A stretch of 46,805 nt of DNA from assembly GCA_029561465.1 (NCBI GenBank), contig JAKQIZ010000006.1:1-46805 (forward strand), given 5' to 3'. Within the stretch, counting starts at the first letter, position 1, and each line of letters begins with the position of its first letter. Origin of the DNA: Deltaproteobacteria bacterium. GTDB lineage: Bacteria > Desulfobacterota > Syntrophia > Syntrophales > UBA8958. Positions 1 through 46,805 of this stretch are shown in pieces. The notes under the pieces are model-generated. The model saw nothing but the letters and a program-made list of their open reading frames with translations. It was not told the origin of the DNA and did not search any database. The position numbers were made by a program, and so were the translations under genes.

Positions 1-284
1 TCCCCGCCCTCCCCGAGGAGGAGATCAAGGGGGTGGTCGTGGTCAAGCAGGGGCGGACGCGTCTTCTGGAGAATTTCGAGCGCCGGGTGGACCCCCGGGA
101 CAACATCTACTACTGGCTGGCCGGGGAGACGCAACTGGCCGACGATGAATCTCCGGATTCCGATGCCTGCGCCCTCCGCCGGGGTTATATCACCATCACC
201 CCCCTCCATTCGGATTTGACGCGTTACGAGCTTCTGGATGATTTACGCGCCCGGGTGAAAGAAGAAAAAGATCGTTTCTTTTAA
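1..284 (+). CDS. surE: 5'-nucleotidase SurE, C-terminal fragment
   Basis: The reading frame is open from the window edge (frame starting at base 3) to a TAA at 282-284, so this is the last ~93 codons of a gene that begins outside the window. The end of the protein has the SurE C-terminal pattern: a YYWLAGE segment, an acidic stretch, and then GYITITPLHSDLT, which matches the conserved G-Y-[VI]-[ST]-[VI]-T-P-L-x-x-D-L-T block. SurE is a metal-dependent survival phosphatase that dephosphorylates nucleoside monophosphates. The catalytic N-terminal half is not visible, so activity cannot be judged. The track start at 33 is an internal codon. Confidence 0.85.
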   Translation, partial: PALPEEEIKGVVVVKQGRTRLLENFERRVDPRDNIYYWLAGETQLADDESPDSDACALRRGYITITPLHSDLTRYELLDDLRARVKEEKDRFF

Positions 285-386
285 TCCACCGCATCCCTTA
301 CCCTGAGCACCTTCCCTCCAAGAGGAGGGCATTACGTGGAAAAAATTGACAAGCGGCAGCGAAGCCATTGTCAAAGGTTTCCTGGG

Positions 387-488
387 CCTGGTATATTTGT
401 TCTTTGCAGAAGTAGTTGATATTACTTGGGCGACGAAAACAAACAATCCTCTGTTTTCATCCTGTTTCGGCCAGAACATATTTACCAT
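387..488 (-). repeat. 102-bp dispersed repeat, copy A (FWPK/ISTT repeat)
   Basis: Read on the minus strand, this 102-base block aligns without gaps to 13769-13870 on the plus strand with 21 mismatches by hand count (about 79% identity). In one frame both encode a similar 34-residue peptide with FWPK, VFVA, ISTT and AKNK in the same order. Seven of the 20 changed codons are synonymous. The open frame here (243-488) runs antisense into the end of surE. It may be a decayed short coding element or a mobile repeat; no function is known to me. Confidence 0.6.
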
Positions 489-527
489 GGATTTCCGGGC
501 CAGTGCAGGCCGCTTGGTCTGCCGGCG

Positions 528-1373
528 TCAGCGGGTGAGCAGCACTGGGATGGCGCTGTTGCGGATGACATGGGAGGTGGTGCTGCCGATGAGGAGTTCC
601 TGGAGACGGTTGCGGCCATAAGCCCCCATGACCATTAGTTCCACGGCGCCCTCTTTGATGAATTTCAGGATCGCCCGGTCCTCTCGTCCCGCCACGACCA
701 CCGTTTCGCAGTCGATCTGATGTGCCTCGAGATAGGCCTCGGCCTTCTTGGACCAGCGGGCTGCCCGGCCCTGATCCTCCGTGACCATGAAGAGCGTCAG
801 GGGCCAGACCATCTTCTCCGCCAGGAACACCGCCAGTTCCAGGGCGTTTTGGGCCGGAGGGCTGCCGTCGTAGGCCAGGGCCATGCTTTCGATATCCTGG
901 TAGCGCTGAGGGGTGACGAGGACCGGCTTGCCGGCATGACGGGTTACCGCTTCGGCGGTGGAGCCCAGAATGCCGCCCTTGGTGATGTGAAAGTGCTCTC
1001 CCCGCTGGGCCAGGACGATCCAGTCGTGATTTTTCGCCTCGGCGATGATCGCCTCGTCGATGACCCCCACCGCCTTCCGGGTTTCCGCCCGGACGCCGCC
1101 GGCGGCGCAACGCTCAGCAAAGGCTTTGAGAATGACCTCCGCCCTTTCCTCCAGGCCCTTTTCAATAACCGGATAGAATTCCTGGTAGGGGGGAACCCCG
1201 ATGGAGCCGGAGATATCAGTGATCACCGGCCCCTGCATCAGCCGGACATCGATGACATGAAAGCCCGTGAGGGTGGCATCCAGGCGTTTGGCGATGTAAA
1301 CGCCATAATCAATGGCGGTGTTTCCGTATTCGGAACCGTCGGTAGGCGCCAGAATCGTCTTAATCATTGGCAT
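528..1373 (-). CDS. Tandem universal stress protein (UspA family)
   Basis: A 281-aa protein with two UspA domains. Each opens with an ATP-PPi-like nucleotide-binding fold; the first starts IKTILAPTDGSEYG. The second ends with the ATP-binding signature G-x-x-G-x9-G-S-T (GAYGRNRLQELLIGSTTSHV). The first domain has a degenerate version (RGEHFHITKGGILGST), so probably only the C-terminal domain binds ATP well. Such proteins are cytoplasmic and accumulate under growth arrest or stress; the molecular role is rarely known. ATG at 1373 and at 1367 are both possible, with GGAG just upstream. The start overlaps the stop of the upstream repeat-protein gene by 14 bases, which suggests translational coupling. 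Confidence 0.9.
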   Translation of the reverse strand: MPMIKTILAPTDGSEYGNTAIDYGVYIAKRLDATLTGFHVIDVRLMQGPVITDISGSIGVPPYQEFYPVIEKGLEERAEVILKAFAERCAAGGVRAETRKAVGVIDEAIIAEAKNHDWIVLAQRGEHFHITKGGILGSTAEAVTRHAGKPVLVTPQRYQDIESMALAYDGSPPAQNALELAVFLAEKMVWPLTLFMVTEDQGRAARWSKKAEAYLEAHQIDCETVVVAGREDRAILKFIKEGAVELMVMGAYGRNRLQELLIGSTTSHVIRNSAIPVLLTR

Positions 1374-2070
1374 CCTTCTCCTGTTTGTTGAAGTTTCCGA
1401 GATTTTTCAGCAGGTCGTCAACCATCTGTTCCCGCTCCCTGGTTTCGTGTTCCTCCTCTTCTCCCTCTTCCTGGCCGTTGGGAAGGTGCTTGGCGATTTC
1501 GTTCCCCTTTTCGTCGTAGACATGAAACTTGCCCACCAATTTGCCGTTCCGGTACCGGGCCTGCTCCTTGACGCGTCCGTTCCGGTAATAAGACACGTAT
1601 TCCCCTTCCCGTTTGTCGTTCTTGAAGCTTCCCTTTTCCCGGATCTGCCCGTTCTTGTAATAGGAGACGTAGTCTCCCTCGAAGAGACCGTTTTCGAAGT
1701 ATTCTTCATCCTTGACCTGGCCGTTCCGGTAGTAGAGCCGGTAGGGGCCGTGGAGCTTTCCCGCCGCGTTGTAGTTTTCCTGCTCCCGGATCTGGCCGTT
1801 GTCGTAATAAGATGAATAGGCGCTGAAGAGATGATCGTCCTTGAAAGTTCCCTGCTCCCGGATCTGGCCGTCCCGGTAGTAAGACTCCGCAGCGCCGTTT
1901 TTCAGGCCGCCCTGAAAATGGAGGCGGACCATGACCTGCCCGTTGCCGAAGAAGGAGAGATATTCCCCCTCGGGCTTGCCGTTCATGGTATAGCGTTTTT
2001 CGATGATGTGGCCTTTGTCGTTGCGGTATATCTCCTCTTTGAGCCTCATCTTGATCGGCATGGGGGCCAT
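1360..2070 (-). CDS. YwqK/MORN-variant repeat protein
   Basis: A 236-aa protein built of about eight tandem repeats of roughly 22 residues with the pattern YYxNGQIREQGxF. This is the MORN-like variant found in YwqK-type proteins, where the toxin-antitoxin link is a database label rather than proof of function. There is no signal peptide or membrane segment, and the C-terminus is highly charged and Glu-rich (EEGEEEEHE). Starts at 2070 and 2061 are both possible. The gene overlaps the downstream universal stress protein, so the two are probably made together. The repeats suggest a binding scaffold; the partner is unknown. Confidence 0.8.
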   Translation of the reverse strand: MAPMPIKMRLKEEIYRNDKGHIIEKRYTMNGKPEGEYLSFFGNGQVMVRLHFQGGLKNGAAESYYRDGQIREQGTFKDDHLFSAYSSYYDNGQIREQENYNAAGKLHGPYRLYYRNGQVKDEEYFENGLFEGDYVSYYKNGQIREKGSFKNDKREGEYVSYYRNGRVKEQARYRNGKLVGKFHVYDEKGNEIAKHLPNGQEEGEEEEHETREREQMVDDLLKNLGNFNKQEKDAND

Positions 2071-2138
2071 CCTTTCCTAATTGCCATATAGGGGAAACAG
2101 GGGCTGGTGTCAATGCCGATTCAACACCCGCCGGGGAA

Positions 2139-3086
2139 TCAACTGTGGTTCCTCAGCATCAGTTCGGCGGGATGGGGGTTGAGGTAGAGTTGCTCCTGGA
2201 GGTAGGGTGAGGAAAATTTCCGGACGTAATGGGTCAGCATGGTGACAGGGACGATGAGGGGAAGGCGGCCCAGGCGGTAACGCTCGATGAGCTCCAGCAT
2301 CTCCTCCTTGTCCTCCGGGGTGAGGACGTTCTTGAAATAGCCCAGCATGTGCATCAGGACGTTGGTCTGTTTCTTCGGGGTGGCGACGAGTTTCAACCCT
2401 TCCATGAGGACCTGCAGATAGGCGGCGGCCGCCTGGTCGAAGGGCAGTTGTTCATGATTGGCGACAAGGCGGCCCAGGATGGTCAGGTGCCTAACGCTGT
2501 GGGACATGACGAGCAGTTTGTGCTCCCGGTGGAACCGCTCGAGATCCCGGAACTTCGGCCGGCCGGCCAGGAGAAGCTGCCAGCGGCGGTAAACGAAGAC
2601 CCGCTCGATGAAATTCTCCCGGAGCGCCGGATCTTGGAGGCGGCCATCCTCCTCCACCGGGAGGAGGGGAAAACGGGCCATGAAGGCGGCGGCGAAGACC
2701 CCGATACCGCGCTTGACAGGCATGCCGCCGGGAACGTAAACCTTGACGGCGGTCATGCCGGAACTGGGGGACTTGCTCTTGAAGATGAAGCCACAAAGAG
2801 ACTCCTGCTCCAGTTCTTGCAGCTTTTCCGCCGCCCAGGACTGCATTCCCGCCGTGTGATCGATGCCGGTGCGGATGGTAACCAAGCGGGGCGCCGCCGG
2901 ATCGCCCACGAGGCGCATGGCCTCCCGGGGGACCGGCAGGCCATATTCCACTTCCGGACAGACGGGGATATAGGTAAAATAACGTCCCAGGGTTTCGGTG
3001 AGATACCGGTCCCACTGGTGGCCGCCGTCATAACGGACATTCCGGCCAAGCAGACAGGTGCTGATGCCGATCTTGATCTTTTCCAC
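2139..3086 (-). CDS. DUF523-DUF1722 protein (YbgA-like)
   Basis: The N-terminal half is a DUF523 domain, starting KIKIGISTCLLGRNVRYDGG and followed by the CPEVEYGLPVPREAMRL block. DUF523 includes the thiouracil desulfurase TudS group, which uses an Fe-S cluster held by cysteines; the CLLG and VCPE cysteines are present here. The C-terminal half is DUF1722 (YbgA), containing HSVRHLTILGRL. I place the start at GTG 3086, which has GGAGGA eight bases upstream and begins directly at the conserved domain. The track start at 3146 (GTG) and a TTG at 3137 are alternatives that would add a poorly conserved leader. Two-domain proteins of this build are widespread; sulfur chemistry on a modified base is inference. 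Confidence 0.8.
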   Translation of the reverse strand: MEKIKIGISTCLLGRNVRYDGGHQWDRYLTETLGRYFTYIPVCPEVEYGLPVPREAMRLVGDPAAPRLVTIRTGIDHTAGMQSWAAEKLQELEQESLCGFIFKSKSPSSGMTAVKVYVPGGMPVKRGIGVFAAAFMARFPLLPVEEDGRLQDPALRENFIERVFVYRRWQLLLAGRPKFRDLERFHREHKLLVMSHSVRHLTILGRLVANHEQLPFDQAAAAYLQVLMEGLKLVATPKKQTNVLMHMLGYFKNVLTPEDKEEMLELIERYRLGRLPLIVPVTMLTHYVRKFSSPYLQEQLYLNPHPAELMLRNHS

Positions 3087-3236
3087 GGTTCCCGACTCCT
3101 CCACGTCTCTTTCCCCTTTCCCTGGACATAGCGGCAACCCTTTCACCTCCGCTTATCGCTTGAACTTTATATGAGGATTGCCCGCGCTGTCAATGATAAT
3201 TTATAGACATCAGCATCTCTTTCCGCAGGTTCCGGA

Positions 3237-3254
3237 TTCCCGCGTGCGCGGGAA
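3237..3254. repeat. REP-like palindrome
   Basis: An 18-base near-perfect hairpin (TTCCCGCG-TG-CGCGGGAA) next to the MITE-like repeat. It resembles the common dispersed TTCCCGC/GCGGGAA palindromes of many proteobacteria. A half-copy (GTCATTCCCGC) also precedes the second repeat near 46565, so palindrome and repeat may travel together. Confidence 0.55.
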
Positions 3255-3265
3255 CGACAAAATGT

Positions 3266-3429
3266 GACGACATCGTAAAAGGTCAAAAAATGTCCCATTT
3301 GGGACGGCATCGTAAAAAGATCCGCAGGCGAGGCGCGCGCATCCTGAGGAATGAGGCGTACTTGGACGTACGTCGCAGTGACGAGGGATGAAGCGCTTTC
3401 GAAGCATCCGGACTTTTTACGATGCCGTC
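3266..3429. repeat. MITE-like dispersed repeat, copy 1 (intact TIRs)
   Basis: The core 3303-3429 (127 bases) is bounded by a perfect 17-base terminal inverted repeat, GACGGCATCGTAAAAAG on the left and CTTTTTACGATGCCGTC on the right. A related half-site (GACGACATCGTAAAA) precedes it at 3266. Nearly the same sequence occurs at 46589-46740. It encodes no protein; the track ORFs in it are fortuitous. The structure fits a miniature inverted-repeat element mobilised in trans by a transposase not present here. Confidence 0.75.
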
Positions 3430-3430
3430 A

Positions 3431-3640
3431 AATGTGAATTGTGAAAGCTCTCCAATGGGCATCAACCGCTTGCCTTTCGCCGGTGAGCTCCTGAGTCCGG
3501 CGCCCGGACCGTCGGTCCGAGGACGGCCGCTGGGAAGGCTGCCGGCTGGCATGGTTGGGCGCGGGAGCGGCAAAGGCCCTTTTTGTTTGACCTTTCCGGA
3601 CAAATTGCGCTACAAATCACCGACGGATGAATCCATGTTC
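3431..3640. other. Structured-looking GC-rich intergenic region, possible RNA leader
   Basis: This gene-free stretch lies upstream of the membrane protein at 3718. By eye it can form several nested stems on the plus strand: CGCCGG...CCGGCG around 3479-3502, the hairpin GGACCGTCGGTCC, and a longer-range GCGCCC...GGGCGC pairing. It ends in a T-rich stretch (CCCTTTTTGTTT). I compared it with remembered cobalamin, TPP and SAM/SAH riboswitch cores and found no convincing match. A structured leader or small RNA is possible but unproven. Confidence 0.25.
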
Positions 3641-3717
3641 GTAACGATCGCCGTACGGCATGAAAACATGTTAATGGTTATGAACAATTGCAGACAATTT
3701 TCAAGGAGGTCTCCACA

Positions 3718-4212
3718 ATGGGCGAAACGACTATCCTCTCCTGGGATCGACCCTGGAACCGCGGCCGGACCGCCGCTTTACTGCTTTTGGCGCTGCTGCC
3801 CAATGTCCTGGGCATGATCAACCTGACGACCCCCTGGGGTTTCAAGATCCATACCTTCCAGGCGGCGATCTTCCTTGCCGCCGCGGTGCTGGGTCCCTGG
3901 GGAGGTCTTGTATCCGGGCTGGCCGGATCGCTATGGGCCGCCCTGGTCATGGCTAATCCCTGGCTGCTCGTCGGCAACGGCATCCTGGGGTTTTGCACCG
4001 GCCTCTTCGTCCGCCGGGGTTTTAGCCTCCTTCCGGCCGTTTGGCTGGCCTTTTCGATCCAGTTGCTCTGGCTGATCCCGACGGATTATTTCCTTGCCGG
4101 GCTGTCCGGGGCCTTTATCCGGGAATTGATCCTGGCGTTGTTGCTATCCCATACCTGCTGGGCGCTGGTCGTCGCTCCCCTCCGGGAACCGCTGCGCAGG
4201 TGGCTGGCGTGA
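3718..4212 (+). CDS. ECF-transporter S-component-like membrane protein
   Basis: A 164-aa very hydrophobic protein with about five membrane segments. A glycine-rich stretch (AAAVLGPWGGLVSGLAGSLW) resembles S components of energy-coupling-factor importers, which bind a vitamin or metal in the membrane. The start at 3718 is set by AAGGAGGT eight bases upstream; the longer track start at 3688 lacks such a site. No ECF ATPase or T component is nearby, so it would have to share a module encoded elsewhere. Its stop overlaps the GTG start of the DUF1893 gene, so the two are translationally coupled. The substrate is unknown. Confidence 0.65.
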   Translation: MGETTILSWDRPWNRGRTAALLLLALLPNVLGMINLTTPWGFKIHTFQAAIFLAAAVLGPWGGLVSGLAGSLWAALVMANPWLLVGNGILGFCTGLFVRRGFSLLPAVWLAFSIQLLWLIPTDYFLAGLSGAFIRELILALLLSHTCWALVVAPLREPLRRWLA

Positions 4213-4685
4213 CGGATCAAGATTTCCAGGCTTACACGCTGGCCATGTTCCATGGCGACAAGCGGATTTTCATGTCCCGGGAATCGGGCCTGAGACCCCT
4301 GGTGGAGTGGCTGGATATCTTCCGGGGTAAATATCGGGACTGCCGCCTTCATGACAAGGTTATCGGTCTGGCGGCGGCCAGACTGATCGCCGCTTCGGGG
4401 CTCATCTCCGAAGTTATGACTCTGGTGGCCTCCCGGCCGGCCCGGGACTTTCTGACCACGGCGGGCATCTCCCTCCAGGCGGGGCAATACGTGGACAATA
4501 TCCTGACGAACGACCGGACCATGATCTGCCCGGGGGAGATCATCGCCCTGAAAACGCCGGACCCGGATGAGTTCCGGCGCCGCATCCACCTGCTGGTGAA
4601 CTACGATCCCCTGGAGTACGAGAACTGCAAAGGGCGGTGCGGATATACACCCTGGTGCCGGGACTGCATGAAACAGTGCCGCTGA
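4209..4685 (+). CDS. DUF1893 domain protein with C-terminal cysteine cluster
   Basis: The protein starts at GTG 4209, whose last two bases form the upstream gene's stop (GTGA overlap), and is 158 aa long. It has the DUF1893 layout: a short strand (KRIFMSRESGLRPL), then DKVIGLAAARLIAASG, and near residue 105 a CPGE motif. DUF1893 belongs to the cytidine-deaminase-like fold, but its reaction is unknown to me. The C-terminus adds five cysteines in the last 22 residues (CKGRCGYTPWCRDC...C), which could bind a metal or Fe-S cluster. Coupling to the membrane protein suggests a shared pathway, perhaps handling the imported ligand. Confidence 0.7.
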   Translation: MTDQDFQAYTLAMFHGDKRIFMSRESGLRPLVEWLDIFRGKYRDCRLHDKVIGLAAARLIAASGLISEVMTLVASRPARDFLTTAGISLQAGQYVDNILTNDRTMICPGEIIALKTPDPDEFRRRIHLLVNYDPLEYENCKGRCGYTPWCRDCMKQCR

Positions 4686-4816
4686 TGTATGTCCATAAAT
4701 TCCGGGGACGGGCGTTACAGTCGGGCCGGTAGCGGAAAACGTTCTGGTACGGCAAGGTGAACGGAAGGATTGTCATGGGTAATACAACGCCCTTTACTGG
4801 GCAGACAGGAGAAATA

Positions 4817-5611
4817 ATGAAGGAGCAGGCACCGGCGGCGGACACGGCGGCTCTCCTGGAACTGATCAGGACTCTTCGGGGTCCGGGCGGCTGCCCCTGG
4901 GATCGGGTCCAGACGGAAAAGGATCTGGGGAGGTATCTCCTCAGTGAGGCTTATGAGGTCCTCGACGCAATCGGGTCCGGGTCGCCGGCGGAACTCCGGG
5001 AGGAATTGGGGGATCTGCTCTTCCAGATCCTCTTCTTGGTCGTCCTGGCGGAAGAGCGGGGGAATTTCTATCTGGCCGACGTGATCCAAGAGATAAGGGA
5101 AAAGATGATCCGCCGCCATCCCCATGTCTTCGGCGGCGCCAAAGTTCGGGATGCCGGCGAGGTGAAGGCCAACTGGGAACGGATCAAGGCAACCCAGGAG
5201 CATAAAATTTCTTGGGAGAGTCCTCTCTTTTCAGGGATCTCCCGTTCCCTTCCCGCCCTGGCCCGGGCCCAGGCCGTTACAGAACGGGCCGCCACGGTGG
5301 GCTTCGACTGGGAAAAGACGGACCAGGTCATCGCCAAGATATCCGAGGAACTGCATGAACTGGCGGAAGCCCTGGAAAATAAGGATCCTGAGGGCAGTGA
5401 AGAAGAAATCGGCGATTTGTTGTTTTCCATCGTCAACCTGTCCCGGTTCGTCGATGTCCAGGCGGAGGAGGCCCTGCGCGGAACAACTGAGAAATTCCTA
5501 AAGCGTTTTAGGTATATAGAGGAAATACTCAAGGAGCGCGGCGTCGCCATTGAAGACGCCTCCCTGGCGGATATGGACCGGATCTGGGACGAGGCAAAAC
5601 GGGCAGGATAG
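4817..5611 (+). CDS. mazG: Nucleoside triphosphate pyrophosphohydrolase MazG
   Basis: The start ATG 4817 has AGGAG just upstream and gives 264 aa, the normal length for two-domain MazG; the track start at 4757 would add an unsupported leader. The N-terminal domain has the family opening LRGPGGCPWDRVQT and the metal-binding E-rich helices (SEAYEVLDAI, EELGDLLFQI). The second MazG domain repeats them (SEELHELAEAL, EEIGDLLFSIVN). MazG hydrolyses NTPs and dNTPs to the monophosphate and PPi, clearing aberrant nucleotides and modulating ppGpp. It lies between DUF1893 and the peptidoglycan peptidase without obvious operon partners. Confidence 0.93.
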   Translation: MKEQAPAADTAALLELIRTLRGPGGCPWDRVQTEKDLGRYLLSEAYEVLDAIGSGSPAELREELGDLLFQILFLVVLAEERGNFYLADVIQEIREKMIRRHPHVFGGAKVRDAGEVKANWERIKATQEHKISWESPLFSGISRSLPALARAQAVTERAATVGFDWEKTDQVIAKISEELHELAEALENKDPEGSEEEIGDLLFSIVNLSRFVDVQAEEALRGTTEKFLKRFRYIEEILKERGVAIEDASLADMDRIWDEAKRAG

Positions 5612-5743
5612 AGATTCCCATTGAGGGAAGGGAGGCTCGAAGTTCATAAATTAATGCTGGAAAAAAAGGCAAAAAAAATATATAGATGGAAAAGCGATCC
5701 GGGATGGAGTAGAAAACGTCGAGGAGGGAAACCGGCAGAACCT

Positions 5744-6850
5744 ATGAGTAAGTGTAGCTTAATATCCATAAAAGGGAGGCACTTTACTGAGGTAGGATCG
5801 AAAAGATTGAGAAAACTTTGGGCAATTATTGTTTGTTTGCTCTTTTTCTTGGGGATGGCGGGGCTGCCCGCCGCCTGGGGGGCAGTGAGTAAGACCGATA
5901 CGGCAAAGTCGCCGACGGCCGCGAAGACAAAAAAGACGGCCAAGCAACCCAAAAAGGCCCAAGTCGCCAAGAAGGCAAAGTCGACCAAAAAACGTCCGGC
6001 GGCCAAGTCTCGGGTTCGTAGCCGGGCGAAGACTAATGCTAATAAAAAAACGCGGGCCGTGAACAGCACAGGGCGGGCGCCGCAAAAGCTGGTCTTGAAC
6101 TCCGGCTTTGCCCTGGTGGAGGATCAGCGGACCGGAGAACTGCTGGTTCAGAAGAATCCCCGCGCCGTCGTCCCCATCGCCTCCATTACCAAACTCATGA
6201 CCGCCATGGTGACTCTGGATGCCCAACTGGATCTGAACGAACCGCTGGTCGTCCGGAAGGAGGATATCGACAACCTACGCCACAGTCGTTCCCGACTGCC
6301 GGTGGGGACGAACCTTACCCGCCAGGAGGCCCTGCTTTTGGCCCTGATGGCCTCGGAAAACCGGGCGGCCCACGCCCTGGGCCGGACCTATCCCGGGGGG
6401 CAGGAGGCCTTTGTGGCCGCCATGAATGCCAAGGCCCGGGCCCTCGGTTTGATGGCCACCCGGTTTACGGAACCGACCGGGCTTTCCGGGGGCAACATTT
6501 CCTCCGCCCAGGATCTGGCCCGGATGGTCAGCGCCGCTTACAACTATCCTTTGATCCGTGAATTCACCACCTGTGAGGAGGCGGTGATCCAGTCGGGCCG
6601 CCGCATCCTCTCTTTTCATAACACCAATCGCCTGGTAAAGAGCCCCCAGTGGCAGATCGGCCTGTCGAAGACCGGATTCATCGACGAGGCGGGCCGCTGT
6701 CTGGTGATGCAGGCCGAGGTGGCCCAGCGCCCGGTCCTGATCATCCTCCTCGATGCCCAGGGCACGATGACCCGCTATGGGGACGCCAATCGCATCAAAC
6801 AGTGGATGGAGCGCTCGCCGCCGGCGCCGCGGATGGTCCAAGAGGGCTGA
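5744..6850 (+). CDS. D-alanyl-D-alanine endopeptidase, peptidase S11 (PBP7-like)
   Basis: A 368-aa protein from ATG 5744. It has an N-terminal signal/membrane segment (IIVCLLFFLGMAGLPAAWG), then a ~75-residue Lys/Ala/Arg-rich linker, then a serine DD-peptidase domain. The three active-site motifs are complete: S-I-T-K at about residue 147, S-E-N at about 204 and K-T-G at about 309. It lacks the C-terminal extension of PBP5-type carboxypeptidases, which favours a PBP7/8-like endopeptidase that trims peptidoglycan cross-links in the periplasm. The basic linker could bind teichoic acid, DNA or wall polymers, but this is speculation. The start is uncertain because the candidate GAGGAGGG lies about 16 bases upstream. 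Confidence 0.87.
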   Translation: MSKCSLISIKGRHFTEVGSKRLRKLWAIIVCLLFFLGMAGLPAAWGAVSKTDTAKSPTAAKTKKTAKQPKKAQVAKKAKSTKKRPAAKSRVRSRAKTNANKKTRAVNSTGRAPQKLVLNSGFALVEDQRTGELLVQKNPRAVVPIASITKLMTAMVTLDAQLDLNEPLVVRKEDIDNLRHSRSRLPVGTNLTRQEALLLALMASENRAAHALGRTYPGGQEAFVAAMNAKARALGLMATRFTEPTGLSGGNISSAQDLARMVSAAYNYPLIREFTTCEEAVIQSGRRILSFHNTNRLVKSPQWQIGLSKTGFIDEAGRCLVMQAEVAQRPVLIILLDAQGTMTRYGDANRIKQWMERSPPAPRMVQEG

Positions 6851-6947
6851 ACGCCGGAGTGAAGCCGGTGAAAAACAACGCCCATGACGGCTTGTCATGT
6901 ACGATGATTTAGGGAATGTAAGGCGGGAAAGAGGAGAGGGAAAGTCG

Positions 6948-7226
6948 ATGCCTCCGGAAATGATCGCCAAGATCGACACCGTCCTGGAACGGGTCAAGGA
7001 TCCGGAAAGCGGCCTGCCCGTGGGGCAATTGGGTTTTATCAAGCGCTTCCGCTATAACGAAAAGGAGGGGAAGCTGTACGTCTTTGCCGATACGTACCGT
7101 CACCTGCCCAAATGTGTTACCTGCGCCGCCATTGCCGGCGCGGTGATGTCCGGTATCATCCGGGACATTACCACTGAACTTCAGAGGGAATTTCCCGATC
7201 TGGCCATTGAGTTTGCCCCGGCCTGA
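6948..7226 (+). CDS. Small conserved protein, MIP18/DUF59-like
   Basis: The ATG at 6948 follows GAGGAGAGGG and gives a 92-aa protein; the track start at 6897 has no ribosome site. It has a KIDTVLERVKDPESGLPVGQ opening, similar to DUF59/MIP18 proteins (V-x-D-P-E-x-x-x-S-V-x-x-L-G) used in Fe-S and metallocentre assembly. Two cysteines (CVTC) sit in the middle, followed by a glycine/alanine helix. The DUF59 match is by eye only; a distinct small family is possible. It stands alone, about 100 bases after the DD-peptidase. Confidence 0.55.
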   Translation: MPPEMIAKIDTVLERVKDPESGLPVGQLGFIKRFRYNEKEGKLYVFADTYRHLPKCVTCAAIAGAVMSGIIRDITTELQREFPDLAIEFAPA

Positions 7227-7287
7227 ATAAAAATTTCTATCATGTAGCGCCTGTCTCCTGTCTTCCGGGCAAACCAGAAATTGTTAC

Positions 7288-7325
7288 AAAAAAAACCGCC
7301 ATCTGACACCTGTGTCAGATGGCGG
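7288..7325 (-). terminator. Intrinsic terminator for the minus-strand rubrerythrin unit
   Basis: On the minus strand a perfect 14-bp stem (CCGCCATCTGACAC / GTGTCAGATGGCGG) with a two-base apex is followed directly by eight T residues (eight A on the plus strand, 7288-7295). This is a textbook Rho-independent terminator. It lies about 290 bases past the rubrerythrin stop, so the transcript would have a long 3' untranslated region. Confidence 0.8.
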
Positions 7326-7521
7326 CCCGACCATCAAAGTCCTCCAGAAATGAGTTTCTGAACCCTATCTCAATATTTAATTTTGGCCGAAAGGCTATAA
7401 AATTCTCTCCATGACGTCAAGAGTTTATTTGATGTGGCTTTGAGACGATGCAGACTAATTGTCCTTGCTTCCCATATGTTTTGATCATCCTGCCTTGATG
7501 GCCAATCTGCACCGCAATTAA

Positions 7522-7549
7522 CCGGGTGATCGTCGCGACGATCACCCGG
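7522..7549. promoter_or_regulatory. 28-bp perfect palindrome
   Basis: CCGGGTGATCGTCG followed at once by its exact reverse complement. There is no T-tract on either side, so it is not an obvious terminator. It lies in the otherwise gene-free 7227-7612 interval, between the terminator and the rubrerythrin stop. It could be a regulator site, a recombination site or a 3'-UTR hairpin. The rest of this interval shows nothing recognisable to me. Confidence 0.45.
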
Positions 7550-7612
7550 AAACTGACGGGGGAACCCGGCCGTAATGGGCAAAATTATCCGGAGCGTTTC
7601 TCTGAAGGATAC

Positions 7613-8134
7613 CTAGAAAAATCTTCCGAAGCGGAGTGCTGCGTACATGGGGTCGTTGTCGGCGCGGAGGCCGGCGACCATAACGAGGTGCGATTTTTCC
7701 TCTTTGACGATTTTTTCGAAGAATTTTTTCTGATCTTTGTCCTTGGCGAGTTTGGCCAGCTCCGTGTAGAGGAGGATGGCGTTTTTCTCGGCGGCCATGG
7801 CGATGGCGGCGGCCTGTGCTACCGTATCCACCTTTTCCAGGCGTTTGTTGACGGTATCGCCCTTGGGGAAGAGGCCTTCCTGGACGATGGCTTCGAGGTA
7901 GGTGTCGATATCCGGGTTTTTGAGGCACTGGTCGATGCCCTTGCCCTCCGCCTTGGCCTTGAACTCCAGGAAGATATCCATATGCTTGGCCTCCTCCTTG
8001 GCGAGGGAGACGAAGAGTTTTTTGAGATCTTCATTGCCGGAGAATTTCTTGGCGGCCTTCATATAGAAGTTCATGCCGTCCTTTTCCGCCCTGATGGCGA
8101 AGTTAAACACACCCAAATCCTGTTTTTGCGCCAT
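7613..8134 (-). CDS. Rubrerythrin-like ferritin-superfamily protein
   Basis: A 173-aa protein from ATG 8134, which is preceded by AAGGAGGT; the longer track start at 8188 has no such site. It is a four-helix di-iron domain with the E-x-x-H signatures EEAKH (helix 2) and EEKSH (helix 4) and partner glutamates in FAIRAEKDGMNFY and MAAEKNAILLY. There is no C-terminal rubredoxin domain, so it is a short erythrin. Such proteins reduce peroxide or handle iron in anaerobes. It is the last gene before a strong terminator. Confidence 0.88.
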   Translation of the reverse strand: MAQKQDLGVFNFAIRAEKDGMNFYMKAAKKFSGNEDLKKLFVSLAKEEAKHMDIFLEFKAKAEGKGIDQCLKNPDIDTYLEAIVQEGLFPKGDTVNKRLEKVDTVAQAAAIAMAAEKNAILLYTELAKLAKDKDQKKFFEKIVKEEKSHLVMVAGLRADNDPMYAALRFGRFF

Positions 8135-8225
8135 GATCTTACCTCCTTGAGTTTGATGGTTGATAAAATTATCACGCCCGCACCTCATCGCTTCCGGGCT
8201 CGGGACCGGAAGGAAGCGATTGATT

Positions 8226-8546
8226 TTAATAAACAGACTTGCGGCCCTCGGCGAGGCCCTTCTTTGTCTCCGGTTTTCCCTTGCACTCCAGGGGCATGGG
8301 TATATCCTCGCCGGGTTCGCAGGGGAGGTTGCTCATGCTCTTGGCGGCGCAGCGGCCGATTTTGAAGCCGACATCATAACAGGACTGCGGTTTTGCCGCC
8401 GCCGGAGGCGCCTCCTGCGTGGCTGCCCCTTGCTGTTGGGTGGGTGAGGGCGGTGGCTGTTTTCCACCCTCGCCGCATCCGGCAAGCATGGTTACGCCGA
8501 GCATAAGCACCAGGATGAAGATAATAAAAACAGGTAATTTTCGCAT
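8226..8546 (-). CDS. Small lipoprotein, unknown function
   Basis: A 106-aa protein with a typical lipoprotein signal: MRK, a hydrophobic core and the lipobox L-A-G-C at about residues 21-24. A Pro/Gln/Ala-rich linker follows, then a small C-terminal domain with three cysteines (SCYDVGFKIGRC, LPCEPG, LECKG) that may form disulfides. I do not recognise the family. It begins nine bases after the membrane-protein gene at 8555, so it is probably the last gene of the ArsA operon. Confidence 0.7.
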   Translation of the reverse strand: MRKLPVFIIFILVLMLGVTMLAGCGEGGKQPPPSPTQQQGAATQEAPPAAAKPQSCYDVGFKIGRCAAKSMSNLPCEPGEDIPMPLECKGKPETKKGLAEGRKSVY

Positions 8547-8554
8547 GGTTCCTC

Positions 8555-9214
8555 CTATTTCAGAATTGTTGGTATCCAGCGGTAAATGGGGGCCAGGGCC
8601 GCGGCCACGGTCCCCGTTTTAGGGATCATAAAGATGAAACTCCGCTGCTGCTCCGGGACCAGGGCAATGTGGCGCACCAGGCCGGGATCGGGCTGTTTGT
8701 TCACGAAATTCCGGAGTCTCTGCCGGATCGTTTCGTTGCCGAAGTAGAGGATGAAATCCAAATTGCCCCAGCGCACTGCTTCGGACTGCAGGCGGTCGAC
8801 ATTGGTGATTTTTGGTCCCCGGAAGCGGGCATAACCCTTTTCGATGAGATGCCCCTCGGCGATGGGCGCCCGGCGAAGGTGGATGGTGATGAAGAGGCGG
8901 TCGTATTTGCGGATGAGCTTGGAGACTGGCATCCACAGCCAGGCGTGGCGGGGCAGGAAGGTGATGGTGGCGTCCACCCGTTCCACCGGGGCCGACTTGG
9001 GCGGCCGGAGGGTCGCATGATAGCCGATGAGACCGCCGATGTTGGTGAAGGTCTGATCCACCGGCTTGACTACTGCCACCAGATCCGAAAAGGCGCTCCG
9101 GAAGATCCGGTCGTTGATCCGCTTCCCCCAGAAATAACCCGCCCCCAGGAGAAAGGAAAGGGCGATGAAGAGATAGAAGAGGGGCTCCCCGGCCAGATGG
9201 GCGTATTCAAACAT
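8555..9214 (-). CDS. Membrane-anchored protein of the ArsA operon, unknown family
   Basis: The protein runs from ATG 9214 (GGAGGAGAGG upstream) and is 219 aa long; the start overlaps the end of the ArsA gene. One N-terminal membrane segment (PLFYLFIALSFLLGAGYF) is followed by a soluble, mainly beta domain of about 190 residues. I do not recognise the fold; the segments DATITFLPRHAWLWMPVS and VRWGNLDFILYFG are the most distinctive. The overlap with an ArsA/Get3-type ATPase suggests a membrane partner for it, but this is inference from position only. Confidence 0.65.
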   Translation of the reverse strand: MFEYAHLAGEPLFYLFIALSFLLGAGYFWGKRINDRIFRSAFSDLVAVVKPVDQTFTNIGGLIGYHATLRPPKSAPVERVDATITFLPRHAWLWMPVSKLIRKYDRLFITIHLRRAPIAEGHLIEKGYARFRGPKITNVDRLQSEAVRWGNLDFILYFGNETIRQRLRNFVNKQPDPGLVRHIALVPEQQRSFIFMIPKTGTVAAALAPIYRWIPTILK

Positions 9215-10166
9215 GGTCCTCTCCTCCCCCGCCAAAGTGGACGGTCAGGTCTTCGGGTATTTCGTACAGCGGCGTATCACCCCCCAGGGTGAACGCCGGG
9301 TTCAGGGCAACGCTCGCCACCGCCGCACCGCTGGCCAGGCGTTGCAACTCCCCGGCGATGCGGTCCGCAAGGGCCCGGTTTTCCGCCGTGACCTTATTGG
9401 CGATCAGGAGTACGAGGGGCAGCTTCAGCTCCCGGAGCCCGGTAATGAGCCGCTCCGATTCCCGCAGCGAGAGGAGGTCGGGATTGAAGACCGTCACCAC
9501 GCCGCACTCCTCCCCCTGGAGTCTCCGGATCAGGACCTTGTAGTTGTCCGCCAGCAGCCTGAGGCGCTTGAGGATGTCGTCGCCGCTCTCGTCGTATTCC
9601 AGGCGGATCTCCCGGTTGGCCTCCCACTCCTTGGCGCCGCCGCGGATCTTCTGAATGGTATGGCGCTTGTCGAGGATCTGCCGGCGGATCGCCGTGAGCC
9701 GCTCTATCCACGTCATCGTGACCTGGGGCAGGGCGAGAAACCGCAGCGTCAATCCCGTCGGCGGTGTGTCGAAGACGAGATAGTCGTAGCCATCCTCTTC
9801 CCGGAGGGTCCGCTCGATACTCGTCAGCAGGGCGTACTCCTCGATGCCGGGGGAGTACTTCAGGATGGAGAAGTAGTTGTCCAGGTTAAGGACCCGGAGA
9901 TAATGGTAGGACTCGGCCAGGACCTTTGTCTCCCGTTCGAGGTAATCCCGGGCCAGCTTGCGGAGATCCACCTCCCGGAGATGCAGCCTCGGGGAAACCC
10001 GCGTCCCGCCGTTGCCCACCGTGACGCCGAAGACGTCGCCAAGATTGTGGGCCGGGTCCAAAGATACCGCGAGGACCCGGTACTGCCGGGAAAGCTGCCA
10101 GGCGGCGGCCGCTGCCAGGGTGGATTTCCCCACCCCACCCTTGCCGGTAAAAAAAAGGACCTTCAT
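9207..10166 (-). CDS. ArsA/Get3-family ATPase
   Basis: A 319-aa single-domain ATPase starting at MKVLFFTGKGGVGKST, a deviant Walker A (GKGGVGKST) with the signature lysine. It is followed by the A'-type SLDPAHNLGDVFG and the switch-like DTPPTGLTLRFLALP, both typical of ArsA/Get3/TRC40 proteins. The codons before ATG 10166 in the track belong to another frame. No arsenite pump or regulator is nearby, so arsenic resistance is not supported. A role with the adjacent unknown membrane protein, such as protein targeting or cofactor handling, is only a guess. The upstream 98-aa gene ends one base before this start. Confidence 0.85.
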   Translation of the reverse strand: MKVLFFTGKGGVGKSTLAAAAAWQLSRQYRVLAVSLDPAHNLGDVFGVTVGNGGTRVSPRLHLREVDLRKLARDYLERETKVLAESYHYLRVLNLDNYFSILKYSPGIEEYALLTSIERTLREEDGYDYLVFDTPPTGLTLRFLALPQVTMTWIERLTAIRRQILDKRHTIQKIRGGAKEWEANREIRLEYDESGDDILKRLRLLADNYKVLIRRLQGEECGVVTVFNPDLLSLRESERLITGLRELKLPLVLLIANKVTAENRALADRIAGELQRLASGAAVASVALNPAFTLGGDTPLYEIPEDLTVHFGGGGEDHV

Positions 10167-10167
10167 C

Positions 10168-10464
10168 TCAGTCGATCCCCAGGGTGCCGGCAATCTCCGC
10201 CAGCATGTCGCCGGCATCCTCCGCCCGGCGGTGGAGGACCTGGATCTCCCGCTCCATATAAGGCAAAAGCTCCACGGCCAGAAAACCGGGCGGCGCCGGC
10301 AAACCCACAAAAGAACCCAACAGCAGCAAGGCGAAGATGTTCTCCAGCTCCTGCGCCTCCAGACAGGTCAGCGCCACCAGCCCCTCCCGCTGCGCCGTAC
10401 CCATGTCCGCCACCAACCGCCGGCAATAACTCAAAAACGAACCACCCATAAAATCCTCATGCAT
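10168..10464 (-). CDS. Small helical protein upstream of the ArsA-type ATPase
   Basis: I choose ATG 10464 (98 aa, starting MHEDFMGGSF) because the longer track start at 10524 adds a basic leader with no homologous look. The sequence is helical, with a hydrophobic middle (IFALLLLGSFVGLPAPPGFL) and an amphipathic C-terminal helix (MEREIQVLHRRAED). It could sit at a membrane or cap the ATPase. The spacing of one base to the ArsA gene argues for a functional pair. I do not recognise the family. Confidence 0.6.
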   Translation of the reverse strand: MHEDFMGGSFLSYCRRLVADMGTAQREGLVALTCLEAQELENIFALLLLGSFVGLPAPPGFLAVELLPYMEREIQVLHRRAEDAGDMLAEIAGTLGID

Positions 10465-10712
10465 GCTCGCCAACCGTGAGGAGCCGCGGCGATAAAAACT
10501 CTTACCGATTCGATTATCACACAATCCACAGAGAAACTCTGCCTCGGGGATGAGGCCTGCCGGCTCACGGTGATGGAGCGTGTCCTGCTATCGATATTGG
10601 CAACCGGGATATGCATCTTAAAGGGAACAAGTTCTGGTCCTGCCCCCTTGCTTTAAAGATCATTTATAAGATGAAGAAAAGGTTTATGTGCCTTACCTGT
10701 TCTTTCAAATGA

Positions 10713-10749
10713 TGCGTATCCCGGTCGCTGCGGGCGGCCGGGATACGCA
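10713..10749 (-). terminator. Hairpin after cstA
   Basis: A perfect 12-bp stem (TGCGTATCCCGG / CCGGGATACGCA) with a 13-base loop begins 15 bases past the cstA stop. It has no strong T-tract on the minus strand, so it may act as an RNA-stabilising hairpin or weak terminator. Confidence 0.55.
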
Positions 10750-10763
10750 GGTTTATGACAGCA

Positions 10764-12587
10764 TCAATCTCCCTGCTTTCTCATCTTGATGAAGTCGAAG
10801 ATGAAGAGGAAGTTGAGGACCAGCATGATGCCCATGATGATCTGGACGGTCCAGCCCTGGCCGGGGGCCTTGGCGATGTTGGCCGGCATGACGACGATCA
10901 TGAACCAGATGATGGCGGCGGTTACGGTGACCCAGAGGAAATAGGCGGGGACCACCGCCATGATGGCGAATTTGGATTTCAGCTTTTTGGCCACGAAGGC
11001 CGCCCCGGTCATGAGGGCGATAGAGGCGATGAGCTGGTTGGCGGCGCCGAAGGACGGCCAGACGATGGTGAACTGCTTGCTCCAGGCCAGGTACATGCCG
11101 ATGAGGGCCGGGACCAGGGAGGCGATCCAGCGGTTCGTCAGGACGTTGTAGATACCCGAGGCGGCGTCTTTCACCGGGGCCAGCATCTCCACGAGGCAGT
11201 ACCGGGCGATGCGGTTTGTCGTATCCAGGGTGGTGAGGGCGAAGGCGGAGATCCACAGACCGGCGATGATCTTGACGATCTTCACGGGGATGAAGGAGAG
11301 GAAGCTCGCCGCCACCATGTCGGAGTAGGTCTGGACGACGAGGTTGGCCTGGGAGAGCTTCAGGGCCTCCGAGGTCTTGGTGAAGAGCTGCCCCCAGTTG
11401 TCCAGGGTCAGGGCGAAGGGGGCGACGGTAGCCTTGGCCGCGGCCGCGGCGCCGCCGGCTGCCGCCACCGCCCCCGCGGCTGCCGCTTTCGCGGCGGCGG
11501 CGGCCTGGGCGGCCATAGCCGCTTCATGACCGTTCCTGAGGGCCGTGAAGCCGAAGCCGGCGATGGCGCAAATGACGATGGTGGAGAGGAAACCCTCGGT
11601 GAACATGGAGCCGTAACCGATGAAGAGGCCGTCAGACTCCTTGGTGATCTGTTTGGACGAGGTTCCCGAGGCGACGAGGGAGTGGAAGCCCGACAGGGAA
11701 CCGCAGGCGATGATCAGGGGGATGGCGGGCCAGAACGGCGTCGGCTTGCCACCCACCAGGATCGGCGAGAACTCGGTCATCATGGGGATCTCCACGCCCC
11801 GGAAGGTGAAGAAGGCGGCGGCGAAGCCCACGAAGATCCCGAAGTAGAGCAGCCAGGAATTCAGGTAGTCCCGGGGCTGTAGCAGAATGTTCACCGGGAT
11901 GGCCGCGGCGATAATGATATAGAAGAAGAGGACCACCAGCCAGGCCTCGAAGCTCAGGGCGATGGGCATGAGTGTTCCTCCCCAGATGGCCACGGCCATT
12001 AAGGCGATCCCGATGACGGTGGCGGCGGGGAGGTTCATCTTCACCTGGTAGAGGAGATACCCGAGAATAATAGCGACGATGGTGACGAAGATGGAGGCCC
12101 CGGCGATCTCCGGCGTCTTGACGAACATGGAGGAGATGACCGTGGCGAAGGCCGCGACGACGAGCACCAGGAGGAAGAAGACGATCCAGTAGAAGGCCGT
12201 CCCCGTCCGTTTGGAGATGAGATCCGAGGCGACGAACTGGATCGATTTGCCGTCGTAGCGCATGGAGGCCATGAGGGCCAGGTAGTCATGGACGGCGCCG
12301 ATGAAGATGTTCCCCAGCCAGACCCAGGCCAGCGCCGGGAGCCAGCCCCAGCACATGGCCATGGCCGGGCCGACGATGGGGCCCGCCCCGGCGATGGAGG
12401 AGAAGTGGTGGCCGAAGAGGACCATCCGGTGGGCGGGGACGTAGTCGATCCCGTCATAGAGACGCTTCGACGGGGCCTCGATCTCATCCGAGGCCCGTAC
12501 TACGTCCCGCTCGATCTTTTTCCCGTACGTAAAGTACAGGCCCATATAAAGGATGAAGCCGATGATACAGATAACGGTTGTGGTCAT
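10764..12587 (-). CDS. cstA: Carbon starvation protein CstA, peptide/pyruvate transporter
   Basis: A 607-aa polytopic membrane protein with the CstA N-terminus, including DGIDYVPAHRMVLFGHHFSSIAG (quoted in part: VLFGHHFSSIAGAGPIVGP) and the GWLPALAWVWLGNIFIGAVHD region. CstA proteins import peptides or pyruvate when carbon is scarce. The start is clear, with AAAGGAGGT before ATG 12587. It is shorter than E. coli CstA and carries an unusual Ala/Gly-rich insert of about 40 residues near 352-392, rich in AAAAAK-type runs, in what should be a loop. It is transcribed alone and followed by a hairpin. Confidence 0.93.
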   Translation of the reverse strand: MTTTVICIIGFILYMGLYFTYGKKIERDVVRASDEIEAPSKRLYDGIDYVPAHRMVLFGHHFSSIAGAGPIVGPAMAMCWGWLPALAWVWLGNIFIGAVHDYLALMASMRYDGKSIQFVASDLISKRTGTAFYWIVFFLLVLVVAAFATVISSMFVKTPEIAGASIFVTIVAIILGYLLYQVKMNLPAATVIGIALMAVAIWGGTLMPIALSFEAWLVVLFFYIIIAAAIPVNILLQPRDYLNSWLLYFGIFVGFAAAFFTFRGVEIPMMTEFSPILVGGKPTPFWPAIPLIIACGSLSGFHSLVASGTSSKQITKESDGLFIGYGSMFTEGFLSTIVICAIAGFGFTALRNGHEAAMAAQAAAAAKAAAAGAVAAAGGAAAAAKATVAPFALTLDNWGQLFTKTSEALKLSQANLVVQTYSDMVAASFLSFIPVKIVKIIAGLWISAFALTTLDTTNRIARYCLVEMLAPVKDAASGIYNVLTNRWIASLVPALIGMYLAWSKQFTIVWPSFGAANQLIASIALMTGAAFVAKKLKSKFAIMAVVPAYFLWVTVTAAIIWFMIVVMPANIAKAPGQGWTVQIIMGIMLVLNFLFIFDFIKMRKQGD

Positions 12588-12644
12588 GAACTACCTCCTT
12601 TCAATAATAAAGTAATCATTCATTCACCAATAATTATAAACTCC

Positions 12645-12661
12645 CGGTGCCCTTGGCACCG
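12645..12661. promoter_or_regulatory. Palindrome upstream of cstA
   Basis: CGGTGCC-CTT-GGCACCG, a 7-bp perfect inverted repeat about 60 bases before the cstA start. It could be an operator or a leader hairpin. The rest of the 260-base gap has A/T-rich stretches but no promoter I would name with confidence. Confidence 0.3.
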
Positions 12662-12847
12662 TCTGCAGCCTGTGACCAATCCGTAAGTATCCCCACCGGA
12701 GATCTATTTATGTTCCCTCCTGAACGGGAGATATGTCTGCATTCCTTACCTGATGTAATTCAAAGAACGATTCCTGCCGATCCGGGAACGAATCTACGCC
12801 CTTGCACGGGGAATGTCAACGATTTTTTATCTGTAAATTCAGCTATG

Positions 12848-13633
12848 TTACGAGAAATTTTCATATGATTGCCACTCGTACCAGTGGTCGAGGGCCAGCG
12901 CGGCGGCCCAGGCGTCGATCATCGCCCGATCGCCGGCATGATCGTCTTTCCGCCGGGCCGCCGTTATCCGGACCAGCGGGGCGCCGTCGAGGATGAAGAT
13001 CGTTTTGTGGTAGGGGCCGATGAAATCGCCGTGAAAATGATCTTCCAGGCTCTTGAAGAAAACGAAGTTCATGATGTTGGCGGCGCGGTAGATCCGGGCC
13101 GGGGTAGCCCGGCGGACGTCCGGCGACAGGGACTGGAGGGCTTGACGCCGCTGGACGGAGATGTTGTGGAGCTGCAGGCGCCGCAGCTCCGGGCAGTGGT
13201 CATACAGCCATTTGTTTACCATGATGTCCGCGGGCATCCGGGTGAGTTGAAAGACCACTCCCTGATACCACCGGGCGATCATCCGCCGCACCTTGTCCCG
13301 GCCGAAGATGGCGACCAGGCGCTCCAGTTCGCTTTCCGTTTCCATGATGAACGAGGCCATGGTCCGGCGGCCGGCCACGGAGACGAAGCGCGCCGCCGCC
13401 GGGGCGCTGAAGAAACGCAGCAGGTGTCCGGTCTGATTGGCGACGAGGAAGTTGACATCCGTTTCGGGGTGGGGGCGATAATCGAAAACAAGGCGCGGTT
13501 CCCCTCTGCCGCCCAGATGAAAGTCGATCGGCGCCGCCAGCTCCGGTTTTTTTGCGACGGCGATCTTCTCTCCCGCCAGCCTTTCCACCTCGGCCAGAAG
13601 CTGCCGCACGCTGTCCATGAGTTGCAGGTCCAT
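12848..13633 (-). CDS. Conserved-looking protein of unknown function
   Basis: A 261-aa soluble protein. I place the start at ATG 13633 with GAGGG nine bases upstream; the track start at 13642 is TTG. It opens with a helix (MDSVRQLLAEVERLAGEKIAV), then a beta-rich part with PRLVFDYRPHPETDVNFLVANQTGHLLRFF. A helical second half contains RMPADIMVNKWLYDHCPELRRL. There is no signal peptide or membrane helix. No family or catalytic motif is recognised. It stands apart from cstA by 260 bases and is probably monocistronic. Confidence 0.6.
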   Translation of the reverse strand: MDLQLMDSVRQLLAEVERLAGEKIAVAKKPELAAPIDFHLGGRGEPRLVFDYRPHPETDVNFLVANQTGHLLRFFSAPAAARFVSVAGRRTMASFIMETESELERLVAIFGRDKVRRMIARWYQGVVFQLTRMPADIMVNKWLYDHCPELRRLQLHNISVQRRQALQSLSPDVRRATPARIYRAANIMNFVFFKSLEDHFHGDFIGPYHKTIFILDGAPLVRITAARRKDDHAGDRAMIDAWAAALALDHWYEWQSYENFS

Positions 13634-13768
13634 GGGAATCAACCCTCATTGCCGACCATGAAACACCCATGACGATGTCCCGTCACATTTTCCCGTCGAT
13701 GGCCGGGCCGTTGCCGCTATTCCATAGCATTAATGTCCCGTCTTGGGAAGCTCCGGATGGGGAAGCGC

Positions 13769-13870
13769 ACGGTGAATTTGTTTTGGCCGAAACCAGCTGG
13801 AAACAGCGGCTTTATTGTTTTTGTTGCCCGAGCAATATCAACTACTTGTGCGAAGAACAAATTTATCCGG
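13769..13870 (+). repeat. 102-bp dispersed repeat, copy B (FWPK/ISTT repeat)
   Basis: The gapless partner of 387-488, in the opposite orientation. It lies in the ~310-base gap between the unknown gene at 12848-13633 and mobB. An open frame runs 13733-13948 through it, ending across the mobB start. Outside the 34 shared codons the two copies diverge completely. I see nothing else recognisable in this gap. Confidence 0.6.
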
Positions 13871-13944
13871 CAAGACAGCGTTCCCGGGTGGAGCAGAGGG
13901 CGAATCACCTTGAATAAGATCACGATATTGTATATGAGTAGGAC

Positions 13945-14463
13945 ATGAATAAGACGATCCCCATTCTTTCTATTGTCGGCAAGTCCAATTCGGGCAAGAC
14001 TACGCTTATAGAAGGGATGATCCCCGCGTTGATCCGGCGGGGGTGGCGGGTGGCCACGATCAAGCACAACCGCCACGGTTTTGCCATCGACCACGAGGGC
14101 AAAGACAGTTGGCGCCACAAGCGGGCCGGCGCCCGGACCACCGTCATCGCCTCTCCTCATCAGGTGGCAGTGGTGGAGGATACGGAGCGGGATTATGAAA
14201 TCGCCGAGCTGCGGGAGCGCTACATCCGGGATGTGGACCTGATCATCGTGGAGGGTTACAAGCAGAATCCCTTCCCCAAGATCGAGGTCTTTCGCCCCTC
14301 CCTGAAGCGGGAACGTCTATGCGGTCCCGACGACAACCTTATTGCCGTGGCCAGCGATGAGCCGCTGCCGGAAACGGAGACTCCCAATCTCGCCCTGAAC
14401 GACATCGATGGGATCGTCGCCTGGGTGGAGGAGTCCCTGGGGCTCAAGGCGGGAGAACAATAA
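13945..14463 (+). CDS. mobB: Molybdopterin-guanine dinucleotide biosynthesis protein B
   Basis: A 172-aa GTP-binding protein with the MobB P-loop (SIVGKSNSGKTTLIEGMIP) and the typical IKHNRHGFAIDHEGKDSWRH segment, followed by DLIIVEGYKQNPFPKIEV. MobB assists MobA in adding GMP to molybdopterin for Mo/W-bis-MGD enzymes. A full-length family member. No other cofactor gene is adjacent, but the AOR at 28.2 kb is a pterin enzyme of the same cell. The ribosome site (GTAGGA) is close and weak. Confidence 0.93.
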   Translation: MNKTIPILSIVGKSNSGKTTLIEGMIPALIRRGWRVATIKHNRHGFAIDHEGKDSWRHKRAGARTTVIASPHQVAVVEDTERDYEIAELRERYIRDVDLIIVEGYKQNPFPKIEVFRPSLKRERLCGPDDNLIAVASDEPLPETETPNLALNDIDGIVAWVEESLGLKAGEQ

Positions 14464-14535
14464 TCGCTGGTTCCCGGGGTCCGACCGTTGGGGGGATTTA
14501 TGAACATGGACGAGTCCGTAAAAAGCACAAATCAC

Positions 14536-14556
14536 CCTCCCCCTTGAAGGGGGAGG
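14536..14556. repeat. GGGGGAGG inverted repeat, copy 1
   Basis: CCTCCCCCTTGAAGGGGGAGG, 10-base arms around a single base. Two close relatives lie at 39688-39706 and 39746-39767, so it is a dispersed palindromic repeat, not a gene-specific terminator. Confidence 0.5.
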
Positions 14557-14588
14557 AATTAAATGACTTCTTACGGGGACATTAACAT

Positions 14589-14607
14589 AAATCACCTTCG
14601 GTGATTT
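14589..14607. other. AAATCACC hairpin before the 142-aa gene
   Basis: AAATCACC-TTC-GGTGATTT, an 8-bp stem 34 bases before ATG 14641. The left arm also occurs at 14529 beside the GGGGGAGG palindrome. It may be a leader hairpin or part of the repeat. Confidence 0.35.
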
Positions 14608-14640
14608 CACCTGGGGCGGCCGGATCGATGGATAGGTAAA

Positions 14641-15069
14641 ATGTCGGAATTGTTGGACGTTAGCACCTGGTCGATATTGCAGTGGGCCCTGGTGGTCCTG
14701 GTGGCGGGGTTTATCGGCCAGTTCGGGAAGAGTTTCGCCAAATTCCTCATGGAAAAACTCAACGCGGCCCAGAAGGGCAAGACAGCGGTGAAAACAGGGG
14801 AGCATCTGCCGGACCCGGCCATAAAAAAAGAAGACGAAGGAAACGACGGGTCCGCCGACGGCGGGAGAGAAAAGGCATTACCACCGGCCGTCGTGGGTGA
14901 GGCGCCGGCGCCCACCGCCATCGCCGTCCCGGCCGTTCCTCAGGTACAGAAGACGCCACCGTCGCCGGTCGAGGCCGGTTCGTCCGCCAAAGAGGAGAAA
15001 AAGCTCCTCAAGGCCCAACTGAAGGCACAAAAAAAGGCGGCAAAGGCGGCGAATAAGGAGTCCTCATGA
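14641..15069 (+). CDS. Small single-pass membrane protein with a Lys/Ala/Pro-rich tail
   Basis: A 142-aa protein with one N-terminal membrane helix (ILQWALVVLVAGFIGQFGKS), then a basic segment, an acidic Gly/Asp-rich part, a Pro/Ala linker and a Lys/Ala-rich C-terminus (KLLKAQLKAQKKAAKAANK). Most of the tail should be disordered and is probably cytoplasmic by the positive-inside rule. No family is recognised. The steady codon use and an ATG after GGATAGG support a real gene. Confidence 0.55.
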   Translation: MSELLDVSTWSILQWALVVLVAGFIGQFGKSFAKFLMEKLNAAQKGKTAVKTGEHLPDPAIKKEDEGNDGSADGGREKALPPAVVGEAPAPTAIAVPAVPQVQKTPPSPVEAGSSAKEEKKLLKAQLKAQKKAAKAANKESS

Positions 15070-15102
15070 TTGTTCGCTCCCCTGCCTGTATGTCTGAAGG
15101 AG

Positions 15103-15999
15103 TCAGTCCCGCAACCGGTCGCAGAAGCCGCGGATAATCTCCGCCAACTCCCGGGGCTTTTCCATGGGGATCAGATGCCCCGCGCCGGCAATCATCCGGT
15201 GTTCGCCCCGGGGAAAAAACGACGTCGCCTGGCGCAGGTCGATGAAATGGCGGTTGTCGCTTTCCGCTCCTTCCAGAACGAGAACGGGGCAGGTGACTTT
15301 GACCAGTTCGGGCCAGGGATCGTACTGCATGCCCCCCATGAAGATGGCTGCCTCCCGCTGGGGGGAACAGGTCAGTTGAACTCCCCCGCCATCCCCTGAT
15401 TTCATGCCGTATTTGATGTAGAGATCCATCATTTCGCCATCCCAGTTCCGGAAAAGCGACCGGGAACGTACATAATCGCCGGCGGCGGCGACGGAGGGCC
15501 AATAGTTCTGCCGTTTGATGGATTTGGCGGCCAGGGGATGCTGGTCCACGGTAATCTCGAGACGATAGAAATCCTGAGGCAAGAAGATCGGTTCAACGAG
15601 AACCATCCCCCGGGCCGCAAGACCGAAAACGGCATTGGCCAAGGTCAGTACCGTCGCACCCATGGAATGTCCCACGAGAAAAGGGCGGTCCAGATGCAGG
15701 GCGGCATAGAAGTCCGCCAGGTCCCGGGCGAGGGTCAACCAGCTCAAACCGCCATCCTCCGGTGTGGTTTCACGATGGTCGCAGAAATAAGGGGCGATCA
15801 CTCGATACGGCGGGGCGAGGTCCCGGGCCAGGGGATGCCAGAGCCAGGGGAGAAAACCTGTGGCATGGAGAAACATGAGGGGCGGGCCGTCCGCATCGTA
15901 GAACAGATATGGGATTTCGACGTCGTCGATGGCCTGAATGGCGGTCCGGGGTTCCGATAGCGGGTTGGCGCGGTGCTGTCTATCCGTGACGGTGCTCAT
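15103..15999 (-). CDS. Alpha/beta hydrolase
   Basis: A 298-aa alpha/beta-hydrolase fold protein. The nucleophile elbow is G-H-S-M-G (PFLVGHSMGATVLTLA), the oxyanion region is FLHATGFLPWLWHPLARDL, and the catalytic His is in GAGHLIPMEKP near the C-terminus. The acid is probably in the VLEGAESDNRHF segment. The substrate is unknown; it resembles esterase/lipase or small-molecule hydrolases. The ribosome site before ATG 15999 is weak. It stands alone on the minus strand. Confidence 0.85.
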   Translation of the reverse strand: MSTVTDRQHRANPLSEPRTAIQAIDDVEIPYLFYDADGPPLMFLHATGFLPWLWHPLARDLAPPYRVIAPYFCDHRETTPEDGGLSWLTLARDLADFYAALHLDRPFLVGHSMGATVLTLANAVFGLAARGMVLVEPIFLPQDFYRLEITVDQHPLAAKSIKRQNYWPSVAAAGDYVRSRSLFRNWDGEMMDLYIKYGMKSGDGGGVQLTCSPQREAAIFMGGMQYDPWPELVKVTCPVLVLEGAESDNRHFIDLRQATSFFPRGEHRMIAGAGHLIPMEKPRELAEIIRGFCDRLRD

Positions 16000-16169
16000 G
16001 AAGCCTAAATAAATAATGTCTTAATATAACCGGACATTTGCATTTTCCCTTGTGCCCGGTACGGGTATGATGATTATTGTGCCGCGGCAAAAAAGATTTC
16101 CTTGCGGGGTGGCGAATCTCTTTCTTTGTGGCCGACTGGTCGGGCAACTGGGGCGAGCGGGGATCAAGG

Positions 16170-16718
16170 TCAAAAAACGAATACGGCGGCCGCGATTACG
16201 GTGGTAAAACCGTCGTTCTTGACAATGGAAGACTGAGTGACATTGCGGGTCCGCACGATCTTGCCGCTGATCTTGAAGATCTCCTTCTTTTCATCCCAGC
16301 TTTCGTCCACGTTGAAATCGATGCCGAGCGTGGAAGCCAGCATGGCGGCCGCGAGATCTTCCGCATAATCGCCGGCCTGTTTTTCCGTTTGTCCAAAGGC
16401 GTGGTGCTCGCTTATATAACCGTAGGAGGTCTTGTCCGCCGGGATGGCGCAACCGATGGAGGCGGCCAAGAGCCGCTTGGGTTCGTTGCTGCACGCCCGG
16501 CTCATGACGCAGTAGGTAATGGCGCCCGGGACCATGGCCTTGAGCCCCTGGGCCCGGGAGATCATTTTCGACCCCGGGGGGAAGATGCTGGAGACCAGGA
16601 CGAGGTTACATTTTTCAATGCCGGCATCACGGAGGGCCCGTTCGAAGGAATGAAGTTCGTCTTTATGGGTGCCGACCCCTTTGGTAAAAAAGACCTTGGT
16701 AGGGACAAGGGATTTCAT
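16170..16718 (-). CDS. pdaD: Pyruvoyl-dependent arginine decarboxylase
   Basis: A 182-aa proenzyme from ATG 16718 with AGGAGGGGG upstream; the track start at 16724 is TTG. It has the conserved [20 protein letters not shown] and the self-cleavage site [15 protein letters not shown], where the second serine becomes the pyruvoyl group. The enzyme converts arginine to agmatine for polyamine synthesis and in some organisms for acid resistance. It is full length with all expected motifs. It lies alone in front of a ferritin-like gene transcribed the same way. Confidence 0.93.
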
Positions 16719-16806
16719 TGCCAACCCCCTCCTTTATCACGGATTGATATTGACGCCGTGCTTATCAGTTTGCGTGGGTGGTGTCAATGATGATTTGGAA
16801 TTTATT

Positions 16807-17274
16807 TCAACCCCCTTCCGTTTGCGCAAACACTGTATTATCGTATAGATACTCCATCTTCTCCTTGTGTTTGAGCTCTTCGTTGGCCATGCGCGTCAGG
16901 ATGTCCCTAGCCTCTCCCTCGGGATGGATTTCGGCAAGTTTTGTATAGAAGTTATAGGCCTTCAATTCCCGCTCCGCCGCCACCAGATAGATATCCTTGT
17001 CCCGGGCGGTTTTTTTGATTGCCGGTTTCTCCTCGAATTCCCTGATTTTTGCCGTCCCTTCCTCGGCAATAGTCAGGGCGTTTTCCGGGTAAACGCCGTC
17101 CCGGTATTTTATCAGATAATCCCGGTGTTTACGCTCCTCATCGGCCAAAAAGACCAGGGTGTTTTTAGCTGCTTTATCCTCCACGGCGTGGTAAAGGTCC
17201 ATGTAAAATCGGAAGGCCGCCTCTTCGTTGCCGATAGCCTTTTGGAGAATCGCCTCCAGAGTCTTGTTCTTCAT
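16807..17274 (-). CDS. Ferritin-like (rubrerythrin-type) protein
   Basis: A 155-aa protein from ATG 17274 with AGGAGG upstream. It has two helical hairpins with E-x-x-H di-iron motifs: DEERKHRDYL (helix 2) and NEELKHKEKM (helix 4), with partner acidic residues in GNEEAAFRFYMDL and AERELKAYNFYTKL. There is no rubredoxin domain. It is related to but clearly different from the protein at 7613. The preceding gene in the same direction is the selenoprotein, so an oxidative-defence pair is plausible but not shown. Confidence 0.85.
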   Translation of the reverse strand: MKNKTLEAILQKAIGNEEAAFRFYMDLYHAVEDKAAKNTLVFLADEERKHRDYLIKYRDGVYPENALTIAEEGTAKIREFEEKPAIKKTARDKDIYLVAAERELKAYNFYTKLAEIHPEGEARDILTRMANEELKHKEKMEYLYDNTVFAQTEGG

Positions 17275-17315
17275 CCTCACAGCCTCCTGAATTGTTGTGT
17301 TTTCTTCGGTGCGGC

Positions 17316-17334
17316 GACCCATCGCCGATGGGTC
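17316..17334. other. Hairpin between the selenoprotein and ferritin-like genes
   Basis: GACCCATC-GCC-GATGGGTC, an 8-bp stem with a three-base loop, 10 bases past the selenoprotein stop. There is no T-tract, so it may tune expression between the two genes rather than end transcription. Confidence 0.4.
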
Positions 17335-17344
17335 TTCAGACGCC

Positions 17345-17551
17345 TCAGGCGCCGCCGTAACCGACCGTCACCTTTCCCCCCTCCACGATGACGGGGACCT
17401 GCCGTTTCCCGCCGGAAAGCTTAAGCATCTCCTGAAGCCTTTCGGCATCCTTTTTTACATCCACGTAAACCGCCCGGCTTCCATAGACCGACCTGGCCTG
17501 GTCAGTGTAGGGTCAACCGCTTTTCCCGTAGATGACGATCTTTTCTTCCAT
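17345..17551 (-). CDS. Glutaredoxin-like selenoprotein (Uxx-star type), in-frame UGA
   Basis: This gene is missed by the ORF track because of an internal TGA. ATG 17551 follows GGGAGGGG; the frame runs 68 codons to TGA 17345-17347 with one TGA at codon 13 (17513-17515). Reading it as selenocysteine gives MEEKIVIYGKSGUPYTDQAR, a thioredoxin-fold start with UPYT where glutaredoxins have CPYC. The rest completes a short glutaredoxin: a helix (DQARSVYG), YVDVKKDAERL, a cis-Pro strand (RQVPVIVEGGKV) and a glycine-rich end (GYGGA). A stem-loop sits just after the UGA. It matches what I recall of the Uxx-star glutaredoxin-like family. A frameshifted pseudogene is unlikely because both sides of the UGA align to one fold in one frame. 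Confidence 0.85.
17487..17506 (-). promoter_or_regulatory. Candidate bacterial SECIS element
   Basis: On the minus strand, six bases after the UGA, ACUGACC-AGGCCA-GGUCGGU can form a 7-bp stem (one G-U pair) with a six-base loop. The loop contains GG about 15-16 bases past the UGA, at the near edge of the spacing expected for SelB binding. The position fits a bacterial SECIS; no folding program was run. Confidence 0.6.
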
Positions 17552-17572
17552 ATCTTTTCCCCTCCCGCGGCA

Positions 17573-18058
17573 TCAGTACTCAGTGAGTTGGGAGAGGCCC
17601 CGCTCGCCTACCAGGATGATCCGCGTGTGGCTCAGACGGGAGGCGATGATCTTGGCGATGGCCTTCATGGCCTTGAAACCCAGATCACAATCTTCCTCCA
17701 TGAGGTCGCGGATTTTCCCGGCTTCAAGGGCAATGAGTCTGGTGTTGTCGATGCACAGGGCGCCCAGGGTATAGATGTAAGGCTCGACCACGGCGGACCA
17801 CCCCATAACCTCCCCCTTGACCACGGTATCCACCGTCACCTGCATTGGCGGGCGGTGCGGTCCCAGATAGGATTCCAGGGACATAACCACTTTGCCCTCC
17901 ACGACGATGAAGAGGCTCCGCGCCGGGTCGCCCTTTTTGTACATCTGGCTTCCGGCCGCATGAGACTCCTCCGTGGCGATTCCGGCGAGTTTTTCCAGTT
18001 GTTCATGGGAAAAATCTTTAAAAAAATTGATTTCTTTCAGCATGTTTGCCGTCACCAT
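17573..18058 (-). CDS. Cyclic-nucleotide-binding domain protein
   Basis: A 161-aa protein from ATG 18058 with AAGGAGGTG upstream; the track start at 18124 is less likely. It is a single cNMP-binding beta-roll: an N-terminal helix (FFKDFSHEQLEKLAGIA), then GSQMYKKGDPARSLFIVVEG and the phosphate-cassette region GEVMGWSAVVEP. The cassette has W and V where strong cAMP binders have R-S/T-A-x-x, so ligand binding is uncertain. No helix-turn-helix follows, so it is not a CRP-type regulator by itself. It lies just upstream of the selenoprotein in the same direction (22 bases apart). Confidence 0.85.
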   Translation of the reverse strand: MVTANMLKEINFFKDFSHEQLEKLAGIATEESHAAGSQMYKKGDPARSLFIVVEGKVVMSLESYLGPHRPPMQVTVDTVVKGEVMGWSAVVEPYIYTLGALCIDNTRLIALEAGKIRDLMEEDCDLGFKAMKAIAKIIASRLSHTRIILVGERGLSQLTEY

Positions 18059-18302
18059 AATACACCTCCTTATTATTTGCTCTTTTTTATAGAGATGATA
18101 GCAAGATTTAATCCGGAATTCCATAAAAAATATTTGTGTCTAAAGGAAAAAATAGATTGCCGGAGTGAGGGAAAAAGCCTAAATTAACCGCACGGTGAAT
18201 AACAAATATGCGACTGGGACGATTGGCGGGAGGGATCACATCCCCGGCCATGCCGCCTGAATTGTCGCCGGTCCTTAACGGTACCAAGACGGAGGAGAGT
18301 TT

Positions 18303-19676
18303 TTGCGCCGACAAGGGGTTCCCCATCGAATCAACGGACCGACACTGGCGTTTCTCCTGGCGCTGGTCCTGGTTGCCTCCGGTTGCGGCAACTTCGATGT
18401 CATCCGCGATATTCGGGAACTTCCCCAGAACCATTTCGCCTATCTCCCCTGGGATAATGACGGCCGCCTCCGGGTGGATAAAGACTGGCAGGAGGAAATG
18501 AAAGAACGGTATCTGGAAAATCATTTCCTGCCGTGGCGTGGGGAAGCCCCACGGGTCACCTCCGACGAGGTTAAGGCGGCGTGGCTGCCCTTCGTTCCCG
18601 ATCCAGACGACGGGAGCCGCAGCGCCCGTCGGCGCCGGAGCCGGATACGCAGGGCAGCGGCCAATACTGGTCTCCACAATTATCCAAACGCTTCCCAGCC
18701 GGGAATAACCACCGCCACTGTGCATCTGCGGCATCTGCCTATAGCGGTGCCGCCGGCGGATGCCCCTGGACGGCCCGGCAGGCGAGATCCTCTCGATAAA
18801 CTACAGGTTTCTTCCGTTCCTCCCGGCACCCCGGTACATATTTACCATTTCTCTAAAGATGGCGTCTGGGCGCTGGTGGAAACCGGTTTTGCCCGGGGCT
18901 GGACGAAAAGAAAAGGACTGGCGGCAGTCGATCCCGATTTCATGCACCGTTGGGAGCGGGGACCCCAAGCCGTCATCGTCCGGGATAAAACGCCGCTGCG
19001 CCGGCGCGACGGCCGTTTCCTCTACCGGGCGCCCCTGGGTGCCCTTTTCCCCATGGCCACGGCGCCGGGGGAGAAGCTGGAGGTCTATGCGCCGGTACGG
19101 GGGAAAAGGGGGGGGGTCCGGATTCACACTGCTGTTTTGCCCGGGGAAGCGGCGGTATTCCCCCTCCCGCTCACTGACGCCAATCTTGCCACCCTGGGCA
19201 ACGAGCTTATCCGGGAGCCATACGGATGGGGGGGGATGAATGGCCGGCGTGATTGCTCCGCCATGATTCGGGATCTCCTTGCCCCCTTCGGCATCTGGCT
19301 TCCCCGGCACTCCGCCGATCAGGCCCGGGAGGGAGGAACCTTTATCGATCTGACTGGCCTTGCCACCGCGGAGAAGAAACGGCTCATCATGGATCGGGGG
19401 ATTCCCTATCTCACCTTGCTGTGGCTCAAGGGACACATCATGCTCTATATCGGCTCCCCGTCCGGTGAGCCGCTGGTATTCCACAATTTCTGGAGTGTCC
19501 GGACCATAAGTGCCGCCGGCCGTCCGGGCCGGAAGGTTGTGGGGCGGGCGGCGATCACCACCCTTTATCCGGGGCGGGAATTCAACGGCGCCGCCGATCC
19601 GGAGGGGCCATACCTGGCCTATCTCCAGGGGATGACCCTGATCGGTCCGGTAATTGTGGCCAAGCTTGAAAATTGA
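18303..19676 (+). CDS. SH3-domain lipoprotein with NlpC/P60-like peptidase domain
   Basis: A 457-aa protein. TTG 18303 with GGAGGAG upstream fits a start right at a lipoprotein signal (FLLALVLVASGC). The middle (about 155-300) carries SH3b-like repeats (VPPGTPVHIYHFSKDGVWALVET). The C-terminal domain has an NlpC/P60 nucleophile motif (GMNGRRDCSAMIRDLLAPFG) and a partner His in KGHIMLYIG, so it probably cleaves peptidoglycan stem peptides from the outer membrane or periplasm. Between the lipobox and the SH3 part is a basic, Arg-rich stretch. It is transcribed divergently from the cNMP-binding gene. Confidence 0.82.
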   Translation: MRRQGVPHRINGPTLAFLLALVLVASGCGNFDVIRDIRELPQNHFAYLPWDNDGRLRVDKDWQEEMKERYLENHFLPWRGEAPRVTSDEVKAAWLPFVPDPDDGSRSARRRRSRIRRAAANTGLHNYPNASQPGITTATVHLRHLPIAVPPADAPGRPGRRDPLDKLQVSSVPPGTPVHIYHFSKDGVWALVETGFARGWTKRKGLAAVDPDFMHRWERGPQAVIVRDKTPLRRRDGRFLYRAPLGALFPMATAPGEKLEVYAPVRGKRGGVRIHTAVLPGEAAVFPLPLTDANLATLGNELIREPYGWGGMNGRRDCSAMIRDLLAPFGIWLPRHSADQAREGGTFIDLTGLATAEKKRLIMDRGIPYLTLLWLKGHIMLYIGSPSGEPLVFHNFWSVRTISAAGRPGRKVVGRAAITTLYPGREFNGAADPEGPYLAYLQGMTLIGPVIVAKLEN

Positions 19677-19863
19677 GATTGAATATGTTAGTCATTTTAC
19701 AATATTTTCTAAATTAGCGGCGGGAAAGTTTTACCGCGGACTCGGGGGTATGGCGGCGGCCAGGGGTGCTGGAGTCCAAAAAGCAATTCCCGGGTCGGTT
19801 AAACGATAAAAAACGAGCTGAAGACGCAATGCCGTATTACCAGACAACCAGGAGGAGATGTCG

Positions 19864-20193
19864 ATGACGATAGGAGAAGGGGACCTGAGGAGCGACAGGA
19901 TAACCGTCGTAGTAGAAGAAGATTTGCGGGAACTGATTCCGGGATACCTGGAAAATCGCCGCAAGGACATCACGACAATCCGGGAGGCCCTGGCCGGAAG
20001 CGATTACGAGGCGATCCGCTCCCTGGGGCACAAGATGAAGGGCTCCGGCGGCGGCTATGGTTTCGATGCCATCACCGAGTTGGGTCATGACCTCGAAGCG
20101 GCGGCGAAAAGCGAACATACCGAAGAGATTTCCAGGTTGAACGACGCCTTGGCGTCCTATCTGGAACGGCTGGAAGTGGTTTATCAGGATTGA
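19864..20193 (+). CDS. HPt (histidine phosphotransfer) domain protein
   Basis: A 109-aa protein. AGGAGGA favours ATG 19864 over 19858, which lies too close to the site. It is a four-helix HPt domain with the phosphorylatable histidine in SLGHKMKGSGGGYGFDAI, the canonical H-x-[LM]-K-G-S motif. HPt proteins shuttle phosphate between receiver domains. The next gene, 12 bases downstream, carries a complete receiver domain and is the obvious partner. No kinase is adjacent. The preceding ~180-base gap shows no motif I can name. Confidence 0.85.
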   Translation: MTIGEGDLRSDRITVVVEEDLRELIPGYLENRRKDITTIREALAGSDYEAIRSLGHKMKGSGGGYGFDAITELGHDLEAAAKSEHTEEISRLNDALASYLERLEVVYQD

Positions 20194-20205
20194 GGCGGGA
20201 CGAGA

Positions 20206-22452
20206 ATGGCTGAGCAAGACGAAAGAATGGAAATCCCGGGAGGCGGAGCGGTGCGAATGGAAGGGACTGCCGTACCCCGGACGCTCCAGGATGGGCGCCT
20301 GTTGCATGCTGATTTCGGAAAGTACAAGAAATGGCTGCGGGAGCGTTTTTCTATGGCCGGGGAAGTTGGAGAAGACTTCCAGAAGACGAAAATATCCGGT
20401 CTTTACACCCTGGCGGCGCCCCTTGGGATCAAGGAAAGCGAACTGGCCCGGACGATCTCCGAATTCCTGAACCTGATGCACCGGAAGACGATGGACTATG
20501 ATGAGTACCTCACCGATCTTTTGCCAATGGAATTCTGCCGTTGGAATTCCGTGGCCCCTATCCTCGACGCCGAGGGCGGCGGCGCCTTCCTGATCAGCAA
20601 TCCCTTTGACTGGGAACTCCTCGACGTCCTCAAGAAAAACACCCCCGCCGATCAGCCCCTGCGCCTCATTGTTGCCGATCCCCTCTACATTCGCTCTCTT
20701 TTGGATCGCAAGAATGACAAGGCGAGGATGCAGGCCGCCCGATCCGTGGGAGAGGTGGACATAGCAAAGGAAGATGAACCCGATGTGGAAATGGCGCCGG
20801 TATCGATGCCGGTGATCGAAGACGTCGGGCCCGTCTCGGCGGCGGATGTGGAAAAACGTCCGGTGGTCCATGTCTCCAACAATATTCTCTACACGGCGGT
20901 TATGGAGCGATCGAGCGACATTCACATCGAGCCGAAGGAGAAGGAGACCGTGGTCCGTTATCGCATCGACGGCGATCTCCGGGATATCTTCCGTCTGAAG
21001 CGGCAGACCGGGGTCATGGTCATCTCGCGCCTCAAGGCCTTGGCGGGTCTGGATATCGCCGAGCGGCTGAAACCCCAGGACGGTGCCGTGGAAATCTTGG
21101 TGGGCAAGCGGACCTTCAAGCTCCGCCTGGCCACGACGTCGACGCCCAGCGGGGAGAGCCTGATCATCCGGATCCTGGAACCTTCGGCCAAACCCAAGGA
21201 TCTGGGCGAGTTGGGGATGACGAAAGAGCAGGTCCGAACGATGATGGACTTAGCCACGCGGCGGTACGGTCTCATCCTCGTCGTGGGACCAACGGGAGCG
21301 GGAAAGACGACGACCATCTACAGCTTTCTCTCCCACGTGGACACCAAGACCCGAAGCCTGATTTCCGTCGAGGATCCGGTGGAATACCGGATCCCCGAGG
21401 CCAACCAGCAGCAGGTTAACGAAAAGGCCGGGGTGACCTTCGACGCCCTCCTGAAATCTTCGGTGCGCCAGGATCCGGACATCCTCTACCTCGGGGAAAT
21501 CCGCGACAACTTTTCCGCCCGAATCTCCGTAGATTTCGCCAGCACCGGCCACATGACCATCTCCACCCTCCATACCAATAACGCCACCACCGCCATCTTT
21601 CGCCTCGAGCGCCTCGGCATCGTCCGGGAAGTCATGGCGGAGGCACTCCTTGGGATAATTGCCCAGCGCCTCCTGAAGCGGCTCTGCCCCCACTGCAAGC
21701 GGGTGGCCCCCATTACGCCGCGGGAGGCGGAAATGCTGCGTCCCTTCACCGATGAGCTTCCCGAATACGTGGCCCACCCCGTCGGCTGTCCGAAATGCCG
21801 GGAGGGATATTTCGGCCGGGAAGGGGTCTATGAGATCATCGCCTTCGATCCGGATTTGCTGGAGCGCATCCGTAACGGAATGGCCATTTCGGAGCTCCGG
21901 GAATTTATTCATCGCCGGGGCGACTATCTCATCAGTCACCATGCCGTCCAAAAGGTGAAGGATCTCATCTTTCCCGTCAAGGACGTTTATGACAAGGTCC
22001 TGGTCGAGGAGATCCAGATGACCCCTAAAGATGAAGAGGTCAAGGTTGAGAAGAAGGAAGACCCAGGGCAAAAAGCTGGGGCCCCGGCAATCCTGGTGGT
22101 GGAGGATGATGAGGACAATCGACTGCTCATCTCCCGGATCCTCTCCGGACAGGGTTACGAGGTGGCCGTGGCCGGCGACGGCATCGACGCCCTGATGGCG
22201 TTGGGGACCAAGGAATTCGACCTTATCCTCTCGGACATCAACATGCCCAACCTGGACGGATTCAAGTTCCTGGAAATCATCAACCAAAAGGGGGTTCGGG
22301 CGCCGCTCATGTTTCTCACAGCCCGGGCGGATGAAGAGGACGAGGTCAAGGGCCTGGAATTAGGGGCTCTGGACTATCTAAAAAAACCGATAAAAAAAGA
22401 TGCCCTGCTGATGCGGGTCAAACGCGCCCTGGGGAGAAGAGAAAGGGCCTGA
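20206..22452 (+). CDS. PilB/GspE-type ATPase fused to a C-terminal receiver domain
   Basis: A 748-aa protein. The N-terminal ~190 residues are a divergent assembly domain. Then comes a secretion ATPase: SDIHIEPKEKETVVRYRIDG, Walker A GPTGAGKTTT near residue 362, the Asp box ISVEDPVEY, a Walker-B-like DILYLGEIRD, the His box STLHTNNA, and a zinc-binding CPHC...CPKC pair near 494 and 527. The last ~120 residues (from ~628) are a full receiver domain: VVEDDEDN acidic pair, phospho-Asp in LILSDINMP, LTARAD threonine, LKKP lysine. The motor should power pseudopilus or pilus assembly, and the receiver should make it respond to phosphorylation. The fusion is unusual. The HPt gene lies just upstream. 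Confidence 0.88.
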   Translation: MAEQDERMEIPGGGAVRMEGTAVPRTLQDGRLLHADFGKYKKWLRERFSMAGEVGEDFQKTKISGLYTLAAPLGIKESELARTISEFLNLMHRKTMDYDEYLTDLLPMEFCRWNSVAPILDAEGGGAFLISNPFDWELLDVLKKNTPADQPLRLIVADPLYIRSLLDRKNDKARMQAARSVGEVDIAKEDEPDVEMAPVSMPVIEDVGPVSAADVEKRPVVHVSNNILYTAVMERSSDIHIEPKEKETVVRYRIDGDLRDIFRLKRQTGVMVISRLKALAGLDIAERLKPQDGAVEILVGKRTFKLRLATTSTPSGESLIIRILEPSAKPKDLGELGMTKEQVRTMMDLATRRYGLILVVGPTGAGKTTTIYSFLSHVDTKTRSLISVEDPVEYRIPEANQQQVNEKAGVTFDALLKSSVRQDPDILYLGEIRDNFSARISVDFASTGHMTISTLHTNNATTAIFRLERLGIVREVMAEALLGIIAQRLLKRLCPHCKRVAPITPREAEMLRPFTDELPEYVAHPVGCPKCREGYFGREGVYEIIAFDPDLLERIRNGMAISELREFIHRRGDYLISHHAVQKVKDLIFPVKDVYDKVLVEEIQMTPKDEEVKVEKKEDPGQKAGAPAILVVEDDEDNRLLISRILSGQGYEVAVAGDGIDALMALGTKEFDLILSDINMPNLDGFKFLEIINQKGVRAPLMFLTARADEEDEVKGLELGALDYLKKPIKKDALLMRVKRALGRRERA

Positions 22453-22557
22453 CTTCCAGAATGGATATCCGGGTCATATACGGTTCGTTTAAGGCGGTGG
22501 ACTTCCCGGCGGGGGACTTCACCACATACCGAAAAATCATGCTCGTATCTTTAAAGT

Positions 22558-23535
22558 ATGGATATCCGGATGATTGATCAACAAACAACCGGTATCTTTA
22601 TGGGACGGAAAGATAACCGCGTTCCCCCCCGGACAGGTCGTTACTCTCCAGCCATAAAAATACCGTTGAGGTCCCGAGACGACAACCGGGGCTTCACCCT
22701 GATCGAGGTGGTGGTGGCCATGGCCTTGATCATGGTCCTGCTGGCCATAGCCGCCCCGCTGATGAGCGCCTATCTCGAAAGAAGCCGTGGCACGACCTGC
22801 CTATCCATGCGCTATGTCACGGAAAAGGCGGAGATGACCTACATGATCGAGAAGGGCCGGATTAGCGACGGCATCGCCGAGCTCATCAGCGTCGGGCTGC
22901 TGGAGCGGGAGCCACGCTGCCCCAGCGGCGGCACCTATGCCTGGCTGCAGCGGTCTCCGGAACCGATTCTGGGCTGTTCGGTCCATTACGGTTCCGTCCC
23001 GGCGGTTGCGGAGGCCGCGGTTCTTTATGCCAGCGGCTTCAACGATCAGACCGGCTTGACCAGGCTCATGGGGCAATGGAACACCGGCCACGGGACCCTG
23101 AACAACCGTCCCGGGCAGGAAAGCCGCATCGGCTTCGGCAGCACCGCCTGGGCGGACTATGAGATCAGGGTCAATGCCGTCCTTAAAGCGGGGAATGGTT
23201 ACGGCGTGTATTACCGCGCCGACAACAATCCCAACATCACCGGTTATGTCTTCCAGTACGATCCGGGACTGGGCAACAGGTTCGTCGTCCGCAAGGTGGT
23301 GAACGGCGTCGAACAGTCGCCATTTCAAAGCATTGCCATGCCCGCCGGTTTCCCCGTTTACAACCAGTCCCACGACATCAGCATCTCCATCGTGGGCAAC
23401 CGCCATGTCATCAAGGTGGACAACCAGCCCGTACTGGAATTCCAAGACAGTACTTTCGCCGCCGGTTCCGGCGGATTCCGGACCTGGGGCAATTCCGAGG
23501 CCGGCTTCGACAATCTGAACGTGGTGCAGAAATGA
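22558..23535 (+). CDS. Type IV pilin-like (pseudopilin) with a large C-terminal domain
   Basis: The prepilin peptidase site is plain: RGFTLIEVVVAMALIMVLLA, with cleavage after the Gly and Glu at +5. The leader is long and basic; the start is uncertain (ATG 22558, 22570 or 22600, none with a good ribosome site). After the pilin helix and a short pilin body there is a ~170-residue C-terminal beta-rich domain (WADYEIRVNAVLKAGNGYGV, GFRTWGNSEAGFDNLNV) resembling LamG/DUF1080-type concanavalin-like folds. Such domains bind sugars or other surfaces, so the pilin tip could carry an adhesin. It lies 105 bases after the PilB::REC gene. Confidence 0.8.
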   Translation: MDIRMIDQQTTGIFMGRKDNRVPPRTGRYSPAIKIPLRSRDDNRGFTLIEVVVAMALIMVLLAIAAPLMSAYLERSRGTTCLSMRYVTEKAEMTYMIEKGRISDGIAELISVGLLEREPRCPSGGTYAWLQRSPEPILGCSVHYGSVPAVAEAAVLYASGFNDQTGLTRLMGQWNTGHGTLNNRPGQESRIGFGSTAWADYEIRVNAVLKAGNGYGVYYRADNNPNITGYVFQYDPGLGNRFVVRKVVNGVEQSPFQSIAMPAGFPVYNQSHDISISIVGNRHVIKVDNQPVLEFQDSTFAAGSGGFRTWGNSEAGFDNLNVVQK

Positions 23536-23544
23536 GGGGGAGCG

Positions 23545-24081
23545 ATGACTGATCCGGAGAGACGGGATAAGACCTGCCAGGGTTGCGGACGGTCCATGGA
23601 CATTGCCGACGGCGGAGAAACAGGTGCGGAGGAAGGTCTTTATTGTCCCCAGTGTCTCATCGCCCGGGCAGAGCGATACATCCGCGAGCCGGAGATAGCT
23701 CCGACGCCGTTGAAGCGGCTCCGGGAAACAACGGCCTGGAAGGTTTCCCTGATCCTGGCGCTGCTGGTCTGCCTGGCCGTCATCGCCTATCAGGCGCCGC
23801 GGATCATGGCGGCCTTCCAAGCACCAAAACCGGTGCGCATGGGCACCTATGCCACCGATGCCGCCACTGATCAATGTCTGAAGAATCTCTGGCGACTTGC
23901 CGCGGAACTCCAACAGGGCCGGGAAGCAACGGTGCCGGCCCTGGTTTGTCCGGCCAGCGGCAAACCCTATGTGATCGGTCCGGGTACGGATCCGGAGGTT
24001 CATTGCCCGGCTCCTTCGGTACACGGTTTTCGGGATATCGTCGTCTCCAGGAATAAACCCGTGCCGGAGCTGAAAAAATAG
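23545..24081 (+). CDS. Zinc-ribbon single-pass membrane protein of the pilin locus
   Basis: A 178-aa protein starting nine bases after the pseudopilin, with GGGGAG upstream. The N-terminus has a C-x2-C...C-x2-C zinc ribbon (CQGCG, YCPQC); one membrane helix (WKVSLILALLVCLAVIAY) follows. A soluble part has cysteines at about 115, 135 and 153 (DQCLKNLW, LVCPASGKPY, VHCPAP) resembling pilin-locus proteins with a CPASG-type box. It is probably part of the same pilus or secretion operon. The family is not recognised. Confidence 0.65.
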   Translation: MTDPERRDKTCQGCGRSMDIADGGETGAEEGLYCPQCLIARAERYIREPEIAPTPLKRLRETTAWKVSLILALLVCLAVIAYQAPRIMAAFQAPKPVRMGTYATDAATDQCLKNLWRLAAELQQGREATVPALVCPASGKPYVIGPGTDPEVHCPAPSVHGFRDIVVSRNKPVPELKK

Positions 24082-24130
24082 TTCCGGCATCATCCGGCTG
24101 CGCCGGGTGTATTTGCCGAAGGTTCGCCGC

Positions 24131-24964
24131 ATGACCGTGACAAGGTTCTTTAAGTACCAATTGACCCTGGAGTACGACGGTTCGGGTTATCGGGGCTGGC
24201 AGATCCAGGAAAATGCCCGTTCGGTTCAAGGAACGCTCCTTACGGCCGCTACGGAGCTGTTCGGCGCCGAGGTGGATATCCAGGGGGCGGGGAGGACGGA
24301 TGCCGGGGTGCACGCCCTGGGACAGGTGGCCCATCTCACGGTGAAAAAGGCGCTGCCGCCCCCGAGGATCAAAGCGGGTCTCAACGACCTTCTCCCCGCC
24401 GGGCTGAACATCCTCCGGGTCGAGCAGGTGCCCGGCGCATGGCACGCCCGGCACGATGCGGTAAGCAGGAGCTACATCTATATCGTTTCCCGGACCCGGA
24501 CCGCCTTCGGCAAACGCTATGTCTGGTGGGTGAAAGACCCGCTGGATGCGGAGAAGATGAAAGAAGCCTGTCGGCTGTTTGCTGGCTTTCACGATTTTGC
24601 CTCCTTTGTCGACCGCCGCCTGGAGCGGAACGTTTCGACGCAGGTGCAGATCGACGCCGCAGAGATCGAGGAAAGGGGTGAACTGATTATCTTCCGGGTG
24701 ACGGGTTCCCATTTTCTCTGGAAGATGGTCCGGCGCATGGTCGGGGTCCTGGTGGAGGCCGGACGGGGGAACCTGACCACAAAGGAAGTGGCGGCCCTGC
24801 TCGCTTCCCGGTCCGATCTGCCGGCCCGGCTTACCGCCCCGCCGTCCGGGCTCTACCTAGCCCAAGTGCTCTATCCGGGAGATACGGCCGCGCCGCTTAC
24901 CCTACCGCCGCCATTGATGCTGGCCGGAAACGGTAAACAGGCAACGGGGGAGAGGGAACGGTAA
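24131..24964 (+). CDS. truA: tRNA pseudouridine synthase A
   Basis: The protein starts at ATG 24131 (277 aa); the track GTG at 24107 adds a leader not typical of TruA. The catalytic aspartate is in GAGRTDAGVHALGQ. Other family blocks are YDGSGYRGWQIQ, ISSYI-type SRSYIYIVSRT and the C-terminal GSHFLWKMVRRMVGVL. TruA modifies uridines 38-40 in the anticodon arm. It is the first gene of a plus-strand run, but probably independent of the genes after it. Confidence 0.95.
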   Translation: MTVTRFFKYQLTLEYDGSGYRGWQIQENARSVQGTLLTAATELFGAEVDIQGAGRTDAGVHALGQVAHLTVKKALPPPRIKAGLNDLLPAGLNILRVEQVPGAWHARHDAVSRSYIYIVSRTRTAFGKRYVWWVKDPLDAEKMKEACRLFAGFHDFASFVDRRLERNVSTQVQIDAAEIEERGELIIFRVTGSHFLWKMVRRMVGVLVEAGRGNLTTKEVAALLASRSDLPARLTAPPSGLYLAQVLYPGDTAAPLTLPPPLMLAGNGKQATGERER

Positions 24965-25122
24965 GACGGATGCGCGGCGGGGTGTTTCTTGCCCTCTGCT
25001 TTTCGCCCGGGATTAGTGGCGATCCCGGCCATCGATTTGGAGGGGCGGGATGGTTTATCGACGGCGATGCAAAAGAGGAGGATTGTCCGAACGGAAACGA
25101 AGGGGAGGTCATCATTGCGGTT

Positions 25123-25671
25123 ATGGAATCGTTGACTATGGATAACTTCCGGGAGATCCCGGCCGGCGGCAAACCCTTCAAACGGATCTATGTAGCCCTG
25201 ATGCTCTGGTTTGTCGGCCGGGCCATTCAGGCGGCGGCCCGGGTGGATGAGGCGGTCGGGGAGGAATTCGCCGCCCTGCCGGATGGATTCACCTTTTCCC
25301 TAGGGGTTTTGCCCCGGGGGCCGGCGATGATCGTGGGCAAAGGCGAGGAAGGCCAAGTACGCTACCGGGGCTGGCGGCTCGCAGGGCAAAGGATAGACCT
25401 GCAGATGAAGATCAAGAATCTGGAAGGGGCGCTCCTGATGTTTACCTTTCAGGAGAGCACGGCGGTGGCCACGGCCAGGAACCGCCTCATCGTTGATGGT
25501 GAGGTTCCCGCCGCCTGCGCCATCGTCCGGATTCTCGACCGAGTGGAGGTTTATCTCCTGCCGAAGATCATCGCGAAACTGGCTGTGAAGCGTTATCCCG
25601 ACTGGCCCTGGGAGGAAAAGGTCGGCAACCGCATCCGAATTTACGCCGGCGCCATCCTGGGATTCCGATAA
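25123..25671 (+). CDS. Unknown protein at the head of the ADH/AOR cluster
   Basis: A 182-aa protein from ATG 25123, about 12 bases after GGGGAGGTC; 25138 is also possible. The ~150-base leader in the track shows no coding character. It is a mixed alpha/beta protein with GKGEEGQVRYRGWRLAGQRI and a run LLMFTFQESTAVATARNRL. The pattern faintly recalls SCP2-type lipid-binding domains, but I would not name it so. The stop lies 11 bases before the Fe-ADH-like gene, so it is part of the operon. Confidence 0.6.
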   Translation: MESLTMDNFREIPAGGKPFKRIYVALMLWFVGRAIQAAARVDEAVGEEFAALPDGFTFSLGVLPRGPAMIVGKGEEGQVRYRGWRLAGQRIDLQMKIKNLEGALLMFTFQESTAVATARNRLIVDGEVPAACAIVRILDRVEVYLLPKIIAKLAVKRYPDWPWEEKVGNRIRIYAGAILGFR

Positions 25672-25682
25672 GGAGGAGGACG

Positions 25683-26852
25683 GTGTTTCAATCCGCGCAT
25701 ACTTTCGTTTTTTGCAGTCCCGCCAAGGTGCTTTCCGGTAACAGGGCCCTGGAAAACCTGCCGGTGGAACTGGCGGGTATGGATGCCTGCCGGCCGCTGA
25801 TCCTCACCACGGCCGGACTGGCGGTCCGGGGGATGGAGCGGATCATGGCCGGGGCGTTCGCCGACTCTCAACTAACCGTCGGCTTTTTTACCGGCGTTCC
25901 CCCTTGCCCCGATCGGGAACTTGTCCGGGCTTTGTACGGGCTGTATCGTGACAGGGGCTACGATTCCCTGATCGCCCTCGGAGGCGGACCGGTACTGACA
26001 GTGGCCAAGGCCCTCAATATCGCCGTATCGGGAGAGCCGGAAGATCTGGAGGCCGCGGCCGCCGGCACGCTGGAGAGCAAAGAGCTGCGGCCCCTGACGG
26101 CGATTCCGAACCTCGATGTTTCCGGCTACGAAATGACCCGTTACGCCGATCTCGCCTCACTGTCCCTAACGGCGCCGACAGCCATTCCCGGGCTGCTCGT
26201 TCTCGACCATCGCACGGTCCCAGCGGAAGACCGTAAAACAACCGCCGCCGCCGCTCTCCTTACCTTGACCCAGGCCGTGGAGGCCCTCCTCCATCCGGGC
26301 CGCAACCACTTGACGGATGCTTACGCCTATGGGGCGGCCAGATTTATCATGGAGAACTTCCGGACGGCCCTGAAGAACCCATCTGAGCGTGGGAGCAGAC
26401 TCGCCTTGGCCAATGCGGCCTTTTTCGCCCAGACGGCCTTCGACAACCTGTCCGGGGGAAAGATCTTTTGCCTCGGTATGGCCATCTCCCGGCGCTGCGC
26501 GGTCAGCCCGGGTCTGGTCATGGGGCTCCTTCTTCCTCATGGACTTCTGATGGAAATGGACCGGGAGGAAACGCCGGGAAAGGACCTTTTCCTCGCAGTG
26601 GGGGGGGCGGAGGATTATGCCCTGGTCGAGGAAGGGATGGGCCTCCGCAAGACGGTGGACCGCTGTGTGGAGCTGCTACTGGAACTTCAGAGCCTCATTC
26701 CCGATTATCCCCGGAGCATCCGGGATATCGGCCTTAAGAAAAGTGATCTGGAAGAACTTCCCGGAGCCGCAGATGAGGTTACCGGCCGGGGAACCCTTGC
26801 CCTGCCCGAGGTCCGTTACCTTCTGGACAAGGCCTGGGAAACGAGATTCTGA
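25683..26852 (+). CDS. Degenerate iron-ADH-family protein (active-site residues lost)
   Basis: A 389-aa protein with GTG 25683 after AGGAGGAGG. It aligns end to end with the intact Fe-alcohol dehydrogenase that follows, but the key positions differ: GGGSxxDxAK is GGGPVLTVAK; TTAGTGSE is NLDVSGYE; the metal-ligand segment DALTHAVEA is LTLTQAVEA; and VHTLGHATG is IFCLGMAIS. All three histidines and the aspartate that hold the metal, and the NAD-site residues, are missing. The sequence is otherwise well kept and open, so it is not decaying. It may be a structural or regulatory subunit of the next enzyme. A dehydrogenase function is unlikely. Confidence 0.8.
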   Translation: MFQSAHTFVFCSPAKVLSGNRALENLPVELAGMDACRPLILTTAGLAVRGMERIMAGAFADSQLTVGFFTGVPPCPDRELVRALYGLYRDRGYDSLIALGGGPVLTVAKALNIAVSGEPEDLEAAAAGTLESKELRPLTAIPNLDVSGYEMTRYADLASLSLTAPTAIPGLLVLDHRTVPAEDRKTTAAAALLTLTQAVEALLHPGRNHLTDAYAYGAARFIMENFRTALKNPSERGSRLALANAAFFAQTAFDNLSGGKIFCLGMAISRRCAVSPGLVMGLLLPHGLLMEMDREETPGKDLFLAVGGAEDYALVEEGMGLRKTVDRCVELLLELQSLIPDYPRSIRDIGLKKSDLEELPGAADEVTGRGTLALPEVRYLLDKAWETRF

Positions 26853-26927
26853 CCGGCGGGATGACCTGTTGCGGCGGACATCCCGGCCGGGGGAGCGAGA
26901 GGAAGACGGATCGAGGAGAGCAAAGAG

Positions 26928-28175
26928 ATGTACCTACCTGGATATTATGAATATTCCTGCCGGGTGAAGATCGTCGCGGGGCATGACGCCCTGGAGGGGA
27001 TCCCCGCCCTGCTTCGCCACGTCGGCGCCCGCCGGCCTCTGCTGGTTACCGACAAGGGAGTCGCCGGAGCGGGGCTCGTGGATATTGTCCGGCAGGCGAT
27101 AGGAGATCGACTGGAGATCGGTGCCGTCGCCGATGATGTTCCCCCCGATTCCGATCTCAAGGTGGTGCACCGCCTGTCCGCCCTTTACCGGGAAAACGGC
27201 TGCGACGCCATGATCGCGGTGGGCGGAGGTTCCGTGATGGATACGGCCAAGGGGATCAATATCGTGGTTTCCGAGCGGGCGGAAGATCTCATGAAATTCA
27301 GCGGGTCGGGAGCGCTGAAGCGGCCCCTGAAGCCCCTAATTGCCGTGCCGACCACGGCGGGCACCGGTTCCGAGGTCACCCTGGTTGCCGTAATCAAGGA
27401 TCACGAGCGGCATCTGAAGATGGCGTTCGTGAGTTTCTTCCTCCTTCCCGACGCGGCCATTCTCGATTCCCGCATGACCCTGAGTCTGCCTGCCCCGATC
27501 ACGGCGTCTACCGGGATGGATGCCCTGACCCACGCCGTGGAGGCCTACTACTGTCTGAGTAAGAATCCCCTGAGTGATGTAACCGCCCTGGCGGCCATCC
27601 GGCTCATCAGTGGAAATCTCCTCAAGGTCGTCCGGAAGCCGTCAGATCGGGAAGGGCGCCTGGCTATGGCCAACGCCGCCACCCTGGCGGGCATGGCCTT
27701 TTCCAATTCCATGGTGGGGATGGTGCATACCCTGGGGCATGCCACTGGTTCCGTCTGCGGGGTCCCCCACGGGGTGTGCATGGCCATCCTGCTTCCCTAC
27801 GGTCTGGAATACAACCGCCATAAGCGGGAGGTTGTCATGGGGGAGCTTCTTTTCCCCATCGGCGGTCCCGGCATTTACGGGCAAACCGCTCCAGAGGACC
27901 GAACAAACCGGGTTATCGCCTATGTCCGCCAGCTCAACGAAGACCTCCACGAGATGACGGGAGGACGGCATGCCCGTTTTCTCGGCGAGGTCATTGACCG
28001 GGAGGGAAATCCCGCGGTGCCCCGGGAGCGGCTTCCGGACATTGCCCGCACGGCCCTGGGTGACGGCTCCATCTTCTACAATCCGGAAGATCTGGACTAT
28101 GACGATCTGCTCATGGTCCTGGAGGCGGCCTGGGAAGGGATGCCCCTGGATTCGGGAAGGATCCGGAAGGGATGA
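26928..28175 (+). CDS. Iron-containing alcohol dehydrogenase
   Basis: A 415-aa protein from ATG 26928 with GAGGAG eight bases upstream. It is a complete group III dehydrogenase: the nucleotide-binding GGGSVMDTAKG near residue 99, VPTTAGTGSEVT, and metal ligands in GMDALTHAVEAY and HTLGHATG...VPHG. It should reduce an aldehyde to the alcohol (or the reverse) with NAD(P)H and Fe2+. It sits between its degenerate paralogue and the AOR gene (19 bases away), so it probably handles the aldehyde made by AOR. Confidence 0.93.
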   Translation: MYLPGYYEYSCRVKIVAGHDALEGIPALLRHVGARRPLLVTDKGVAGAGLVDIVRQAIGDRLEIGAVADDVPPDSDLKVVHRLSALYRENGCDAMIAVGGGSVMDTAKGINIVVSERAEDLMKFSGSGALKRPLKPLIAVPTTAGTGSEVTLVAVIKDHERHLKMAFVSFFLLPDAAILDSRMTLSLPAPITASTGMDALTHAVEAYYCLSKNPLSDVTALAAIRLISGNLLKVVRKPSDREGRLAMANAATLAGMAFSNSMVGMVHTLGHATGSVCGVPHGVCMAILLPYGLEYNRHKREVVMGELLFPIGGPGIYGQTAPEDRTNRVIAYVRQLNEDLHEMTGGRHARFLGEVIDREGNPAVPRERLPDIARTALGDGSIFYNPEDLDYDDLLMVLEAAWEGMPLDSGRIRKG

Positions 28176-28194
28176 TGGGAAAGAGGGTGAACTC

Positions 28195-30123
28195 ATGAGC
28201 GGCGGTTATCTGGGACGGATCCTGTGGGTGGACCTTGTTGCCGGCGCCTGTCGCGAGGAAGAAGTCGCCGATGAGATCTACGGGCAATTCCTCTCGGGAA
28301 TCGGCCTGGCGGTCCGGCTTCTTGGCGACCGCATTCCTCCCGGAGCCGATCCTCTGGGGCCGGAGAATGTCCTCGCGTTCGTTTCCGGACTCCTCACCGG
28401 CACGGGCGCGCTCTTCAGCGGCCGCTGGATGGTCGCAGGGAAATCACCCCTGACCGGCGGCTGGGGGGATGCCAATTGCGGCGGCACCCTGTCTCCGGCC
28501 ATAAAACGTTGCGGCTACGACGGGATCTTTTTCACCGGCGTCAGCCCCCGTCCGGTCTATCTCCTTGTCGATGACGGCCGCCCGGAGTTGCGGGACGCTT
28601 CCCATCTGTGGGGAAAGGACGCGCTCGCGGCGGAGGAGGAATTGATCCGGGAAGCGGGGGGGCATGCCCGGGCGGCCGTCATCGGCCCGGCCGGGGAGAA
28701 GCTTTCCCTCATCGCGGGGATCTGCAATGACCGGGGCCGCATCGCCGCCCGTTCCGGGCTGGGGGCCGTCATGGGCGCCAAGCGCCTCAAGGGCCTGGTC
28801 CTCAAGGGCAAACGGCGCATTCCCGTCCATCACCGGGAAGAGGTCCAGCGTCTGAGCAGGGAGTGCAACAAGTGGGTGCAGTTTCAGCCGCCCTTCGTTA
28901 CCGGAACGATGACGGCCTACGTGGGGACCCTGATGCGCCTCCTGCCCACCCAGATGGCCATGGACGGACTGGTTTACAAACTCCTCCTGAAGAAATGGGG
29001 GACGGTGAGCATGAACCAGATGTCCGTGGAGATGGGCGACGCCCCGATCATGAACTGGAAGGGGACAAGCGCGGACTGGGGGATCGGTAAATCACGGACC
29101 GTCAATCCCGACGCCTTCCGGGTCCTGGAAAGGGTAAAGTACCACTGCTACTCCTGTCCGTTGGGCTGCGGCGGCATTTGTGCCACCAAGGGGCCTTTCG
29201 GAGAGGTCCACAAGCCGGAGTATGAATCCGTCCTGGCCTTGGGGGGGCTCTGTATGAACAGTGACCTGGAGAGCATCATCACCATGAACGAATTGCTCAA
29301 CCGGGCGGGGATGGACACCATCTCGGCGGGGGGGACGGTGGCCTTCGCCATGGAGTGTTACGAACAGGGGATCCTGAGCCGGGATGATCTGGACGGCCTG
29401 GACCTGCGGTGGGGCAACTCCGCCGCCATGATCGCCCTGATCGAAAAGATGATCCGCCGGGAGGGGGTGGGCGATTTGCTGGCGGACGGCGCCAAAAGGG
29501 CGGCGGAAAAGATCGGCCGGGGCGCCGGGGCATGCGCCATCCACGCCGGGGGGCAGGAGTTGCCCATGCATGACGGCCGCAACGATCCCGGTTTCAACGT
29601 CCATTACTCCGTGGAGGCCACGCCGGGCCGTCACACCATCGGGGCGCAGCTCTACTACGAGATGTTCCGGCTCTGGAAGCGGATACCCTCCCTGCCGCGG
29701 CCGCCGCTGTTTTACCGCAAGCGGCGCAAATACCTGGCCGATGAGGAAAAGGCCGTCATGGCCGCGGCGTGCAGCAAGTTCATGAACGTGGCCAATGGCG
29801 CTGGTCTTTGCATGTTCGGGCTCTTTCTGGGGGCGGAGCGGATTCCGTCCTTTGCGTGGCTCAATGCCGCGGCGGGATGGCGGAAGAGCCCCGAGGAGTA
29901 CCTGGCCATCGGGGCGGCCATCCAGAACCGGAAGCAGGAATTCAATCGTCGGCAGGGTATCGATGCCCGTTCCTTGCAGGTTCCCGACCGGGTGCTCGGT
30001 CGACCTCCCCAGAGACGGGGGGCCAACCGGGGCCGGACCATGGATCTGGAAAAGATGCGGAGCGATTATTGGGAGCAGTTCGGCTGGGATCGGGAAAAGG
30101 GGCTGCCCAAAGACAGGCCGTAG
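28195..30123 (+). CDS. Aldehyde:ferredoxin oxidoreductase (tungsten type)
   Basis: A 642-aa protein; the true start is ATG 28195, 75 codons inside the track ORF. The N-terminal domain opens GGYLGRILWVDL; the Fe-S ligands are CYSCPLGCGGIC (C-x2-C-x3-C) near residue 320; the C-terminal cysteine is in NGAGLCMFGLF. The family binds a W-bispterin and one [4Fe-4S] cluster and interconverts carboxylic acids and aldehydes with ferredoxin. The GRWMVAGKSPLTGGWGDAN segment is family-typical. The next gene is a multi-cluster ferredoxin, its probable electron partner. The substrate is not predictable. Confidence 0.92.
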   Translation: MSGGYLGRILWVDLVAGACREEEVADEIYGQFLSGIGLAVRLLGDRIPPGADPLGPENVLAFVSGLLTGTGALFSGRWMVAGKSPLTGGWGDANCGGTLSPAIKRCGYDGIFFTGVSPRPVYLLVDDGRPELRDASHLWGKDALAAEEELIREAGGHARAAVIGPAGEKLSLIAGICNDRGRIAARSGLGAVMGAKRLKGLVLKGKRRIPVHHREEVQRLSRECNKWVQFQPPFVTGTMTAYVGTLMRLLPTQMAMDGLVYKLLLKKWGTVSMNQMSVEMGDAPIMNWKGTSADWGIGKSRTVNPDAFRVLERVKYHCYSCPLGCGGICATKGPFGEVHKPEYESVLALGGLCMNSDLESIITMNELLNRAGMDTISAGGTVAFAMECYEQGILSRDDLDGLDLRWGNSAAMIALIEKMIRREGVGDLLADGAKRAAEKIGRGAGACAIHAGGQELPMHDGRNDPGFNVHYSVEATPGRHTIGAQLYYEMFRLWKRIPSLPRPPLFYRKRRKYLADEEKAVMAAACSKFMNVANGAGLCMFGLFLGAERIPSFAWLNAAAGWRKSPEEYLAIGAAIQNRKQEFNRRQGIDARSLQVPDRVLGRPPQRRGANRGRTMDLEKMRSDYWEQFGWDREKGLPKDRP

Positions 30124-30148
30124 GGAGACCCATCGAGAAGGCAGTATC

Positions 30149-30595
30149 ATGTCCTATCACATATTGGCAAATTGCAGCGGTTGCGGGGCCTGTGCCCGTA
30201 TTTGCCCCACGGAGGCCATTGCCGGGGAAAAGAAGTCTCTCCATGTCATCGATCCCCGCCGGTGCCTCGAGTGCGGGGCCTGTGGAAAGATCTGCCCGGT
30301 GGCGGCGGTGCGGGATGCCTTCGGCATCGTCTGCCGCCGCGTCAAGCGTTCCGCCTGGGAAAAGCCCCGGTTGGACGAGAAGCTCTGCATGTCCTGCGGC
30401 ATCTGTATCGACGCCTGCCCGGCGAACTGTCTGGACTGGTCGGAGCCGGTAATGAAGAAGGAACCGCATGCCTATCCCCTGCTCAGAGAGGAAAAGCTTT
30501 GCATAGGTTGCGGCTTCTGCGCCCGGGAATGCCCCGTCGGGGCCATCGCGATGACCGCGCCGACGACGGTGTCGGAAAGGGGTGTAGATGATTAG
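30149..30595 (+). CDS. Polyferredoxin with four [4Fe-4S] motifs
   Basis: A 148-aa protein from ATG 30149 with four C-x2-C-x2-C-x3-C-P motifs: CSGCGACARICP, CLECGACGKICP, CMSCGICIDACP and CIGCGFCARECP. It lacks any catalytic domain and should carry electrons for AOR. It starts 25 bases after the AOR stop. No other frame in the area is credible. Confidence 0.92.
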   Translation: MSYHILANCSGCGACARICPTEAIAGEKKSLHVIDPRRCLECGACGKICPVAAVRDAFGIVCRRVKRSAWEKPRLDEKLCMSCGICIDACPANCLDWSEPVMKKEPHAYPLLREEKLCIGCGFCARECPVGAIAMTAPTTVSERGVDD

Positions 30596-30613
30596 CGGTG
30601 TTGAGAAAAGGAA

Positions 30614-30776
30614 ATGGCCCCGCGACGGCTGGCGGACATTACCGATTTTCTCCCTGACGCCACCTTTGCCGTGGATGGCATGGCCGGGTCATCAGAGAAG
30701 GACCGCCGACCTGTGCATGAAGATTGCCGAGGAGATGGATTTCTCCCAGAAAAAAGGCTATCGGTTCATTGACTGA
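30614..30776 (+). pseudogene. Relic of a PAS/HD-GYP signalling gene
   Basis: A short degenerate stretch between the ferredoxin and SpoIID genes. From ATG 30614 one frame reads RRLADITDFLPDATFAVDG, which matches the start of PAS domains of the LADIIxFLPDATFAID type. From about 30690 the next frame reads GHQRRTADLCMKIAEEMDF, which matches the start of HD-GYP domains. The two pieces are in different frames, and everything between them in an intact protein is missing. This looks like the remains of a deleted sensor gene. The track ORF 30588-30776 covers only the second piece. Confidence 0.6.
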
Positions 30777-30782
30777 AAGGAT

Positions 30783-32300
30783 ATGGGAAATATGACCGCA
30801 GGGGGGAAGACAATCCGGGTTGGTGTCATGGCGGGACGCCGGGAACTCCGCGGATGTTTTCATGGGAGCTTTCGGACCCCCGCCGGAGAAATTCTGACCG
30901 GCCCCTTTGTCCTGACCTCCGGGCCGCCCTCTCCCCATGCCGACGGTGATTCCCCCCCTTCCTCCGGCGCTGGCGACGAAGGCACCGGTCTCTGGCTGCA
31001 AACCCAAACTTGCCGCCTTTTTCTACCGCCGGAGGAGTGCCGCTTTCATTCCGGGGAACGGGCCGACTTTTCCCTGGATGCCGTAACCATCGGGGTGAAC
31101 TTTCACTGGGAACGGCGGGAGCGACAGACATTTCAGGGAAGCTTGGTAGCTTTGGCTGAGCCCGACGGCCTCCTCACCGCCATCAACGAGATCGATATCG
31201 AGGACTATCTGGCCAGCGTCATCTCCTCGGAGATGGCCGCCACGGCGCCGGTGGAGTTCCTCAAGGCCCACGCCGTCATGTCCCGGAGCTGGCTTTTGGC
31301 CATGCTGGAGAGGAAAAACCTTGAGAACGCCGGCGCTGGTTGTGGCCGGACACGTTCTGTCGGGTGCGTTGTCCGGAACTCCGCCGGCGGAGAAACGGGC
31401 GGAATGGACGGTGACGTGGCTGCGGCGCGGGGAGGGGAGTCCAAAAGAGTGAATAGCGATCACGATGGGGACATCCCGGAAGAAATCGTCAAATGGTACG
31501 GACGGGAGGAACACACCCGTTTCGATGTCTGCGCCGACGACCACTGCCAGCGCTACCAGGGGGTGACGAAGATCGTCTCCCCGCGGGTCCGGGAGGCCAT
31601 CGACACCACCCGGGGCATGGTCCTGGTGTATGGCGGCCGGATCTGCGACGCCCGGTATCACAAGGCCTGCGGCGGCCGGACGGAAGACTTTGCCAATGTC
31701 TGGGAGGAACGGTCCGTTCCCTATCTGACGTCCATTGCCGACGGTCCGGAGGATTTTCCCTCCCTGGCCACGGAAGCGGCGGCCGCGGACTGGATCTCAT
31801 CGTCGCCGGCCGTCTACTGCAATACCGGCGATATGACCGCACTGCGCCGGATCCTGCCCGCCTTCGATCAGGAAACGCCGGATTTTTTCCGTTGGGAGGT
31901 TGCCTATAAACGGCGGGAATTGGAGGAACTGCTGACAGAGAGATCGGGAATCGATTTTGGGGAACTGCTGCGCCTGAATCCCCTGAGCCGCGGTCCCTCG
32001 GGCCGGATCATCCGCCTGGAGATCGCCGGCACCCGCCACACCGTCATTGTGGGCAAAGAGTTGGAAATCCGCCGCTGGCTATCCCCCAGTCATCTCTACA
32101 GCAGTGCCTTTGTGGTTGCCGCGGAGAAGGACACCCGGGGTAAGATCCGGCGTTTCGTCCTCCGGGGGGCCGGATGGGGTCACGGTGTGGGGCTCTGTCA
32201 GATCGGCGCGGCGATGATGGCCATCCGGGGCTTTTCCATGGAGACCATCCTCGGTCACTATTTTCCCGGCGCCGTGCTTCGGATAAATAGTGACCGGTAA
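30783..32300 (+). CDS. SpoIID/LytB-domain protein
   Basis: A 505-aa protein with ATG 30783 (or 30792). The SpoIID core appears in order: EIDIEDYLASVISSEMAATAP, VEFLKAHAVMSRSWLLAM, DTTRGMVLVYGGRICDARYHKACGGRT (quoted in part: ARYHKACGGRTEDFANVW) and the end GAGWGHGVGLCQIGA. SpoIID proteins are lytic transglycosylases that cut denuded glycan strands. Between about residues 178 and 235 is a low-complexity Gly/Arg/Asp-rich insert. No signal peptide or membrane helix is evident, which is odd for a wall enzyme; export may use another route or a missed start. Confidence 0.85.
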   Translation: MGNMTAGGKTIRVGVMAGRRELRGCFHGSFRTPAGEILTGPFVLTSGPPSPHADGDSPPSSGAGDEGTGLWLQTQTCRLFLPPEECRFHSGERADFSLDAVTIGVNFHWERRERQTFQGSLVALAEPDGLLTAINEIDIEDYLASVISSEMAATAPVEFLKAHAVMSRSWLLAMLERKNLENAGAGCGRTRSVGCVVRNSAGGETGGMDGDVAAARGGESKRVNSDHDGDIPEEIVKWYGREEHTRFDVCADDHCQRYQGVTKIVSPRVREAIDTTRGMVLVYGGRICDARYHKACGGRTEDFANVWEERSVPYLTSIADGPEDFPSLATEAAAADWISSSPAVYCNTGDMTALRRILPAFDQETPDFFRWEVAYKRRELEELLTERSGIDFGELLRLNPLSRGPSGRIIRLEIAGTRHTVIVGKELEIRRWLSPSHLYSSAFVVAAEKDTRGKIRRFVLRGAGWGHGVGLCQIGAAMMAIRGFSMETILGHYFPGAVLRINSDR

Positions 32301-32383
32301 CAATTTTCTTTTGCTTTCCTTCTACCGATAAGGTCGTCAGAGATTCATTGGGGCCAATGCGGGCCGGCGTACCCTCCCGGGGG

Positions 32384-35017
32384 TCAGGCGTTTTCCGGGT
32401 ATCCATGCCGGGACTGTTGCCCGAGGAGTTCGTAAACCCGCATGAAGTTGATTTGCTTGGCGATGTCCTCGTCCTGGACCTCTAAGGGCGCCACCTGGAG
32501 CACCGACTTGACTACCGCCTGGTGCGTCATCTCCGTGATGAGGATGGAATCGGGCTTGTACTTGGTCAGACTCTGGAGACGGAAGACTACGTTGACGGAA
32601 TCGCCGATGACCGTGTAGTCCATCTTCTTGTCGAAACCGATGTTCCCGATCAAGGCCTCCCCCGTATGGATGCTGATCCCCATCGTGAGGGGCTGGTCGA
32701 CGAGAGTGTGCACATGATGGTTGATGCCCTTCATGGCGGCTTGCATCTCCAGGGCGGCGGCAACGGCGTTGTCGGCGTCGTAGCCGCTGGATGCGGGGGC
32801 GCCGAAGATGCCCAGCAGGCCGTCGCCGAGGTATTTATCGACGATCCCACGGTGTTTGAGGATTATTTCTCCGATTACCCCGAAGAAATGGTTCAGAATG
32901 GTTACGGTCCGGTTGGGGCTGAACTGGGACGACAATATAGAGAACCCCCGTAGATCTATATTGAGGATCGTCAACAGGCGAATCTCTTCCATTACGCCCT
33001 CCCCGGTCTCGGAACCGTGGATGATCTTTTCGACCACCTCCTTGGGGACGAATTTCTGGAAAACGTTGCGGATGCCCCGTTCATGTTCCGCCAAGGATTT
33101 GGTCTCCTGGTAGAGCCGGGCGTTTTCCAGGGCGATGCTCACGGAGGTGCCGATAGACTGGAGGAGTTTCATGTCGCTGTCCGTGAATTCGCCGCTGACT
33201 TTGTTCAAGACTTCGATCACCCCCAGGATCCGTCCCTGGGAGATCAGCGGCACGGCAAGGACGGAACGGGTCTGAAATCCCGAGTTCCGGTCGAATTCCG
33301 GATAGAAGTAACGGGAGCCTTCGGTGTTGGCCACGATAAGGGATTCCCCCCGGGCGGCGGCATAGCCGGCGATCCCCTGTCCGAGCTTGAGCCGGAGATT
33401 CTTCAGGAGCTCCATGTTTACATGTTCATGAATATTGAAGGCCTCCCGGAAGACCAGATGATCCTCCTGCCGCAGGAGCAGCGAGCCGCCCTCCACGTCC
33501 ATGAGGGCGCGGATCATGTTCATCGTCTGTTTGATGACCTCGTTGAGATCGAAGGTGGAAGATGCCAGAATGCTGCCGATCTGCTTGACGAAATCCATTT
33601 CCCGTTCCCGCTGGCTTATGGACGCTTCCAGGCGTTCCAGGACAATCGCCAGAGAGACAAGGGAGACCAGCATATCTATCTTTTCTTCCGCCTCCGTAAT
33701 GCCCGCCGGAGCCCTGCTCCCCAGTAGCAGCACCCCGTGTACTTGTCCGCCCATTTTAAGGGGGGCCAGGATGGCGGCTTTGGCCGCGGCGGCCACCAGG
33801 ATTTCCAGCCCCGTCAGTTTAGGGGCGGTGTCGAGGTCCGGAAGGATGATGGCGTTACCATCCTGCAGCACCTTGTCGATCAAGGATCCCTCGTAAGGAT
33901 AGGCGTCGCCCTTGTGGAAGGGAACATCCATTTTCGTACGGTATTCCAGGACGGAAAGCCGTGACGAGGATTCGCTTTCCTTGGCGAGAATGACGGCGAT
34001 GTCGAAGGGGATGGTGATGCCGATCTGGGCCAGGAGCGAAGGAATGAGTTCCCCCTTGGCCACGGTGGAGCCGAAGATTTTTGCGATGTGATCCACCGTG
34101 GAAAGAACCTCGTCCTTGTAGCTCTTTTCCTTAATGAGCGACAGATTGTCGTAGGTGAAGGCGGCGTTGCTTACCAGCGGCGCCAGGACGTCCGCATCCG
34201 CCGCCGTGAAGGGCAGATCTTCCCGGCGGCGGGAGACCGTCAGGACCCCGAACACATCCTTTATCCCCTTCAGCGGCATGCAGAGGAAGGACTTGGTTCC
34301 ATACTCATCCTTGCTTCGTCTGCCGAAGCGATCGTCTTTTTCGATGTCTTCGACGAGGAGCGGTGCCTTGTTGATTACGGCGAATTTGGCGATGCTCTTG
34401 GCAAAATCAATGCGGTCGCCGCTTTGCAGCTTGTCGCCGTGGCCGATGGCGGCATGGACGATGAAGTAGTCCCGTTTCCCCCTCTCGAGGATGAGGACGG
34501 AGCCGATGTCGCCGTTGACAAGTTTCATCGCCCTCTCCAGGGTGATGTAGAGCAGATCGTCGGATTCGAGGGTCACGTAGCACAGATCCGCCAGCTCCTT
34601 GAGGGTGGAGATTTGCGAGACCTTCTGGTTCAGGGAGACAAACTGCCGGTTCAGTTGCGTTTCCAGAGATTGAAAGGACGAGATGATATTCTGGATTTCA
34701 TCGGTGGCGTTCTGTTTACCGGCGCCGGCGGCTTGGGCGCCCTGACCTTCCATCGCGACGGCTCCAGTGACTCTTTTGGCCAGGGAGGAGATGTTGTCGA
34801 AGATATTCCGGACAATGGAGAAGGCAAAAAGGGAAAAAACGAGGACGGCGAAGACGAAGATGGGGATATACTCATCATGGAGGAGCTGATAGCGGAAGAC
34901 GAAGAAAAAGAAGCCGGTGAGCGGCACGAGGAAGAAGAGGGCAAAAACAATGGTGAGCTTGTAGTAAAGGCCCTTGCCCTCCATGGAGAGATTCCTGAAA
35001 ATCTCTTTTATGTTCAT
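32384..35017 (-). CDS. Membrane GAF-GAF-GAF class III adenylate/guanylate cyclase
   Basis: An 877-aa protein. It has two N-terminal membrane helices (LTIVFALFFLVPLTGFFFF; IPIFVFAVLVFSLFAF), a coiled linker, and three GAF-type domains (about 150-310, 320-460, 490-640). A FQKFVPKEVVEKI linker leads to a class III cyclase domain with both metal aspartates (LNIDLRGFS, YLGDGLLGIFG) and the transition-state Asn/Arg (SVNVVFRLQSL). It should make cAMP or cGMP in response to a ligand or redox state. Cyclic-nucleotide-binding proteins such as the one at 17573 are possible readers. It is monocistronic. Confidence 0.88.
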   Translation of the reverse strand: MNIKEIFRNLSMEGKGLYYKLTIVFALFFLVPLTGFFFFVFRYQLLHDEYIPIFVFAVLVFSLFAFSIVRNIFDNISSLAKRVTGAVAMEGQGAQAAGAGKQNATDEIQNIISSFQSLETQLNRQFVSLNQKVSQISTLKELADLCYVTLESDDLLYITLERAMKLVNGDIGSVLILERGKRDYFIVHAAIGHGDKLQSGDRIDFAKSIAKFAVINKAPLLVEDIEKDDRFGRRSKDEYGTKSFLCMPLKGIKDVFGVLTVSRRREDLPFTAADADVLAPLVSNAAFTYDNLSLIKEKSYKDEVLSTVDHIAKIFGSTVAKGELIPSLLAQIGITIPFDIAVILAKESESSSRLSVLEYRTKMDVPFHKGDAYPYEGSLIDKVLQDGNAIILPDLDTAPKLTGLEILVAAAAKAAILAPLKMGGQVHGVLLLGSRAPAGITEAEEKIDMLVSLVSLAIVLERLEASISQREREMDFVKQIGSILASSTFDLNEVIKQTMNMIRALMDVEGGSLLLRQEDHLVFREAFNIHEHVNMELLKNLRLKLGQGIAGYAAARGESLIVANTEGSRYFYPEFDRNSGFQTRSVLAVPLISQGRILGVIEVLNKVSGEFTDSDMKLLQSIGTSVSIALENARLYQETKSLAEHERGIRNVFQKFVPKEVVEKIIHGSETGEGVMEEIRLLTILNIDLRGFSILSSQFSPNRTVTILNHFFGVIGEIILKHRGIVDKYLGDGLLGIFGAPASSGYDADNAVAAALEMQAAMKGINHHVHTLVDQPLTMGISIHTGEALIGNIGFDKKMDYTVIGDSVNVVFRLQSLTKYKPDSILITEMTHQAVVKSVLQVAPLEVQDEDIAKQINFMRVYELLGQQSRHGYPENA

Positions 35018-35150
35018 GGGCTGGCATGCCTTTCTTGGTCAATTATTTCTACCCTGCCTTAGTTTTTTAGAGAAAATAGTCCGATATGTCAATGAAATAA
35101 TGAAAAAAATACCGCTGGATCCGAGGCCGAGCCGGTCCCCGCCGGTCCTT

Positions 35151-36089
35151 TCACCGACTGCGGTTCTTTTTACGGAAGAAATCCAGGATGCCGTTGGGCA
35201 TGAAGATGGTGACGACGATGAAGAGGGCGCCGTAGATGATCCGGGCGATTTCCGCTTGGGCGAAGGTGGAGAGCAACTCGTTGACCACGGTGAGGATGAC
35301 GGCCCCGATGATCGGTCCCAGCCAGGTGCCCCCGCCTCCGAACATGGCCATGAGGACGATGAGGATGGAGATATTGATATTGAAGACGACGTCGGCGTGG
35401 ATGTAGGTCAGGTAATATGCGAAGAGGCCGCCGGCGATCCCGGGGAAGAAGGCGGAGAGAATGAAGGCCTGGATCTTGATCCTTGCCGTGGGGATGGCCA
35501 TGGTCTCGGCTACCTCTTCATCGGAGCGGACGGCTCTAAGGCCGGCGCCGAGACGCGAGCGGCCGATCCACCAGGCAACGGCCAAAGTGACGACCATGAG
35601 GAGGAGCATGACTTCGTACATGATGGAGCGGGAGAGCTTTTCCGGGACATCCATGATCTGCATCCAGATCCCCTCGGCCCCACCGAGGTATTCGATATTC
35701 TTGACGGCCAAATCGACGACAAAGGCGAAGCAGAGCGTTACGACGGCGAAGTAAGGTCCCCGGATCTTCAGGCATGGATAGCCGATGATGAGGGCGACGA
35801 GGGCCGCTATCGCCCCCGCCGGGATGGCGGCCAGGATGGTCAACACGGGCGGCAATTCGAAAACAGCCGCCATCTTTGCCGTGGCAAAGGCGCCGATGCC
35901 GAAGAAGGCCGCATGGCCGAAGGAGAGGTAGCCGGCGTAGCCGCCGATGAGATTCCACGAGGAGGCGAGAATCACATACATGAAAACGGAAAACATGAAG
36001 GACAGGTAATAGACCTCCGGTGAGAGAAAGGGGAAAGCGGCGAGCATGACGATGATGATTGCCGTAGCGGCCAGGGGGGCTTTTTTCAT
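35151..36089 (-). CDS. livM: Branched-chain amino acid-type ABC permease LivM
   Basis: A 312-aa permease from ATG 36089. It has the LivM signature SWNLIGGYAGYLSFGHAAFFGIGAF (quoted in part: GGYAGYLSFGHAAFFGIG), the EAA-like LRAVRSDEEVAETMAIPTA and GGGGTWLGPIIGA. It is the second permease subunit of the importer and the last gene of the minus-strand cluster. It starts two bases after livH's stop. Confidence 0.93.
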   Translation of the reverse strand: MKKAPLAATAIIIVMLAAFPFLSPEVYYLSFMFSVFMYVILASSWNLIGGYAGYLSFGHAAFFGIGAFATAKMAAVFELPPVLTILAAIPAGAIAALVALIIGYPCLKIRGPYFAVVTLCFAFVVDLAVKNIEYLGGAEGIWMQIMDVPEKLSRSIMYEVMLLLMVVTLAVAWWIGRSRLGAGLRAVRSDEEVAETMAIPTARIKIQAFILSAFFPGIAGGLFAYYLTYIHADVVFNINISILIVLMAMFGGGGTWLGPIIGAVILTVVNELLSTFAQAEIARIIYGALFIVVTIFMPNGILDFFRKKNRSR

Positions 36090-36091
36090 TT

Positions 36092-36967
36092 CTATACCCC
36101 CTGCTTGAACAGGCCGTGGGGCCGTAAGATTAGAAACACCATGAGGAACCCGAAGGTGACGAGATTCACCCACTGGAAGGGAAGAAAGGCCATGGACAAA
36201 CCCGTGATCACCCCGATGATAAGTCCCGCGAGGGCCGTGCCGGCGACATTGCCCACTCCGCCCACAATGACCACTAAAAAGAGATAGATCAGCCAGAGAT
36301 TATGGGAGTGGGGCTCGAAGGAATTGAGGAGCGCCAGGCTTATGCCCCCGGCGCCCCCCGTAGAGACGGCCAGGGCGAAGGTGATCATGCTGATCCGGTA
36401 AAGGTTAACGCCATACAACTGGGCGGCTTCGGGCTGCTGCCAGGCGGCCCGGACGGCCATCCCCGTGTAGGTTTTCTTCAAAAAGAAATAGATGGCGGCA
36501 ATTCCTGCAATAGACAAGGTGAAACCGACGAGATGAGGATACTGAAAATAGAAGGGGCCCACGATCAGGGCGCCGCTGGCGTAAGTCGGCGTCATGATGC
36601 GGGGATCGGCCTTCCAGATAAGTACCATTACGTTTTCCATGATGATGGCGAGGCCGAAGGTGAGGATCATCGACGCCACGATGACCTCCTTGGCTCTGGT
36701 GATGGGTTTGATGAGGAGCTGATAGACCCCGCAGGCCAGGATGAACAGCAGCGGTACGGACACCGCCGCTGAAACGACGGGATCGATCCCGAAATACGCC
36801 AGCAGGCTGTAAGCCAGATAGGCCCCCAGGAGTCCGAAGGCGGCATGGGAGATGTGGATGACGTGCATGACTCCCCAGGTCAGGGAGAACCCGACGCTGA
36901 GGAGTGCATACACCATTCCGATCATTATGCCGCTGATCAGCGACTGTATTACTAAGACAGCGTCCAC
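36092..36967 (-). CDS. livH: Branched-chain amino acid-type ABC permease LivH
   Basis: A 291-aa permease with GTG start at 36967 directly after the livJ stop. Family motifs: MVYALLSVGFSLTWGVMHVI near the N-terminus, the EAA-like VRAAWQQPEAAQLYGVN and VVIVGGVGNVAGTALAGLIIG. It pairs with LivM to form the membrane channel. The tight spacing (1-2 bases on both sides) shows one transcript. Confidence 0.93.
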   Translation of the reverse strand: MDAVLVIQSLISGIMIGMVYALLSVGFSLTWGVMHVIHISHAAFGLLGAYLAYSLLAYFGIDPVVSAAVSVPLLFILACGVYQLLIKPITRAKEVIVASMILTFGLAIIMENVMVLIWKADPRIMTPTYASGALIVGPFYFQYPHLVGFTLSIAGIAAIYFFLKKTYTGMAVRAAWQQPEAAQLYGVNLYRISMITFALAVSTGGAGGISLALLNSFEPHSHNLWLIYLFLVVIVGGVGNVAGTALAGLIIGVITGLSMAFLPFQWVNLVTFGFLMVFLILRPHGLFKQGV

Positions 36968-36968
36968 T

Positions 36969-38177
36969 TCACTTCTTCCAGGCCGGTTTCGGATAGACCG
37001 GTTCTTTCGTCCGGACGTTCTTCGGGAAGATCAACTCCACCTTGCCGTTGATAATCTGGGTGGCGAAGTTGATCGGCGCCGGGAGGCCGTACTTGTCGAA
37101 GGCCATGGGACCGGCGATGGTATTGACCTGGTGAGTCTTCAGCCAATCGCGGATCTTTGTCTGATCCAGGCTCTTGGCGCCTGTCACTCCCTGCTGGAGG
37201 GTCTGCATCCAGGCGTAGCCGAACCCGAAATAGAGGGGGTACGCCGGCAGTTTGTATTTTTTCTTCACATAGGCGTTGAGTTTGTCGTTCCCCTGGTAGT
37301 TGAGCATGCCGTGGAGGACGGTCCCGGAAAAGACATAGTCGCCGTCCCTTCCCAGTTCCTTTACCCAGGCGGGGACGACGGAACCGATCCCCTGGACGAT
37401 GGCCTTGGGATTGTAGTCGAGGGCCTTGGCGGCCTTGATCGTCGTGACGCCGTCCGGGAAGAAGCCGTTGGAGAAGAGGATGTCGCAGTTCATCTGCTTG
37501 GCCTTGACGATGAGCGAGGTGGCGTCAGTCAGGGGGGAGTTGTATTTTTCATTGATCACGACATCGATCTTGAGGTATTTTGTCCAGCGGTTGATGGAGT
37601 CCTGCAGCGATAGACCGACGGGATTGTTGATCGTATAGACGGCGGCCCGCTTCGGACGCTGGTTGGCAGGCAGGGTGTTCAGCCACTGGAAGAACCCCTC
37701 GTACCACCACTCGCCCATCAGCGGCGGGGCGCCGAAAGAGTAGGTATAGCCCTGCTGGAAGCTCTTCATATGGCCGCCCATGGAGACATAGACCATCTTG
37801 TGTTTCTCCGCCACGGCCATGACGGCCCGGGCGGCGGTGCCGGGATAGCCGCCGAAGAGGAGATCGACCTTATCTACGGTGATGGCCTTTTCCGCGAAGG
37901 TTACGGCCTTGCCCACATTGGACTGGTCGTCGTAGATCTTGAATTCCACATGCCGTCCCAGGAGCCCCCCTTTGGCGTTGACTTCTTCCGCCCAGTAGCG
38001 CATGCCCCTTTCGATCCACAAGCCCGTTTCGGCAAATTCACCCGTGAGGGGCAGCGAGCCGCCGATGACGATGGGTTTGCCGGCGCCGATGGCCGCTGCC
38101 GGGACCGTCAACAGCAGGCCGCAAAGTACGGTGACGGTCATGAATAAAGAGAAGCCTTTCATCCGTTTCCCTTTCAT
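36969..38177 (-). CDS. livJ: Periplasmic substrate-binding protein LivJ/LivK type
   Basis: A 402-aa protein from ATG 38177 with AAGGAGG upstream. It has a signal peptide (FMTVTVLCGLLLTVPAAAIGAG) and then the type I periplasmic fold (IVIGGSLPLTGEFAETG, EFKIYDDQSNVGKAV, GGYPGTAARAVMAVAEKHKMVY quoted in part). It brings the ligand to LivHM. The long form (about 370 mature residues) and the Tyr/Trp-rich pocket region suggest something other than a simple branched amino acid, but the ligand cannot be read from the sequence. Confidence 0.92.
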   Translation of the reverse strand: MKGKRMKGFSLFMTVTVLCGLLLTVPAAAIGAGKPIVIGGSLPLTGEFAETGLWIERGMRYWAEEVNAKGGLLGRHVEFKIYDDQSNVGKAVTFAEKAITVDKVDLLFGGYPGTAARAVMAVAEKHKMVYVSMGGHMKSFQQGYTYSFGAPPLMGEWWYEGFFQWLNTLPANQRPKRAAVYTINNPVGLSLQDSINRWTKYLKIDVVINEKYNSPLTDATSLIVKAKQMNCDILFSNGFFPDGVTTIKAAKALDYNPKAIVQGIGSVVPAWVKELGRDGDYVFSGTVLHGMLNYQGNDKLNAYVKKKYKLPAYPLYFGFGYAWMQTLQQGVTGAKSLDQTKIRDWLKTHQVNTIAGPMAFDKYGLPAPINFATQIINGKVELIFPKNVRTKEPVYPKPAWKK

Positions 38178-38242
38178 TATGAAACCTCCTTCCAATGCTT
38201 GGTTTATCTTAGGATCTGCCACGGTTATTTCGTGATAAACCC

Positions 38243-38947
38243 TTATAGTCCTAAATAGGACGTCTTGACTTGCGGATTCTCCCGGAGTTCCGCGGAAGGG
38301 CCTTCCATGGCCACCACTCCGTTTTCCAGGACATATCCGCGGGCGGTGATCGCCAGTGTCTCCAGGACCTCCTGGGATACCAGGAGCACCGACAGCCCTT
38401 CCTTGTTCAATTGCCTGACGGTGGCAAAGATTTCTACCGCCGCCTTGGGTGACAGACCCAGGGAAGGTTCATCCAGCATGAGGAGACGGGGCCTGGCCAT
38501 CAAAGCCCGCCCCAGGGCTGCCATCTGTTGTTCTCCTCCCGAGAGGCTGCCGGCCAATTGACGTCGCCGGTCGGCAAGGCGGGGGAAGATTTCGTATACA
38601 TGAGCGAGGGTTTTCCGGCTCGCCTTCCGGACCGTCGGCAAATATGCCCCCATGATGAGGTTTTCTTCCACCGTCATGGCGGGAAAGAGCTTGCGTCCCT
38701 CCGGGACTTGCACGATTCCCTCCCGGCATATCCGGTCCGGGGCAAAACCCTTCAGGGGTTTGCCCTCCCAGCTTATACCGCCGCCGGCCGCGGGGACCAG
38801 GCCGGAGACGGCGTTGAGGAGGGTTGTCTTACCGGCGCCGTTGCCGCCGATGAGGGCCACCATTTCCCCCGGGGCGACCTCCAGGGACACGCCGCGCAGG
38901 GCCTCCATCCGGCCGTAACAGACGGTTATATTATCAACACGCAGCAT
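38243..38947 (-). CDS. livF: ABC transporter ATP-binding protein LivF
   Basis: A 234-aa ATPase. Walker A GGNGAGKTTL, signature LSGGEQQ, Walker B LLMLDEPSLGLSP; the tail is typical of LivF (YVLENGVVAMEGPSAELREN). It starts 14 bases inside the end of livG. Together LivF and LivG drive the importer. Confidence 0.94.
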   Translation of the reverse strand: MLRVDNITVCYGRMEALRGVSLEVAPGEMVALIGGNGAGKTTLLNAVSGLVPAAGGGISWEGKPLKGFAPDRICREGIVQVPEGRKLFPAMTVEENLIMGAYLPTVRKASRKTLAHVYEIFPRLADRRRQLAGSLSGGEQQMAALGRALMARPRLLMLDEPSLGLSPKAAVEIFATVRQLNKEGLSVLLVSQEVLETLAITARGYVLENGVVAMEGPSAELRENPQVKTSYLGL

Positions 38948-39665
38948 AAGCGGCTCCCAGATAGGCGGAGATGACCTCCGGATGATTGGCCACCTCTTCC
39001 GGCGGTCCTTCGGTGATCTTGATCCCGAAATTCAGGACCATGATGCGGCTGCACGTGGACATGATGGCCTTCATCACGTGTTCGATCATGAAGATCGTCG
39101 TTCCGTAAGTATCCCGGATCCGGAAGGTCAACTCGATGGCGCTGCTGATTTCCGTCGGATTAAGCCCCGCAAAGACCTCGTCCAGGAGCAGGATTTCCGG
39201 ATTGAGGGCCAGCGCCCGGGCTATTTCCAGACGCTTGCGGTCTTCCAGGACGAGTTCACCGGGAAGGCGGCGGGCCTTTTGCGTCAAGCCCGTAAAATCA
39301 AGGATCTCCTTGGCCTTCTCCCGGGCGCCTTTGGTTGCGGCCGTATGCTTGCGGCCGTAAAGAACGCCGGTGACGACATTATCAATGAGGTTCAGGCCCG
39401 TCAGGGGGCGAACGATCTGAAAGGTGCGGCCAATGCCCAGACCGGCCCGTTTATAGGGAGGGAAATCCGTTATTCTCCGTCCCTCGAAAAACAGGTCTCC
39501 CTCTTCAGGTCTGTAAATGCCGGAGATAACGTTGAAAAGAGTCGTTTTCCCCGATCCGTTCGGACCGATGAGGCCGACGATCTCGCCGCGGCGCACCTCG
39601 AAATCTACTTCCGAAAGGGCCGTCAGACCGCCGAAACGCTTGGTTATCTTTTTACCTGTGAGCAT
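38934..39665 (-). CDS. livG: ABC transporter ATP-binding protein LivG
   Basis: A 243-aa ATPase from ATG 39665; the longer track start reads through palindromic repeat DNA. Walker A GPNGSGKTTL; the LivG-type insert GIGRTFQIVRPLTGLNLIDN; a degenerate signature (ELVLEDRKRLEIARALA, with LSGG replaced by LVLED); Walker B ILLLDEVFAGLNP. Partner of LivF. The altered signature motif is noted, though LivG often deviates from the LSGGQ consensus. Confidence 0.92.
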   Translation of the reverse strand: MLTGKKITKRFGGLTALSEVDFEVRRGEIVGLIGPNGSGKTTLFNVISGIYRPEEGDLFFEGRRITDFPPYKRAGLGIGRTFQIVRPLTGLNLIDNVVTGVLYGRKHTAATKGAREKAKEILDFTGLTQKARRLPGELVLEDRKRLEIARALALNPEILLLDEVFAGLNPTEISSAIELTFRIRDTYGTTIFMIEHVMKAIMSTCSRIMVLNFGIKITEGPPEEVANHPEVISAYLGAAYAAC

Positions 39666-39687
39666 TTTAACCCCATCCCCACCCCAT

Positions 39688-39706
39688 CCTCCCCTTGAAG
39701 GGGAGG
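39688..39706. repeat. GGGGAGG inverted repeat, copy 2
   Basis: CCTCCCCTTGAAGGGGAGG, nine-base arms, just upstream of livG. It is almost the same palindrome as at 14536. It lies between livG and the cyclase gene and may weaken read-through. Confidence 0.5.
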
Positions 39707-39745
39707 GAGATATGATTAGGCGCGTGTATTTTCCGCCTTCTCCGT

Positions 39746-39767
39746 CCCTCCCCATAGAAGGGGAGGG
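39746..39767. repeat. GGGGAGG inverted repeat, copy 3
   Basis: CCCTCCCCATAGAAGGGGAGGG. The third copy, about 40 bases from copy 2. The two hairpins fill most of the 157-base gap between livG and the upstream cyclase-family gene. Confidence 0.5.
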
Positions 39768-39822
39768 TGATTGATAAGCGTAAAGCTTCCCGTCGTTTCC
39801 ACCTCAATAATCTGTCCCGTCC

Positions 39823-40593
39823 TCACTTTTCCACCAAAGCTACGGCACGGCACCAGCCCGCGCTGCCCCCGGCGAGTTTTACGGGAAAGCAGGCCACCTT
39901 GAAACCGAATGGCCTGGGCAGCTTGTCCAGGTTGGCCAGCTTCTCCAGATGGCAGTATTCCCGTTCGATGCCCGCCAGATGGGCTTCCCAGAGGATGTTC
40001 CGGTCGCCCGTTTTTGCGAAATCTTCCTTGATGGCCCAGAACGGCCGGTCCCACCCCCAGGCATCGATGCCCATGACCCGGATGCCCTGCTCCACCAGCC
40101 AAAGGGTCGATTCCCGGCTCATGCCGCACCCGGCGTCGAAATACTCCGCCTGCCCCCAGAACTTGTCGGCCCCCGTCATGATCAGGACGATGTCATAGGG
40201 CTGCAGGGAGTATCCGATGCGGCCCAGCTCTCTTTGCAGGTCCGCACTGCCGATCGCCGCTCCTTTCGGTTTGTGACGGAAATCGAGGACGACGCCGTCG
40301 CCATAGCACCACTCCAGGGGAATCTGATCGATGGTGCGGGCCGCCTTTCCCTCGCTTTGGGGGGCGTAGTGCCAGGGGGCGTCCAGATGGGTGCCCGAGT
40401 GGGATATCATTTCCACGCGGTCGTTTGCATAACCCAGGCCGTTGCGGAGATCCGATTCCTTGCACCCGAAAAAACCCGCCAGCACCGGGGCCGTCTCACG
40501 ATGGCTTTCATGGGTCACCTTCAGGGAAAGGGCCTCGCTCGGGCTTTCCTCGGTTGGTACGCTCAGGTCGATAATGGTAATCTTTCCGTTCAC
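39823..40593 (-). CDS. Cyclase-family metal-dependent hydrolase, paralogue 2
   Basis: A 256-aa protein with GTG 40593 and GAGGTGAAGGG upstream. The family metal motif is HSGTHLDAPWHY; others are QIPLEWCYGDGVVLDFRH and MGIDAWGWDRP. The fold is shared with kynurenine formamidase (KynB) and bacterial isatin hydrolases, which open amide or lactone rings using Mn or Zn. Paralogue of 41606-42385, with which it shares the whole length. It alternates with BKACE genes in the cluster, so it may hydrolyse a cyclic intermediate of the same pathway. It is separated from livG by two palindromes. Confidence 0.86.
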   Translation of the reverse strand: MNGKITIIDLSVPTEESPSEALSLKVTHESHRETAPVLAGFFGCKESDLRNGLGYANDRVEMISHSGTHLDAPWHYAPQSEGKAARTIDQIPLEWCYGDGVVLDFRHKPKGAAIGSADLQRELGRIGYSLQPYDIVLIMTGADKFWGQAEYFDAGCGMSRESTLWLVEQGIRVMGIDAWGWDRPFWAIKEDFAKTGDRNILWEAHLAGIEREYCHLEKLANLDKLPRPFGFKVACFPVKLAGGSAGWCRAVALVEK

Positions 40594-40675
40594 CCCTTCA
40601 CCTCGCTTTCCTCGAAGTCTTGATCGTCACTAAAAACATGGTAACCTCTCCATGATGGGACGGTTTGCGAAATCG

Positions 40676-41596
40676 TCAATATTTTACCTTGTCCAGTCCC
40701 TTCAGGCCGAGGATGCCTCTGGCCTCCGCGGGGCTGGCCGGTTCGATGCCCAGCGCTTTGGCAATCCGCACGATGTTTGCCACCTGCTCGGCATTGCTCT
40801 TGGCCAACTGTCCTTTTTCCAGATACATGCTGTCTTCCAGACCGACGCGAACATTTCCGCCCAACAGCAGGGCGGCCGTGCCCATCTTCATCTGGTATTG
40901 ACCGGCGGCGCAGACCGACCAGACAAAATCTCCGATGGCTTCCTTCGCCGTTTTGTAGAGGAAGAGCAGATTGTCCATCCTGGCGGGGATTCCTCCCAGG
41001 AGTCCCATGACGAACTGCAGGTAAACGGGTTTTTCGATGTGCCCCCCCTCGATCATGTGGGCCAGGTTATTGATCATGGCCACATCGTAGATCTCGATCT
41101 CCGGCTTCGTGCCGTGCTCCTTGAAGGTGGCGGCGAACTCCCGCATGCTTTTGAAGGTGTTGGGGAAGATGTAGTCCTCCGTCATGGCCAGAAACGCCGG
41201 CTCCCAGGGGAACTTGAAATTGCTGTGCTTGGCGAGGAGCGGGTAAAGGGCCACATTGATGGAGCCGAAATTGAACGATCCCATCTCCGGCGCGAAGGCG
41301 GGGATGACGGCCAGGCGCTGTTCCGTGCTCATTCCCAGCCCCCCGCCCGTCGTTATGCAGAGGATGATGTCGCAACGGGACTTGATGTCCGTAATCGCCT
41401 CGCGGTAGAGATCGAGGGATGATGAAGGTTGCCCCGTTTCGGGGTTCCGTGCGTGGATATGGGCCACGGCGGCCCCGGCCTCCCAGGCCCGGACCGTATC
41501 GTCGGCGATCTGCTTGGGGGTGATGGGCAGGTAAGGGGTCATGGAGGGGGTATGGATGCCCCCGGTAATTGCCGCCGTAAAAATCGCTTTTGACAT
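40676..41596 (-). CDS. Beta-keto acid cleavage enzyme (BKACE, DUF849), paralogue 2
   Basis: A 306-aa TIM-barrel protein with AAGGAGAG before ATG 41596. The zinc ligands are in VAHIHARNPETG (H-x-H) and VRVGLEDSMYL, where R, E and D match the catalytic R226/E230/D231 of the lysine-fermentation enzyme Kce by spacing (from memory). At the N-terminus TAAITGGIHTPSMTP has no acid where Kce has Glu14, which contacts the substrate amine. BKACE enzymes condense a beta-keto acid with acetyl-CoA to give acetoacetate and a new CoA ester. The substrate is probably not 3-keto-5-aminohexanoate. Paralogue of 42401-43324. Confidence 0.88.
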   Translation of the reverse strand: MSKAIFTAAITGGIHTPSMTPYLPITPKQIADDTVRAWEAGAAVAHIHARNPETGQPSSSLDLYREAITDIKSRCDIILCITTGGGLGMSTEQRLAVIPAFAPEMGSFNFGSINVALYPLLAKHSNFKFPWEPAFLAMTEDYIFPNTFKSMREFAATFKEHGTKPEIEIYDVAMINNLAHMIEGGHIEKPVYLQFVMGLLGGIPARMDNLLFLYKTAKEAIGDFVWSVCAAGQYQMKMGTAALLLGGNVRVGLEDSMYLEKGQLAKSNAEQVANIVRIAKALGIEPASPAEARGILGLKGLDKVKY

Positions 41597-41605
41597 AAGC
41601 TCTCC

Positions 41606-42385
41606 TTATTCGTTGACAATGGCTACGGGGCGGCACCAGCCGGCGGAGGCCCCTTTGATCTTGACGGGGAAGCAACAGACCGTAAAGCCGTGGGGTCTGC
41701 CGATAGCGGCAAGATTGGACAGCTTCTCCATATGACAATATCCCATCTCGATGCCGGCAAAGTGGGCCTCCCAGATGACCTTCGGGTCCCCTTTGTCCTT
41801 GAATTCACGGGCCAGGAAAGGCAGGGGACGGTCCCAACTCCAGGCGTCGATGCCTACTACCTTTATGCCTCTCTCCGTCAGGAACAGGGTGCTTTCCCTG
41901 GTCATGCCCGGTCCCTTGACGAGATACTCCGCCGTACCCCAGGCGGCGTCGGCGCCCGTCTGAACGAGGACGATATCCAGGGGCTTCAACTCGTAGCCGA
42001 TCCTGTCCAACTCCTTCTGCACGTCGGCGGCGGTAATCCGCTCCCCGTCGCCCTTATGGCGGAAATCGAGAAGAACGCCGTCATTCATACACCAGTCGAG
42101 AGGGACCTCGTCAATGGTAAGGGCCCGCTTCCCCTGATCCTGCGTGGGGTGGTAGTGGTAGGGGGCGTCTAAGTGGGTGCCGCTGTGGGTGGTGAGGTTG
42201 ATAAATTCCAGCGCCCAGCCGAGGCCGCCGGGGAGCTGCTCCCGCTTGATTCCCGGGAAGAAGTCGAGCATCTGCGTTGCCCCCGCCGTGTGATCGACAT
42301 AATCGATCCTGGGGATCATCATGGGGGGATCGCAAGGGAGAGACGCCTCGATGGCGATACTCAGATCTATGAATCGTTTGCCCAT
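41606..42385 (-). CDS. Cyclase-family metal-dependent hydrolase, paralogue 1
   Basis: A 259-aa protein with GAGGAGG before ATG 42385. Metal motif HSGTHLDAPYHYHP, then EVPLDWCMNDGVLLDFRH and VVGIDAWSWDRP. It ends ASAGWCRPVAIV as its paralogue ends SAGWCRAVALV, so the two arose by duplication of a cyclase+BKACE module. It lies nine bases from one BKACE gene and 15 from the other. Confidence 0.88.
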   Translation of the reverse strand: MGKRFIDLSIAIEASLPCDPPMMIPRIDYVDHTAGATQMLDFFPGIKREQLPGGLGWALEFINLTTHSGTHLDAPYHYHPTQDQGKRALTIDEVPLDWCMNDGVLLDFRHKGDGERITAADVQKELDRIGYELKPLDIVLVQTGADAAWGTAEYLVKGPGMTRESTLFLTERGIKVVGIDAWSWDRPLPFLAREFKDKGDPKVIWEAHFAGIEMGYCHMEKLSNLAAIGRPHGFTVCCFPVKIKGASAGWCRPVAIVNE

Positions 42386-42400
42386 TTTTTCCTCCTCTCG

Positions 42401-43324
42401 TTAGAAGTTTACCTTGTCAATTCCCTTGAGCCCCAGGATCTGCCGCGCCTCCGCCGGTGTCGCCGCCTCGACGCCGAGCTCCCGGGCGATGCGGACGATC
42501 TTGGCTACCTGCTCGGCGTTGCTTTTTGCCAACTGCCCCTTTTCCAGGAAAAGATTGTCTTCCAGGCCGACCCGGGCGTGTCCCCCCATCATCAGGGAGG
42601 TCGTACACAGATTGAACTGGGTCTTGCCGGCGGCGCAGACGGAAAACTGAAAATCACCGATGGCCTTCCGGGCGGTCTCCAGGAGGATAACGAAGTTTTC
42701 GATCGTTGCCGGGATGCCGCCGAGGATCCCCATGACAAACTGGAGATAAACGGGTTTCTTCACATGGCCCTTCTCGATGAGAAAGGCGAGGTTGTTGATC
42801 ATCCCGACGTCGTAGATCTCGAATTCCGGTTTCGTTCCCTGAGCGGCGAATTTTTCCAGAAACTGCCGCATCGTCAGGAAGGTGTTGGGAAAGATGAAGT
42901 CCTCCGTGGCGGCCAAATACCCCTTTTCCCAGTCGTGGGTCCACTGCTCGTAGTTGTCGGCGATATGGAAGAGGGCGAAATTGAGGGAGCCGGCGTTGAG
43001 GGTAGCCAGTTCGGGCGACAGGCTGGTGACGACGCGGACGCGGTTTTCCACCGGTTCGCCCAGGCGACCGCCCGTTGTGCAGCAGATGACCATATCGCAA
43101 AGTTTCTTTACCCCTTCCGCAAAGGTCCGGAAGATTTCCTGGTCGGCGCAGGGAAGGCCGGTTTCGGGATTGCGGACATGGACGTGGGCGACGGCCGCCC
43201 CGGCCTCATAAGCCCGTACCGCTTCGTCGATGAGTTGTTCCGGGGTGACGGGCAGATAGGGGGACATGCTGGGGGTGTGGATCGCCCCGGTCAGGGCGGC
43301 GGTGATGATTCTTTTTTCCCTCAT
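42401..43324 (-). CDS. Beta-keto acid cleavage enzyme (BKACE, DUF849), paralogue 1
   Basis: A 307-aa protein with GAAAGGAG before ATG 43324. Zinc/catalytic motifs VAHVHVRNPETG and ARVGLEDNLFL are conserved as in its paralogue; the tail LGLKGIDKVNF matches LGLKGLDKVKY. As in the other copy, TAALTGAIHTPSMSP lacks an acidic residue at the Kce Glu14 position. It is the first enzyme gene after the regulator, so probably the first made. Having two copies suggests two successive or parallel cleavages. Confidence 0.88.
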   Translation of the reverse strand: MREKRIITAALTGAIHTPSMSPYLPVTPEQLIDEAVRAYEAGAAVAHVHVRNPETGLPCADQEIFRTFAEGVKKLCDMVICCTTGGRLGEPVENRVRVVTSLSPELATLNAGSLNFALFHIADNYEQWTHDWEKGYLAATEDFIFPNTFLTMRQFLEKFAAQGTKPEFEIYDVGMINNLAFLIEKGHVKKPVYLQFVMGILGGIPATIENFVILLETARKAIGDFQFSVCAAGKTQFNLCTTSLMMGGHARVGLEDNLFLEKGQLAKSNAEQVAKIVRIARELGVEAATPAEARQILGLKGIDKVNF

Positions 43325-43408
43325 AACGGCAAAGCTCCTTTCTCACTGAAGGTCTGCAATGGGACGGCGCCGATTTCCAACGGCTGATAGACAGATCCTA
43401 AGCGATGC

Positions 43409-44221
43409 TCAGTCCACCTCCAGGTTCAGCAATTCCTGCAACTGCTCTCCGAATTCTTCCTTGACCGCTTTCTCGAAACGGTAAATCAGCTTGTTTGAAT
43501 AGATGTCATGACGGATGTAGTTGGTCATGAGTTTTACCACCCCGGGATTGGTCGTCCAGAAGCCGTTCCACTCCCGGTCCGGGGGCCGGCTCATGAAGAG
43601 GCCCACGGACTCATCGACCACCATGGTCAATTCCCCGCTGTGTCGATCATACACCGTATCCACCTGGACATGGCGAAAAACCTTGCCAACCTCAATGACT
43701 TCCTGTTCGAACTGGATGGAAACAATCGCCACCCCCCGCTGACGGGCGGCGGCGAGGCTTTTTTCCAACAGCCTGCCCTGAGGAGGCCACATGCTTGTCA
43801 GGACGGCCTTTTTCGCGCCGTCGATCAAATCCCGGGCCTTGGCGATGAGGACGTCATGATTGGTCAACTGCCAGAGGGTGATATCGACGGCCGGCATGGA
43901 GATCTTTTCCAGATTGGCAGCCAGGAGCTGCTCGGTGACCTGGAACTCGTTACTTTTGCGGGTGAGGAATTCCTGGTAAGGCAGGGGGGAATACATCTGC
44001 GGATCGGTATTCAGAACGGCCACCAGTCCCTTTTGCACCATCCGGCTCAGGGTTTCGTAAATCTTGGGACCGGGAACTCCGGAACGGCGGCTTATCTCAT
44101 GGCCGTGGGAGGGGTGTTTCTGCAGGAGGGTTAGATAGGTCTTGGCTTCATAGACCGTCAAGCCCATATTGTTCAGGGCATCCACCGTAGCCTGGAATAA
44201 GTCGCGGAATCCTTCTTCCAT
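43409..44221 (-). CDS. TrmB-family transcriptional regulator
   Basis: A 270-aa protein from ATG 44221 (the track GTG at 44227 is possible). The N-terminal winged helix-turn-helix is typical of TrmB: LGLTVYEAKTYLTLLQKHPSHGHEISRRSGVPGPKIYETL (quoted in part: GLTVYEAKTYLTLL). The C-terminal half resembles the TrmB effector or PLD-like domain (AVLTSMWPPQGRLLEKSL). It should sense the pathway substrate and control the ten-gene cluster it heads. A palindromic operator candidate overlaps its promoter. Confidence 0.86.
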   Translation of the reverse strand: MEEGFRDLFQATVDALNNMGLTVYEAKTYLTLLQKHPSHGHEISRRSGVPGPKIYETLSRMVQKGLVAVLNTDPQMYSPLPYQEFLTRKSNEFQVTEQLLAANLEKISMPAVDITLWQLTNHDVLIAKARDLIDGAKKAVLTSMWPPQGRLLEKSLAAARQRGVAIVSIQFEQEVIEVGKVFRHVQVDTVYDRHSGELTMVVDESVGLFMSRPPDREWNGFWTTNPGVVKLMTNYIRHDIYSNKLIYRFEKAVKEEFGEQLQELLNLEVD

Positions 44222-44240
44222 GTCCACCCCGTCTTGACAT

Positions 44241-44256
44241 AACTACGGAGGTAGTT
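44241..44256. promoter_or_regulatory. Candidate TrmB operator
   Basis: AACTAC-GGAG-GTAGTT, a perfect 6-bp inverted repeat with a four-base spacer, overlapping the -10 box and start point of the minus-strand promoter. A second inverted pair, CTTGACA (44233) and TGTCAAG (44276), encloses it. The position fits autorepression. On the plus strand TTGACA 44234 with TAAAGA 17 bases on could be a divergent promoter. Confidence 0.5.
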
Positions 44257-44281
44257 TAAAGATGCAAAGACTGGTTGTCAA
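44253..44281 (-). promoter_or_regulatory. Predicted sigma70 promoter of the TrmB/BKACE/Liv cluster
   Basis: On the minus strand TTGACA (44281-44276), a 17-base spacer and TAAACT (44258-44253). The -35 is perfect and the -10 matches TATAAT at four of six. The start of transcription would lie near 44246, about 25 bases before the ATG. Confidence 0.6.
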
Positions 44282-44427
44282 GTTAAAAACCTGTTGAGTC
44301 GTGAAAAAACCCGCATGCACCGTGGAGCGCCACAATGCATGAAAATGAAGTTATATTGAATTTATTACTTTATATGCTCTTTTTTCCTTTGTAAGTAATT
44401 TGACGCCTGGGCGTCAGGGAGTTGCGC

Positions 44428-45150
44428 ATGAGGAAGTCATTCGGTTCGAAAAGGAGTATCAAGACCGCCTTCATCCTGGGTGCCGGGCTGGGGACGCGCC
44501 TGCGACCCCTGACGGACCATTGCCCCAAACCGCTCCTGCCGCTGGGGGGGCGGCCGATAATCACCTACGCCATGGAACATCTCCGGCAGGCGGGAATAGA
44601 GAGGTTCATCGTCAACACCCATCATTGCGCCGCTGTCTATGAAGAAGTATTTCCTGGTCGTATCTGGCGAGGCGTGCCCATCGTTTTCCGCCATGAACCG
44701 GTGCTGCTCGATACGGGCGGGGGGATAAAAAACATCGAGGACCTCCTCGCCGAAGACGAGCCGTTGCTGGTGTACAACGGTGATATTCTTACCGATATTC
44801 CCCTTCAAAATCTCATGGAACGCCACTTTCAGGCCGGGGCGGCCGCCACCCTCGCCCTCCGCTCCGACGGAAATCCCCGGAACGTGAATCTCGATGCGGA
44901 AGACTATGTATGCGACCTCCGCCACGTTCTGGGCAATCCCGGAGCCCGGGCCTGTCTGTTCACGGGGCTTTATATCGTCGAAAAATCCCTCCTCGCCGGG
45001 ATCGCCCCCGGCGTCAAACAGGACATCATCCCGGTGTTCATCGCCATGATCCGGGCGCGACCCCGGGCGGTGGCCGGAGTGATCATCGACGCCGGCCACT
45101 GGTCCGACGTCGGTTCACCGGCGATCTACCGCGCCCTTCAGGATGTTTGA
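44428..45150 (+). CDS. Sugar-1-phosphate nucleotidyltransferase, MurU-like
   Basis: A 240-aa protein from ATG 44428 with AGGGAG upstream. The nucleotidyltransferase signature is FILGAGLGTRLRPLTDHCPKPLLPLG; the metal Asp is in YNGDILTD. With the kinase gene that follows, the pair resembles MurU/AmgK of Pseudomonas, which activates recycled MurNAc to UDP-MurNAc and bypasses fosfomycin-sensitive steps. Substrate choice (MurNAc-1-P, mannose-1-P or glucose-1-P) cannot be fixed from sequence alone. Confidence 0.78.
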   Translation: MRKSFGSKRSIKTAFILGAGLGTRLRPLTDHCPKPLLPLGGRPIITYAMEHLRQAGIERFIVNTHHCAAVYEEVFPGRIWRGVPIVFRHEPVLLDTGGGIKNIEDLLAEDEPLLVYNGDILTDIPLQNLMERHFQAGAAATLALRSDGNPRNVNLDAEDYVCDLRHVLGNPGARACLFTGLYIVEKSLLAGIAPGVKQDIIPVFIAMIRARPRAVAGVIIDAGHWSDVGSPAIYRALQDV

Positions 45151-45162
45151 ATAGCACCGGAA

Positions 45163-45194
45163 ACAATATCCGCCCATTGACCGACGGATATTGT
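45163..45194. other. Hairpin between the nucleotidyltransferase and kinase genes
   Basis: ACAATATCCG and CGGATATTGT form a perfect 10-bp stem with a 12-base loop, 13 bases after the stop. There is no T-tract. It may end or stabilise the first transcript; the two genes are 220 bases apart. Confidence 0.45.
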
Positions 45195-45373
45195 AGAAGC
45201 ATCCGGCGGTCCGGTCGGGGCGGGGATAAATACCCTTTGACACCCGGGGGCGATCCCCTTATACTTCCGCCACCCATAAGCCTTTATGGAAACGAACCCG
45301 CCATGGATGGAGATGTTTTTCCCGGAGCGCCGGGCGGTGAAAAAAAAGCGAAAGACCTTTGTCGTCTGATCAT

Positions 45374-46540
45374 ATGAATACTGAACAACGGGAATGGCTT
45401 GCCTTTGCCGGCCGGGTCCTCGGCGTTGCCGACGGCATGGAGGGCGTCAAGCTTGCCGCCATCACCAAGGGCGGATCGGACCGGAACTTTTATCGACTGT
45501 CGCTCCCTGAAGGGCGGACCTTCCTCTTCATGGCCTACGGGCGTCGCCAGGAGGAAAACGCCTACTGGGCCGATATCGCCGCCTTTATGGCCGGACTTGA
45601 GGTGCCGGTTCCCGCCGTTTACGGTCATGACCCGGAACGGGGCTTCATCCTCATGGAGGATCTGGGCGACCGGGATCTGTGGTCCCGCCGCCACGAACCC
45701 TGGGCGGTCCGGATCGCCCTTTACCGGCGGGTTTTGAGACGGATCAGCCCCCTTTACACCCGCCCCCTGTTTTCTGAAACGCCGGCGGTGCCCACCGTGC
45801 CGGGAGAAAACTATTCCCGCCGGGCTGGCGACGATATGGCGGCGGCGGGGACGATGACGGGTGGAATGGAGTTCCCGCCGCCTCTCCCCCGGACCATGCC
45901 CGGCTATGACCGGGAGCTGTACCGCTGGGAACATGACTATTTCCTGGCGGAGTTCGTCCGGGAGGTATGCGGCATCGAACCGGCCGGGCGGGAGGAAGGG
46001 GCGCTCCGGGAGGAACTGGAAACCCTGACCACGCGGATGCTGGTGACGGGGCCGGCACTGGTCCACCGGGACCTCCAGTCCCAGAACATCATGCTGCGGG
46101 GAGACGAACCGGTTTTCATCGATTTTCAGGGGCTCCGCCGGGGGTCGCTGTTTTACGACCTGGGCTCCCTCCTCTATGACCCCTATGTGCCCTTTACCGC
46201 CGGGGAGCGGGAAGAACTCGTCGCTTACGCTCATGGGTTGCTGAGCGCGCGTCCCGATCCGGCCGGCCGCGAGGAGGAGCCGCCCCGTCTCGCCATGAAC
46301 GGAGAGGCATTCCGGGTGGCGTTTCTGGATGGAAGCGCCCAGCGCCTCATGCAGGCCCTGGGGGCCTTCGGCTTTCTGGGGCTGAAGAAGGGGAAGGAGG
46401 CCTTTTTGGGCCACATTCCCCGGGGAGTGGCGAATCTGGAGGACGCGGCGCTGGCCAACCGCCGCTTGCCCCACCTGGCGGAACTGGCGGCCAGGTGCCG
46501 GGAGGCCGTCCGGGGACGATATGGAGAGCAAAACCTTTGA
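45374..46540 (+). CDS. Aminoglycoside-phosphotransferase-fold sugar kinase, AmgK-like
   Basis: A 388-aa protein from ATG 45374. The kinase fold has the N-terminal KGGSDRNFYRL and MEDLGDRDLW, the catalytic loop LVHRDLQSQNIML (H-x-D-x4-N) and the metal Asp in VFIDFQGLRRGSLFYDLGSLLYD (quoted in part: FIDFQGLRRGSLFYDLGS). That last run is typical of AmgK, the anomeric MurNAc/GlcNAc kinase of cell-wall recycling. The protein is longer than Pseudomonas AmgK, with an insert near residues 138-175 (Gly/Ala/Met-rich). Its neighbour is the MurU-like gene. Confidence 0.82.
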   Translation: MNTEQREWLAFAGRVLGVADGMEGVKLAAITKGGSDRNFYRLSLPEGRTFLFMAYGRRQEENAYWADIAAFMAGLEVPVPAVYGHDPERGFILMEDLGDRDLWSRRHEPWAVRIALYRRVLRRISPLYTRPLFSETPAVPTVPGENYSRRAGDDMAAAGTMTGGMEFPPPLPRTMPGYDRELYRWEHDYFLAEFVREVCGIEPAGREEGALREELETLTTRMLVTGPALVHRDLQSQNIMLRGDEPVFIDFQGLRRGSLFYDLGSLLYDPYVPFTAGEREELVAYAHGLLSARPDPAGREEEPPRLAMNGEAFRVAFLDGSAQRLMQALGAFGFLGLKKGKEAFLGHIPRGVANLEDAALANRRLPHLAELAARCREAVRGRYGEQNL

Positions 46541-46588
46541 AAATATACTTAAAATTGGTAATTCGTCATTCCCGCAAAAGCATAATTT

Positions 46589-46740
46589 GATGACATCGTA
46601 AAAAGCGCAAAAAATGTCCCATTTGGGACGGCATCGTAAAAAGATCCGCAGGCGAGGCGCGCGCATCCTGAGGAATGAGGCGTACTGGGACGTACGTCGC
46701 AGTGACGAGGGATGAAGCGCTTTCGAAGCATCCGGACTTC
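46589..46740. repeat. MITE-like dispersed repeat, copy 2 (right end lost)
   Basis: Same orientation and nearly the same sequence as 3266-3429, including the left half-site and the left terminal inverted repeat (46627-46643). The match stops at CCGGACTTC (46740), where copy 1 goes on to its right inverted repeat. The right end is thus missing or replaced. It follows the kinase gene and no gene is read in it. Confidence 0.75.
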
Positions 46741-46805
46741 TAAGTAAGTCGCACGTAACTAATTGGATTCTTTAGATACGTGTTTGACGGTTTTGGGCCG
46801 GTTTC

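Follow-up and report, generated by a model that had tools for sequence, protein, structure and literature searches.

The window, by which we mean the whole 46,805-nt stretch of DNA analysed, at its full length, contains an operon with all its genes on the minus strand. The genes of the operon and two genes close to it are the following:

10764..12587, minus strand: cstA, encoding a 607-aa multipass protein of the peptide/pyruvate transporter family (PF02554, E 1.4e-126)
10168..10464, minus strand: cstX, encoding a 98-aa small helical protein, a distant relative of the NCBIfam family cory-CC-star
9207..10166, minus strand: gene for an arsA/Get3-type ATPase of 319 aa, single domain, of a CstA-associated clade (PF02374, TIGR00345)
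8555..9214, minus strand: cstY, encoding a 219-aa protein with a predicted N-terminal transmembrane (TM) helix and a cytosolic alpha/beta domain; probable CCDC47 homologue
8226..8546, minus strand: gene for a 106-aa lipoprotein with the lipobox LAGC
6897..7226, plus strand: DUF59/FeS_assembly_P-like gene, 109 aa, with a weak Pfam match of its own (E 0.0054)

The ATPase gene begins 1 nt past the stop of cstX, and cstY overlaps the ATPase gene by 8 nt. These coordinates agree with the initial annotation, which had described a 98-aa protein, a single-domain ArsA/Get3 ATPase and a 219-aa N-terminally anchored membrane protein with touching or overlapping genes; cstA, which lies directly upstream of cstX and is a member of the unit, was absent from its account. 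A Cys-containing lipoprotein had also been counted as part of the operon. The lipoprotein gene is indeed present after cstY, but it adjoins the operon in only one (L004, from the same genus as the window) of the 26 relatives described below, and we rejected it as an operon partner. A scan for promoters and terminators gave sites no more numerous than in shuffled sequence. We conclude that the unit in the window is cstA-cstX-arsA-cstY. Upstream of cstA, a 264-aa ORF (12848-13642, minus strand) had no Pfam or NCBIfam match.

The ATPase matched ArsA_ATPase (PF02374) with an E-value of 1.3e-49 and passed the cut-off of TIGR00345 (GET3_arsA_TRC40) with 163.7 bits against 135. It carries the deviant Walker A motif GKGGVGKS and the switch I motif SLDPAHN (alignments A3 and A9). 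Get3 is a membrane-protein targeting ATPase, and the protein in the window resembles the Get3/TRC40 ATPases for tail-anchored proteins in that it is a single-domain P-loop ATPase with both of these motifs and a TIGR00345 match; by contrast, it lacks the CxxC zinc motif of Get3 proper, containing a single Cys where the diverse set has no conserved one, and is linked to one transporter gene. The ArsA arsenical pump ATPase belongs to the same superfamily; however, the arsenic-pump type defined by the equivalog TIGR04291 has two tandem ATPase domains, whereas the ATPase in the window has one, is without conserved metal-binding cysteines and scored only 87 bits against the TIGR04291 cut-off of 650. 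Moreover, no matches to Acr3 or ArsB were found in the 92%-complete assembly. On the basis of the low equivalog score and of the lack of Acr3 and ArsB matches in this assembly, we rejected a link to arsenic, for which the initial annotation had likewise seen no sign. No second ATPase of the same kind was found in the genome.

Among 60 related genomes searched, 26 relatives from the same order had a close ATPase (loci L002-L027). In all 26, cstX precedes the ATPase gene and cstA lies upstream; cstY follows the ATPase gene in 25, and the 26th locus ends at a contig edge. In almost all of these loci, neighbouring reading frames overlap or are separated by a few bases. Because the first two genes recur in 26/26 and the third in 25/26 order relatives, the arrangement is not due to chance. 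The initial annotation had taken freely varying neighbours as a sign against its proposal; this genome-neighbourhood survey clearly found them to be constant instead.

The same order of cstA, small protein, ATPase and 219-aa protein is kept in distant Desulfobacterota (L054-L059), and cstA is upstream of the small gene in most of the distant loci. Three loci (L060-L062) contain cstA, a gene for a membrane protein of ~150-190 aa, the small protein and the ATPase, and are without cstY; the membrane protein, encoded between cstA and cstX, had no convincing Pfam match. Two further loci (L064 and L065), also without cstY, carry, beside cstA, a run of two genes for small proteins (cstX) and two genes for different ATPases, which suggests that the ATPase is a heterodimer whose subunits each have a small partner. 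As these five loci retain cstA-cstX-arsA in the absence of cstY, some members of the family do without CstY.

When named genome contigs were scanned with a CstY alignment that had been widened, 80 cstY loci were obtained. The bacterial loci are from Desulfobacterota, Nitrospirota, Dehalococcoidia, Spirochaetaceae, WOR-3, TA06, KSB3, Caldisericota and others, and the archaeal loci are from Thermococcus, Archaeoglobus, Geoglobus, Ferroglobus, Methanoliparum, Aciduliprofundum and Thermoplasmata; homologues of the 219-aa protein are at the equivalent position in Thermococcus, Archaeoglobus and Geoglobus. The ATPase gene is directly upstream of cstY in 73/80 loci and is usually preceded by the genes for the small protein and CstA. 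In six loci (L111, L120, L123, L136, L145 and L153), cstY lies apart, and the genomes retain the clade ATPase (E 1e-51 or better) as well as CstA; such co-retention without physical linkage is better evidence for a joint function than an operon alone. The distribution of CstY is patchy, with 8 of the 247 genomes of the phylum encoding it. In total, we conclude that the four genes are a conserved unit across bacteria and archaea. Second copies of cstY, in tandem or flanking cstA, were observed in L125, L131, L137, L141, L144, L155, L156 and L169-L172; in Spirochaetes, the second copies are sometimes beside a DUF59 gene.

Castillo & Saier 2010 (PMC2963123) described operons in which cstA is accompanied by genes for an ArsA homologue of about 320 aa, with a single domain, and for the ~90-aa protein CstX; CstY, of ~210 aa and with a single TM helix, is reported there from five archaea only. 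The authors proposed that the ArsA homologue energises CstA via CstX, and noted co-evolving trees. The window contains an ArsA homologue of 319 aa (about 300-340 expected) with cstA and cstX directly upstream and a 219-aa single-TM-type CstY in the same operon. Thus, judged by protein size, TM number, gene order and the archaeal genera involved, the operon in the window is the module of Castillo & Saier. The likeness extends to the single-domain ArsA homologue, cstA, CstX, the single-TM CstY and the lack of arsenic genes. Likewise, the 98-aa protein is CstX by its size, position and neighbours. The view in the initial annotation that the partners of the ATPase are unknown does not hold: CstX, CstY and the link to cstA were already described in 2010 (PMC2963123). 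By contrast with the 2010 report, CstY occurs here in many bacterial phyla and not in five archaea only; the accessible text of that paper also makes no mention of a CCDC47 fold of CstY or of the recurring DUF59 gene. As far as the literature searched shows, the relation between CstY and CCDC47 and the spread of CstY through bacteria are new, while the module itself has been known since 2010.

The family model NF041419 (cory-CC-star) was matched by all 27 close and by 44 of 49 diverse CstX members. The close members checked in detail score below its cut-off, and CstX from the window has 26.8 bits where the curated cut-off is 80. The part shared with cory-CC-star is the central helix-turn region of CstX; the window protein differs in that it ends in GID and not in the Cys-Cys implied by the family name. 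No papers on cory-CC-star or on bacterial Get3 turned up in the literature searched. The structure prediction for CstX was poor (pLDDT 66), and CstX was left out of the fold search.

Structure prediction of the 219-aa protein had been proposed in the initial annotation as a check, and it gave a confident model. The AlphaFold2 model of CstY, made with 27 sequences, has a pLDDT of 88.6 and a pTM of 0.82 and consists of a long N-terminal helix (residues 11-49), the first half of which is hydrophobic, an alpha/beta domain and a final helix (203-217). When this model was compared with the PDB using Foldseek, only two matches had E <= 0.001 and both were CCDC47, i.e. chain 4 of 7tm3 from the mammalian multipass translocon (E 5.8e-8, TM score 0.70 by query length) and chain 4 of 9i78 from the fungal SND3 translocon (E 1.0e-6, TM score 0.65 by query length). 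The third-ranking match, TtfA, was much weaker (E 4e-3, TM score 0.31), and the fourth was human CCDC47 (6w6l chain 7). The CCDC47 identity of these chains was confirmed by sequence search, with a human CCDC47 query fragment identical to 6w6l_7. We conclude that CstY is predicted to adopt the CCDC47 fold of a TM helix and a globular domain.

Sequence profiles point in the same direction. The Pfam family CCDC47 (PF07946) was matched by 23 of 27 close CstY relatives (E up to 1, best 7.3e-6) and by 26 of 59 diverse CstY proteins (E up to 0.1, best 2.4e-6), and the next family was matched by 2/59. The gathering threshold of PF07946 is 27.7 bits; the best CstY score among those listed is 27.2 (L055), no listed score reaches the threshold, and CstY from the window has 10.6 bits. 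The extent of the match varies, with the TM region covered in some CstY proteins and the TM region together with the globular domain in others; for instance, residues 6-105 of the L148 protein align to profile positions 7-123. In Thermococcus CstY, only the globular domain is matched (residues 67-111 on profile positions 74-126). All matches that could be mapped share one register, and because the Thermococcus match covers the globular domain alone in that same register, we rejected the explanation that the similarity to CCDC47 is an artefact of TM composition.

In PF07946 scans of 138 whole genomes, there were three matches at the search threshold and each was a cstY gene (3/3). At the looser limit of E <= 1, which was used for the genome of the window, two control genomes also matched PF07946, below the cut-off; CstY from the window is too diverged to match PF07946 in the scan of its own genome. 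A sequence-profile search of the PDB with the CstY alignments A1, A4 and A6 gave no matches even at an E-value of 10. When A6 and A1 were compared by hhalign with human CCDC47, represented by a single sequence and thus without family depth, the comparison gave only a short match, which lay at the GKxxN segment as expected, and another one elsewhere that was at the level of chance. Altogether, the profile matches and the predicted fold provide good evidence that CstY is homologous to CCDC47, the relation being a remote one. No report of a prokaryotic CCDC47 was found in the literature searched, and according to published work prokaryotes are without PAT components. Our observations suggest that a translocon component regarded as exclusively eukaryotic has a relative in prokaryotes.

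CCDC47, which has Asterix as its partner, is a component of the PAT complex and of the multipass and SND3 translocons; in humans, this machinery serves to build complex membrane proteins. In CstY, as in CCDC47, an N-terminal TM helix is predicted to precede a globular domain on the cytosolic side, and the globular domains share one fold; however, CstY is half as long, its gene is in an operon with cstA and the ATPase gene, and it is without the N-terminal luminal region and the C-terminal latch/coiled coil. The CstY model ends with helix 203-217 after the last strand, and the sequences stop there. In CCDC47, the latch helices are placed between Sec61 and the ribosome (PMC12572126, PMC7505659). 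As CstY does not have these helices, a translocon-like position is not implied for CstY.

With regard to function, the initial annotation had suggested a targeting or envelope role; with the 219-aa protein being a probable CCDC47 homologue, a role in targeting or with membrane proteins gains real weight. We favour, as the most likely reading and with about an even chance of being correct, that the module is a dedicated ATP-driven assembly or chaperone system for the many-helix transporter CstA. This preference is based on analogy, since Get3 holds and releases hydrophobic segments in an ATP-dependent manner and CCDC47 belongs to a complex that acts as an intramembrane chaperone (PMC9630114, PMC12572126). 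In such a system, an ATP-bound dimer of the Get3-like ATPase would hold CstX and/or hydrophobic segments of newly made CstA; CstY, with its N-terminal helix as the anchor, would serve as the membrane receptor or intramembrane chaperone at which CstA and CstX are assembled; and ATP hydrolysis would free the ATPase for the next cycle. CstX would probably stay on as a small subunit of CstA, much as YbdD seems to do in Escherichia coli. The constant gene order, the overlapping reading frames, the co-retention without linkage and the CCDC47-like CstY are points in favour of assisted assembly. Against it, the module goes with a single transporter gene, as would be expected just as much from energised transport.

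The main rival is ATP-energised transport, in which the ATPase would dock on CstA via CstX (and CstY) and turn a secondary transporter into an ATP-driven one. We consider this explanation less likely than assisted assembly, even though it is the published proposal for the same module, with its co-evolving trees (PMC2963123), and fits the observation that the ATPase clade accompanies cstA inside or outside the operon. It has a precedent in the role proposed for ArsA with ArsB; moreover, E. coli YbdD is required together with CstA for pyruvate uptake (PMC5847655), i.e. CstA needs a small partner. However, energised transport leaves the translocon-chaperone fold of CstY unexplained, and the ATPase has neither conserved cysteines nor the second ATPase domain of arsenic-pump ArsA. 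The YbdD requirement bears on assisted assembly and energised transport alike: since CstA of E. coli likewise depends on a small protein, CstX may act as a structural subunit under either.

Alternatively, the ATPase, CstX and CstY could insert many membrane proteins, with cstA an ancestral neighbour or one client among others. The module is widespread, and eukaryotic Get3 and CCDC47 have broad client sets; however, cstA is kept in 6/6 genomes with a dispersed cstY and adjoins the module in every order relative, and the patchy occurrence within the phylum is unlike that of a general pathway, making this explanation improbable. Still less credible is assembly or regulation together with the DUF59 protein through iron-sulfur or metal-cofactor chemistry, with the ATPase as an Mrp-type carrier: in Nitrospirota and archaea, arsA and cstY have a DUF59 gene between them, and in many Syntrophales such a gene is nearby, but most loci with sufficient flanking sequence do not contain it, the ATPase shows no conserved cysteine pair for Fe-S binding, and CstA is not an Fe-S protein family.

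We tentatively propose, with slightly less than even confidence, that CstY is a prokaryotic relative, and possibly the ancestor, of the PAT-complex subunit CCDC47, that it forms a client-specific membrane-protein assembly pathway with the Get3-type ATPase and CstX, and that parts of the eukaryotic multipass translocon would thus derive from a transporter-dedicated chaperone module. A putative CCDC47 homologue of bacteria and archaea that is tied to one polytopic transporter and a Get3-type ATPase would constitute a small, testable system for CCDC47-like action without ribosome latch helices, and prokaryotic CstY provides a starting point for the question of the origin of CCDC47. Moreover, the idea from 2010 that ArsA homologues energise CstA is reopened, with assisted assembly as an alternative that is separable from it by simple experiments.

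In many loci from Syntrophales, DUF59 homologues lie downstream of cstY in convergent orientation. A DUF59 gene is often found next to cstY, on one strand or the other, and may be an optional fifth component of the unit. A rubrerythrin/EncB-like ferritin-fold gene (7613-8188, minus strand) also adjoins the operon in the window; it recurs mainly in the order, in 11/25 loci compared with 4/75 loci of the wider set, which includes order members. On the same strand, positions 7317-7365 matched the nhaA-I riboswitch (RF03057) with 45.2 bits, above the gathering threshold of 37. This riboswitch was not found in 13 related loci; on its strand, a strong stem and a U-run come next but no downstream gene was seen, and the riboswitch apparently is an orphan. 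The perfect inverted repeat CCGGGTGATCGTCGCGACGATCACCCGG (7522-7549) lies between the rubrerythrin-like gene and the riboswitch. Finally, positions 35151-43324 (minus strand) contain, by eye, a cluster resembling a branched-chain amino acid ABC transporter as well as two pairs of cyclase-like and BKACE-like enzymes.

Follow-up and report, generated by a model that had tools for sequence, protein, structure and literature searches.

Two alcohol dehydrogenases of the Fe-ADH family lie side by side in the 46,805-nucleotide stretch of a Deltaproteobacteria contig analysed here (the window), and the locus raises the question of why the first, ADH-A, should be kept at full length when it has lost the metal site that its neighbor, ADH-B, still carries. 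The initial annotation had described two adjacent Fe-ADH paralogues, the first of them full length and in operon with an aldehyde oxidoreductase (AOR), and both points are borne out, as each reading frame matches PF00465 and PF25137 and the AOR gene follows directly downstream of ADH-B in the same orientation (Table 1). ADH-A scores 69.7 bits against PF00465 and 50.3 bits against PF25137 (cut-offs 31.3 and 27), and the two families are also matched by all 31 members of alignment A1. The two paralogues are 34% identical across 311 residues and share one reading frame in the window, with two TGA codons between them; ADH-A starts at a GTG preceded by the Shine-Dalgarno sequence AAGGAGGAGG, a strong ribosome-binding site. 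Two further genes, absent from the initial annotation, belong to the same operon: one for an SCP2-like protein, 11 bases upstream of ADH-A, and one for a polyferredoxin, giving a five-gene set in the order SCP2-like, A, B, AOR, ferredoxin. The operon holds no gene for the FAD subunit AorC, the next gene encoding a SpoIID-domain protein (30783-32300).

Table 1. Genes of the five-gene set, with positions in the window
Product	Position	Strand	Basis of assignment
SCP2-like lipid-carrier protein P3, ~182 aa	25123..25671	+	AlphaFold model and Foldseek; no Pfam match of its own
ADH-A, metal-less, NAD-site-deficient Fe-ADH paralogue (pseudoenzyme), 389 aa	25683..26852	+	Pfam, residue alignment
ADH-B, Fe-ADH with ligands D198, H202, H267, H281 and catalytic H271 intact, 415 aa	26928..28175	+	
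AOR, AFOR-family tungsten-type aldehyde oxidoreductase, AorB-like catalytic subunit	28195..30123	+	PF02730 and PF01314
Polyferredoxin, AorA-like, four [4Fe-4S] motifs	30149..30595	+	Four Fer4 stretches

Elsewhere in the window, a type II/IV secretion-type ATPase with MshEN and T2SSE domains (20206-22452) ends in a response-regulator receiver domain, and a small Hpt protein (19858-20193) is encoded immediately before it, so that this looks like a pilus or secretion motor wired to a phosphorelay. Another, pilin-like protein (22558-23535) combines a methylation motif at its N-terminus with a large C-terminal domain that weakly resembles 3-keto-disaccharide hydrolase, below the Pfam cut-off.

The loss of every metal ligand from ADH-A, as originally proposed, is seen directly in the alignment, where the Asp-His-His-His set of ADH-B is replaced by L193, Q197, F262 and P276 and the catalytic His by M266. 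The accompanying claim that the NAD-binding motifs are lost holds in part: ADH-A lacks the motif Asp (T106), the ribose Asp (T43), T144 and S149, and the whole hairpin bearing the NAD-contact Lys (K164 in ADH-B) is deleted, but the GGG loop, K109, G148 and E150 are retained. ADH-B has the metal ligands, the catalytic His and the NAD motifs. The same pattern extends to the homologues, as complete B sequences read DHHHH at the positions of D198, H202, H267, H271 and H281, save one that reads DHHQH, whereas A sequences read LQFMP, MQYMP, ARHQP, IHHWH and others. The Asp ligand and the catalytic His occur in none of the A sequences, and the Lys hairpin is missing from 49 of 49. The IHHWH family, which retains three His and may still bind metal, indicates that the metal was lost stepwise, and the genus of the window stands at the far end of this series with all ligands gone. 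Single-copy ADHs share 87 invariant columns, of which 33 survive in B only (the metal and cofactor sites among these), 20 in both and two in A only (E29 and P343). Taken together, the varied patterns, the hairpin loss and the column retention suggest that loss in A started early and proceeded in steps.

Within the wider Fe-ADH superfamily, catalysis without metal, with another metal or by other chemistry is said to occur in some members, and ADH-A could in principle still be an enzyme of such a kind. Its intact fold, the GGG loop, K109 and E150 present in nearly all A sequences and the three His of some would suit this reading, which is nevertheless improbable, as the NAD Lys hairpin, the ribose Asp, the conserved Thr and Ser and the position of the catalytic His were lost together. 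In addition, L171 is the sole conserved residue specific to A, and comparing columns among A, B and single-copy ADHs revealed no new polar cluster; the residues thus give no support to a metal-independent enzyme.

The sample used to follow the pair comprised 155 genomes of the order, which is the entire class in the data set, and on our reading of the searches A-type genes occur in approximately 50 of them. By protein search, orthologues at 61–81% identity are present in six of the seven other genomes of the genus (the contig of the seventh stops within B) and others, more divergent, elsewhere in the order, with full-length frames in most species. ADH-A is therefore not an oddity of one strain; restriction to a single strain, with neutral evolution, was what the initial annotation had named as counting against a functional partner. 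A single weak A match from Oscillospiraceae (L057) in the contig scan was judged spurious. ADH-B is found on the contig of A, adjacent or one gene off, in nearly all genomes with A, and in the rest both genes meet contig ends; among the 155 genomes, each complete locus that contains A contains B as well, and each with a pair-type B also contains A. The five-gene set recurs across the order in the same or a shuffled gene order, the polyferredoxin being conserved next to AOR. Elsewhere in the phylum, modules mostly contain a lone intact ADH, and a dead and intact pair is also found in one genome that lies outside the order (G285). Some irregular loci were seen as well. Four genomes (L131, L132, L133 and L134) have a second, more divergent dead/intact pair, A2/B2, beside a distant AOR, and such a pair is also present in a genome outside the order. 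In one genome (G006; L063 4357-7972) A has an in-frame TAG and AOR is split, from assembly error or local decay, and in another (G029; L087 4456-6159) the B-type frame is 567 aa in place of the usual 415, through either an additional domain or a stop codon that was missed.

Phylogenetic analysis of 87 sequences places A (together with the divergent A2 and A3) and B (together with B2) in sister clades, supported by SH-aLRT values of 99 and 98, respectively, and both are nested among the single-copy ADHs of the SCP2-ADH-AOR module. This topology points to a single ancient duplication, although details inside the A clade are unsure due to its long branches. Across 29 loci the distances of A and B correlate (r 0.73), the rate of change in A being approximately 2.8 times that in B. 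Estimates of dN/dS within the genus are 0.19–0.27 for A and 0.09–0.24 for B, compared to 0.10–0.18 for the SCP2-like gene and 0.10–0.21 for AOR, so that purifying selection on A is clear, if somewhat weaker than on B, and neutral evolution does not describe the gene.

The faster rate of A and the internal TAG in G006 are what one would expect of a duplicate decaying without function; with dN/dS near 0.2, frames full-length in most species, a strong ribosome-binding site and one old origin, this is very improbable, and pseudogene decay was rejected on the selection and conservation data. Being kept beside an active twin in approximately 50 species, A has probably been retained as a non-catalytic subunit of a complex that would process lipid alcohols, and is unlikely to be a broken gene. 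The selection for a non-catalytic partner that had been proposed from the window is well supported by this breadth, the pairing with B, the dN/dS and the core losses shared among A sequences.

The pairing of A with B was approached by predicting the structure of an A-linker-B chain in which the two TGA codons are read through. The input consisted of 17 fused rows together with single rows, A-only rows being left out as MAFFT aligned most of them to the B half. The AlphaFold model reached a pLDDT of 85.8 and a pTM of 0.89, the linker being disordered (pLDDT below 50), and it matches Fe-ADH structures such as FucO (1rrm; TM by target 0.91). A pTM of 0.89 should be unreachable for equal halves that lack a defined mutual position, and a defined arrangement of A and B is thus predicted. 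As the two are paralogous, this co-fold may simply repeat the homodimer geometry of the family, whose known members dimerize via the N-terminal strands β1 and β2 (PMC6616044). The ratio of conservation in A to that in B has a median of 0.56, and values above 1.2 are confined to the vicinity of A residues 22-42 and 54-72, which lie in the N-terminal lobe close to these dimer strands. A natural fusion exists in a single assembly (G123; L130 4943-7021, minus strand), where A residues ~1-267 and a complete B form one frame of 692 aa; its A part contains the N-terminal dimer strands and lacks the C-terminal portion. With only the two A-retained columns noted above, complementary retention in A is weak. 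The heterodimer suggested in the initial annotation, with its structure prediction as one of the proposed checks, is thus backed by a confidently modeled two-subunit unit and one natural fusion, and has the standing of a prediction.

Alternatively, A could work without binding B, for example by sensing a ligand as a homodimer or by providing a docking site for the SCP2-like protein or AOR. Its gene shares an operon with those for SCP2 and AOR in nearly all cases, and the four genomes with the second pair have the order A2-SCP2-B2 and not A-B, both of which would suit such a role. The natural fusion and the confident co-fold oppose it, and single-ADH modules with SCP2 and AOR dispense with A altogether, making independent action of A an unlikely explanation.

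The remaining proteins of the module give some indication of its chemistry. The AlphaFold model of P3 (pLDDT 81) has UbiJ-SCP2 and sterol carrier proteins as its best Foldseek matches (E 1e-4, probability 1.00), although a TM by target of ~0.5–0.6 makes the likeness moderate. The Pfam SCP2 profile gave no match for P3 (0 families) and one among 41 relatives, at E 0.009. The SCP2-like family is present in 58 of the 155 genomes, nearly all of which have the ADH module. Two genomes from other parts of the phylum encode an AOR whose C-terminus carries an SCP2-like domain (L138 1614-4778 and L140 2705-5182), a fusion that physically links the two proteins there. The AOR itself scores 231.7 bits against AFOR_N (PF02730) and 304.6 bits against AFOR_C (PF01314), and its best PDB match is 1aor, with 8c0z also found. 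AOR enzymes oxidize aldehydes and, with ADH, also take acids to alcohols (PMC12096430); for the present module, alcohol oxidation and acid reduction both fit the sequence. A hydrophobic, lipid substrate is tentatively suggested by the SCP2 fold of P3.

The joint reading favored here, at a probability of about 0.62, is that ADH-A serves ADH-B as a non-catalytic subunit of ancient origin, within a module interconverting the alcohol, aldehyde and acid forms of a hydrophobic compound. The single-copy ADH of the SCP2-ADH-AOR module would have duplicated, with copy B retaining metal, cofactor and catalysis and copy A retaining the fold and the N-terminal lobe near the dimer strands while losing its active site. 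The two would most likely heterodimerize through the usual β1/β2 interface of the family, the A half of the predicted dimer serving as a scaffold, an allosteric activator or a docking surface, and on the best reading A would be obligate for B in the manner of a prozyme. For B, the gain could lie in activation, in stability, in the docking of AOR or of the SCP2-like carrier, or in gating of the aldehyde. The SCP2-like protein would present the lipid substrate, B would carry out the alcohol/aldehyde step with NAD(H), and AOR with the polyferredoxin the aldehyde/acid step with low-potential electrons. Control or channeling by A of the aldehyde from AOR, as initially proposed, is compatible with the operon linkage and the SCP2-like carrier. 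A further, doubtful extension would be a soluble lipid-alcohol metabolon of SCP2-like carrier, ADH-A/ADH-B heterodimer, AOR and polyferredoxin in which the dead ADH both docks and gates, handing a long-chain aldehyde between ADH and the tungsten enzyme.

In comparing the module to known systems, A and B share fold and domain order with the Fe-ADH family (FucO, DhaT and Z. mobilis ADH2; PF00465/PF25137), of which B has all metal and catalytic residues whereas A lacks the four ligands, the catalytic His and the NAD hairpin. Unlike the proposed A-B pair, the characterized members compared are homo-oligomers of one active chain. A parallel is offered by trypanosomes, where a dead paralogue is likewise kept with an active one: the AdoMetDC prozyme (PMC5201418) and a dead deoxyhypusine synthase paralogue (PMC3663545) activate their partners through a heteromer. 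Fold and organisms differ, and activation, which is known there, would apply to A and B by analogy only. In the AorAB(C) tungsten aldehyde oxidoreductases (PMC10413684, PMC12096430), an AFOR catalytic subunit and a polyferredoxin with four [4Fe-4S] clusters share one operon as they do here, but in place of the AorC FAD subunit the neighbors are the SCP2-like protein and the ADH pair. P3 has the fold of the UbiJ/SCP2 lipid carriers by structure comparison; its Pfam SCP2 match is not significant and its context is ADH-AOR, not quinone synthesis. The acid-to-alcohol pathway of AOR and ADH in clostridia and archaea (PMC12096430) uses the same reaction pair, but no dead ADH paralogue is described for it. 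The literature searched, with incomplete coverage, contained no report of a dead-paralogue pair in the Fe-ADH family or of the SCP2-ADH-AOR module. Pseudoenzyme partners are known as a class, and their occurrence in the Fe-ADH family and in this module appears to be new.

Dozens of A genes are automatically annotated as alcohol dehydrogenases, an annotation that would be corrected by these results. To our knowledge, few pseudoenzyme partners have been characterized in detail, the trypanosome prozymes among them. The present pair offers a bacterial case with one old duplication, approximately 50 living descendants, an intact single-copy outgroup and a simple two-gene test. If the proposed role is true, it would connect tungsten AOR with a lipid-alcohol module of anaerobes that has so far gone undescribed.
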